In this document: piece by piece, positions 1 through 64,000 of the stretch
Position numbering within the stretch: the stretch's first letter is position 1
Layout: every line of letters begins with the position of its first letter
Assembly (NCBI RefSeq): GCF_026151205.1
Contig: NC_087079.1
Coordinates: 15,252,445-15,316,444, forward strand
Source: Bolinopsis microptera
Lineage: Eukaryota > Ctenophora > Tentaculata > Lobata > Bolinopsidae
DNA: 64,000 nucleotides
Reading direction: 5' to 3'
Notes under the pieces: model-generated
What the model was told of the DNA's origin: nothing
The model's database searches: none
What the model saw: the letters and a program-made list of their open reading frames with translations, nothing else
Program-made: the position numbers and the translations under genes

Positions 1-297
1 TTATTAGTTACTTATTAGTTACTTATTAGTAACATATTAGTTACTTATCAGTTACTTATCAGTTACTTATTAGTTACTTATTAGTTACTTATTAGTTACT
101 TATTAGTTACTTATTAGTTACTTATTAGTTACTTATAAGTTACTTATTAGTTACTTATAAGTTACTTATTAATTACTTATTAGTTATCATTAATTACTTA
201 TTAGTTACTCATTAGTTACTTATTAGTTACTTATTAGTTACTTATTAGTTACTTATTAATTACTTATTAGTTACTCATTAGTTACTTATTAGTTAGT
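1..297. repeat. 11-bp minisatellite (unit TTATTAGTTAC)
   Basis: Tandem copies of an 11-bp unit with point variants (TTATCAGTTAC, TTATAAGTTAC, TTATTAATTAC). The window opens inside the array. A second array with the same variants lies at about 39066-39370, immediately downstream of STIMATE exon 4. This one is therefore probably in intron 4 of the first STIMATE copy, whose exons 1-4 would lie upstream of the window. Confidence 0.95.
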
Positions 298-696
298 GTC
301 AACATTATAACAAATACAAGATTTTACACAAATAGGCTAATAATTTTAAGAGACACTTTTCTATGAGGGATCTTACACAGCAATATCATATACACTCGAT
401 TATTATATAGCCCGGATTACACTGTCTGCTCTCTATGCTCAAGTTCTCGTAATAGTAAATAATCAAGTAATCTAGTGATAATATTTTGTAATACTCCTCC
501 TTAGTTAGCTTACACATCACTACGCTATTAGTTTTACGTGATAGGTCATAATAAACCCGGATTATAAATTTCGTAAGAATGAAACCTCAAAAGTATCTTA
601 TATCCGTCGTCATTTCGTTTTAAATTCTGGAGAAATAACCCTCTACTTTTATTTATAAAATTACGTGTAACAAGGCTAAGACTACTTCTTACTCAG

Positions 697-3600
697 GCTA
701 AAGCTTGGCTGGCTCAATGTGGAATTTATCTCCTGATAATGATAATTCAGAAGCTTTTAGTGTCTCCCCTGGTACTGATACCGTTCTGGACTAATGTAAG
801 TTTCTGTTAATGCTTGTTAATTCAAATTTGATTGCCATTGTTCGGAATAGCCCTAATTAGGTAATCTGTGACATAATATGACACAATTTTGATGCGTGAG
901 AGCACGTTTCCTTGATTTTTGTAGTGGATTTGTAGTGCTTTTCACCCCTGTAGTGCTTTTATGTTCCGGGGTAGGTGGGACATGTTTTAGTTAAAAAATG
1001 GGTTCTGCCTGTCCCAAACCATCATAAAAATCAAGTTTCGACCTCTCAACCCACTCGGGCCACTCCCAGGGGCCACGCCCATCCCAAAATGACCGAAATC
1101 CAGCTAAATCCAGACTTTAAAATCTTTACCCCTGTAGTGCTTTTATGTTCCGGGGTAGGTGGGACATGTTTTAGTTTAAAAATGGGTTCTGCCTGTCCCA
1201 AACCATCATAAAAATCAAGTTTCGACCTCTCAACCCACTCGGGCCACTCCCAGGGGCCACGCCCATCCCAAAATGACCGAAATCCAGCTAAATCCAGACT
1301 TTAAAATCTTTACCCCTGTAGTGCTTTTATGTTCCGGGGTAGGTGGGACATGTTTTAGTTAAAAAATGGGTTCTGCCTGTCCCAAACCATCATAAAAATC
1401 AAGTTTCGACCTCTCAACCCACTCGGGCCACTCCCAGGGGCCACGCCCATCCCAAAATGACCGAAATCCAGCTAAATCCAGACTTTAAAATCTTTACCCC
1501 TGTAGTGCTTTTATGTTCCGGGGTAGGTGGGACATGTTTTAGTTTAAAAATGGGTTCTGCCTGTCCCAAACCATCATAAAAATCAAGTTTCGACCTCTCA
1601 ACCCACTCGGGCCACTCCCAGGGGCCACGCCCATCCCAAAATGACCGAAATCCAGCTAAATCCAGACTTTAAAATCTTTACCCCTGTAGTGCTTTTATGT
1701 TCCGGGGTAGGTGGGACATGTTTTAGTTTAAAAATGGGTTCTGCCTGTCCCAAACCATCATAAAAATCAAGTTTCGACCTCTCAACCCACTCGGGCCACT
1801 CCCAGGGGCCACGCCCATCCCAAAATGACCGAAATCCAGCTAAATCCAGACTTTAAAATCTTTACCCCTGTAGTGCTTTTATGTTCCGGGGTAGGTGGGA
1901 CATGTTTTAGTTTAAAAATGGGTTCTGCCTGTCCCAAACCATCATAAAAATCAAGTTTCGACCTCTCAACCCACTCGGGCCACTCCCAGGGGCCACGCCC
2001 ATCCCAAAATGACCGAAATCCAGCTAAATCCAGACTTTAAAATCTTTACCCCTGTAGTGCTTTTATGTTCCGGGGTAGGTGGGACATGTTTTAGTTAAAA
2101 AATGGGTTCTGCCTGTCCCAAACCATCATAAAAATCAAGTTTCGACCTCTCAACCCACTCGGGCCACTCCCAGGGGCCACGCCCATCCCAAAATGACCGA
2201 AATCCAGCTAAATCCAGACTTTAAAATCTTTACCCCTGTAGTGCTTTTATGTTCCGGGGTAGGTGGGACATGTTTTAGTTAAAAAATGGGTTCTGCCTGT
2301 CCCAAACCATCATAAAAATCAAGTTTCGACCTCTCAACCCACTCGGGCCACTCCCAGGGGCCACGCCCATCCCAAAATGACCGAAATCCAGCTAAATCCA
2401 GACTTTAAAATCTTTACCCCTGTAGTGCTTTTATGTTCCGGGGTAGGTGGGACATGTTTTAGTTTAAAAATGGGTTCTGCCTGTCCCAAACCATCATAAA
2501 AATCAAGTTTCGACCTCTCAACCCACTCGGGCCACTCCCAGGGGCCACGCCCATCCCAAAATGACCGAAATCCAGCTAAATCCAGACTTTAAAATCTTTA
2601 CCCCTGTAGTGCTTTTATGTTCCGGGGTAGGTGGGACATGTTTTAGTTTAAAAATGGGTTCTGCCTGTCCCAAACCATCATAAAAATCAAGTTTCGACCT
2701 CTCAACCCACTCGGGCCACTCCCAGGGGCCACGCCCATCCCAAAATGACCGAAATCCAGCTAAATCCAGACTTTAAAATCTTTACCCCTGTAGTGCTTTT
2801 ATGTTCCGGGGTAGGTGGGACATGTTTTAGTTTAAAAATGGGTTCTGCCTGTCCCAAACCATCATAAAAATCAAGTTTCGACCTCTCAACCCACTCGGGC
2901 CACTCCCAGGGGCCACGCCCATCCCAAAATGACCGAAATCCAGCTAAATCCAGACTTTAAAATCTTTACCCCTGTAGTGCTTTTATGTTCCGGGGTAGGT
3001 GGGACATGTTTTAGTTTAAAAATGGGTTCTGCCTGTCCCAAACCATCATAAAAATCAAGTTTCGACCTCTCAACCCACTCGGGCCACTCCCAGGGGCCAC
3101 GCCCATCCCAAAATGACCGAAATCCAGCTAAATCCAGACTTTAAAATCTTTACCCCTGTAGTGCTTTTATGTTCCGGGGTAGGTGGACATGTTTTAGTTA
3201 AAAAATGGGTTCTGCCTGTCCCAAACCATCATAAAAATCAAGTTTCGACCTCTCAACCCACTCGGGCCACTCCCAGGGGCCACGCCCATCCCAAAATGAC
3301 CGAAATCCAGCTAAATCCAGACTTTAAAATCTTTACCCCTGTAGTGCTTTTAATGTTCCGGGGTAGGTGGGACATGTTTAGTTTAAAAATGGGTTCTGCC
3401 TGTCCCAAACCATCATAAAAATCAAGTTTCGACCTCTCAACCCACTCGGGCCACTCCCAGGGGCACGCCCATCCCAAAATGACCGAAATCCAGGGGGTCT
3501 AAATCCAGACTTTTAAATTCTTTACCCCTGTAGTGCTTTTATTGTTCCGGGGTAGGGTGGACATGTTTTTAGTTTAATATGGGTTCTGCTAGTCCCAAAC

Positions 3601-6600
3601 ATCATAATAATCAAGTTCTTCGACCTCTCAACCCACTCGGGGCCACCCAGGGCCACGCCCATCCCAAAATGGACCGAATCCAGATAAATACCAGACTCTT
3701 TAACATCGTTACCCCTTGTAGTGCTCTTATGTTTCCGGGGTAGGTGGGACATGTTTTAGTTTTAAAAAATGGGATTCTCCCTGTCCCAAACATCATAAAA
3801 ATCAAGTTTCGACCTCTCACCCACTTGGGCCACTCCCAGGGCCCACGCCCATCCCAAAATGACCGGAAATCCAAGCAAAATCCAGACTTTAAAATCTTTC
3901 CCCCTGTAGTGCTTTTATGTTCCGGGGTAGGGTGGGACCTGTTTTAGTAAAAAATGGTGTTCATGCCTGTCCCAAACCATTTCATAAAAAATCAAGTATC
4001 GACCTCTCAAACCCACTCGGGCCACTCCCAGGGGCCACGCCCAAGCCCAGAAATTGACCGAATCCATCTAAATCAGACTTAAAAATCTTTTACCCCTGTA
4101 GTGCTTTTATGTTCCGGGTAGGTTGGGGACATGTTGTAGTTAAATAATGGGTTCTGCCTGTCCCAAACCATCATAAAATCAAGTTTCGACCTCTCAACCC
4201 ACTTGGGCCACTCCCAGGGGGCCACGCCCATCCCAAAATGAACGAATATCCAGCTAAATCCAGACTTTAAAATCTTTACCCCTGTAGTGCTTTTTATGTT
4301 CCGGGGTAGGTGGGACATGTTTTAGTTAAAAAATGGGTTCTCGCCTGTCCAATCCATCATAGAAAAATCAAGTTTCGACCTCTCAACCCACTCGGGCCAC
4401 TCCCAGGGGGCCACGCCCATCCCAAAATGACCGAAATCCAGCTAAATCCAGACTTAAAATCTTTACCCCCTGTAGTGCTTTATGTTCCGGGGTAGGTGGG
4501 ACATGTTTTAGTTTTAAAAATGGGTTCTGCCTGTCCCAAACCATCATAAAAATCAAGTTTCGACCTCTCAACCCCTCGGGCCACTCCCAGGGGCCACCCA
4601 TCCCAAAATGACCGAAATCCAGCTAAATCCAGACTTTAAAATCTTTACCCCTGGTAGTGCTTTTATGTTCCGGGTAGTGTGGGACATGTTTTAGTTAAAA
4701 AATGAGGGGTTCAACTGTCCCAAACCATCATAAAAATCAAGTTTCTACCTCTCAACCCACTCACATCCTCAACCTTCCGAATGTAAGGTACGGACTTCAA
4801 AAACCAAAAACCGAAAAATATACAAAAGTCAAAGTCAGTGGCATACGTTGGCCTTAATAGCTCCGCTGTGTTTTACATTTGGAGAGCTGTTTGCTTGCAG
4901 ATGGCATACTGTACTTTCGGTTCGAGGATTCCGTCGTAAATATTGAAAAGTTCGAATATTTTAGACCTCGCCCATTCGATATTAAACACCTATATTGTTT
5001 TCTCTGAACATGCTGAACGCCTATTTTGTTTCAGAGACGGTAAGATTATGAAATGTTTGCATATGATCTGAAAACATGAGGCAAAACGGATTAGAAATGA
5101 AGAAGTTTATCAAGCATTTTCTGTATCTCGTTAACAACATTGACTGGGTGATATGTAACACACGACACCTTAATTGGGCACCCTTAACAATTCCATAATG
5201 TTCAACGAGGTAGTAGTAACGGGGGTCACCTGATCACGTGATTAGGTAAACCAATGGACCTGATCACACGTAATGAATAAACTCGTTATGCTTCATATCT
5301 CTGTCATCTGAGAAGCAGTTCTAATTTTTTTTTCAGGACAAACGTTATTCGAATGGCCAAACACAATTCAATAAAGTTTAGCTCGATTCGATTATCCAAA
5401 CTATCAAATAAATGCAAAAATGAACCTTCATCCGAAAAAAAATTAACTCGAATATTTATCGATTTGACAAATTCCTCGAACCAGTGGTAGTAGTAAGTCA
5501 TACCAGAAAGAATTATTACAAATTGGGCACTCAGTGACTGAGCTATTAAAGCCAACGGTATGCCCACTGACTTTTGGCCCACCCTGTATTTTCGGCTCAG
5601 AATGATCAGGGTAGCATGAAACATGAACAAAAGTAGTTTCCAGAAAAACTTTGTTTCGATATAGTTGTTTCGATATAAGTTCGATATACGATTTTGGACT
5701 CGAGGGTTCCCCTTTGTAATGCAGTCTTCGGAAGGCAGGCCTCCCCTTCGCATACGAGCTCGGAAGCGGGAGCTCTGCTTTCAGAGGTACGTATCGAGAA
5801 TGACTCGGACTGAAAATTTCCTAAGTCAAAATTTTCAAAGTTTTTCTGGAAACTACTTTTGTTCATGTTTCATGTTACCCTGATCATTCTGAGCCGAAAT
5901 ATTTTTTTCGTTTTCGAAGTTCGATATACGATTTTGGACTCGAGTGCTCCCCATTGTAATGCGATCTCGGAAGGCAGGCCTCCCTTCGCAATACGAGCTC
6001 GGAAGCGGGAGCTCTGCTTTCAGAGGTACGTATCGAGAATGACTCGGACTGAAAATTTTCTAAGTCAAAAATTTTCAAAGTTTTTCTGGAAACTACTTTT
6101 GTTCATGTTTCATGTTACCCTGATCATTCTGAGCCGAAAATATTTTTTTCGGTTTTCGAAGTTCGATATACGATTTTGGACTCGAGGGTCCCCCTTTGTA
6201 ATGCGATCTCGGAAGGCAGGCCTCCCCTTCGCAATACGAGCTTCCGAGCTCGTATTGCGAAGGGGAGGCCTGCCTTCCGAGATCGCATTACAAAGGGGAG
6301 CACTCGAGTCCAAAATCGTAGTTTAAAAATGGGTTCTACTTGTCCCAAACCATCATGAAAATCAAGTTTCGACCTCTCAACCCACTCACATCCACAACCT
6401 CCGAATGTAGGTACGGACTTCAAAAAACCCGAAAAAAATATTTTTGGCTCATAATGATTAGGGTAGCATACGTACCTACATTCGGAAGGTTGTGGATGTG
6501 AGTGGGTTGAGAGGTCGAAACTTGATTTTTATGATGGTTTGGGACAAGTAGAACCCATTTTTAAACTAAAACATGTCCCACCTACCCCGGAACATAAAAG

Positions 6601-9600
6601 CACTACAGGGATAAAGATTTTAAAGTCTGGATTTTAGCTGGATTTCGGTAATTTTGGGATGGGCGTGGCCCTGGGAGTGGCCTGAGTGGGTTGAGAGGTC
6701 GAAACTTGATTTTTATGATGGTTTGGGACAGGAGAACCCATTTAAAACTAAAACATGTCCCACTACCCGGAACATAAAAGCACTACAGGGATAAAGATTT
6801 TAAAGTCTGGATTTTAGCTGGATTTCGGTAATTTTGGGATGGGCGTTGCCCCTGGAGTGGCCTGAGTGGGTTTGAGAGGTCGAAACTTGATTTTTATGAT
6901 GGTTTGGGACAGGTAGAAACCCATTTTTAAACTAAACAGGTCCCACCTACCCTGGAACATAAAAGCACTACAGGGGGGTAAAGATATTTAAGTCTGGATT
7001 TGTAGCTGGATTACGGTAATTTTGGGATGGGCGTGGCCCTGGGGAGTGGCCTGAGTGGGTTGAGAAGTCGAAACTTGATTTTTATGATGGTTTGGGACAG
7101 GTAGAACCCATTTTAAACTAAAACATGTCCCACCTACCCCGAACATAAAAGCACTACAGGGGTAAAGATTCTCGATTTTGAATTTTACCAAGGATTTCAG
7201 TAATTTTGGGATGGGCGTGGCCCCCTGGAGTGGCCTGAGTGGGTTGAGAGGTCGAAACTTGATTTTTATGATGGTTGGGGACAGTTTAGAACCCATTTTA
7301 AAACTAAAACATGTCCCACCTACCCCGGAACATAAAAGCACTACAGGGGTAAGAGATTTTTAAAGTCTGGGATTTTAAGGATTTTAGCTGGATTTCGGTA
7401 ATTTTGGGATGGGGCGTGGCCCCTGGGAGTGGCCTGAGTGGGTTGAGAGGTCGAAACTTGATTTTTATGATGGTTTGGGACAGGTAGAACCCATTTTAAA
7501 ACTAAAACATGTCCCACCTACCCCAGAACATAAAAGCACTACAGGGGTTAAGATTTTAAAGTCTGGATTTTAGCTGGATTTCGGTAATTTTGGGATGGGC
7601 GTGGCCCCTGGGAGTGGCCTGAGTGGGTTGAGAGGTCGAAACTTGATTTTATGATGGTTTGGGACAGGTAGAACCCATTTTTAAACTAAAACATGTCCCA
7701 CCTACCCCGGAACATAAAAGCACAACAGGGATAAGATTTTAAAGTCTGGATTTTAGCTGGATTTCGGTAATTTTGGGATGGGCGTGGCCCCTGGGAGTGG
7801 CCTGGAGTGGTTGAGAGGTCGAAACTTGATTTTTATGATGGTTTGGGACAGGTAGAACCCATTTTAAAACTAAAACTTGTCCCCACCTACCCGCAGAACA
7901 TAAACGCACTACAGGGGTAAAGATTTTAAAGTCTGGATTTAGCTGGATTTTCGGTAATTTTGGGATGGGGCTGGCCCTGGGAGTGGCCCGAGTGGGTTGA
8001 GAGGTCGAAACTTGATTTTTATGATGGTTTGGGACAGGTAGAACCCATTTTTAAACTAAAACATGTCCCACTACCCTGGAACATAGAAAGCACTACAGGG
8101 GTAAAGATTTTAAGTCTGGATTTTAGCTGGATTTCGGTAATTTTGGGATGGGCGTGGCCCTGGGAGTGGCCTTGAGTGGGTTTGAGAGGTCGAAACTTGA
8201 TTTTTATGATGGTTTGGGAACAGGTAAGTAGACCCATTTTTAAACTAAAACATGTCCCACCTACCCGGAACATAAAAGCACTACAGGGGTAAAGATTCTC
8301 GATTTGAATTTTTACCAAGATTTCAGTAATTTTGGGATGGGCGTGGCCCCTAGGGAGTGGCCTGGAGTGGTTGAGAGGTCGAAACTTGAATTTTTATGAT
8401 GGTTGGGACAGTTAGAACCCATTTTAAAAACTAAAACATGTCCCACCTACCCCGGAACATAAAAGCACTACAGGGGTAAAGATTTTAAAGTCTGGATTTT
8501 AAGATTTTAGCTGGATTTCGGTAATTTTGGGATGGGCGTGGCCCCTGGGAGTGGCCTGAGTGGTTGAGAGGTCGAAACTTGATTTTTATGATGGTTTGGG
8601 ACAGGTAGAACCCATTTTAAAACTAAAACATGTCCCACCTACCCCGGAACATAAAAGCACTACAGGGGGTAAAGTTTTAAAGTCTGGATTTTAGCTGGAT
8701 TTCGGAATTTTGGGATGGGCGTGGCCCCCTGGGAGTGGCCTGAGTGGGTTGAGAGGTCGAAACTTGATTTTTATAATGGTTGGGACAGGTAGAACTCATT
8801 TTTAAACTAAAACATGTCCCACCTACCCCGGAACATAAAAGCACTACAGGGGTAAAGATTTTAAAGTCTGGATTTTAGCTGGATTTCGGTAATTTTGGGA
8901 TGGGCGTGGCCCCTGGGAGTGGCCTGAGTGGGTTGAGAGGTCGAAACTTGATTTTTATGATGGTTTGGGACAGGTAGAACCCATTTTAAAACTAAAACAT
9001 GTCCCACCTACCCTGGAACATATAGCACTACAGGGGTTAAAGATTTTAAAGTCTGGATTTTAGCTGGTTTTCGGTAATTTGGGATGGGCGTGGCCCCTGG
9101 GAGTGGGCCTGAGTGGGTAGAGAATTTCGAAACTTGATTTTTATGATGGTTTGGGACAGTAGAAACCCGATTTTTAAAACTAAAACATGTCCCACCTACC
9201 CCGGAACATAAAAGCACTACAGGGGTAAAGATTTTAAAGTCTGGATTTTAAGATTTTAGCTGATTTTGGGAATTTTGGGTGGGGTGGCCCCGGAGTGGCC
9301 CGAGTGGGGTTTAGAGGTCGAAAATTGATTTTAAGATGGGGTTTTGGGACAGGTAGAACCCATTTTAAAACTAAAAATGTCCCACCACCCCAAAACAAAA
9401 ACACTACAGGGGGTTAGATTTTAAAGCTGGATTTTAGCTGGATTTTGGTAATTTTTGGGGTGGGCGTGGGCCCCCGGGGGGGGCCCCGGTGGTTGAGAGG
9501 CGAAACTTGTTTTTATGATGGTTTTGGGGGCAGGGAGAACCCATTTTTAAAACTTAAAACATTCCCACCTACCCCCGGAAAAATAAAAAATACGGGGTAA

Positions 9601-12600
9601 AAGATTTTAAAATCTGGTTTTAAATTTTTGCTGGTTTCGGTAATTTTGGGTGGGCGGGCCCCCGGGGGTGGCCGGTTTGGGGTTTAGAGTCGAAAAATTG
9701 ATTTTATTGGTTTGGGACAGGAAAAAACCCTTTTAAAACAAAAAATTCCCACCACCCCAAAAATATAAGAGCAACTACAGGGGTAAAGATTTCAAAGTCC
9801 TGGATTTAGCTGGATTTTCGGTTATTTTGGGATGGGCGTGGCCCCTGGGAGTGGCCTGAGTGGGTTTGAGAGGTCCGAAACTAAACTTTGATGTTTATAA
9901 TGGTTTGGGACAGGTAGAACTCATTTTTTAACTAAAAACATGTCCCACCTATCCCCGGAACATAAAAGCAGCTACAGGGGTAAAGAGATTTAAAGCTGGC
10001 ATTTTAGCTGGATTTCGGTAATGTTTGGGATGGGCGTGGGCCCCTGGGAGGGGGCCTGAGTGGGTTGAGAGGTCGAAACGTGATTTTTATGATGGTTTGG
10101 GACAGGTAGAAACCCATTTAAAACTAAAACATGTCCCACCATACCCTGGAACATAAAAGCACTACAGGGGTTAAGATTTAAAGTCTGATTTTAGCTGATT
10201 TCGGTAATTTTGGGATGGGCGTGCCCCTGGGAGTGGGCCTGAGTGGGTAGAGATTTCGAAACTTGATTTTTATGATGGTTTGGGACAGGTAGAACCCATT
10301 TTTAAACTAAAACATGTCCCACCTACCCCGGAACATAAAAGCACTACAGGGGTAAAGATTTTAAAGTCTGGATTTTAAGATTTTAGCTGGATTTCGGTAA
10401 TTTTGGGATGGGCGTGGCCCCGGGGAGTGGCCTGAGTGGGGTTGAGGAGGTCGAAACTTGATTTTTATGATGGTTTGGGGACAGGGTAGAACCCATTTTA
10501 AACTAAAACATGTCCCACCTACCCCAGAACATAAAAGCACTACAGGGTTAAGATTTTAAAGTCTGGATTTAGCTGGATTTCGGTAATTTTGGGATGGGCG
10601 TGGCCCCTGGGAGTGGCCTGAGTGGGTTGAGAGGTCGAAACTTGATTTTTATGATGGTTTGGGACAGGTAGAACCCATTTTAAAACTAAAACATGTCCCA
10701 CCTACCCCGGAACATAAAAGCACTACAGGGGTAAAGATTTTAAAGTCTGGATTTTAAGATTTTAGCTGGATTTCGGTAATTTTGGGATGGGCGTGGCCCC
10801 TGGGAGTGGCCTGAGTGGGTTGAGAGGTCGAAACTTGATTTTTATGATGGTTTGGGACAGGTAGAACCCATTTTAAAACTAAAACATGTCCCACCTACCC
10901 CGGAACATAAAAGCACTACAGGGGTAAAGATTTTAAAGTCTGGATTTTAGCTGGATTTCGGTAATTTTGGATGGGCGTGGCCCCTGGAGTGGCCTGAGTG
11001 GGTTGAGAGGTCGAATCTTGATTTTTATAATGGTTTGGGACAGGTAGAACTCATTTTTAAACTAAAACATGTCCCACCTACCCCGGAACATAAAAGCACT
11101 ACAGGGGTAAAGATTTTAAAGTCTGGATTTAGCTGGATTTCGGTAATTTTGGGATGGGCGTGGCCCCTGGGAGTGGCCTGAGTGGGGTGAGAGGTCGAAA
11201 CTTGATTTTATGATGGTTTGGGACAGGTAGAACCCATTTTAAAACTAAAACATGTCCCACCTACCCTGGAACATAAAAGCACTACAGGGGTAAAGATTTT
11301 AAAGTCGGATTTTAGCTGGATTTCGGTAATTTTGGGATGGGCGTGGCCCCTGGGAGTGGCCTGAGTGGGTAGAGAGGTCGAAATTTGATTTTTATGATGG
11401 TTTGGGACAGGTAGAACCCATTTTAAAACTAAAACATGTCCCACCTACCCCGGAACATAAAAGCACTTCAGGGGTAAAGATTTTAAAGTCTGGATTTTAG
11501 CTGGATTTTGGTAATTTTGGGATGGGCGTGGCCCCTGGGAGTGGCCTGAGTGGGTTGAGAGGTCGAAACTTGATTTTTATGATGGTTTGGACAGTTAGAA
11601 CCCATTTTAAAACTAAAACATGTCCCACCTACCCCGGAACATAAAAGCACTACAGGGGTAAAGATTTTAAAGTCTGGATTTAGCTGGATTTCGGTAATTT
11701 TGGGATGGGCGTGGCCCCTGGGAGTGGCCTGAGTGGGTTGAGAGTCGAAACTTGATTTTTATGATGGTTTGCGACAGGTACGAACCCATTTTTAAACTAA
11801 AACATGTCCCACCTACCCCCGGAACATAAAAGCACTACAGGGGTTAAAGATTTTAAAGTCTGGATTTTAAGATTTTAGCTGGATTTCGGTAATTTTGGGA
11901 TGGGCGTGGCCCCTGGGAGTGGCTAGGGGTTGAGGGTCGAAACTTTATTTTTTTTATGGTTTGGGGCGGTAGAACTCATTTTAAAAAATAAAACTTCCCC
12001 CCTCCCGGGAATAAAAGCACTTCAGGGTAAAATTTTAAATTTTGAATTTTAGCTTGATTTCGGGAATTTTGGGGGTGGGGGGCCCCCGGGATGCCTGAGG
12101 GGGGGAAGGCGAAAATTGATTTTTATGAGGGGTTTTTTACATTAAACCCATTTTTAAATTTTTTTTAAAAATTCCCACCTACCCCGGAAAAAAAAGCACT
12201 CGGGTAAGATTTAAAGTCTGGATTTTTCTGGGTTTTGGAAATTTTGGGGTGGCGGGCCCGGGAGGGGCCCGAGTGGGGGTTTAGAGGTCGAAAATTTTAT
12301 TTTTTATGATGGTTTGGGGGAGAGAACCCCTTTTTAAAACAAAAATGTCCCCCCCTACCCCGGGAAAAAAAAGCACTACAGGGTAAAAAATTTTTAAAAA
12401 CGAATTTTTGCTGATTCGGTAATTTTGGGGATGGGCGTGGCCCCTGGGAGTGGCCTGAGTGGGGTAGAGAGGGTCGAAACTTGATTTTTATGATGGTTTG
12501 GGACAGGTAGAACCCATTTTAAAACTAAAACATATCCCACCTACCCCGGGAACATAAAAGCACTACAGGGGTAAAGATTTTAAAGTCTGGAGTTTAGCTG

Positions 12601-15444
12601 GATTTCGGTAATTTTGGGATGGGCGTTGGCCCCTTGGGGAGTGGCCTGAGTGGGTTGAGAGGTCGAAACTTGATTTTTATGATGTTGTTGGGACAGGTAG
12701 AACCCATTTAAAACTAAAACATGTCCCACCTACCCCGGAACTAAAAGCCTACAGGGGTAAAGATTCTCGATTTGAATTTTACTAGATTTCAGTAATTTTG
12801 GGATGGGCGTGGCCCCTGGGAGTGGGCCTGAGTGGTTGAGAGGTCGAAACTTGATTTTTATGATGGTTTTGGGACAGTTAGAACCCATTTTAAAACTAAA
12901 ACATGTCCCACCTACCCCGGAACATAAAAGCACTACAGGGTAAAGATTTTAAAGTCTGAATTTTAGCTGGATTTTCGGTAATTTTGGGATGGGCGTGGCC
13001 CCTGGGAGTGGCCCCTGGGAGTGGCCTGAGTGGGTAGAGAGGTCGAAACTTGATTTTTATGATGGTTTGGGACAGTAGAACCCATTTTTAAACTAAAAAC
13101 ATATCCCACCTACCCCGGAACATAAAAGCACTACAGGGGTAAAGATTTTAAAGTCTGGATTTTAGCTGGATTTCGGTAATTTTGGATGGGCGTGCCCCTG
13201 GAGTGGCCTGAGTGGGTTGAGAGGTCGAAACTTGATTTTTATGATGGGTTTGGGACAGGTAGAACCCATTTTAAAACTAAAACATGTCCCACCTACCCCG
13301 GAACATAAAAGCACTACAGGGGTAAAGATTCTCGATTTGAATTTTACCTAGATTTCAGTAATTTTGGGATGGGCGTGGCCCCTGGGAGTGGCCTGAGTGG
13401 GTTGAGAGGTCGAAACTTGATTTTTATGATGGTTTGGGACAGTTAGAACCCATTTTAAAACTAAAACATGTCCCACCTACCCCGGAACATAAAAGCACTA
13501 CAGGGGTAAAGATTTTAAAGTCTGAATTTTAGCTGGATTTCGGTAATTTTGGGATGAGCGTGGCCCCTGGGAGTGGCCTGAGTGGGTAGAGAGGTCGAAA
13601 CTTGATTTTTATGATGGTTTGGGACAGGTAGAACCCATTTTTAAACTAAAACATGTCCCACCTACCCCGGAACATAAAAGCACTACAGGGGTAAAGATTT
13701 TAAAGTCTGGATTTTAGCTGGATTTCGGTAATTTTGGGATGGGCGTGGCCCCTGGGAGTGGCCTGAGTGGGTTGAGAGGTCGAAACTTGATTTTTATGAT
13801 GGTTTGGGACAGGTAGAACCCATTTTAAAACTAAAACATGTCCCACCTACCCTGGAACATAAAAGCACTACAGGGGTAAAGATTTTAAAGTCTGGATTTT
13901 AGCTGGATTGCGGTAATTTTGGGATGGGCGTGGCCCCTGGGAGTGGCCTGAGTGGGTAGAGAGGTCGAAACTTGATTTTTATGATGGTTTGGGACAGGTA
14001 GAACCCATTTTAAAACTAAAACATGTCCCACCTACCCCGGAACATAAAAGCACTACAGGGGTAAAGATTCTCGATTTGAATTTTACCAAGATTTCAGTAA
14101 TTTTGGGATTGGCATGGCCTCTGGGAGTGGCTTGAGTGGTTCAAGAGCTTGGTCTTTGTGATGGTTAGGGATATCTACTACCTATTTAACCACCAAACAT
14201 TTTTCAAATACTCAGCAACACAAATCCCCTCAGGGCCCAGGGGTAAAGATTCTCATTCTGAATTTTTAGGGATTTGTCACAGATTTCAAGCTATTTGGGA
14301 TGGGCGGCCTGAGTGGGGTGGATGTGTTACTTAGATTTTCATATCTTATAAGTTTTATAAAAGTATAAGTACGAGCAGTTTATTGAGACTTCTGACTTCT
14401 ACTGTCGTAGATTCTACAATGATAAATATTGTAACGTACGTGCGGCGCGCAAAATCCACTACAAAATCCACTACAAAATTCAGGGAAACGTCTTCTGTGA
14501 TGCGTAAACAGGAACGCGCACAAGCGTTACACTACATGTTCTCGCGCTCTGGGCATAATTAGATAGCGGCGCGCGGCTTGCTTGTACGTTTTGCGCGCGC
14601 TCGTATTCGATCAGACGATCAGGTCATGCAGTCACGTCCGCGAAAGTCCCGTCAATCATCGCTGGTCGCTGTAATAGTGATATACTGCACGTTACTCACG
14701 TATCCATGCAACTGATCAGTTTAGGAGGCCGTTATTTAACAGCTTTGTTCTCGGACCCGTCGAAATGTGGTATAAACTGAGTTATTTTTTCTCGACTGTA
14801 CTTTTAAGTTGTATGTGACAAACACGAAGTCGGAAATACATTTCGGAAAATGAAACCGGGTTATGTTACAAAGTGACATGAACTGTATTAGTGGTTATCT
14901 GTGTAATTCTTCATTGAAAATGATAACTCCTTTAAACCACACTTCTACGTCACTTCGATGAGACCGTTAAAATAACCGAAATAAACGGACCGTATATCCT
15001 GAATAGAATAATCAGGCATTGTTTTGGCAAGCTGACATTTTCTAACTCTTCAGTTCCGGAAGTTTCTGTTCTCGCCGCTGAAAGGACATGGAAAGTTGGA
15101 GGTGGTCGTCGTAATGCTCATTGTCCCGCTCTTTGTCAACGCTTTCATGTTCTGGGTTCAGGTCAGTTAACAGATTGATATTCTTATGTTTTAAGGACGT
15201 TTCTGTGCAGATTTTATCTAGCTTGTTTTTATTTGTAACCGGCAGATTGTGAGTATGTAACCGCTAATGCAGATTGTGAGCCACTAACCGCTGCGCATAT
15301 TAAACTATTCTAATCCAAAATATTTGACAGGACAACATCCTGATGAGACGCCGAACCAGGACCCCCAGCACCCACATTGAAGCTAGGGTTAACTTGCTGG
15401 AGGCGGAACAAGTCGAACTTAGAGAGGTCCTTACTCCGACCTGA
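697..15444 (+). CDS. STIMATE: STIMATE/TMEM110-family ER membrane protein, copy A, exons 5-7 (partial)
   Basis: Three coding exons are visible. Exon 5 is 697-795, after ACTCAG and before GTAAGT. Exon 6 is 15054-15161, after CTCTTCAG and before GTCAGT. Exon 7 is 15331-15444, after TTGACAG, and ends in TGA. All junctions are phase 0. Exon 5 encodes AKAWLAQCGIYLLIMI and onward; exon 6 contains VVVVMLIVPLFVNAFMFWVQ; exon 7 begins DNILMRRRTR. These match the last membrane segments and the start of the basic tail of STIMATE, an ER protein known in vertebrates to promote STIM1 activation at ER-plasma membrane junctions. Exons 1-4 would be upstream of the window. Intron 5 is about 14.3 kb because of the satellite element at 898-14497. 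Relative to copy B at 36757-42790, exon 5 differs at three synonymous sites and exon 6 is identical. Function is inferred from the family. Confidence 0.85.
898..937 (+). repeat. Left terminal inverted repeat of the satellite element
   Basis: It begins GAGAGCACGTTTCC immediately after the TGATGCGT target duplication. It pairs with the reverse complement of 14457-14497 with a few mismatches and one indel. Its inner TGTAGTG motifs run on into the CCTGTAGTGCTTTT present in every satellite unit. Confidence 0.85.
940..4767 (+). repeat. Left array of the 184-bp satellite, plus orientation (about 20 units)
   Basis: The period is 184 bp: matching starts occur at 975, 1159, 1343, 1527 and so on. Units up to about 3180 are almost identical. 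The main variable site is TTAGTTAAAAA versus TTAGTTTAAAA, and it does not alternate strictly. From about 3190 small indels appear, and 3470-4340 is rich in them. Open frames of 60-100 codons recur in every unit on both strands because the unit is nearly stop-free in some frames; they are not genes. Confidence 0.95.
4768..5640. other. Unique core of the satellite element
   Basis: The first ~55 bp (a motif near ACATCCTCAACCTTCCGAAT) recur inverted at about 6390-6500. The rest is AT-rich, with no supported gene, RT or transposase motif. The sequence near 5520-5640 (GGGTAGCATGAAACATGAAC) is the inverse of the repeated block at 5850-5900 and 6090-6130. Confidence 0.6.
5641..6318. repeat. ~240-bp tandem repeats ending in a GC-rich hairpin
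   Basis: Blocks starting at the GATTTTGGACTCGAG motif recur at about 5691, 5931 and 6173. Each includes a run such as TCGGAAGGCAGGCCTCCC. The third block is followed by its own reverse complement: 6235-6318 mirrors 6172-6243, giving a potential hairpin with arms of about 70 bp. Open frames here exist on both strands and share this structure, so no gene is called. Confidence 0.8.
6319..6567. repeat. Inverted-repeat pivot between the two satellite arrays
   Basis: 6319-6417 (part of a satellite unit followed by CCACAACCTCCGAATGTAGG) is the reverse complement of about 6470-6567. A ~50-bp spacer lies between. This is the point where satellite orientation switches from plus to minus. Confidence 0.85.
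6468..14140 (-). repeat. Right array of the ~184-bp satellite, minus orientation (about 40 units)
   Basis: This is the same unit as the left array, inverted, with spacing of about 184-185 bp (for example CGAAACTTGA at 13411, 13596 and 13781). Sequence variants recur across units: some have GATTTTAAGATTTTAGCTGG, others ATTCTCGATTTGAATTTTAC. The stretches at about 9240-9780 and 11930-12430 are far noisier, with homopolymer gains and losses, and look like unpolished sequence rather than natural divergence. Confidence 0.95.
14141..14456. other. Decayed edge unit and unique right flank of the satellite element
   Basis: Positions 14141-14330 keep scattered satellite matches (GGGATGGGCGGCCTGAGTGG near 14300) in a much more diverged unit, as expected at an array edge. 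Positions 14331-14456 are AT-rich and unmatched in the window. No gene is seen. Confidence 0.6.
14457..14497 (-). repeat. Right terminal inverted repeat of the satellite element
   Basis: The reverse complement begins CAGAAGACGTTTCCC and aligns with the left end over about 40 bp. It is directly followed by the second TGATGCGT. Its outer CAG resembles hAT termini. Confidence 0.85.
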
Positions 15445-16094
15445 TGAAATATAAAATAGGCTGAAATTGGAGTCGATATCATGATGGGCTCACATTTGGG
15501 ACTTGTCTGTCTCATGAAATGATGATAAAGTTCAATGTTGTATTCAAGACTTTCTTTGTTGAGATCTTGATATATTTTTGATAAAAAGTTCTTATTTTCT
15601 ACGCTTTTGTCGGTTAATCGTTTGCATGGATGTTGGTTATTTCGTGATGTTTGAAGGAACGGTCTATTTTTTGTATCTCAACATTTTTAGCTTGGTTTGA
15701 TAAGAGAATATTTGTTGAGTGATTGTTATTTGAATATTCAAATTCCTTTAATTGTGCATGTTAATCATTTCCTACTTGCCAGGATTCAGTGCATTTGTTT
15801 TTGATTTTTTGGTGATACAGTGACTGGGTTACCGTGTTATTGATAAACCGTAGCTAATATGTAAGTTGTGGCTAAATCTTAGGGTGTTTTGATTTAAGTA
15901 TTTCTGTCTTTCGATCCCAATCCTGTATAAATATTTATTTGATAGTTTAAATTTTATAACAAAGTCTTCTTGATTATCAATATTATATTTAATTTGATAC
16001 GCTCCGCTTTAAACATGGCCAGATTTTGTAAATCTGAAGATTTGTATGCTTAACGCACATGTGCAGAATTTAATTGAAACTAATTTGGTTGGGA
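15445..16094 (+). other. STIMATE 3' untranslated/downstream flank (duplicated)
   Basis: This AT-rich stretch follows the STIMATE stop and is repeated, with many small indels, at 42791-43417. Homology ends at about 16090, where a foldback element begins; in the other copy it ends at the poly-G tract. No further gene is seen. Confidence 0.7.
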
Positions 16095-16690
16095 GGACCG
16101 TTCTAACCTAAAAATTGCACGAAGATATTCGATTTAGCTAGGTTTCAGAACCTATCAACACTATCTTATCCCACAAATCGCTCTTTTATAGTTTTTTAGA
16201 ATGCGAGCAACAAAATATTGCTTACCTCTCATGTGTTTTGTCGTACTCTCTCTCGCTCAAGTTCGATCAGGTTAAGGTTAGGATTGCCTCGATCTTTCGG
16301 TTTAAGCCCTATCAAGAGCTGTAGAACCGAAGAGTCAAAATATATATTGCTTGTTTGCTCGCATTCTAAACTATAAAAGATCGATTTGAGGGATAAGAAG
16401 GTGTTGATAGGTTCGAAACCTAGCTAAAAAATCGATTTTTCGTGCAATTTTAGGTTAGAAACGGTCCTCAAAATAAGTTAATAAGAAGGTCGATTTCATA
16501 TTCTCGGTTAATTTTTGAGCTTTCGTTCAGAAAATAATACGGGCCCTCAAAGGGGGTAACGTGAAAGTGTCATACAGCCTTCTATAATACAAAATATGTA
16601 TCACCTCCTCAGCCAGCTTAACATGTGCTCACTATTAAATGTAAAACAAACAATGATCACCTCCCCCGCCCAGTATCCACATCTATTGTT
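16095..16690. mobile_element. Foldback MITE (family also at 17965 and 30392), left arm truncated
   Basis: Positions 16098-16285 are broadly the inverse of 16290-16480 (AAATTGCACGA near 16112 and TCGTGCAATTTTAGGTTAGA near 16440). The right side continues through GAGCTTTCGTTCAGAAAATA to CCAGTATCCACATCTATTG, which is the outer arm of the 30392-31186 element. No coding capacity is seen. Confidence 0.75.
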
Positions 16691-17964
16691 TTCTTTTAAC
16701 AAAGATGAACCTCTTTGGATCAACGTAGGCGAACACTGGGGTTGATCTCACCTACATTTCACTATTTTCTTTTTTCACCGTTCCCACGTAATGACGTTTT
16801 AAATACCTCGTTAACCGCATTTGAAATTTACGTGCCATTCTTTTGTTTTCCCAGAACCTTGGAATTGAAAAATGATTTGTATTTTTTCATGATATTAGGA
16901 TCCCCAGACTAAAATGTAATTGCTGTAAAATCAAACTTCTTTTCACAATTTAAACTTAAAGTTTACCCTCTATGTTTCTGATTTTCCATTAATTGACGTG
17001 GCATCTCGTTCCTGTATGGTTATCAGGTCTGCTTTACTTACGGACAAATACAGGCTTCAGAGCCTGAAGAGAGATTTATACTAAATTAGACTGCTTTCAA
17101 ATGCAGTTAGCTGATTCACAGTCTAACTAAAATACAACTTATTCAGACTAAATCGTCGAAATGTTGAGATAATAAAACTAGAATACTTAAAAAATTAACC
17201 GATAAAAAGAAGAATCGTATAACATACGAATATCGGTCCACGCTGGATAATCCGCTTTAAATAGCGGTTCCGGTCCAATCCGTAATATCAACTAAAAAAA
17301 TTTCAAAACTATTTGAAAAAAAAATTGTATTTTTTGATAATTAATCTGGAGTACGCTCACAGTCTGAAATTGGGACTAAATGCATGTTCTCGAATCTGAT
17401 GCCGGGCAAAAAGGCTACATGCCGGGTCCTTAGCATAAGAATCACACAGAAATTTCAAACGTTAACGTTAATTTTTTAAAAATAATTTCTGACATCTATC
17501 AACCACGTGAAGCGAAAAATTCAACTATTCAGTTAAATTATAAATTTTCCTGTTTTGCCACTCGGTTCTTGTCCTAGCGAACAGGGAAACAGATTGATAA
17601 TCGCAACCGTTTCCATCCAGCAGCCCAATTCCATAGACCGATAAGTTCGGTTCCTTAGCCGTATGTGAAATATCAAATGTGTTATTGGTTCACTATTTAT
17701 ACAGGTTTCCTTAGTCTACAAGCAAGATCTATAACACAGAGACAGTTACCGGAGGAAAATCGCTCCTATCTCTCCGCTCGGTGCTTAGTCTCCAACTGTA
17801 CCACCTAACAATTCGCTAGACAACCAACTTGTAGTGATCATTGGTCTATAATACAGCACTCAGTAAGATTAGGTAATAATGAGGAGAGACGCGCGAAGCT
17901 CCGGCTCCGTGCACTGGCAGCGGGCTCGGGGCGCACCCTGGAAAATTTAACTGGATTATATCTA
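16691..17964. other. Intergenic, no feature recognised
   Basis: AT-rich sequence with short open frames only. No splice-supported exon, RNA gene or clear repeat was found. Confidence 0.5.
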
Positions 17965-19150
17965 AAAACATAGTGTGGATACTGGCGGGAGGTGAGATTT
18001 GTTTTGTTTACGATTTAGTAGCGCCTCTATTCAGCAGGTGAAGAGGTTGATGCCAAAAGTTTGTATTATAGAACGCTTGTATAGACACTTTTGTAACTCC
18101 TAACTTCCTTCTAGTTACCACCTCCGTAGAAGGTCCCGAATTATTTTCTGAACGAAAACTTAATAAAATACCGAGATAATCGACCTTCTTATTCCACTCA
18201 TTTTGATGACTGTTACTGACCATAAATTTGGGGGGGGGGCCAAACATATTAAGTATATTAAAATGTGGAATTATTCCCGATTTTGACCCGGGGATATACT
18301 TTAATATACTTTAATTAATACTTAAAATATACTTTAATATATCCCTACCCTTGGAGGCCTACATCAAAAATTGTTGCCCAAAATAAGCTTGAAATGCAAC
18401 CTAATCGATGCCAAAAAGTTCTTGAATAATATGAAAAACGGATGGAGTTATTATCATTTTTAATGAGTTATTTTGGCTAAGTATTCTGAACCGAGATATT
18501 ATATCCGCAATTTTCCCAATTTGTTTCATGGAGGTTCTTTTTACTTAGTATCCACTATAATCCAACAAACACTGAGTTATATCTTTCACATAGAGTTAGT
18601 CCTTTAAATAAAATTGAAATTTTAATCGATAGGGCAAAGCGAATTTGGGACAAAAGCGTATGCCAAATAATGGCATATTTTTTAAAGCCATAGCTCAAGC
18701 CAAATTTTTTGACCAATTCTGGATGAAATTCATGTACTAGTCCTAAAACAGGCTTATCATGCGAATCTGATGAAAATATAGTTCATCAGTAAATCTTAAC
18801 GAAGAATATAAATCTTCTAATTGTAGTAAATTAAAGTATAAATTCAAATGTAGGAGTTTTTTCCGATTTTGACACCGGGATATACTTTACGATATACTTT
18901 ATATGGTTGGCCCCCCCCCCCCAAAATTGCACGAAAAAACGATTTAACTAGGTTTCATCATAACCTATAAATACTTCCTCAACCCTCAAAAATGATGTTT
19001 TAAATAGTTTAATACGAGCACCAAGCACATATATTTTGATCCTTCAGTTCTAAACTCATGACCTAGGGCCTAGGAGTTAAGCTGCAACCGAAAGATCGAG
19101 CAATCCTCACCTTAACTGATCGAACAGTACTAACACAATTTCAGGATAGA
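17965..19150. mobile_element. Second foldback MITE with a nested ~700-bp insertion
   Basis: The left arm (GTGTGGATACTGGCGGGAGG at about 17970, to about 18226) and the inner part (from the AAAATTGCACG near 18926 to about 19150) match the 30392 element. They are separated by 18227-18927. That insert has inverted ends TTGGGGGGGGGGCCAA and GGTTGGCCCCCCCC, each followed inward by ATATACTTTA-type runs and a CCCGATTTTGACCC motif. The order implies that the foldback element was present first. Confidence 0.65.
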
Positions 19151-20494
19151 TATGTTCGTTGCACTAAGTTTTTATTGCAGCCTTGCAATCTTCAGTGAAG
19201 AGCAGTGTACGAAAACACATTAGCAGGTTAGCCAACTCATGTTGGTGACCTGTTCTCACCTACCACATCCATTGTGCGAGAACCATCGATTTAGGTTGGT
19301 TTCACAGCCCAAACAACACCAAAATTCATGTTTTACTCAAGCAAAGACATTTTGATTCTGCAACAAAGACATGGATATAGTCTCGTTAACAACTAGAACA
19401 GGTTACAATCACAATGTTCCAGTCAAAAGAAACACAATGAAGGTATGTAACCAACACATGATATAACCTCATACTAATTAACTGAATAAATTTATTTTCT
19501 GAACGACGGGCAGCCAGCACTCCGTGATCCTGACCGAGCAACAATTGGTAATAGAGGGTTGTTTATGTCACGTGACGCCGATTCCGTCCACCCCTCACAA
19601 ATAGGAAGATGAGCAGACTGATAATATATAATATCGTTAGTTTACTTTTATTAACTGTATTTGACCCTACTTTCAATTTGTTATCTCTACCTCAGCTTTG
19701 CTCGGCAATTTCAAAGGATGCTTATATCTGTACCGCGGTACACACGCCATGATACGTCATGAACTAAAATAGTTGTACGAATACAAGTCACATTCACATT
19801 TTTACATACATGATAACAATTTAACCCTAATTTTGATAGCTTTAGAGCAACAAAGCTCGTGGCTATTCAAGTGTAACCATACTCTAACCACTATGCCAAT
19901 TTTATAAATTCATTAAGGTAAAGCCAACAGGAGGAACTATGAAAATTTAGAGGGTTAAGTTTGACCCAATTTACCGAGCATATACCAGTTCTACCATGTG
20001 TCAGGAGCAGAGTTTGGACGCTCAATTAAATAGGGATTTGATTTCTTTCCTGTTGTTAATCATCATCGTTCATGTTAGCTCAATTTTAAATTATTTCAAA
20101 TTGTTCTAAATTTTAACGTCAAACCTGTTAGCTTAAATTTCAAATACGTTTTTAAAATTTTTATTTTTTCCCCTCATTTATGATTCGTCTGTATTGTGTA
20201 TAATGATTTATAATACCTAATATGTGTGCTATAAGTATAAAGTTCCCGTCGAAGTTTCCCAACCCAAAATCTTACCGTCCGCGTCTTCCCTTCACTGAAA
20301 TCTATCACACAATTGAATCATTTGTTAATATGTTCATATCAATCAGTTTGCTGACTCCTGAATAATAAACATCAATAGTGAAAACATTATTTAAACAGCC
20401 TTTTCATCAACATTAAAACTGACTGTCGTGGTTTAAATCCGTAAAAAGCACACTCCCAAATTTGTCAATAACTTCTTACGTGTTTCTCCGTCTC
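19151..20494. other. Intergenic, no feature recognised
   Basis: AT-rich, with no ORF above background, no clear repeat and no RNA gene. Confidence 0.5.
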
Positions 20495-20502
20495 GTCACA
20501 CG

Positions 20503-20584
20503 TTACCTGAGGACCCCAGGCTGTTATGTTCATTAACATATAATAAAGATTTGGCGGAATGACAGGCTGAGCGCGGCCCAGTAA
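20503..20584 (-). mobile_element. Micro-MITE copy a (82 bp) with 8-bp target duplication
   Basis: It runs from TTACCTGAGG to GCCCAGTAA and is flanked on both sides by GTCACACG (20495-20502 and 20585-20592), a perfect 8-bp duplication. It belongs to the same family as the copies near 20660, 21889, 23206, 23368 and 57814. Confidence 0.9.
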
Positions 20585-20659
20585 GTCACACGTTGTAGAC
20601 CTGCCGCGCACGAGTGTGCGGCTGTATCGTGGCTTTCGCCACGATACTAGTGACTAGTG

Positions 20660-20749
20660 TTACTGGGCGCGGCGCTCAGCCTGTCATTTGGCCAAATCTC
20701 TATTCTATGACTATGAACATAAATATAATAGCCTGGGGTCCCCAGGTAA
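20660..20749 (+). mobile_element. Micro-MITE copy b
   Basis: It runs from TTACTGGGCG to CCCCAGGTAA. The flanks are GACTAGTG and TACTAGTG, an 8-bp duplication with one mismatch. It is in inverse orientation to copy a, with about 75 bp between them. Confidence 0.85.
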
Positions 20750-21286
20750 TACTAGTGAAACTTAGTGAAACGACAAATACAATAGGGGTCACTACGTGAT
20801 ACAACGCTTGACATACTTGTAACGGCCTAGCTGATCTGGTATACGCTGTCTCAGTCTGGCAAACGTCCGTTAAAGGGTGATACTCGTAAAATAAATTTTT
20901 CAAAGACCGTCGACGAGTCCAACTCGGCGCGCGTCTTCAGTCTTGGTAGGTTATAAACCTATAAGTCGTCCGCCACCCTTACCTATCTCCAATCTCCTGC
21001 TGAAATGATCATCATGTGTCAGATTTAATTGGGGCTTGTGAGTTGGCACAGAAAATTTTGTGATCTTATTTTGATAAATTTTGTACCAAAAGTTCTTAAC
21101 GGGTGATACTCGTAAAATATCTGTTCCATATATTGTCAGGACCGTCGACGAGTCCAACTCGGTGCGCGTCCTGGTAGGTTGTAAACCTACAACAACAACA
21201 AGCGACGATGACATTCATGATTCAACAATAAATATACTTATATATTTTTTATTCGAAATGTATTTAACCCTACTATACTGCCGTTT

Positions 21287-22800
21287 TCTCAGAAAAGGCA
21301 GTAAGTCCAATTTTTGAAATATGACAATATTGGTAACAAAATTTTCAGTAGAAAATTCTCTACAACTTGAGCTACATATTAATGTATAGAAACATTGTTG
21401 CATGCAATTCCTAAGGAAGTAAGTCCCAGTTGAGAAACATTATGTTCGGTTTTGGCCAATTATTTTCTGAGAGAAGGACGTAAGTCTGAAGTCCGGACTT
21501 ACTGCCTTTTCTGAGAAAATCTTGAAAATTTTCTGAGATAAGGAAGTAATTCCGTGGACTTACTGCCTTTTCTGAGATAAATTATTTGTGATAGGAAGAA
21601 GTAGCTGGACTTACTTCCTATAAAAGCATGCTAAAAACGGAATTTTAGAAAGCGATTTCCCAAAAAGAACCTAACTTTACTGCCGATCGATATTTTCGCT
21701 TGAAATTTTCAGAATCGATGTATAATTACATTTCAACCTTAGTCTTACGTAAGTGATCAAAATTTTCATTTAGGCCTCAAAAAAAATTTGGTGGCCGATT
21801 TTCAAAAACGCCGGATGTATTTTATGTTTTAGTCGATAAACATAAACATTGGAGCAGTTATTGAGCAGTTATAATCGCAGAGAATGTTTTACCGGGCCGC
21901 GCTCAGCCTGTCATTCCGCCAAATCTTTATTCGGCGGCATATTTATGTTAATGAACATAATAGCCTGGGGTCCTCAGGTAAAGAATGTTTATAATATCTT
22001 TTAGATCTATCAATGATCAAGTTCATTTTCATCAAAATATCGATAAGATATCATTTAATGCACTGAAATCTTTCAAAATTGGCGAGTTTTCCTAATATAT
22101 ATATACATATAAATAAGGGCATACTATTATTCAAAAACATTTATTATATGATATGGAGCAATTTATATTTACCTAATTGTTTATATTTTACAATATAATC
22201 CAAAATACATAGATCCCAACTTCATAAATTTAGTAAAAAGCTTGGACTTACTTCCTTCTCAGAAAAATATTGAACAGAGATTTTTCTCAGAAAAGGAAGT
22301 AAGTCCAAGTTTGTAGCGCGATGCGTTACTGTGCCGCGCCGCGCACTCAATGAGGCGAGATGCGCTACCAGCTACTGTGCCGCGCCGAGCTGAGATGAAT
22401 TGACATCGTCAATTAAGTCCAAGTTTTCTCAGAAAAGGCAGCAAGTCCATCCATTATGAAAAATAAGCTCGATTATTTGGCACAAAAATGGTTATTATTG
22501 ATTATATCTAATGTCTAAGCTTATGGACGGCTCAAAGCTTTAATTTTTTTGACAAATTAAAATTTGGCTAATAACTGATAACTCAACGTGTTTGATACAT
22601 GTTTCGTATCCCTTCGTATCCCTTCGTATCCCTTCGGCGGCGCGCGCTTCGCGCGCGAAAAGTGGCATGCAACGTATGTCAACAACGTGTTTACTTTCGA
22701 TCTTACGCAAAAAGTAAGCGGAGAAAAAACCATAAACTCAAAAGTCGCAATATCTCGAAATAGCAAATATGGACTTACTGCCTTTTCTGAGAAAACGGCA
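21287..22800. repeat. Cluster of a ~25-bp motif in both orientations
   Basis: TTCTCAGAAAAGGCAGTAAG or its reverse complement GGACTTACTGCCTTTTCTGA recurs near 21287, 21490, 21560, 22245, 22275, 22425 and 22770, with variants at 21405, 21465 and 21595 (some with GGAAGTAAG instead of GGCAGTAAG). Pairs often face each other, so several hairpins are possible. Confidence 0.85.
21889..21981 (+). mobile_element. Micro-MITE copy c (93 bp) with 8-bp target duplication
   Basis: It runs from TTACCGGGCCGCG to CCTCAGGTAA and is flanked by AGAATGTT at 21881-21888 and 21982-21989, a perfect duplication. It is longer than copy d by a short internal insertion near TTCGGCGGCA. Confidence 0.9.
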
Positions 22801-23205
22801 GTATACATTGTAGGTTTATAACTTACCAGGACGTACGCGTACGCCGAGTTGGACTCGTCGGATCGACGGTCCTAATATTTGGAAAAAATATTTTACGAGT
22901 ATCACTTGTAGCGCGATGCGTTACTGTGCCGCGCCGCGCACTTAATAAGGCTTCTCACAGCGACATCTGTGGCATCTGGCTAGATCGGCGAGATGCGCTA
23001 CTGTGCCGCGCCGAGCTGCCATGAATTGACATCGTCAATTAAGAGTATCACCCGTTAAACCCTAAAATATAGTGCGAGTGGCTTGACCGTATATTGTCAT
23101 ACGTTGTACATTGTATGACCCGCCGCGCACGAAGTGCGCGGCTCCCCCTGTATCGTCAGGACGATAAAGTGAAACGACCGTGGGGGTCGCAACGTGATAC
23201 AAGCC

Positions 23206-23282
23206 TTACCTGAGGACCCCAGGCTGTTATGTTCATTAACATAAAGATTTGGCGGAATGACAGGCTGAGCGCGGCCCAGTAA
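23206..23282 (-). mobile_element. Micro-MITE copy d (77 bp) with 8-bp target duplication
   Basis: This is the shortest intact copy. It begins TTACCTGAGG and ends GCCCAGTAA, flanked by TACAAGCC at 23198-23205 and 23283-23290. It has no coding capacity. The TTAC/GTAA termini and 8-bp duplications suggest mobilisation by a hAT-like transposase. Confidence 0.92.
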
Positions 23283-23367
23283 TACAAGCCGTATACTTAT
23301 GAAAACTAAATTTATTTATGTTTTACATTCTATCAGGGAACAAATAAGTTAGGAAAATATCACTGTG

Positions 23368-23439
23368 TACTGGACCGCGCTCAGCCTGTCATTCCGCCGA
23401 ATCTCTATATGTTTATGAACATGATAGCCTGAGGTCCCT
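23368..23439 (+). mobile_element. Micro-MITE copy e (decayed)
   Basis: It contains CCGCGCTCAGCCTGTCATTC and ATAGCCTGAGGTCCC as in the other copies. The right terminus is eroded and no target duplication is visible. Confidence 0.75.
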
Positions 23440-24189
23440 TGACCATTGTTAATGATCTGACCCGGCGCGCGCTACTTCGAAGAAATTTAGACGAGTAACA
23501 TCCGTCAAGAGGTCCCCAGTTGATTCACGATGTCAATCCTTCGCAGCTCGGTGAGGCACAGTGGTGCATCTCGCCGATCTACCGAAGGTAATGTCATCTC
23601 TGAGTTCATTTTAATGAATGATAATCGTAAAATATTTGTTTGACCGTCGACGAGTCCAACTCGGCGCGCGTTTTAGTAGGTTATAAAGCTAAAAAATTTA
23701 TTCAGAAAAGGTAAGTACATTTTTCGAAAGAATAAGCAAATTTAGTTAACTGGACTGTTATACGTCTGTACTATAATTTTACCATTTAGTACGTCATCCC
23801 GTTACATTACTTCGACACCACTAACATATTTTCTTAACAAGGGCCAGTCTTCTTGCTTCTTTTTGAAACCCTTTTTTGAACCCTTTTTGGAACCGTTGTT
23901 ATATGAAATGGTAGTAAAAGGATCGTATTGCGACATATAGGTAACACAAATATGCTTATTCAGATCAGAAATTTGTGGTTTATTGCATCAAAACTGTCTT
24001 TTAACCTTAAGATTCAGCTTGTTCATGCTCTAGTACTCTCTAGAATTGATTATTGCAATAGCGTATATTTTGGACTGAGCTCTTATGATTTAAGTCGTTT
24101 ACAGAAGGTGCAAAATTCTGCTGTAAGATTTATTTTCGGGAGAGGAAGAAAGGCACACACTACTCCACTACTTAAGAAAGTTCATTTTC

Positions 24190-24442
24190 TGTTCTAACCA
24201 ATCTTTCCCCTTTAGCAAGATCACCCTGAACTCTACTGTGGTGAGTAGAGTGTTACACTTTGTAACTGTGCTTAGCTTTTCCTAGTATAGTTTTCAGTTA
24301 ATCTTTCTAGTAAGATAGGAACTGTTATTGATATTTCTAATTGCATTTATTCTATAATGTATTGCATTACAAATTATATACGTTTTCAGATAGATTGATA
24401 ACAACCATCGTGATTTCATTGCATACATCACAGCAATAAACA
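24190..24442 (+). repeat. 5' LTR
   Basis: 253 bp with TG...CA ends, reading identical to 27135-27387. It interrupts the reverse-transcriptase frame at a Phe codon. Confidence 0.95.
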
Positions 24443-24443
24443 G

Positions 24444-24457
24444 TGGTAGCAGCAAGC
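24444..24457 (+). other. Primer binding site of the LTR element
   Basis: TGGTAGCAGCAAGC starts one base after the 5' LTR. It resembles the TGGTA(G/T)CAGAGC class, complementary to an internal part of initiator-Met tRNA and used by many Ty1/copia elements. Confidence 0.6.
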
Positions 24458-24530
24458 GCAAGCTCAAACTACAACGACGTCAACTAAAACTCAAACTACA
24501 TCAACTACAACTACGTCAACTACTGTGAGG

Positions 24531-26666
24531 ATGTCAAAGGACACACCATCATTTGATGGGACTGGTTATAAACGGTACCGCCAGCTTGCTAAGATATGGG
24601 CAACTGTATCAACGGTGTCAGAGGAACACAAAGCAATGATACTGATCATGTTTCTCAAAGACAAAGCATTAGACATCGCTCTAACCATAGATGAAGTACT
24701 TCTTAAGACCAAGAAGGCTGATGCTGAGCCACCTGAGACTAAAGTCGGTGTTGAGCTACTTATAGCCCAGTTAGATGAGATTTACCTAGAGAGTGATGAT
24801 ACTCTTGGAAAATATGAAAGATTTGAAAATTTAAAAAGAAACTCAGAACAGAGAATGACTGAGTTTATCCTGATTTTCGAGAGTCTAGAACGAGAACTGA
24901 AGACAGAAGGAGTGACACTTCCTGAACTAGTGCTGGCCTATAAATTACTAAAAGCTGCCAATCTGTCCAATGCAGATGAGAAGTTAGCTAGAGCCACCTG
25001 CACAGCTATGACAATGGAAGATATGAAGAAATCACTCATGAGATTGGCTGATTCCCAACTCAATAAATCCAAAGTAGAAGAATCTGACAGTCTTCCTATT
25101 AAAGTGAAAGCAGAGCCATGCTATCTAGCTTTAGACAATAGAAAACTTCCAACAGAAGCTGGTAAAAAAGAGACAACAGACTCAAATACTCTCCCAGAAG
25201 AGCAAATAATGTTCAATAGGAACAGAACTGGAAACAATGTTAGAGGAAAACAGAGACCTTTTGGTCAGAGGAATGACAACAGACAGGTCTGCTACGGGTG
25301 CTACTCTCCAGGACACTGGATCAGAGACTGCCCTCTTAGAGCTCCTTTCAGACAGCCGATGAACTTCCAAAGGCCGCCTTACCAGCAACACACCATGCCT
25401 AATAACCAACACTCAGGCTACAGACAAGGACCGCCCAACCCAGCCTATTACAACCAGCAGATTCCTTATTATCTGTCAGACATGATTCCCAACAATGAAG
25501 AGTTTTACGGATACAACCAAGAATACTATGAAGAACCTATGCCTACAGTGAAACCCATATTCTTCCAATGGAACGTCCGTCAAGAAGAAGAAGCTGCTTT
25601 TCTAGCCGGAGAAACTGTCAATAAAGCTTTGTTAGACTCAGGAGCAAGTAGAACAGTAGCCGGGGAAAACTGGTATTCATGCTTTCTAGATTCTCTAGAT
25701 GACGAGACAAGAAGCACTGTTAAAGAATTCCCAGCAGAAATCATCTTTAGATTTGGAGTAGGAACCCTAGAATCTTCTAAGAAAGTGATCATCCCAGTCA
25801 CAATTTGTACCCACAAAATTCGGCTTGAAGTACACATCGTTAACAGTGACATACCTCTTCTATTATCTTTGAAGTCAATGAAGTGCATGGGAGTACAACT
25901 TAATTTCGAGACAGACACCATTACCATCCGTGGAGAAGATTACAAGCTAGAGTTGACTAAATCAGGTCACTATGCGATCCCAATTCAGGAAGAAAACGTG
26001 ATGGTTCCAAAACAAGAAGCAGATAAGCAGATGAATAGTAAAGAGAGATCTCAAGCCAGAGCTCAAGAAACAAACTCTAATCATAATTCTACTCTAAGAG
26101 ACTTCAACATTCCAAATCTTGATCCTGAAGAGATAAGTGCTCAAGTAAAACCTGAGATCCAAACCATTACTAGAACGACAGATCAAGAAGAACCACAGGA
26201 AACAACAAACAACCTACCTGGTGGAACTGCAGAGCCTACAATAGTTGAAGTTAAAGACACTCCAGAAACAACTATTGAGAGAACTACTGAAGAAGTGAAA
26301 CAAACAAAGAAACCTCCAAAGGCAAGGAAACCTATGAAGAATAATGAAGGCTCGATAACTGCAGTAATTGAAGGAGACACAGTGGTATTCCAAGAACCTG
26401 ATTCGGATACATGGCACAAAGTTCAGCTTAAGTCTAGAGGATACACTGTCAACAGCATGAACAAGAACTACTGGAATGTCATTTCAGAAGACGGAAGTTT
26501 TTCCGGGGTCAATTTAGACAAAGTAGACTGGCTACTTGAGAAAGACCCTCCTGAACCTCCTCCCATAGCTGAACCCAATGGAAATGAAGAGAGTATCAAG
26601 TTTGCCGAGATGATGTCTGAAGAAGTTTTTGTCCTGAGAACAGTGCCAAGCACATACTACAACTAG
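24531..26666 (+). CDS. Gag-protease fusion ORF of the LTR element (711 aa)
   Basis: I chose the ATG at 24531 (MSKDTPSFDG). Residues 1-200 form a helical Gag-like region. A CCHC zinc knuckle, CYGCYSPGHWIRDC (C-X2-C-X4-H-X4-C), lies near residue 254. A retropepsin-type active site, ALLDSGASRTVAG, lies near 368, followed by LNFETDTITIRGEDYKLELT, as seen downstream of the protease in related elements. A Glu/Thr-rich linker then leads to a tail (WHKVQLKSRGYTVNS, YWNVISEDGSFSGV) that resembles the linker found between integrase and RT in full-length relatives. The absence of integrase, RT and RNase H suggests an in-frame internal deletion, so the product could package RNA only with enzymes from another element. 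No frameshifts are present. Confidence 0.88.
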   Translation: MSKDTPSFDGTGYKRYRQLAKIWATVSTVSEEHKAMILIMFLKDKALDIALTIDEVLLKTKKADAEPPETKVGVELLIAQLDEIYLESDDTLGKYERFENLKRNSEQRMTEFILIFESLERELKTEGVTLPELVLAYKLLKAANLSNADEKLARATCTAMTMEDMKKSLMRLADSQLNKSKVEESDSLPIKVKAEPCYLALDNRKLPTEAGKKETTDSNTLPEEQIMFNRNRTGNNVRGKQRPFGQRNDNRQVCYGCYSPGHWIRDCPLRAPFRQPMNFQRPPYQQHTMPNNQHSGYRQGPPNPAYYNQQIPYYLSDMIPNNEEFYGYNQEYYEEPMPTVKPIFFQWNVRQEEEAAFLAGETVNKALLDSGASRTVAGENWYSCFLDSLDDETRSTVKEFPAEIIFRFGVGTLESSKKVIIPVTICTHKIRLEVHIVNSDIPLLLSLKSMKCMGVQLNFETDTITIRGEDYKLELTKSGHYAIPIQEENVMVPKQEADKQMNSKERSQARAQETNSNHNSTLRDFNIPNLDPEEISAQVKPEIQTITRTTDQEEPQETTNNLPGGTAEPTIVEVKDTPETTIERTTEEVKQTKKPPKARKPMKNNEGSITAVIEGDTVVFQEPDSDTWHKVQLKSRGYTVNSMNKNYWNVISEDGSFSGVNLDKVDWLLEKDPPEPPPIAEPNGNEESIKFAEMMSEEVFVLRTVPSTYYN

Positions 26667-27134
26667 ACTGGTATTTCTGAATGTGTTAAGTTCTACCTAT
26701 CTTGAGTGTTTCTCTATATTTTTGTCTGGGCAGTCTGTTTAGAGAGAAGTATAGGATTAAGGATGAAAGCATCCTTTGTGAGGACTGAGGATTGAGAAAT
26801 TAGGCTACAGATATTAAAGGTTTGCAGTTTACTACAAACTGACCTGGACCCAACGGAGTAGGCTCTTGAGACTTGAGAACTCACCATACTTCAGAATGCC
26901 TTTTAACATTGTAATGAACAAAATTTTATAACATTTTAATGGACATTGTTAAATTATTAATTTATTCAATATTTAGCTTATTCTTCTAAGTTGTTTTTTT
27001 TAACAAGCCTTTTATACTTTTGAATCGATGTTGTTGTTGTTTTAGACTTTTGAATTGATTTATCTATCACAGTTAGTAGTTCCATACCTCTGGGGTTTTA
27101 ACTTTTATATTTTAGACTTAGATAGGGTGGAGAT

Positions 27135-27387
27135 TGTTCTAACCAATCTTTCCCCTTTAGCAAGATCACCCTGAACTCTACTGTGGTGAGTAGAGTGTTA
27201 CACTTTGTAACTGTGCTTAGCTTTTCCTAGTATAGTTTTCAGTTAATCTTTCTAGTAAGATAGGAACTGTTATTGATATTTCTAATTGCATTTATTCTAT
27301 AATGTATTGCATTACAAATTATATACGTTTTCAGATAGATTGATAACAACCATCGTGATTTCATTGCATACATCACAGCAATAAACA
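27135..27387 (+). repeat. 3' LTR
   Basis: 253 bp, preceded by a purine-rich stretch (AGGGTGGAGAT). I see no difference from the 5' LTR. Confidence 0.95.
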
Positions 27388-27885
27388 TTTTCTACCAGTT
27401 AGATTTAGAATAGATTTTAAGATTGCCCTACTTGCCTACAAGTGTTTAAATAATATAGCTCCTCCTTACTTAAAAGAGTTGATATCTCCTAGGCAGCAAA
27501 GTTTTAAAAATGTACGTCTTGATAATGATTATTTTTACCTTAGTTTTCCGCCCTCTCCTAACTATGTAAACACAGAGAAAGCTTTTAGTCACTGTGCAGT
27601 TAAAGTATTTAATTCCTTGCCATACGACATAAGATCAGCTGAGTCAGTTACATCTTTCAAGACCAAACTTAAAACATACTTCTTTTCTCTAACATTTGAT
27701 TGATTTTGCATTTACATAGGTAAAATGAACTTGTCATGTCTAATTTTCAATTAAACTAAGCTCAGTTAATGTAAGAGCCGCTTTAGAAAGCACTGGAGTT
27801 TATCTCCAGGATTAAATTATATCGAGTTATATGATTTAGCTATAAGGTGGTTTATAAATGTTGTAATTATTATTATTATTATAGC

Positions 27886-28500
27886 AAAGCCCTGGAATAT
27901 AAAAGCAACTTAACGTGCTCCTGTTTCGTGATCAGCAATGATGAGCTCTGACCAAACTTTCAGTCGGCCGGAATATTGTACACTTTGCTGACGGTATGAA
28001 AAGATTATAAACTCGTTAAAATATACACCACCGCCATGCAGTGCCTTCAAAATTTAAAATACTAGATACTACACATTGAATTAGGATTCCTTTCAATATC
28101 AAATTGATATATTGTAATCTTCTAGCACTGCTTTTCTTTGAGCTGTGTTTTAACAACGTTATTTTGATTTACGGAGAGTGATACTGACTCAATTTTACAT
28201 CTGTCTCTGAGGAAATTATGTCCGAAACGATTTTATTATTTTTTCATAAAAGGTCAAGAATATGCGATTACAATTATTATTAAATCTGAAATAGCTAATA
28301 ATGTAACTAAATATAAACTGTCCCATGTAAACAATGTTCGTTTATGATCGTTTTACTCGTACATGTATGCATTCTGATAAAATTGCACCTTGTTATCATT
28401 TTCAAATTGTGTTTATTACTATTTATTACGCTTAATTATCCTTTTGTCTTTAGTCTGTATTATTTTGTTATTTACACATAGTCATAACCGAAAAAAATTT
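27886..28500. other. Intergenic / upstream of the first BTB gene
   Basis: AT-rich with no supported gene. It ends in an acceptor-like AAAAAAATTTCAG at about 28491-28503, suggesting that a 5' non-coding exon lies upstream. Confidence 0.5.
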
Positions 28501-28508
28501 CAGGTGTC

Positions 28509-30173
28509 ATGTCTCCACACGATTTGGTTCCGATGAACTTTGGTATCCGGTTACTGGACTCACCGACACACAGTACCCTGGAGCTTATAGCAAAACAAAG
28601 AAAAGTAGTGAGAGCTAGTTCAGTTATCTTATCATTTAACAGTCCTGTGATAGATCACATGACCACAACTCTTCATATGACTAGTTTGAATATGGAAGAG
28701 TTCAGTGAGAAAGCTGTGAGATATTTTGTTCATGCTGCCTACACTGGGAAAACTCCACTTATCGCTAGAGATGTATTCAGAGATATTAATAAGTTGGCCA
28801 ACGTATTTGAAATGTCTTGGTTGGTGAGCCGATGTGTTGATCAGTTTAACCATATGGCTGGTACTATCCAAGAACCTTCATATCGAGACTTAGTTTTCTT
28901 ATTTGATGAAGCAGTTTATGTTTTATCTAACCTCAAATCTAGACAGTTAGTTGAGATTGCTCTTAAAAAGATCCAGTCACTGAATGGGGAGTCACAGCGG
29001 GATTTTATCTTCAGATATCTCCAAAACTTGACCTCTCTGTCTTGCCAACAACTAGATTTGATCATTGAGCTGACGAAAACTAATGTAGAATACATTGTAA
29101 AACCGATTACAGAACAAATTACTGCTAGTTTATCCAACCAGGGAACTTTGGATCTAACCAACTTCAAATATACTCTGGAAAACATTGATTTGAGTTATTG
29201 TCTTAAAAACAATATTCAGCTTTATGAGAGACTGTTTGGTATGTTAGAGGAACTGTGTGGTACAAATGTTGATTTGAAGTGGCTGCTTAGACTTCAAAGA
29301 AAATCTATTAAGGAGTCAACAACATCCAAGGAATTAATCTCTTCAACTGCCACCACTTCTGGAGTTACTCAGTGTCTTAGTGTCCGTAACATACCTTGTG
29401 CTACAGCTACACCAATAATACCAAATATGTTTCACACACTTAATACTACCTTGACATTTGATGAAGTTGTTGATTGGTTGGGTACATCTGACGAAGTTTC
29501 AAATTTCTGGATGTTCTTGGAGGGAATATGGACTTGGATGAGAGCTAATGAAGACACTCAAGTAAAAATTTCACCCAAGTTACGAAGAAAAGTTTGTGAA
29601 ATCAGAAAACAGCGGAAATGGAGAAAAGTTTCCGAAAATTTTCTTGAAAATCTTGTTCCCCTATCAGAATCTTCCTATAAATTTTTTCGAGGAGTAATAA
29701 CCTGTGAAGATCTTTGTACAGCTATGCTAACAGAAGCAGGATGGAAAATCACATTTACTGAAGAAATCAAGGATATTTTTTCCCTTCTGAAAGAAGAAAC
29801 TAAGATATCCTTTTTCAGCCATAGATTCCAAGGTTTTTCAAATTGTTCTAAACCAGGGAAATGTGGATTTATTCTAAAAACAGTACCTGCAAAAGAGCAT
29901 GCTAATTTCGTTCTCTCTACTGATCCCATTGATTACTTATACTCAGAAGAAATACATTATCATAATGATATAGATACTAAAGATTTACATCTATTAGTGC
30001 AATGGCGCAAAAAGCTAAAGATTTTCAACATGCACACCGGTCATTATCTTCCGATGAGCTGGGCTGGTAGACCTGTACAAGAGGATAATGGACTTCTTTG
30101 GAATACATTTCCAGTCCATGAATATGGAAAGGATGATACGTATGTTTTTTGTTTATTGTACCCAAATTTGTAA
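28509..30173 (+). CDS. BTB/POZ-domain protein, paralogue 1 (554 aa)
   Basis: This is an uninterrupted frame starting at the first ATG after an acceptor-like TTTCAG (28498-28503), so it is probably a single coding exon with an intron in the 5' UTR. Residues about 20-125 fit a BTB/POZ fold: short strands, then ASSVILSFNSPVIDHMTT, then EEFSEKAVRYFVHAAYTGK, where BTB proteins carry their A1/A2 helix and the conserved Y-T/S-G element. Residues 125-260 are helical and BACK-like. The C-terminal half is unrecognised, with a conserved KPGKCGFILKTVPAKEHANF block and LPMSWAGRP near the end. No kelch, MATH or zinc-finger domain is visible. BTB-BACK proteins often serve as Cul3 adaptors, but nothing specific is shown here. 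A close paralogue lies at 31849-33504. Confidence 0.85.
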   Translation: MSPHDLVPMNFGIRLLDSPTHSTLELIAKQRKVVRASSVILSFNSPVIDHMTTTLHMTSLNMEEFSEKAVRYFVHAAYTGKTPLIARDVFRDINKLANVFEMSWLVSRCVDQFNHMAGTIQEPSYRDLVFLFDEAVYVLSNLKSRQLVEIALKKIQSLNGESQRDFIFRYLQNLTSLSCQQLDLIIELTKTNVEYIVKPITEQITASLSNQGTLDLTNFKYTLENIDLSYCLKNNIQLYERLFGMLEELCGTNVDLKWLLRLQRKSIKESTTSKELISSTATTSGVTQCLSVRNIPCATATPIIPNMFHTLNTTLTFDEVVDWLGTSDEVSNFWMFLEGIWTWMRANEDTQVKISPKLRRKVCEIRKQRKWRKVSENFLENLVPLSESSYKFFRGVITCEDLCTAMLTEAGWKITFTEEIKDIFSLLKEETKISFFSHRFQGFSNCSKPGKCGFILKTVPAKEHANFVLSTDPIDYLYSEEIHYHNDIDTKDLHLLVQWRKKLKIFNMHTGHYLPMSWAGRPVQEDNGLLWNTFPVHEYGKDDTYVFCLLYPNL

Positions 30174-30391
30174 AAAGGAAGTGTCCGAAAGACGTTAAAA
30201 CGTTTTTCGGCACCAATTGCAATTTCTTTATGGTATCACTGCTATGTTTTGGATCAGCTGAAATGTATTGATACAGATGTTTTAAATTTTGGTTTGTCAT
30301 CTATAACCCCTACAAGGTTATATACTTATATTATATGACAGGGGACATTAAACAACCCACTCGTCCCTTATGGTATAACCTTTATTCATCA

Positions 30392-31186
30392 TGTTATAGA
30401 TGTGGATACTGGCGGGGAGGTGATCATTGTTTGTTTACGTTTTGGTGGCGCCTCTATTAAGCGCAAGCAGATCAAAGAGGTGATCATTGTTTGTTTACGT
30501 TTTAGGTGGCGCCTCTATTCAGCAGGTTGAAGATGTGATGCAAATTTTGTATTATCGAAGGCTTGTAACACTTTTAACGCCTTCTTGTTACCCCCCTTTG
30601 AAGGTCCCGAATTATTTTCTGAACGAAAGCTCAAATATAACCGAGAAATCGACCTTCGTATTAACTCATTTTGATGACTGTTTCTGACCTAACATTGCAC
30701 AAAAAATTGATTGCCTCGATCTTTCGGTTTCAGCTTAACTCCTTAGAGTTAGGTCATGAGTAGAACCGAAGGATCAAAATATATGTTGCTTGTTGCTCGT
30801 ATTAACTATAAAACATCAATTTTGAGGGAGAAGGAAGTGTTTATAGGTTCTGAAACCTAGTTAAATCGATTTCTCGTGCAATTTTAGATCAGAAACAGTC
30901 ATCAAAATGAGTTAATACGAAGGTCGATTTCTCGGTTATTTTTGAGCTTTCGTTCAGAAAATAATTCGGGACCTTCAAAGGGGGGTAACAAGAAGGCGTT
31001 ACAAGCATTACAAGTGGTACAAGCCTTCGATAATACAAAATTTGCATCACATCTTCAACCTGCTGAATAGAGGCGCCACCTAAAACGTAAACGAACAATG
31101 ATCACCTCTTTGACCTGCTTAATAGAGGCGCCACCAAAACGTAAACAAACAATGATCACTTCCCCGCCAGTATCCACATCTATTGC
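30392..31186. mobile_element. ~0.8-kb foldback element with ~300-bp inverted arms
   Basis: The left arm (about 30392-30698, from ATAGATGTGGATACTGGCGG) is the reverse complement of the right arm (about 30880-31186, ending CCGCCAGTATCCACATCTAT). The centre carries further inverse pairs. The left arm has a small tandem duplication of GGTGATCATTGTTTGTTTAC. A 66-codon frame appears on opposite strands in the two arms, which is a consequence of the symmetry. Target duplications are not clear. Relatives lie at 16095 and 17965. Confidence 0.9.
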
Positions 31187-31840
31187 CTCATTGTATAAAT
31201 AATTTTGTCTTGTGTAAATGTAATTGTAAATATAATTGTAATGCTGCTGTACAATTTATTTGAATTTTAAAATAAAAGTGTCTCTTCTTTTTTGCGTCTG
31301 TGGATAACACCAATATACTGCTCTGACCTGTTTAAACTTGCAATTACTTGATAGTTTTTTCTCCAACCTGCCTGCAGTGGTTTCTAGCTCGAACAACTGA
31401 CAGAAAAAAATTGATTGAAATAAAGTTAGGACCTCAATTAGATAATTTTAGAGACGATTTAATCCAGAAACCTTAAAAATCAACCCTCTGTCATTTTCAC
31501 ATTCATGTTCATGATATCTACATTCTTTAAGGATTTGTGTTGCCTAGTAACTGAACTCTCTTTGGAGTGATTTGTTGTCCGTTCACCATATACAGAATCA
31601 ACAAAATTTCGGATTATTAAATGAACAGTTAAATTGTGGTACTTTCAAAAGACAAAAATTGAATTGTTATTTTAGAATTGTATTTCAGCAGGATGAAGAT
31701 GTTGCATGGCTGCTGAGGGGATTACCATTATTTTTCATCCTCTTAATTTAATTAATATAGATTTAATTTTGTTTTACATTAATTGTATATAATATACTTA
31801 TATATTTTGTAATATAAGTACATACATAATCGAAACATTT
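31187..31840. other. Intergenic between the BTB paralogues
   Basis: AT-rich, with no gene. It ends with an acceptor-like ACATTTCAG at about 31835-31843, parallel to the first paralogue. Confidence 0.5.
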
Positions 31841-31848
31841 CAGGTGAA

Positions 31849-33504
31849 ATGTCAAAAGTGTTTGTTCCAATGAATTTTGGTATCCAGTTACTGGACTCTC
31901 CGACCCACAGTACCCTGGAACTAAAGGCAAGTCAGGGGGCAGTGATACCAGCCAGTTCAGTGATCCTATCTTTCAACAGTCCTGTGATAGATCACATGAC
32001 CACAACTCTTCATCTGACCAGTGTTGATATGGAGGAGTTCAGTGAGAAAACTGTTAGATATTTCGTTCATGCTGCCTACACTGGGAAAACTCCACTTATT
32101 GCTAGAGATGTATTCAGAGATATCTATAAATTGGCCAATGTTTTTAAGATGTCTTGGTTGGTGAACAGATGTCTTGATCAGTTTGAAAATTATATGACTG
32201 AAGCTATTCAAGAAGCTTCGTTCAAAGATTTGATTTTCTTATTTGATGAAGCAGTTTATGTTTTATCTAACCTCAAATCTAGACAGTTAGTCGAGATTGC
32301 TCTTAAAAAGATCCAGTCACTGAATGGGGAGTCACAACGGGAATTTATCTTCAGATATCTCCAAAACTTGACCTCTCTGTCTTGCCAACAACTAGATTTG
32401 ATCATTGAGCTGACAAAAACTAATGTAGAATACATTGTAAAACCTATTACAGAAAAAATTACTGCTAGTTCATCTAACCAGGGAACTTTGGATCTAACCA
32501 ACTTCAAATATACTCTGGAAAATATTGATTTGAGTTATTGTCTTAAAAACAATATTCAGCTTTATGAGAGACTGTTTGGTATGTTAGAGGAGCTGTGTGG
32601 TACAAATGATGATTTGAAGTGGCTGCTTAGACTTCAAAGAAAATCATGCAAACAGGCAGTGCTACCCAAGGAATCTGTGACTTCAATTGCCAGCACATCT
32701 GGTGTTGCTCAATTGTCTGACAGTAACATAATACCAAATATGTTTCATACTCTTAACACTAGCTTAACATTTGATGAAGTTGTTGATTGGTTGGGTACAT
32801 CCGACGAAGTTTTGAATTTGTGGATGTTTTTTGTGGGAATATGGACTTGGATGAATGCCAACGAGGGGTCTCCAGTCAAATGTTCACCAAACTTTCTGAA
32901 CAAGGTTCGTGAAATTAGAAAAAAACGGAAGTGGAGAAAAGTGTCTAAATCATTTCTATGTAGTCTTTTGCATAAATCAGATCCTTCGAGTGAATTTTTC
33001 TATGCAATCACGTCCTGTGAAGATCTTTGTGAGACAGGTTGGAAAATAATGTGTAATAAAGGTATTATAATCAAAGACATTTTTTCTGTTTTTGAACAAG
33101 AGATTAAGTTACACTTTCTCTGTCAAAGTGTCAAGGCTTTGTCGAATTGTACTAAACCAGGGAAATGTGGATTTGTCCTAAAAACAGTACCTGCTAAAGA
33201 GCATGCTAATTTTGTTCTCTCTACTGACCCCAATGATTACTCAGAGGAAATACATTATCATAATGAGATAAGTGCTAATATATATATATATATATATATG
33301 CATCTCGTAGTAGAATGGAGTTGCAGACAAGAAAGGTGGGACGAGTTTCCGTTGGGTAATTATCTTCCGATGAGCTGGGCTGGAAGACCTTTATACCAGA
33401 ATAATGAAATTCTTTGGGATACATTTCCATTGCCATGGACATTCTATTCGAAGAATGACCGCTGCAGCTGCTGTTTCAAATTATTCTTCCCAAATTTGGA
33501 TTGA
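31849..33504 (+). CDS. BTB/POZ-domain protein, paralogue 2 (551 aa)
   Basis: It has the same architecture as the gene at 28509. A start ATG follows an acceptor-like TTTCAG. The BTB region is at residues about 15-120 (SSVILSFNSPVIDHMTTTLH, VRYFVHAAYTGKTPLI), followed by a BACK-like helical region and a conserved C-terminal block (KPGKCGFVLKTVPAKEHANF, LPMSWAGRP). Nucleotide identity with paralogue 1 is uneven: very high over about 32240-32640 and clearly lower on both sides. A (TA)10 microsatellite at about 33279-33299 sits inside the frame and encodes Ile-Tyr repeats (NIYIYIYMH), yet the frame stays open to the end. Function beyond BTB-mediated oligomerisation or Cul3 adaptor potential is unknown. 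Confidence 0.85.
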   Translation: MSKVFVPMNFGIQLLDSPTHSTLELKASQGAVIPASSVILSFNSPVIDHMTTTLHLTSVDMEEFSEKTVRYFVHAAYTGKTPLIARDVFRDIYKLANVFKMSWLVNRCLDQFENYMTEAIQEASFKDLIFLFDEAVYVLSNLKSRQLVEIALKKIQSLNGESQREFIFRYLQNLTSLSCQQLDLIIELTKTNVEYIVKPITEKITASSSNQGTLDLTNFKYTLENIDLSYCLKNNIQLYERLFGMLEELCGTNDDLKWLLRLQRKSCKQAVLPKESVTSIASTSGVAQLSDSNIIPNMFHTLNTSLTFDEVVDWLGTSDEVLNLWMFFVGIWTWMNANEGSPVKCSPNFLNKVREIRKKRKWRKVSKSFLCSLLHKSDPSSEFFYAITSCEDLCETGWKIMCNKGIIIKDIFSVFEQEIKLHFLCQSVKALSNCTKPGKCGFVLKTVPAKEHANFVLSTDPNDYSEEIHYHNEISANIYIYIYMHLVVEWSCRQERWDEFPLGNYLPMSWAGRPLYQNNEILWDTFPLPWTFYSKNDRCSCCFKLFFPNLD

Positions 33505-33529
33505 TAAGAAAATTTTGGGATATATTCGC

Positions 33530-33605
33530 TGAATTTTATTTTGAACTTTATTAAATTGAATTTTATTTTGAATTTTATTTTAAATTTTATTTTAAATTTT
33601 ATTTT
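33530..33605. repeat. AT-rich tandem repeat (unit near TTTTATTTTGAA)
   Basis: Repeated TTTTATTTT(G/A)AA-type units lie directly downstream of the second BTB stop codon. The 69-codon minus-strand frame over it is low-complexity. Confidence 0.75.
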
Positions 33606-33904
33606 TGAGGATGAATTAAAAATGTGTAATAATATCTTAATATGAATAACCAACTCTAAGATGTAATATTATGAATTGACATTTGACTATATTGATTGAG
33701 GTAACGAATCGAATAATAATAATAAATTGAAATTTAATAACACCGCTTTTAAGATAAATCTTATATACTCAGCAGTGTTTGAACTAGTCATCCCCGAAAA
33801 TATCATGAATACTGAGCTAAAAAATAACATATGCTTGAAAATATATCGTCAATACTAAAGCCCGAAAATGGTACTTAAATATATTATGCAAAGATCGAAT
33901 TCCA

Positions 33905-34145
33905 AATATGACCACAATAGTTATCGATAAAGTTTTTCAAGTTCATCTGGAGACATTTTGAAAAGGTAAGTTTTTAGAAAAGCTTTAAAACATTCCAAAG
34001 ATTGAGCAGAGGTGATGGTAACAGGCACACGATTGTAGATCTTTGGAGCCACTACAGAGAAGCTACGCTCACCAAACTTTGAATTACAAGAAGGAACAAT
34101 AAGCTTCAATGAGTGACCATGATGAGCCCCCTATCAAGATTCTAA
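33905..34145 (-). pseudogene. 3' fragment of a non-LTR retrotransposon reverse transcriptase
   Basis: On the minus strand, LIVPSCNSKFGERSFSVVAP and LECFKAFLKTYLFK match the extreme C-terminus of CR1/L2-like RT ORFs. Upstream RT motifs are absent, so it is a short 5'-truncated copy. Confidence 0.7.
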
Positions 34146-34407
34146 AAAAAGTGCGATGAGATTGGATTTGAGACTAAAAGTGCGATTTTCACGTGTCACG
34201 TGCAGTGGTGAAATGTACTCCCCCCACCACCCCCACCCCCCCCTACCCAGCCTGCAAGATTTCTTGCTCCACAAATTATTCTCTATTTAAAAAGATTTCA
34301 GATTTCGCGAGTCCCTTTGTGAGCGAAATTGTAAGTATGTCGCTTTATGTCGCTCGAAAATTTACGTGCGTATTTTTATGAAGTATATAGAGTTACATAT
34401 TGTAAAT

Positions 34408-34490
34408 CTGATATGCCTATTGTAGCACAATGGTTTAGGGCGCGATTGCGTAGCAATTGGCTACGGTTCGAACCTCGTCGACGGTCATTT
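34408..34490 (+). other. tRNA-like sequence with Pol III A and B boxes (tRNA pseudogene or SINE head)
   Basis: TAGCACAATGG fits a Pol III A box and GGTTCGAACC a B box, spaced about 40 bp apart. The D stem and a 5-bp anticodon stem fold, with loop GCGTAGC that would place GTA at the anticodon. However, position 33 is C, the T stem lacks a base and the acceptor stem does not pair, so it is not a working tRNA. The 3' part GTCGACGGTC also ends the ~95-bp repeats at 20.9-23.7 kb (inverse strand), hinting at a shared SINE-like origin. Confidence 0.5.
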
Positions 34491-35400
34491 TTTTGGCAAT
34501 TATTAATTATTTTACTAAAATTATCATCAGAGCACATTGTAATATACTTTATCCGATAAATTATACTGTTCGTACTTCAGCTAGAGAAGACTGGCATTTA
34601 AGGATTTGTCCGGGGAAGGCCTTGTTCGCACTAGAACATGTCAAATTATGGTAAACGGATTTATCTGGTAATGTTTGTTTTGTTTTAAGGCTAGAATTTA
34701 GAACGGAATCAATTTGATGAGGATCCAGAGTTAATTACCTGTTAGGATTAATAAGTCAGTTCTACAGTTGAAAAGACCCTTTTTCAAACTTTTAATTATG
34801 AAGAAATATTCACTATGCCTAATAGGCATTGCCTATGGCAGTATTAAGAATACTCTGAGAAATATTGAGTCGACTTTAGCCAGGAACAGTACCTTGAGAT
34901 TTCGACCGTTACCAGACCTCCTTTAATGGTAACCATGGTAACTATAGTAACCACTGTGAATCTTTATCTTATAAACCGATTAATATCGACAACAACTAGT
35001 ATCCTTTAAGACCTAGACAGTACAGAAAAGTAAGCCGTCAGAGTAACACAACCAGTAATAATTCAAAACAATCAATACCAAAAGTTCAATGACCATAAAA
35101 AGTCGGCTTGATGATAAAGACGAAGGGGCCAGCAAGATGAGGAATATTATTATAAAAATGCAAGCGCGCGACCGGATATGTAGTGCTGAAAGAGGGTGCC
35201 GAAATCTCGTGGTTAAACTCGCGATAGGGAGGTGAGATTTTATATCAAATCGTCAAAATCTCGCAATAATTGAATATACTTGTTATACTTTAACCACGTG
35301 ATCTCACACCGCACTAAGTTCCGAATTTACAAAGTCTTAAGCAAATTTTTGTGTCGCTTAAATCTTTTAAATTACATTTTTATATTTTCTCACACATTCT
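34491..35400. other. Intergenic, no feature recognised
   Basis: AT-rich. No gene or clear repeat was seen. Confidence 0.5.
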
Positions 35401-35426
35401 TTTGTTAATTTTTTTCTATGTTTATT

Positions 35427-36362
35427 TTAAGATTTTGTGCGATGAGCCTGTCTCGCAATCTCACATGAATCTTGACCTGGGTGATGAGCATACTTGAACA
35501 TGTCCTGCAGATAAATTGGTGCCAATCCTAACAGTGACTTGTGAGATAGTAATAAGATTTTGAAGACAATCCTTTTCTTTACATCTAACCAGTGAAGCTT
35601 TATCAGGTCATCATCAAGATGGTCATGTTTATATTTACCAGTGACAGCTTTTGCAGCAGCATTCTGAAGTAACTGGAGCTGATGCAGCAGCTTCTCGCCG
35701 ATACCAAAGAACAGACCGTTACAGTAATCTAGACATGACACTACTAGACTGTTAACAATGATCTTTGGGTCTCAGTAGAAATCTGATTTTTCTGATATTA
35801 CGTAACGTATGAAAACATTTCTTCTTGAGATTTACGATCTGTTTATCAAATACCAGCTGATTGTCCATTACTAATCCAAGGTTCTTAACAGTAGGCACAA
35901 ACATCACCAAAGTGTTAGGAGCTATATCAACGCCATGAAGTTCTATCTCACTGAGCACTTTACTAGGTCCAAAGACTATGAGTTGTGTTTTAGAATCATT
36001 CAGTTGCAGGTAGTACTGTGACATCCAATTCTTTATCCTCAAGAAGCAGTTTCTCAGCTGATTGGTTAAGGTTTTGACCTGATCAGAGGGTTTGAAAGAT
36101 TTCATGATTTGATGATCATCTGCATAACCAATAATGGAGAAACCAGATTCTTTAACACATCTGTACAACGATCTGATATAGATGTTGAAGAGTACCGAGC
36201 CTAAAACAGAGCCCTGAGGTACGCCAAATCGGACAGTTATTGTTTCAGAGACAGATTTGCCGAGTCTAGTCCGCTGACAACGTCCTTTAAGGAAGCTGGT
36301 GAACCAGCTAAGAGCAGTTCCTCTGATTCCTATTTCTTGCTTCAAGATACGGAGTAACAAAG
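35427..36362 (-). pseudogene. CR1/L2-like reverse transcriptase, 5'-truncated and frameshifted
   Basis: On the minus strand from about 36362: FGVPQGSVLGSVLFNIYI (RT block 4), then IIGYADDHQIM carrying the YADD catalytic motif, then the thumb region to FLLRPKD near 35760. There a one-base frameshift occurs in CCCAAAGATC, and translation resumes as IIVNSLVVSCLDYCNGLFFG through LHQLQLLQNAAAKAVTGK to about 35430. The endonuclease and early RT blocks are missing. It stands antiparallel to the STIMATE gene, about 400 bp upstream of its proposed start. Confidence 0.88.
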
Positions 36363-36756
36363 TATGATAGATATTGATTATGATAATGATATTGATTATG
36401 ATAATGACAAGAAAATTTGTTTTTTTCGTAAAACAATTTTAGTAAAATAGAGACGTAACGATTTAACCAGAAAATTCGCAACATTGGGTTCGTGGAAGAC
36501 TTCCACTGGAAGTGGTATCTACATTGTAATAACAGTGTTGTATATTTAGCTAAACATTCTTCGGGAATATTTGGTAATCGATCACTGCACCTGGTATTGA
36601 AACAACCAATATTATGATACATTTTTAGTTATCTTAATTCGCTCGGTTTAACAAAAAGTTTAATCGAGGTTTCTGACAAAATATGTGGAATTTTCTTGGG
36701 ACAATAATGGTGATTGTAACTGTAATATTCAGGAGGATGTTGATGATTGCTGTTAG

Positions 36757-42790
<6,034 letters not shown>

Positions 42791-43417
42791 GCCTGAAATG
42801 GAGTCGATAGCATGAGGCCAAATTGGGGGACTTGTCTGTCTCATTAAATGATATAAATTCAATGTTGTATTCAAGACTTTCTTTGGTTGAGATCCTTTTG
42901 ATATATTTTTGATAAAAATTTCTTAGTTCTACTACGCTTTTGTCGGTTAATCGGTTTGCGATGGATGTTGGTTATTTCGTGATGTTTCGAAGGAACGGTC
43001 TATTTTTTGTATCTCAACATTTTTAGCTTGGTTTGATAAGAGAATATTTGTGAGTGATTGGTTATTTGAATATAAATTCCCTTTAATTGTGCCATGTTAA
43101 TCAGTTCCTACGTGCCAGGATTCGTGCATTTGTTTTTGATTTTTGGGTGATACAGACTGGGTTACCGTGTTATTGATAAACACGTAGCTAATATGTAAGT
43201 TATGTGGCTAAATCTTTAGGGTGTTTTGGATTTAAGTATTCTGTCTTTTCGATCCCAATCCTGGTATAAATACATTTGATAGATAAAATTTATAACACAA
43301 GTCTTCTTGATTATCAATATTATATTTAATTTGATACCCCCGCTTAAACAGCCAATTTTGTAAATCAAATTTATGCTAACGCACAATTGCTGAATTTATT
43401 TGAAACTAATTTCGTAA

Positions 43418-45380
<1,963 letters not shown>

Positions 45381-45389
45381 TTTTTTTCT

Positions 45390-46118
45390 GTAACCCCCTG
45401 TTTTCGACAATTTGTCCCGTAAGGGATTGTTCAAATTTTTTAACGGCATTTTTTTGGGGGGGTTTTTTTTAAACCCCCCCCCCCCCTCCGTAATCAGTTT
45501 TACACATAGCTATTGTGTCAAAATTACAGTAGCGTAATCATTTGGAAACCCCCCCCCCCCTCGGCTGATTACGTAATATGCGAACGACCCCTAATACTAA
45601 TATATACATATATAGTATATACAGCGGGGAGGGGGTAGTTAGTAAAAGTACACTTACGTTGGCGCTTATTTCTCAGTTGCTGAGTGCCCGATTGAAATAA
45701 TTCCTTTTGGTATAACTTGTATTTATATTAGTGGTCATTCACATATATCAACCGTAATCAACCACCCACTCTTGACGGAAAAAAAAATTACCCCCCCCCC
45801 CCCCTTTTTGACTTTTTCCCCTGGAAAACATTTTTCTCTACGTTTCATGCTACCCTGATCATCATGAGCCGAAATCATTGTTATTATATCCGGCCAAGCA
45901 CCTTCCAAACTACTTACTTTAGCAGCCGGATACCGGATACCCGATCTATTCATAAATTTTATCACTATCAGAATGAAATTGAGTGGGTAAAAAAGAAAAT
46001 TTTGATTACGTAATCAACAGCCAAACCCCCCCCCCCCCCCCCCCCCCCCGTAATCAACCGTAATCATTTGGGAACCCCCTCCTCCTCGGCTAATTACGTA
46101 ATATGTGAACAACCCCTT
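45390..46118. mobile_element. Relics of a GTAATCA-type MITE with long G/C runs
   Basis: Two damaged copies of the family seen intact at 53441 and 58430. One spans about 45390-45594 and ends CGTAATATGCGAACGACCCC. The other spans about 45725-46118, starting GTGGTCATTCACATAT and ending CGTAATATGTGAACAACCCC. Homopolymer runs of about 10-24 C lie inside. A short CTACCCTGATCATCATGAGC at 45850 resembles a motif in the satellite element's core. Confidence 0.7.
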
Positions 46119-46254
46119 ATCAATCATCCGAGGAATATACCGAATCAAATAATATCGATGATATATTGTATTTGTATAGGAATTTTGGTTCCTATGGTTG
46201 GGAATGAGGTAGTTGTCTGTTCACAGATCGCCCTCTAAAAACTTCCAAGGAAAT

Positions 46255-46620
46255 ATTTCCTGTAGAACCTACAATAGCAGGGGTCTGGGGGCGCTGCCCC
46301 CCGGAAAATTTTTAAGGAAATTAGACAATTTTGACGCATTTTCCAGTACTTGAGGGACACGAATTTACGTTAGCAGCAACTAAAAGAAGAAGCAAATTAA
46401 TGTAAGTAGTCCGAATTTAAACTTGACAGTACATACTTCACAATTTCTTTTAACTACACATTAGTACTACACTTTGCGAAAACAAAACTGTATACCATAG
46501 CCGTCTGGTTTAATGTTATGTTGAAGAATAAATTTTCATGTTTTTGTAAACTTGTCCCCCAAATCCCGGGGGGGGGGGGGGGGGCAGCTGCCCCCTGCCC
46601 CCCCCCCCCCGGTGATGTAG
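46255..46620. repeat. GC-rich inverted repeats with G/C homopolymers
   Basis: GGGGTCTGGGGGCGCTGCCC near 46279 and a G-run/CAGCTG/C-run hairpin at about 46566-46611 (G18, GCAGCTGC, then C-rich). These look like ends of a small non-coding element whose limits I cannot define. Confidence 0.55.
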
Positions 46621-46922
46621 CCCATGAGTGTGGAGTGAACTATATGTGCCCATCCTTGGAGAACCCGGCGAATGTCCTTGCTGTACGGCAGTGTTAAACA
46701 AGGAACTAAGGAACTGAAACCGAGGGGTTCCGTTCAGGCCCTTCACACTTTGTTTCTGTCTATTTTATAGTTCTAATGTACCGTCACAATAGTGACTTTA
46801 ATATATAACTATATATAAGCAATTCAACGTTGATTGGGCGTGGCCTCTAAAAATCGAATTTCAATGAAGATATCATGCTTGATTGACGTAACCCGTCGTT
46901 TAAATTTGCGAAGTGTTTAATA

Positions 46923-47256
46923 CCCAGCAAACCCTACCAGCCGGGGAATATCTCCAAAAGTAAAATAGATAGAACCTTCCGGTTTTCAACAAAATGTCCG
47001 TCTCGTAAATTTAAAGGAGGCTCCCCAGGAGCACAATTTGGGACAACTTAGATTCTGAATTAAACCGAAAAGTTTGATTTTTGGCTAAATAAAAGGTCAC
47101 AGCTTTTAAACTTTGCAAAGTCATGTCGTTGTCATGACTACTAAACTAAATGCAGCGTGCGAAAGGTATAAACTCGATGTGACGCGCGACGCCAAACGTG
47201 CTGCTGAAAATCTGTCACCTCTAGCAAGCCCAGCAGGCGGTAAGGTTTTCTGGGTA
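46923..47256 (+). repeat. 334-bp direct repeat, copy 1
   Basis: Nearly identical to 47628-47959, starting CCCAGCAAACCCTACCAGCC and ending TTTTCTGGGTA. It contains a 46-codon frame from ATG 47134 (MTTKLNAACERYKLDVTRDA) that stops soon after the repeat ends. The ~370 bp between the copies is unique. Confidence 0.93.
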
Positions 47257-47627
47257 GGCAAGAGAGCTGCATGAGATTGAGAGTTCATAGTTCAGCTGCA
47301 AAAGAAAGCAGAAGGAAGGGGGGAGAAATGGAAGGGGGGAAGTTGCAGGGAGGTAATATAGGGGGATGTTTTGCGATATAATTATAAGACTTATAATTTC
47401 GGCGGAATATGCAGTATGAAGTTTTAAAAGTCGATTTTGAGGGCGTAGATCGCGTTTTTACCTACCCATCCAGGAATCCCCTTTCTTGTTGGCGAAATTC
47501 TCTACTTTCTTTTGATATATTAAAATTGAAATTTGACTTGATTGGTGGAAAGTTATGGTTCGTCAAAGTGAACGTTTTAAAATGAAAGTGCAAATTCTTT
47601 TGAAGTTGAACGCGCGTAGGTTATAGG

Positions 47628-47959
47628 CCCAGCAAACCCTACCAGCCGGGGAATATCTCCAAAAGTAAAATAAATAGAACCTTCCGGTTTTCAACAAAAT
47701 GTCCGTCTCGTAAATTTTAAGGAGGCTCCCCAGGAGCACAATTTGGGACAACTTAGATTCTGAATTAAACCGAAAAGTTTGATTTTTGGCTAAATAAAAG
47801 GTCACAGCTTTTAAACTTTGCAAAGTCATGTCGTTGTCATGACTACTAAACTAAATGCAGCGTGCGAAAGGTAAACTCGATGTGACGCGCGACGCCAAAC
47901 GTGCTGCTGAAAATCTGTCACCTCTAGCAAGCCCAGCAGGCGGTAAGGTTTTCTGGGTA
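47628..47959 (+). repeat. 332-bp direct repeat, copy 2
   Basis: Differs from copy 1 mainly by a 2-bp loss (GGTAAACTCG versus GGTATAAACTCG), which puts the upstream MTTKLNAACER start out of frame with the rest. Confidence 0.93.
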
Positions 47960-48196
47960 TTCGATAAATATATATCATATATGGATGTGGATGTAGTGGA
48001 TACAAAACTTTTTGGAGGACTTCGCCGCTTCGACGCGCCGCGCGAACTAGCATTCTTGCTAGCATTCTCGCAGAGCAACGATCTCGATGGGTTGACATCG
48101 TCAACCAACAAAACTTTTAAACACCGCGACCAGGTCGAAAAGATCCCGGGTGACCATTTCATGCTGAAGACACCAAATACAAACATTTTGTCTTAG
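47855..48196 (+). CDS. Hypothetical protein, 113 aa (uncertain)
   Basis: Residues about 4-34 lie in the direct repeat (KLDVTRDAKRAAENLSPLAS); the rest (FDKYISYMDVDVVDTKLFGG onward) is unique. No domain is recognised. In copy 1 of the repeat the same reading frame starts upstream as MTTKLNAACERYKLD, so an ancestral ORF of about 120 codons may have been partly duplicated. Overlapping frames of similar length exist on the minus strand, so this may not be a gene. The GTAAGG inside could also act as a donor. Confidence 0.3.
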   Translation: MQRAKGKLDVTRDAKRAAENLSPLASPAGGKVFWVFDKYISYMDVDVVDTKLFGGLRRFDAPRELAFLLAFSQSNDLDGLTSSTNKTFKHRDQVEKIPGDHFMLKTPNTNILS

Positions 48197-50636
48197 CCTT
48201 ATCATGAGTTATACTTCTACTTTTGTTCACTTTTACACATTTGCTCACATCACTCACAGTTCTGACATGGTTAACCACCTTCCTTGTGTTGTTGGTTAAT
48301 CATATATATAAATACCTATTTCATTTCATATTTAATGTATATTTATCAGGGATCAGAGATCACGCTTTCACCTTTTGATTGTAGCTTATAATTATATTCA
48401 AATGTCTGTATATTAACAATTACAAAAGATATGGCCATCTTGGATCACAAATCTTGAATATGATTGTTTAACTAATAGGAGTATGACGTCATTATCACCA
48501 CTTGGAGACGCGTCATCAAGTTGAGTGATTTTCAAAATCGATTTTTAATTTTGACAAAATGACAGCTTCTGAAGTCGATTTCACACCATTGATTTATTAC
48601 TATTACATATTAAGGAGTAGAAAATCGGAAAGTTACTTACGTGGGGGAAATCGCTAAAATCAATGAAAGTTCCAATTTTCACGATTTTTCTCGACTTTGG
48701 AGTTCCGTTGTGATTAGAGTACTCTACTCAAAATCTTTTGAAACTTCACATGCTTATTAAACTTAAAGTATATAAATACTGCACACATATCAAATTTACG
48801 ATGCACATGCGTCATGCATTCGATGCGCACACAACTGACAACGTCCGCTTAAAGTTTACACGTGCGAAAGGTGAATTTTTTGCTCATTCGATTTCGATTA
48901 GTTTTTCTGCTTTCCCAATCCCACGAAAGTTAATGACATATATTAATATTATCATTTTCTCATCCCAAACTTAAAGATTTCGAGCGAACACAAACTTTTA
49001 AAATTTGTTTAAGGGATTATTTTGAAAAATGTTGAAATAGGCATTATTGAAAGATTTTAAAATTTACACAAACACGTTCTTTTGGTGTGGCCCTGAATGA
49101 CTAATCGAAATGATCCTAGTCTCTAATCTGATCCCAGCCCTAACCTTCACCCAATCTTTAACAAAAGCATATGCTGAAACCCTAACCCTAACGAGAAATT
49201 ATACCAACTTCTTTGTATGGTCATATCACGTGATCGAGACAGTTTTTCGCCAATATCTCGCTAGGGTGTAGAAGAGCATTTTAATACTAATTGAGTAATC
49301 CTATGTCATGGTGGTGATTCAGAATCAGCTTGCGAAAATACATCGATCCAAGTTTATCTCTTTTAGAAAAATCTCTAAGATCAAAAAATCTCTAAGATCG
49401 GCTGTAAAGTGATTTAGCACGCTCGACACGACACATGACAGCCCTTTAAAATTCGCCAAAAAACCACGCCCAAGATTTTAAATCTGTTTGGGAAGTTATC
49501 AAATTCATAATATTGACACGCAAACGTTTATAAATTGATACTTGATAGCATCTTATTTAAATGTCAAAAATTGCTCCTTCGGCTTCATAACGCGGCTAGC
49601 ATTTGCATTAATTTAAGACTGCAGAGAGTTCGGACGTGTTGCTTTAATAATCCGTCAATATGCGTTTATATAAACTTATAAAGGCAAAGCTTAGCCGTAA
49701 CTTATACGTTAAGTCTCACTCTCCCAATCCCCTTGCTACAGCATACAAGTATACGTTATATATGCAATATGAAATATCCCTTTCGTGCACTCGTACGTGA
49801 CTCGAAGCGTGCACGCCGCACGGCCGGCGAAATATAAAATAGCCGGCAAAAAGGGAAATGCAACGTGTCGGTGTATCAACTTTCCGCGCTTTTGTGTTCT
49901 AATTTTACTATAGATTCCCTCGCATAATTTTTTAAAAATCGCGTACTGAAGAACCCTGAGACTAAAGTATGACAATCGATTTATTTTTGATTTCCAGCAG
50001 TATGCGTACATTGTACTACTACTTGTAGGTTAAGGTATGACAGTTTCATTCGGCCTCAAAAGTCACGTGTTAATTTTAGGCACTACTACTAGTAGCCTAA
50101 GCCAGGTGCTATTATCATAAATATTATAACCATCAAATATACATGTCTTAATTTTCCGAGTTCAAATTTACGTCTGTTACCGTTTAAATCACTGTCGAAT
50201 CTTAAACTGCTCACTTGCTCTGTTACCGGAAAACAACAATTTCATGTAATTATTGTCTACTCATTTAGTCTAGCTACGTTGATAAATTTAACTAATATCC
50301 TACTTTATCCCGAAGTTCTAGCCCTTCCATTCCCAAACGAATACATTATACCTTACCTGCCTTAGGCTACATCATAATATATTAATATAGCTTGTGATTA
50401 ATCTCCCCGACAATATGATATACATAAATCTTTCTTGATCTCCGCATCTCCGAATCTATATTCCGTTTTATCTAATTAAGATCTTCAACTCAATTCGGAA
50501 AATGTTTTGATTTCAGTAATCTTTCTCAATTATCACAACTCAAGCCAATTCTAATTGTAGCTTGAAATTATTCGCGCTTAAAATAAAATATTTATACAGG
50601 AAGGATTATACTTAAATTTGTTGAGCGATCCGGGTC
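48197..50636. other. Intergenic, one MITE relic
   Basis: AT-rich. The stretch 49248-49435 is a relic of the element at 57317-57501: it shares GTGATTTAGCACGCTCG at its right end and, inverted, the blocks around CATGACATAGGGTTA. The left inverted end is poorly kept. No gene is supported. Confidence 0.55.
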
Positions 50637-51430
50637 ATGAATCTCCAAATAGTGACAATTCTCCTTACCGCAATAATCCTAACATGTCCTGTTTCGGGCA
50701 TCGTCTGCTACAAGTGTCAGGAATTCCAATACTTGAACGGTACCCAACTGGAATCTAAATACGCTTCACTTAAGACTACGCAATGTGAGTTCAACGTTTA
50801 AGTATACAACGATTAATATTAATTAACGAATAATGTTAATTATTGATGATAATTTATTAATTTATTCAGTATTACTTGTCAGTGTCTGGTACAAAATTTT
50901 AACCTAAAATTAAAAACCAATCATAACAGAATTTGATTTTGATTTTTCCAGATCTTCGTCCAGAAGTTCAATTGTGTAATGTGAACCTTATAAATTACGT
51001 TTATGAACACAATTCCAATATCATCCATACGAATAAAGTCAAGTGACTAAGATCTAGATTATAATTTATCATAATTTCAGCGTGTTCTACGGACTACACA
51101 GAAACTTGCGCAAATGGCTACGAAACTGACTCCTGTATTTCATTCCGGATCCACTTCCGGGTTGAGAATAAAGACCTGGAGTTGCTGTGGAAATCCTGCG
51201 CCCCCGGGAAAGTGTCCTGCGAGGGCGTGGCCCCCATTCTACAGTCTTCCTTGACCAGGGAATCAGAGAAGTACGGAATAGATACGGAGTTGGTTAAGTG
51301 CTCCTATTCTCCGACTTGTGATGAACATGATTTGTGTAATGGTGAGATTCCTGGCTACGAAAACTCGTCCGAAAAAAGAAGTCTGCATGTGTTGACGGTG
51401 CTGGTTCTGTTAACTAGTCTCATGAGATAA
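50637..51430 (+). CDS. Ly6/uPAR three-finger protein, probably GPI-anchored (165 aa)
   Basis: Exon 1 is 50637-50784, with the donor GTGAGT directly after CAAT. Exon 2 is 51081-51430, after ATAATTTCAG. The junction is phase 1 (Gln-Ser-Cys). Residues 1-21 form a signal peptide (LLTAIILTCPVSG). The mature chain opens IVCYKCQEF, the typical first cysteine pair of an LU domain. Further cysteines lie at CSTDYTETC, DSCISF, KSCAPGKVSC, VKCSYSPTC and the hallmark DLCNG, the family's C-terminal Cys-Asn. A hydrophilic spacer and a hydrophobic tail (LHVLTVLVLLTSLMR) follow, as in GPI-attachment signals. Members act as cell-surface or secreted ligands and modulators; the specific role is unknown. The start is supported by the signal peptide. 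The order and spacing suggest 10 to 12 cysteines with the extra pair of the large loop. Confidence 0.88.
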
Positions 51431-52258
51431 AATTAATTAGTAATTCCAAGTACGAGCTCAAAGTGTCAGCGTCAGTTTCTAATCTCACTCTACACTCTAC
51501 TCAATTTTCTTAATCGTACACTTTCATGAACAACTTTTATGTCAAGGAGATAGATATTTATATATAATCTTGCTAGTTGTATTAAAATTTACATCGACTC
51601 TTCAAGTCGATGAAAATACAGCTGTTTAACGCTTCAGTTTCAAGATTTATTAAATTTATGTAACTGCTTAACCGAGAGCAATCTTTAGAATATTTGGAGA
51701 GTTTTAAAACGAATTTCACTGCAACCAGACGACATTTATTTTTATTTGGGATTATAATTAATACGATATTTCTTTGAAAACTTAAGCATTGCATTTAAGT
51801 CATTTAAAATATATCATGATATTGACAGATCGAATATATGTAATTGTATTATCTTATCAAATTCTGAATAAGAGTTATACAGTCTACAGATATTTTAAAT
51901 TTGAAAGCTAACAGAACAGCTTAAATCTAAACAATTTCTTAACCTTGCACGTGTCTACAAAAAACATGAAACACAGCAATCGCATACTCACGACAACTTA
52001 CTTTCGAGTTCAGATAATACAAATTAACTTAATTTGTAACTGATATCACGGCTCCCAATATGATACTAAACGCCCTTTTTACATTGTTATTATTAACATT
52101 GTTCCAAACAGGACAGCAGTCAATTCCCCGATTTGTAAACAAAAAGCTCCATTCGTAATTCGAATTGATAGATATTGTCCATTATTCAAGCAGAGGATGT
52201 GACGAAATAGCGTTCGCCTGAAGAGTTCATCTTTCCTTATGAAAATTCCAGGATTATG
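51431..52258. other. Intergenic between convergent Ly6 and plastin genes
   Basis: AT-rich and expected to hold both 3' ends. No repeat or RNA gene was recognised. Confidence 0.5.
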
Positions 52259-55200
52259 TTACAGGTTGGCACCAACTTTCATCAGCCTAGCGAAAACAAG
52301 TCCTATCATTTTGTTATTGCCCTGAAATGATTTATTTTGAATATATGCCCTTCGTCGTAAACTTTATGTTATCGATTTGATTTAAAAAAATTCGATTAAA
52401 GTCGAACGAGAACTATTTGAATGTCGGTCTCATTTATGTAATTGTCAAATTTACCTCAATAATGTCCTCGGGCAGTGCAAATACTGTAGCTCCAATCTTT
52501 CTCGCCATAGTTAAACAGTAACGGGCATTCTCCAACTTATCCTGTTGAGTAAAACATTAGAATTGTGCTAAAAAAGTGATTAAATGTTATGTAGCCTCGT
52601 GATTATTATATTTTTCAATTCAAAATGGGTGATCAACGGTGAACGGTAACTGGTAAAACAGTGATCAAGCAATTCACCTCAGGAGTAATCCCCGCTGCCA
52701 CCATATCATAGCCTATACTCCCCGGTTGAATGATATCTATCAGATCCAACATTGCCTGGCTGCTCGTCAGAGTAGAATCCCTGAAGTTCCTGAAAACATG
52801 GCGACCTTTCTTCACCTTGTCCTCCTTCAGCTTCCTGGTTAAAATTGTGCTGCATTGAGTATTCCAATCGCTGCGTTCGAATCTTTAAGATTCAATTATT
52901 GCCGCTAAATTCCATTGTATTAATAAAATTTGTAGATCTAACAATTATAAACACACAAATTACTTTAACGACGAATAACGTAATAATAAAAGAGGTTGCA
53001 GCGAGAGACTGACTTGTTACACCACTCGATGACTTCCTGTTCAGTAAGTTTCTTGTCACTGTCACCGTACGTCATAAGAGATAGAGTATAATACCGCATC
53101 ATCTGCCAGAGAAGGGACAGCAACAACTTGTTACCCTCGTAGATATTGTTACCTTGAAAACACATCTTGTTATCTGGTCGTGGTGGAATTACATCTCCTT
53201 AGTTCAAGTTGTCATTTAATATATCCGAGTTAAGATCTCATGAACCCCGATATTGCAGGGAAGTCTAAACTCATGGCACTTATTAAACTGAAGATATCAT
53301 TACGCTATGATATATCGATACACAACAACATTTTCTCCCTATTGGGGAATACCATACTTCCCAGATTTAAAAGAGTCTGTCGCTTCTCTGAGGGAGCAAA
53401 AGTGAAATGAATACAAACAGAGGGAATGTCACACCAGGTAAGGGGTCGTTCAAATATTACGTAATCAATTTTTGGACAATTTGTAACCCCCTACCCCCGT
53501 AATCAGTGTCAAATTTACACTAACGTAATCATTTGGAAACCCCCCTCCCCCCTCGGTTGATTAAGTAATATGTGAACGACCCTTAAGATAAGTACTAACC
53601 CTCTATTCCGACGAGTACAAATCCCAGCTCACTTCCCAGCGTGATGCAATAATTACAGTTCTCCACTGCGTGGTACACTTGTTGGAGAGGTTTGAAGGGA
53701 GGGACGTTTATCTCGTCCTGGTTCACCATACCTGGCTTCAAAACGTTGAAAACCTGAGAAGAAGTCGTATTAAAAACAGGTTGTTTCACAAAAACACTCA
53801 TTTTGATATTTATAATGGATATAATGACTAGAATTTAGAATAGATGCTATCACCTGTAATAGGAGGTAGCCATCTTTTAGGTCCTCGTAAAGGTAAGAGA
53901 CGTACGGTGTGAAGTTGAGACTGTTCAACCAATGTCTGAAACCTGTGAAAGTGTTGCAACTTCGTGAAACAGTCACCCAATCTCTTTCAAAGGACATTAG
54001 ATGTGGACAATATTCAAAATAGTGGAACAATCATTCAAATCTAGCATATTTTAACAAATAATCAAACTTAAATCAACTAATTAATAATCATCTAATAATC
54101 TTAAACATACTCTTTTCCTCTCTAGTTTCTTCAAAGAACATTTCTGTTTGATCGTTGTACTGCATTTCATCAAAATCATCAATTTGGTCTTCTTGATCAT
54201 CTACCTCTAAGGACGGAAAAGCGTTGAAAAGTTGAGCAATAAACGCCGTGTTCAGCTTGATGTTACCCTTGATGATGTCTCGGGGAGTCACGAAGTTTAA
54301 TACATCAAGATCTCTTGCGTATTCAAGGAGCATGTCCATTCGGTCTTCTAAATCAGTCTCCTGGAATACAATAAGTAAAGCCGCGGCTAATAGGGGCCAT
54401 TCATAAAACATTTTACATATACACAACAACTGAAAAGAAAAAAGTTAGTTTCAAGAACAGAACTGATATTGTTATTTATATAACACTAAGGAAGGAAATG
54501 AGAAGAATGTAAAACTGACCCTGAGAGGAAGAAGGTCGGTGTCTTGAGGTGCGATAGCGGTGAACAGGTAGGTGTAAGCCTCCCCATTCTGTATGTCTTT
54601 GTAAAAGTTCTTGATCTGTTTGTGGTCACACACCCTCCTCATATGAAAGTTTACCCATCGTACCAGGAGATCTTCTGGAGTTTTTGCCATTAACTTAGCT
54701 GAAATTGAATGGAGCTTGGTTAATATTTGGGTTCAGAATGCAAATCAGCTAGTTAGGTCAAATTGAAATGTTGAGTACTAAAATGAAACGAGTAAGATGA
54801 TCTAGAGCAGGACTCTAATTCAGCTATTCAATTTCATCATGGTAGTTATCTTACCCACAGTTTCTCCCTCATTGAGCAATATCTTAAGTCCGGGGTAACT
54901 CTTCAGGTTGATGTGAGCCATCAGTCCGGCTCTAATTACCTGCCATACTACGTTCAGCTGGGACTGTTTAACTCCGTCAACCATATCTTCAGGTTTGATG
55001 TTAACTATGCGGCAACCTGCGCAAAGTATCATTGTCAAAATAACACTTCTGAATAACAAATTTAAAAATAAAACTTCTGCCATCCCATTTAGTTTTACGG
55101 AAACAACCTCTATCTAAAAATTACAATTTCAACACTTTTATTAAGCTTCAAATGTTTAAGAGAACCATGATACTTAGACCATACTAATATATGGGACCGA

Positions 55201-56979
55201 AATACTAATATATAAAGGACCGAAAAAAATTCTTGGTCTGTAAAATTAGAGCCGATGACTGATGAGGTACGTAAATATATTTCAGCCTACCTATGGCAAC
55301 ACACGAGTTCAGGACCAAGTTCTGATTTTCCAGCATCATAAAGTAGTTGAGCGGTCTAGTTTTTGGATAGTTCAGGGCTCTCTCGTCCACTGAGCCAGGA
55401 ACTGAGTCGTTTATCAACTTACTGGATTGTAGGATGTATTAGAACACTAACAAATAAAACACATGTTGTTATGCTGGGGGACTACAAACCCTTCCAGCTA
55501 GTTTCAAGCTGTGATAAAATTTACTCTAAAATCTATGTATGGCAAATAGTTGGAAATATGTTATCAGTTTCGCTATCAATAGATTCATCTATATCATGTG
55601 CGTGAAATCTACCTACCTGAGAAGAATGCCATCCTTTATCATATCAAAGAAGTGATCACCTTCCTCCTTGAGAGGCAGGAACTTTTTAAAGTAATTTTTT
55701 GTAAGATATCGATCATTCTTCAATCTTTTGTTTATCCACCTCACAAAGGCCACCTTCTCCTGGATTAAATTTGGGAATGTCAAGATTTTGGATAAATATA
55801 GACAGATATGCTCAAATTGATTATTAAGTCTTAAATGTTTGTAGTCATCAAATTGTCGTAGATTATAGATTAAATTTAACTTATCAACAGACTTCAGAGT
55901 TCAGATATGACTCAATGAGAAATCGCCGTTATTGTTAAACATAATTAAGGATGGTTCAAAATCGAATAATACGTAAGCATGATTTCGGCCATACAAGACC
56001 TCCCACTCCCCTCTCGGCCATTTTACGCATAGGTATTAGCTGCTCTTTAGTAATACTAACTCTCTAGTAAGTACACTCAACGGAAAACTTTCCATAACCT
56101 CCCCTAGACGTTCACGTAACGCACTAACGATCTCTTGAACCAGTATAGGGCGAAAGTTAAAGCAGAAAATATGAATTAGCATACGCGATGTTTGGAATAA
56201 ACACGATTGAAATACAACAGCAAGAATTTGAGATAAAATAAGCAAAAAGATTAGGTTTGATATTCAAAGCATTTAGGATGTGAGAAGAATTGTAAAATGG
56301 ACTAATTGAACGTTAAAAGTAGTATAATAGTAATAGTATGGTAGTAGATAGATAAGAAGAAAGAAGAACAGTTAGCTTAAATCATGTTCGACCTGTTCTT
56401 CGTCTAACTTCTTTTCTTGTTCCTATTCGGAAGGTGACATGAAACTTTTATCAATAATAATTTGAAATGATTTAATTTTCGCAATCGGAAGTTATTTAAA
56501 TTTAGCATTATCGCAACTATAATAGTAAAACTTACGTCATCGGCAAAGCACTGTTTTGCATCTTCTTTCGATACTGATTCCATCGCAATGTCTCGCTTAG
56601 TCACCTGCTGTGAATGTATTGCTTAATCATTGCTACAAAATATAATCTACGGCTATAAATTAACTAGGATGAAGAAATACAATTTCTATAAGTCAATTAA
56701 AAGTTCCATTTGTCACTAAGTTGCTGGGTTACTTTTTCAGAAGCCCTCGGCCTCATTAACGTTTATTTTTGCTTTTATCTATAAGATAAAGAAAGGCGCA
56801 TGCCAAGTTTAACATCTCCACCTTACATTACTTTGTGGCACACCAAGGTTAACATCTTAATCTCGTGTCACTTTGTGGCACATGGAAAGGCAATGTCGCC
56901 CACTTGGCGCGTGGCTGGATGTTGGTACTAAGGTACTTACCGACATAATTACATAATGGGTGTCTGGTATACCAGACAT
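52259..56979 (-). CDS. Plastin/fimbrin-like actin-bundling protein without EF hands (13 exons, ~553 aa)
   Basis: Exons (minus, 5' to 3'): 56941-56979, 56536-56604, 55617-55759, 55291-55421, 54855-55016, 54520-54698, 54111-54360, 53854-53942, 53600-53753, 53014-53152, 52678-52834, 52455-52541, 52259-52321. All junctions are GT-AG and phases agree. Four calponin-homology domains form two actin-binding modules: CH1 about 37-175 ([27 protein letters not shown]), CH2 about 186-290 ([13 protein letters not shown]), CH3 about 325-435 ([34 protein letters not shown]), CH4 about 450-550 ([33 protein letters not shown]). An acidic linker ([11 protein letters not shown]) separates the halves. Usual plastins are about 630 aa with two N-terminal EF hands; none was found here. 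The first exon ([13 protein letters not shown]) is the least certain, and a missed upstream EF-hand exon is possible. Confidence 0.9.
53441..53583. mobile_element. Intact 143-bp MITE with TA target site
   Basis: Its ends are AGGGGTCGTTCAAATATTAC and, inverted, AGGGTCGTTCACATATTACT, flanked by TA on both sides (53439-53440 and 53584-53585). It sits in a plastin intron only 16 bp from the donor of the exon at 53600-53753. Relatives lie near 45390, 45725 and 58430. A TA target suggests Tc1/mariner-type mobilisation. Confidence 0.8.
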
Positions 56980-57316
56980 CTCTAACACACATCTCTAACA
57001 CACTAACAGTAACTTTACAAACACATTGTTCAGTGTTCACTTAGAAGACAAAACCAAAGCAATGCTTTGTTCTAGCAACAAACTTGTATTTGGGGCGTTA
57101 AACGCTCTATACAAATAAAATACCCTTCTTAGTTCTTATAGTTATAAATATATAACATATTGGGCTGACGACACTAAATACTTTAATTTATTCATGCATT
57201 ACCAAAATGCTGCCGTGAATTTTGTCTTGATGAAAGAATATTTAGAAACCTAGAAAACTCCACGATTTGAAATATGAATTGAGAATGGGATGATGATTAA
57301 TCACTCTACACTCGAC

Positions 57317-57501
57317 CGAGCGTGCTAAATCACTCTACAGTCTGTCTTCGAGACTTTTCTAAAAAGGCCCCTGACAGTCGAAACTTAACTGCTTCAATGC
57401 ATTTTCGCACGCTGTTTCCGAATCACCCCTCATGACATAGGGTTAAAATGCTCCCCTAGCGAAATATCAGCAAAAAACTGCAAAGTGATTTAGCACGCTC
57501 G
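57317..57501. mobile_element. 185-bp MITE with CGAGCGTGCTAAATCACT ends
   Basis: The left end CGAGCGTGCTAAATCACT is mirrored by AGTGATTTAGCACGCTCG at the right end, giving about 18 bp of perfect inverted repeat. A relic lies at 49248-49435. Confidence 0.85.
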
Positions 57502-57813
57502 TTGAAAATGAGCATTCAACTTACTTTTTTTTCCGGTGTTCCGCACAACACCGTGGATATCAAATGTCGTTACTTCAGTGAAATTTTAATGAACTTCTAT
57601 CTCCGAGGCGACTTCATTTTCAACAATTCAACTGCACTTGGGTGTTCGATGTTAATATCAAATAATATGATAATATTTTAAGGACACTTTATACTTTTAT
57701 ACGGCTTTATAAATATAAGCACCCCTTCCATGGTCCCGCTCTTTCATCGATGAGATAATAAGTCGGGCAGCGTCTAACAAAAAACAAAAAGGGATCGTTC
57801 ATGCATTTTGCAT

Positions 57814-57887
57814 TTACTGGGCCGCGCTCAGCCTGTCATTCCGCCTAATCTCTATTATGAACCTGATAGCCTGAGGTCCCCAGGTAA
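57814..57887 (+). mobile_element. Micro-MITE copy f (74 bp)
   Basis: It runs from TTACTGGGCCGCG to CCCCAGGTAA and matches the 20.5-23.4 kb family, 34 kb away from that cluster. No clear target duplication remains. Confidence 0.85.
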
Positions 57888-58429
57888 CGTTCACATATAC
57901 GTAAGCCAGATTTGGGCAATTTCAGACCACCCATCGTCTCTCCGTAAGCCACTTTACTTACAACAAATGCAATTGACAATGTGATACTGATAGTGAATCA
58001 AAAGTCCTTGGCTGGCTCACGTAATATGTGAAGTGTGAACGATCCCCAACAATAAGGTTTAATACACAAAATAATTAGCAATGGTTCGACATGGAGAGTT
58101 CAACTTCAATTGCCTCCGATCGCGATACAATTTTCAGATCACGATTTCCGTGATAAATGATTTCATATTTTCAACCAACCGACAAAAGAGTGAGATAACA
58201 ACTATTGCAGGGATGTTAAAGGGCAGATAATTAAGTGGACTAGATGGCTTGGCCGTGTAACTGTACATGACTGATGACGAAACAATGTCACCTTCATTAA
58301 CATGCAGATTAGACTTAGAGTCACGTAATGTAGTCTACCTTAGGTACCTAAGAATCTAACATAGACCACATCACCTGCATGCAGGGTCACGCAGGTGATA
58401 TCATGATATTAAATGTTCATTAGGAGTCC

Positions 58430-58598
58430 TGGGGTCGTTCACATATTACGTAATCACTTTTTGGCCCATTTTTAACCCCCCCCCCCCCATTCCGTAATCA
58501 GTTTTACACATAGCTATTGTGTCAAAATTACACTACCGTAATCATTTGGAAATCCCCCTCGGCTGATTACGTAATATGTGAAGTGTGAACGACCCCTT
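58430..58598. mobile_element. MITE of the GGGGTCGTTC family (~169 bp)
   Basis: It opens GGGGTCGTTCACATATTACG and closes with CGTAATATGTGAAGTGTGAACGACCCC (a GTGAA motif is doubled). A C-run lies inside. It is the same family as 53441-53583. Confidence 0.85.
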
Positions 58599-59019
58599 AC
58601 TAACGAACCAGTATATGAGCAGCTTCGGAATCGTTCAGGAAACGATAAGATCTAGCAAAGGCTACTGGAACTAATGTTATTCTATAACAGAACACAGAAG
58701 CACAGACAGTTGATAACATATAAATATAATCTGTAATCGGTGGGACACATTAGCAACTTAAAAGCTGGAACTCTACTATTTATAACGACATCAAAATTCA
58801 GCAACATTAACGATGGAGATTAACACCCTCGCGTCGCTGCAGATACAAGTTGGTGTATTATATAAGGACAATGGTCATTGTGCAATGTGCACCACCATTG
58901 TAAATGTATACTGTATAGTATCCTTCACAAAAACTTTACCAAGAGCAGCGCTATAACGATGAACAAATACACACCTTACAGGCTCCACATCAGGCTCCAC
59001 AGAGCAGGGTACAACTACA

Positions 59020-59051
<32 letters not shown>

Positions 59052-60261
59052 TTGTAATTGCACTGAGGATACGCGCAACGAACGGCAAGCCTGCTAATGC
59101 CCATTGCTTGTGCTACTGCTAATGCCTATGCAAGAGCCTGTAAATGAATGCTCTGAACAGTGAACATTTAACAGATGTAATGAGTAATGAGTTTCAACAT
59201 CTTATTTGATATGAACCTGAACAGGTAGACCGATCAATGAACCGTTACCTCTTCCTTCAAATTTATACACCAGAGAGCTAATGATTATTCACTATGCATG
59301 AGGCTGCACAGGACATGTTGCTAATGCTAGCATTCACCAAGAAGAAATCACTAGAATAATGACTTCAGTGTTCAGACATCGTATTTTGACCAAGCCTAAC
59401 GCTTGAATTCCTATGAAACTGAAAGGACAAGCAAGTCATACAAATGACTTTGGGAGAGTAGTTCAGGTTAACGAGGATGTAAAGGACATAATGCGTCTCC
59501 TTAGTCATGTCTATGTCCATAGTTTTAAACGGTTACACACCTTAGACAATAGCAAACACAGTAATCCTGGATGGTGAATATCATTATAAACACAATTAAC
59601 ATTTGATCGTCAGCCACGTTATCTCCGTACCTAACTTGGGTAATCATTCTTGTCCCATTGTTAATAAGTAATCCCTATTAAAGAGCAGATATGGTCCTAG
59701 GACAAAGAACAGCCTCCTCCTTCTCCGTCCCACTCGCCCGGCTATAGCCTCACCCAGTTATATTCTTCCTGAACCTTACGTTCCCTCGCCCTTATTTATC
59801 ATTTTATCGTATAATAGCGATGCTAAATCAATAATGCTTATTCATCAGAATTCAGATCCTTGCACCTGTTTTGATTAGTAATCAAGCATTGTATCACTTC
59901 CCCAGAAAAGATAAACACATCGGTTAAAATATTTAAGAGTCAGTGTTTAAATTCATACTTCAAAGATATCTCAGATTGCGGTAGTAAAAACACAACTCCA
60001 CTTATCAGAGTGACAAAATATATAACAACAATACAAAACAGGTTTTGATAAATTCTGAAACAATAAATAGCATTAAAACTCGAGCAAGTTTAATCAACAG
60101 TTTCCTCGTAAATCTACATTTAATGGTGATCCTGTCATATTTAACTCTTGATTCCCGAATCTCCTGTTCAGATAAGTAGGTAGGACCTTAAGCTTTAGTA
60201 AAAATAATCCTAGCTTTGTTTAATTTTGTGTGACCAAGTTGACACATATGCTGAGGTGGTA

Positions 60262-60579
60262 TCAGGCATTAACCGATGGTAGAAAACCGTTATTGTGACC
60301 ATTATTTCTCTGACCAGAATCATTCTGTTCGGAGTCTTCAGCTGACTTATTTTTGTAAACAGCAGTCCCGTCTATTGATATGATAGTCTCTGAGGGCCCA
60401 ACAGCTTGCTTTGGCCGTTCTCTCTTTACGCTTCTCCGACTTGATGACCTGGATCTGACGATATTGGGCGACGGTGATTTGTTGCTTTCCGAGGAGGTGG
60501 GCAGGGTTGTAAGGAGCTGGGACTCCTCGAGTTTCTTCTCCTTTCCAAGGAGGAACCACGTGGTCATCACGCCTTTTCC
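60262..60579 (-). CDS. Guanylate cyclase alternative last exon B (105 aa)
   Basis: It begins [15 protein letters not shown] after CCCACAG, in the same phase as exon A, and ends at 60262. Its tail is Ser/Arg-rich and contains [15 protein letters not shown], similar to exon A, then an Asn-rich end. Use of one exon excludes the other, because each supplies the same terminal cyclase segment and its own stop. Confidence 0.85.
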   Translation of the reverse strand, partial: GKGVMTTWFLLGKEKKLEESQLLTTLPTSSESNKSPSPNIVRSRSSSRRSVKRERPKQAVGPSETIISIDGTAVYKNKSAEDSEQNDSGQRNNGHNNGFLPSVNA

Positions 60580-63500
60580 CTGTGGGAGAGAGTAGTTTAG
60601 GATATTATGTCAACTGTTCAATACAGGGGATTCTGTGCACTGAGCCTACAACAGTACCGATCACGGATACACTTGTCGTATGGTAAACAGAGTATATGAT
60701 GGAATTGATGTAGATTGTTGGCATTATCCAAAAACTCAAGAAGCTCGACCACTAAGAAAAACCGTTATGGTTAGAGTAAAGGTTAGAATTATGGAAAGGA
60801 TTAGGGTAATGTTATGGCAATAAATGCTGTGTCCGTTCCTCTAATCAATAATTATCGGTTGTTCGAGGTTACAATCTGTCTATTCCAATGAACCAGAACC
60901 CTTTACTGGAAAATAAACACCAAAATTGGGCTGTAAAAAGAAATCGGAAGAAACTGAATCAATATCATACAGAATCCCATTGAACATAACAATCATTAAT
61001 TTATAATCATAATTTCTGAAACCACAAGACCATCATGTGGTGCTGCTGGCTGCAAATCCCTCGTAGAATCATTGTGCTCACGCTCATCAAGTCACGTTTG
61101 TAATCTTGTTCCACCAAACATCGGATCATAATAATCACCCAGGCTCGAATCGAACATATATCCATTTCATGTCATGCTCCAATACTCACGCTACAAAATT
61201 TTGAGAAGTTTCGAGGTTGATTTCCTGTAATTTTCATCCGCAAAGTCGTGAGTGGTAAGGGGGCGGCGGGCTCTACGGCTCTCTCTATTGGGACGTCCCG
61301 AATTGGGCCGACCAGTCCTAGCTATATTGTTAGGACTGGGACTGGGAACTACTACGCCATTCTCAAGTATAGCGGAGGTTTGTTGAGAAAATACTGGCTG
61401 TGTTCGCAGTTTCTCGGATTCTGGGTTATCCAGTAGAAACCAGGTCTTCATTTGACCTTTTCCCTTGAGGAAACAAACTTAATTCAATACATGCTTCATA
61501 ACGATATTCACATTGCACATTTCAAATTTCACAATTCAAATATCACAATTCAAATACCACAATTCAAATATCACATTTTACATTTCTAATATCTAAATGT
61601 TCATACAACATGACATATTATTATGATTTACGACAGTAATACCAAATTCATGCTAAACATGAAACACATTTTTAACAAAAACATACGGCCAAGGTTTCTA
61701 CGATCCAACACATCGTACAAGTTACAACACATACAACACACATGCATTAAATAAATAACAGCCAAAGAATGGCAAATGAACTCATTCTTTAGTAAGCGAA
61801 TAAAAAAGGAAAACAAAAAACAAATTAATGATCCCACACTGGGTATGCCTCAAACAACGGTAGTATCTGTAAACGTTATTCTAACATCCTTGTTGGTGTC
61901 AGAAATTAACGCAAGGTACTGAAGTTTTGGACGAGAAGTTAAACGCAGCCTAAAAGTAAAACAAGTTCTAATTTTCAAACCTAATTTGGAGCCTGTCCTC
62001 ACTCTGCTGCGACTGACTATTAAGTTAGTAAAGTGCGGAGAATATTGAAGAATATTTTGAGTCTTACCTTGATAGCTATCTCCCCTCTAGACTCCAGCTC
62101 GTAGCCTCCGATCTTTGAGAGGGCATCGTACGCGTCGTCACTCATGTGAATCTTAAGAGGAAGACCGTTAGATTCCATCCTACTTGCGGTGTTGACGGTG
62201 TCTCCAAAGAGGCAGTAACGAGGCATCTTCAGTCCTACCACTCCGGCACACACTGAACCTACAGAAATGTTCATTATTACGACGGGTTTTCCGTTTTAAC
62301 ACGAGGAAAGTGAAGCTGGTATACGGTATAATATACCAAAGTCCGCGACAAGAGTTCAAAATTAGTTTACACTTCAGGTGAAACAGACGGACAGCCTGGT
62401 AGTGGTAATGGGAAGGTTATTACCAGTGTGCAATCCTATCCTCAATCTGAGCTGAACATCAGGTTTGTGCCTCACTTTGAACTTCTTGACGAAGTTAAGA
62501 AAGTCGAGACTCATATTGGCTATCTCAGCGACGTGTCTGTTTCCATTCCGGACGGGCAGGCCACTGACTACCATGTACGCGTCCCCGATTGTCTCCACCT
62601 TGTACACGTCGTGACGTTCTACTATACCGTCAAACAGACTGTATAGGTCGTTTAGTAGATCCACAACCTGTTGAGGAGGTAAGCCATAAGGTAAAGGAGT
62701 TATCAAAATAAAGATAAGTTCGTGAAAATAGTAGATTCAAGATTCAACTTAGGAGATAATGTGACTGCTAAAGGTTAATTAGTAAATGAAGTGTATCGAT
62801 GGATCAGAGAGAAGGAGGGGAGCAAATTGTTGTAACCTGGAATGGTGTTGATTGAGAGCTGAGATCTGTAAATCCGACAATATCTGAGAAATATATCGTA
62901 ACTTCATCATAAGCCTGAGGGGCGACTGGCTCTCCTTGCTTCAGTTTCTCTGCTATCGGCCTGAAGATAAGTAGTACCTGTTATTATACTAGAGAGTTAT
63001 TATTTTTGTATGACCGGCTTAATCAGGAATAGGGAGAAAGTGACAATTAAACAAATAAAATTGGCAACCAAAGGTTACGGACGAAATTTTAAATTTCAAA
63101 ATTATCTTACTTCGGAAGCATTCTACATAGAAGGTTGTCAGCTTTTTCTTTCTCGATGGCAAGCTGTTCACTCCGCTCAGCAACCAATTCCTCAAGGTTA
63201 TCAGTGTATTGTTCCATCATTTTTATCATTCGATCAGTTATTGATCTCTGCCTAAAATATAAAAGCTGTTACCCACCAAGTTCTGTCATTGTCTACGAGA
63301 AGTATAGTAAATATCTAAATCCCTTAATATATATAAGTTAATACTAAAGCTCTAAAGGTTATGAAAGGTGTAGACCAGCTGTCACCCATGTTGTGCTCGC
63401 CAAGTAAGCAAGTAGCAATATCCATTAACCCAAAAGGGCATAACGGCTTTTGGCACACAAAAAACACGCAATTGTAACCAGAAATGTTAAGTAAGACGGT

Positions 63501-64000
63501 TACTAAATACTAGGGTTGTAAATTGACCAAACTCAAAAATGGGAACAATGCAAGAATGGAAGAGCGGGACAAAATAAAAGAGAAAGCCATAGAGATAAGA
63601 TACGGTGTATCTGCTATTTCATCAACTACGAACATTTTAGTGCAGTTTTGAAAATAAGATCAACAGAAGAGGTTCCTTTTATAGCAGCCACCCAAATGAA
63701 GTCGATGGTACTCATCATTCAAGTGGCTTCAAACTAGAATGTAGATAACGAAATGCTGTGTCCTTCTTACAAGCTGGATGAAAATGTTCCAAAATTAATC
63801 GTCTTACCGTCCACTGTGATTGTAAAGCGAATAAATTTATGTGACATCGTTTCGGGCACAGTATTACAAATTAAGGCGTTCGGAGGGCATATATATTTTT
63901 GAGGGATTATCTGAAATCAATCTTTCAAAACCCCCATTAGAATTTATTTTGTTAAACGGAGTAGAGGAATTCAACTAAAATCTTACTTTTGAGGTTGAAG
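60262..64000 (-). CDS. Receptor-type guanylate cyclase, 3' part (cyclase domain and tails)
   Basis: Exons (minus): 63987-64000 (partial), 63111-63251, 62837-62960, 62424-62667, 62068-62258, then one of two last exons (61191-61463 or 60262-60579). A dimerisation coiled coil ([20 protein letters not shown]) leads to the cyclase domain: YFSDIVGFT (first metal Asp), [15 protein letters not shown] (Glu for guanine recognition and second metal Asp), [15 protein letters not shown], and [17 protein letters not shown] with the Cys that selects GTP and the Asn/Arg transition-state residues. All catalytic positions are present, so it should make cGMP. The coiled coil directly follows the end of a kinase-homology-like region (LQPQK), as in membrane receptor cyclases. 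Extracellular, membrane and kinase-homology exons would lie past 64000. Confidence 0.93.
61191..61463 (-). CDS. Guanylate cyclase alternative last exon A (90 aa)
   Basis: It begins [15 protein letters not shown] right after CTCAAG, in phase with the exon ending at 62068, and ends at the TAG at 61191-61193. GKG...TWFLL is the normal end of the cyclase fold. The tail is Arg/Pro-rich and contains [15 protein letters not shown]. Confidence 0.85.
   Translation of the reverse strand, partial: GKGQMKTWFLLDNPESEKLRTQPVFSQQTSAILENGVVVPSPSPNNIARTGRPNSGRPNRESRRARRPLTTHDFADENYRKSTSKLLKIL
61507..61585. repeat. 15-bp tandem repeat (CAATTCAAATATCAC)
   Basis: About five imperfect copies lie in the intron just upstream of last exon A. 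Confidence 0.85.

Follow-up and report, generated by a model that had tools for sequence, protein, structure and literature searches.

The idea that transposons breed satellites is old, but clean cases are few. Foldback, Tetris and Galileo share their layout with the family of elements that we describe here from the ctenophore Bolinopsis microptera. Tetris (TIR-220) of Drosophila virilis is a non-autonomous foldback element with tandem repeats of about 220 bp, variable in number, in its TIRs. It makes 8-10 bp duplications, its repeat resembles part of the outer TIR, its transposase was not found, and it has a small relative, DAIBAM (PMC4079207). In Galileo, binding of the THAP transposase to sites in the tandem TIR repeats was shown at the bench (PMC3688188). 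Satellite-like arrays also occur as dispersed parts of Cg_HINE, the non-autonomous Helentrons of oysters, although there the repeats are central and inverted arms are absent (PMC7492417). In Xenopus, the MITEs miDNA4 and Xstir are short non-autonomous DNA transposons in which a satellite monomer was born (PMC9659126). We found no description of such elements in ctenophores in the open-licence literature that we searched; loop-anchor proteins of ctenophores have been described, with a GC-rich motif (PMC12221973).

Our locus is the window C8:15252445-15316444, the whole stretch of 64,000 nucleotides that was analysed, and the searches covered the B. microptera genome (264.65 Mb, 232 contigs). 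The window contains no N bases. The features around the element are as follows.

697-795, plus strand: STIMATE exon, 5' of the insertion (PF12400, 21.7 bits, narrowly missing the cut-off of 22; exon ends read by hand)
890-897: left target-site duplication, TGATGCGT
898-943, plus strand: left terminus, 46 bp, with motif GTAGTGGATTT at 920-930
944-4762, plus strand: left arm, made up of about 20.8 satellite units of 184 bp (TRF, BLAST)
4763-6499: centre, with a partly palindromic 243-bp-type repeat block at 5677-6242 that is common to other copies
6500-14171, minus strand: right arm, made up of about 41.2 units of the same 184 bp, inverted relative to the left arm (TRF, 6499-14139; BLAST)
14140-14497, minus strand: right subterminal segment and right terminus
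14498-14505: right target-site duplication, TGATGCGT
15084-15167, plus strand: STIMATE exon, 3' of the insertion (PF12400, 29.3 bits)
39963-39970: empty site, one uninterrupted TGATGCGT in the second STIMATE copy (self-comparison)

The element spans 898-14497 and is 13,600 bp long as assembled. An earlier note on this DNA had described it as built almost wholly of satellite, which holds for its share (about 84%, or some 62 unit-equivalents) but not for its layout, since there are two arms and a 1.7-kb centre rather than one array. The opposite orientations of the two arrays make them inverted arms as in foldback elements. The centre is free of the satellite except for a unit fragment at 6319-6387 (BLAST), and its two longest ORFs had no Pfam match. 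The termini had been put at about 40 bp and inverted. They are indeed inverted, but imperfectly so, reading GAGAGCACGTTTCCTTGATTTTTGTAGTGGATTTGTAGTG and, on the other strand, CAGAAGACGTTTCCCTGAATTTTGTAGTGGATTTTGTAGTG, which differ from the first base on. At the right end GTAGTGGATTT occurs twice on the reverse strand (14465-14475 and 14453-14463).

Exons matching PF12400 lie on both sides of the element, which places it in an intron of STIMATE; a further PF12400 exon (38.8 bits) lies just outside the window, upstream. A second, partial STIMATE copy is found 39 kb downstream of the first, and homology between the copies continues upstream, beyond the start of the window, for at least 534 bp with 99.4% identity. 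When we compared the window with itself, 1-897 aligned with 39074-39970 (97.3%) and 14498-15310 with 39963-40770 (98.2%). The two alignments overlap by exactly the 8 bases 39963-39970, so these are the empty site. The two copies are either a tandem duplication or two haplotypes joined in the assembly, and the empty site is valid under both. The earlier claims of a perfect 8-bp duplication with an uninterrupted site in the second copy, and of a defined mobile unit inside a gene intron, are thus borne out by the duplication, the empty site and the flanking exons.

Other elements and genes lie nearby. In the second STIMATE copy there is another DNA transposon (40771-42637). It has the 8-bp duplication AACTATTC at 40763-40770 and 42638-42645, its ends consist of repeated CGACATCTGTCC-type motifs, and one of its ORFs has a FLYWCH zinc finger. 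A 720-bp G run of 95% purity lies at 43418-44137. A transposon nested in the copy at C10:10909391, which also has an 8-bp duplication, ends in a terminal run of C (52 by TRF), so these G/C runs may be expanded transposon ends. The window also carries a 713-aa ORF at 24525-26666, gag-like with a weak zinc-knuckle match, and tandem intronless BTB-domain genes at 28509-30173 and 31849-33504. The BTB genes have many relatives in Mnemiopsis and other records, and the protein of the first has a 73% match in a Bolinopsis microptera record.

Beyond the window, we counted 86+81 genome matches to the 27-base terminus at up to three mismatches, whereas the reversed pattern gave 0+0. Exact matches to 18-mers from the ends numbered at least 97 (left) and at least 87 (right) among those listed, while reversed controls of the 18-mers with up to two mismatches gave 2+7 and 17+17. 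For pairing we used 100 listed places for each of the two 18-mers, out of 110 and 117. This yielded at least 74 facing end pairs less than 30 kb apart, 218 to 21,099 bp long, where random placement would be expected to give 0.6. Duplications were tallied over 74 rows, namely 73 of the 74 facing pairs (C2:22984016 was left out) and C3:2558069, with its right end supplied from a further listing of ends. Read at both junctions, 44 of the 74 have perfect 8-bp duplications, all 44 different, and 30 do not; among pairs of at least 1.3 kb the count is 41 of 52. A check proposed earlier was to look for a series from few to many units, each with 8-bp duplications, and the 44 perfect cases form such a series from 570 bp to 21.1 kb. 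Their letters have no strong consensus, with T at position 7 in 21 of 44.

We defined five subfamilies, A-E, by terminal sequence. Perfect duplications occur in 17/23 A, 5/8 B, 5/8 C and 16/17 D pairs (43/56 together), in 1/17 E pairs, and in 0/1 outside the subfamilies; in two A pairs (C8:16380405 and C93:4328) the apparent duplications are offset by one base. The same 46 left-terminal bases are found in 15 of the 17 A copies with perfect duplications. The E copies have recurrent flanks, CTGCTCGG on the left in 16 of 17 (one shifted by a base) and CTACGTTA on the right in 12, and so they seem to be carried inside another repeat. We read 37 of the 74 copies in full. Inverted arms are present in all seven fully read A copies and also in B, C and D copies (C3:10227563, C7:8437594, C2:22440992, C3:845868), while a single arm orientation is seen in E copies, C4:9114303 among them, and in the B copy at C2:11519535. 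The content of small members (0.3-1.3 kb) ranges from part of one unit to several units, and the 218-bp member has no match to the satellite unit. The satellite places listed, which are part of 620, form 18 clusters by eye. Seventeen of these lie inside an end pair, counting three pairs completed from a further listing of ends, and one lies beside a single end; we saw no free satellite array among the places listed. With these counts we are nearly certain that the window element is one copy of a mobile, foldback-like transposon family.

Several copies have features of their own. The 17.8-kb copy at C10:14092801-14110582, with the perfect duplication TAGTGCAT, contains a receptor gene fragment (C10:14100500-14104700; LDLa and 7tm_1, both slightly below the Pfam cut-offs). 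Over 700 bp this fragment is 99% identical to C10:2606358, one of its 23 matches in the genome, and on that identity the copy has probably captured a host gene. At C5:13629799, 13630124 and 13630449 the right end and flank of one copy occur three times with a 325-bp period, which is a tandem duplication across the junction. The copy at C7:13825218-13837744 is a hybrid whose left end is A-type and whose right end is D-type; it has no duplication and probably arose by recombination between two elements.

The arms vary widely in length. The fully read A copies have left/right unit numbers of 2.2/3.1, 3.6/6.6, 10.3/12.4, 12.6/15.6, 11.6/9.4, 2.6/21.7 and 20.8/41.2. We compared copies with perfect duplications whose right 170 bp show no more than one difference. 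In none of the 43 such pairs were the lengths equal, and in 39 they were over 1 kb apart; identical right ends occur in three A copies of 7.1, 10.8 and 19.7 kb. Since near-identical right ends did not go with equal length in these comparisons, copy length evolves faster than sequence, be it during or after transposition. Nested inserts account for part of the length differences elsewhere (C10:10909391, C2:11382810). We rejected one candidate for growth of a single insertion, C2:11519535 (559 bp) against C2:11382810 (6,681 bp), which have common flanks, as the right end of the longer one contains foreign DNA. Copies longer than 10 kb make up 13 of the 44 with perfect duplications. This fits long copies that go on moving and, equally, growth after insertion; the authors of Tetris suggest that larger arrays may disrupt movement (PMC4079207).

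Units of the left and right arms are 97.7% alike outside the motif described below, and both types are common to different copies. Neighbouring units are more alike than distant ones (98.2 against 96.9% in left arms, 94.7 against 91.2% in right arms), and the nearest neighbour of a unit lay within the same element in 83.5 of 276 cases, against 19.6 expected. Left-arm units taken from different elements are 97.5% alike, as much as distant units within a single element (96.9%), and homogenisation by element is therefore partial. The order of unit variants common to copies amounts to just one run of three distinct variants.

The ends and the units share a motif. An 11-base motif, usually present twice or more per end pair, reads GTAGTGGATTT in A (61/63) and C (27/29), GTAGGGGATTT in B (25/27) and GTATGCGATTT in D (68/68). 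Every satellite unit has a single such motif close to its start. That the motif next to the terminus belongs to the satellite unit had been noticed from the window, and across subfamilies the two also vary together. The three bases after GTA differ by subfamily (GTAGTG, GTAGGG or GTATGC, with the cores GTG, GGG and TGC), and the core in the unit is that of its own terminus in 276/279 A, 48/51 B, 41/42 C and 44/48 D units, a total of 409/420, against 5/33 units of E. These counts cover the available copy sequence and the units that fit the search pattern.

Outside the motif, the first left units of D are 95-97% B-like (5/5). Of the remaining 11, ten are 88-93% A-like, with one nearly as B-like, and the outermost right D unit is about 77% identical to both A and B. 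All 16 D units nevertheless have GTATG. C unit bodies are 91% identical to B and 83-86% to A, and yet their core is GTG. The simplest reading of these alignments is that the motif changed together with the termini on three occasions or more, and did so on two unit lineages. We also considered whether the motif is exceptionally conserved within subfamilies and rejected this: its 12-mer ranks 10, 7, 31 and 82 of 174 in A, B, C and D, which counts against strong purifying selection.

We believe that, taken as a whole, this is probably a non-autonomous, foldback-like cut-and-paste family with arms that act as banks of binding sites. For the arms in particular, we lean slightly towards amplified banks of putative transposase-binding sites, judging from sequence comparison. 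The motif in termini and units would be the putative site of a transposase acting in trans. Unit number would shift fast through local tandem duplication and loss, by unequal exchange or slippage, while recognition would hold the motif of the unit and that of the terminus in step. When the terminal motif changed in a subfamily, its units would follow, even where their bodies come from different lineages. A site that is read by the transposase in both places would best explain why units and termini covary. We read the satellite as a homogenised array of putative transposase-binding sites, as has been proposed for Galileo and Tetris. Several observations count against the explanation: the members with one arm orientation, the 30 of 74 without a perfect duplication, the partial homogenisation by element, the unexceptional conservation of the motif within subfamilies, and a search for a transposase that found none.

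Genome profile searches with PF05699, PF10551, PF21787 and PF18758 found no transposase for this family and no autonomous copy; a gene of another kind could lie in the 37 copies that were read in part. That the family is a Mutator-like foldback, or P/Galileo-like, has in our judgement close to an even chance. The genome has 88 MULE matches (PF10551), but none of them lies inside an end pair; the P-type profile PF21787 had no match in the genome, although the control genomes were silent too, and the same was true of KDZ (PF18758). The duplication length of 8 bp is at the edge of the Mutator (MULE) range of 8-11 bp, and it also occurs in the element at 40771-42637 and in the insert nested in C10:10909391. 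The motif resembles the P transposase site, with 8 of 10 bases, and we use this as a lead only. In the published assignments, most foldback elements go to Mutator and Galileo goes to P (PMC4079207, PMC3573991).

Alternatively, the satellite could be carried along passively: slippage would lengthen the arms, and the motif, seeded or converted from the terminal repeats of the subfamily, would have no role in movement. The motif at the unit start resembles the terminus, which makes a common origin likely, its conservation within subfamilies is unexceptional, and a few conversion events followed by homogenisation could yield the covariation. However, C units, like D units from either body lineage, match their own termini and not their body relatives, and the E copies, which are the ones passively carried, have lost the match (5/33, a single lineage and thus one case). 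We consider the passive account unlikely, though it deserves to be taken seriously.

The earlier note called the element hAT-like, and this fits by the 8-bp length only. The duplication pattern nTnnnnAn is typical of Ac-type hATs, and hAT ends begin YARNG. That pattern occurs in only 2 of our 44 perfect duplications, and the ends begin GAGAG and CAGAA, neither of which is YARNG, although each is one base off that consensus. The genome does contain hAT domains (PF05699; 150 scored matches of 365 candidates), but none of the 150 is inside an end pair. Two are found less than 25 kb from an unpaired end (C6:20328475, C9:12535978), a number that chance would allow, with about 0.7 expected by our estimate. 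An 8-bp duplication does not by itself make a hAT, since P elements also produce 8-bp duplications (PMC7776569) and two other elements here have them. We find membership of the hAT superfamily doubtful. Finally, although the array lengths are those of the assembly, we give practically no credence to the idea that a common free satellite array, or an artefact of assembly, fell between similar sequences by chance, as it is contradicted by 74 facing pairs against 0.6 at random, 44 different duplications with the same ends, an empty site in a window without N, and listed satellite clusters that lie inside end pairs or, once, beside a single end.

Returning to the foldback-like family with its putative binding-site arms, we can now set it beside the known systems. 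With Tetris it has in common the non-autonomous foldback layout, the variable number of tandem repeats and a unit that resembles the outer terminus, and DAIBAM is like the small Bolinopsis members. Tetris differs in having three structurally complete copies, TIRs of at most 1.7 kb and repeats that also occur as free satellite (PMC4079207), whereas the Bolinopsis family has arms of several kb, 44 copies with perfect duplications and no free array among the listed places. Galileo is similar in its foldback-like TIRs with internal tandem repeats, its subfamilies, its chimeric copies and its variable TIR length; it differs in its 7-bp duplications, in TIRs that contain two or three repeats and reach about 1.25 kb, and in copies that code for transposase (PMC3688188, PMC3573991). 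Unlike miDNA4 and Xstir, the Bolinopsis satellite forms inverted arms with tens of units that are still between intact ends. The novelty compared with known foldbacks is in the scale, the number of copies with intact duplications, the host phylum and the motif covariation; such covariation over four subfamilies is, next to the part of the Tetris account cited here, new to us.

Tens of insertions with perfect duplications are thus present in one genome, together with four parallel subfamilies, members from small to giant, and an empty site. With this material one can trace copy by copy how a satellite grows, becomes homogenised and is lost. A bolder version, which we offer tentatively and rate at somewhat less than an even chance, is that the satellite is an adaptive organ of the element: an expandable array of putative binding sites, tied in sequence to the terminal motif. 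Each of the GTG, GGG and TGC subfamilies would form a separate lock-and-key pair with a different transposase variant, and unit number would tune movement or help a short motif to mark the ends in a large genome. Selection on the element, rather than chance slippage, would then have driven the birth of the satellite, and even copies whose arms measure 10-20 kb would have kept their mobility. The covariation of unit and terminal motif offers a testable reason for why satellites arise inside transposon ends, which is that they may be selected as arrays of binding sites.
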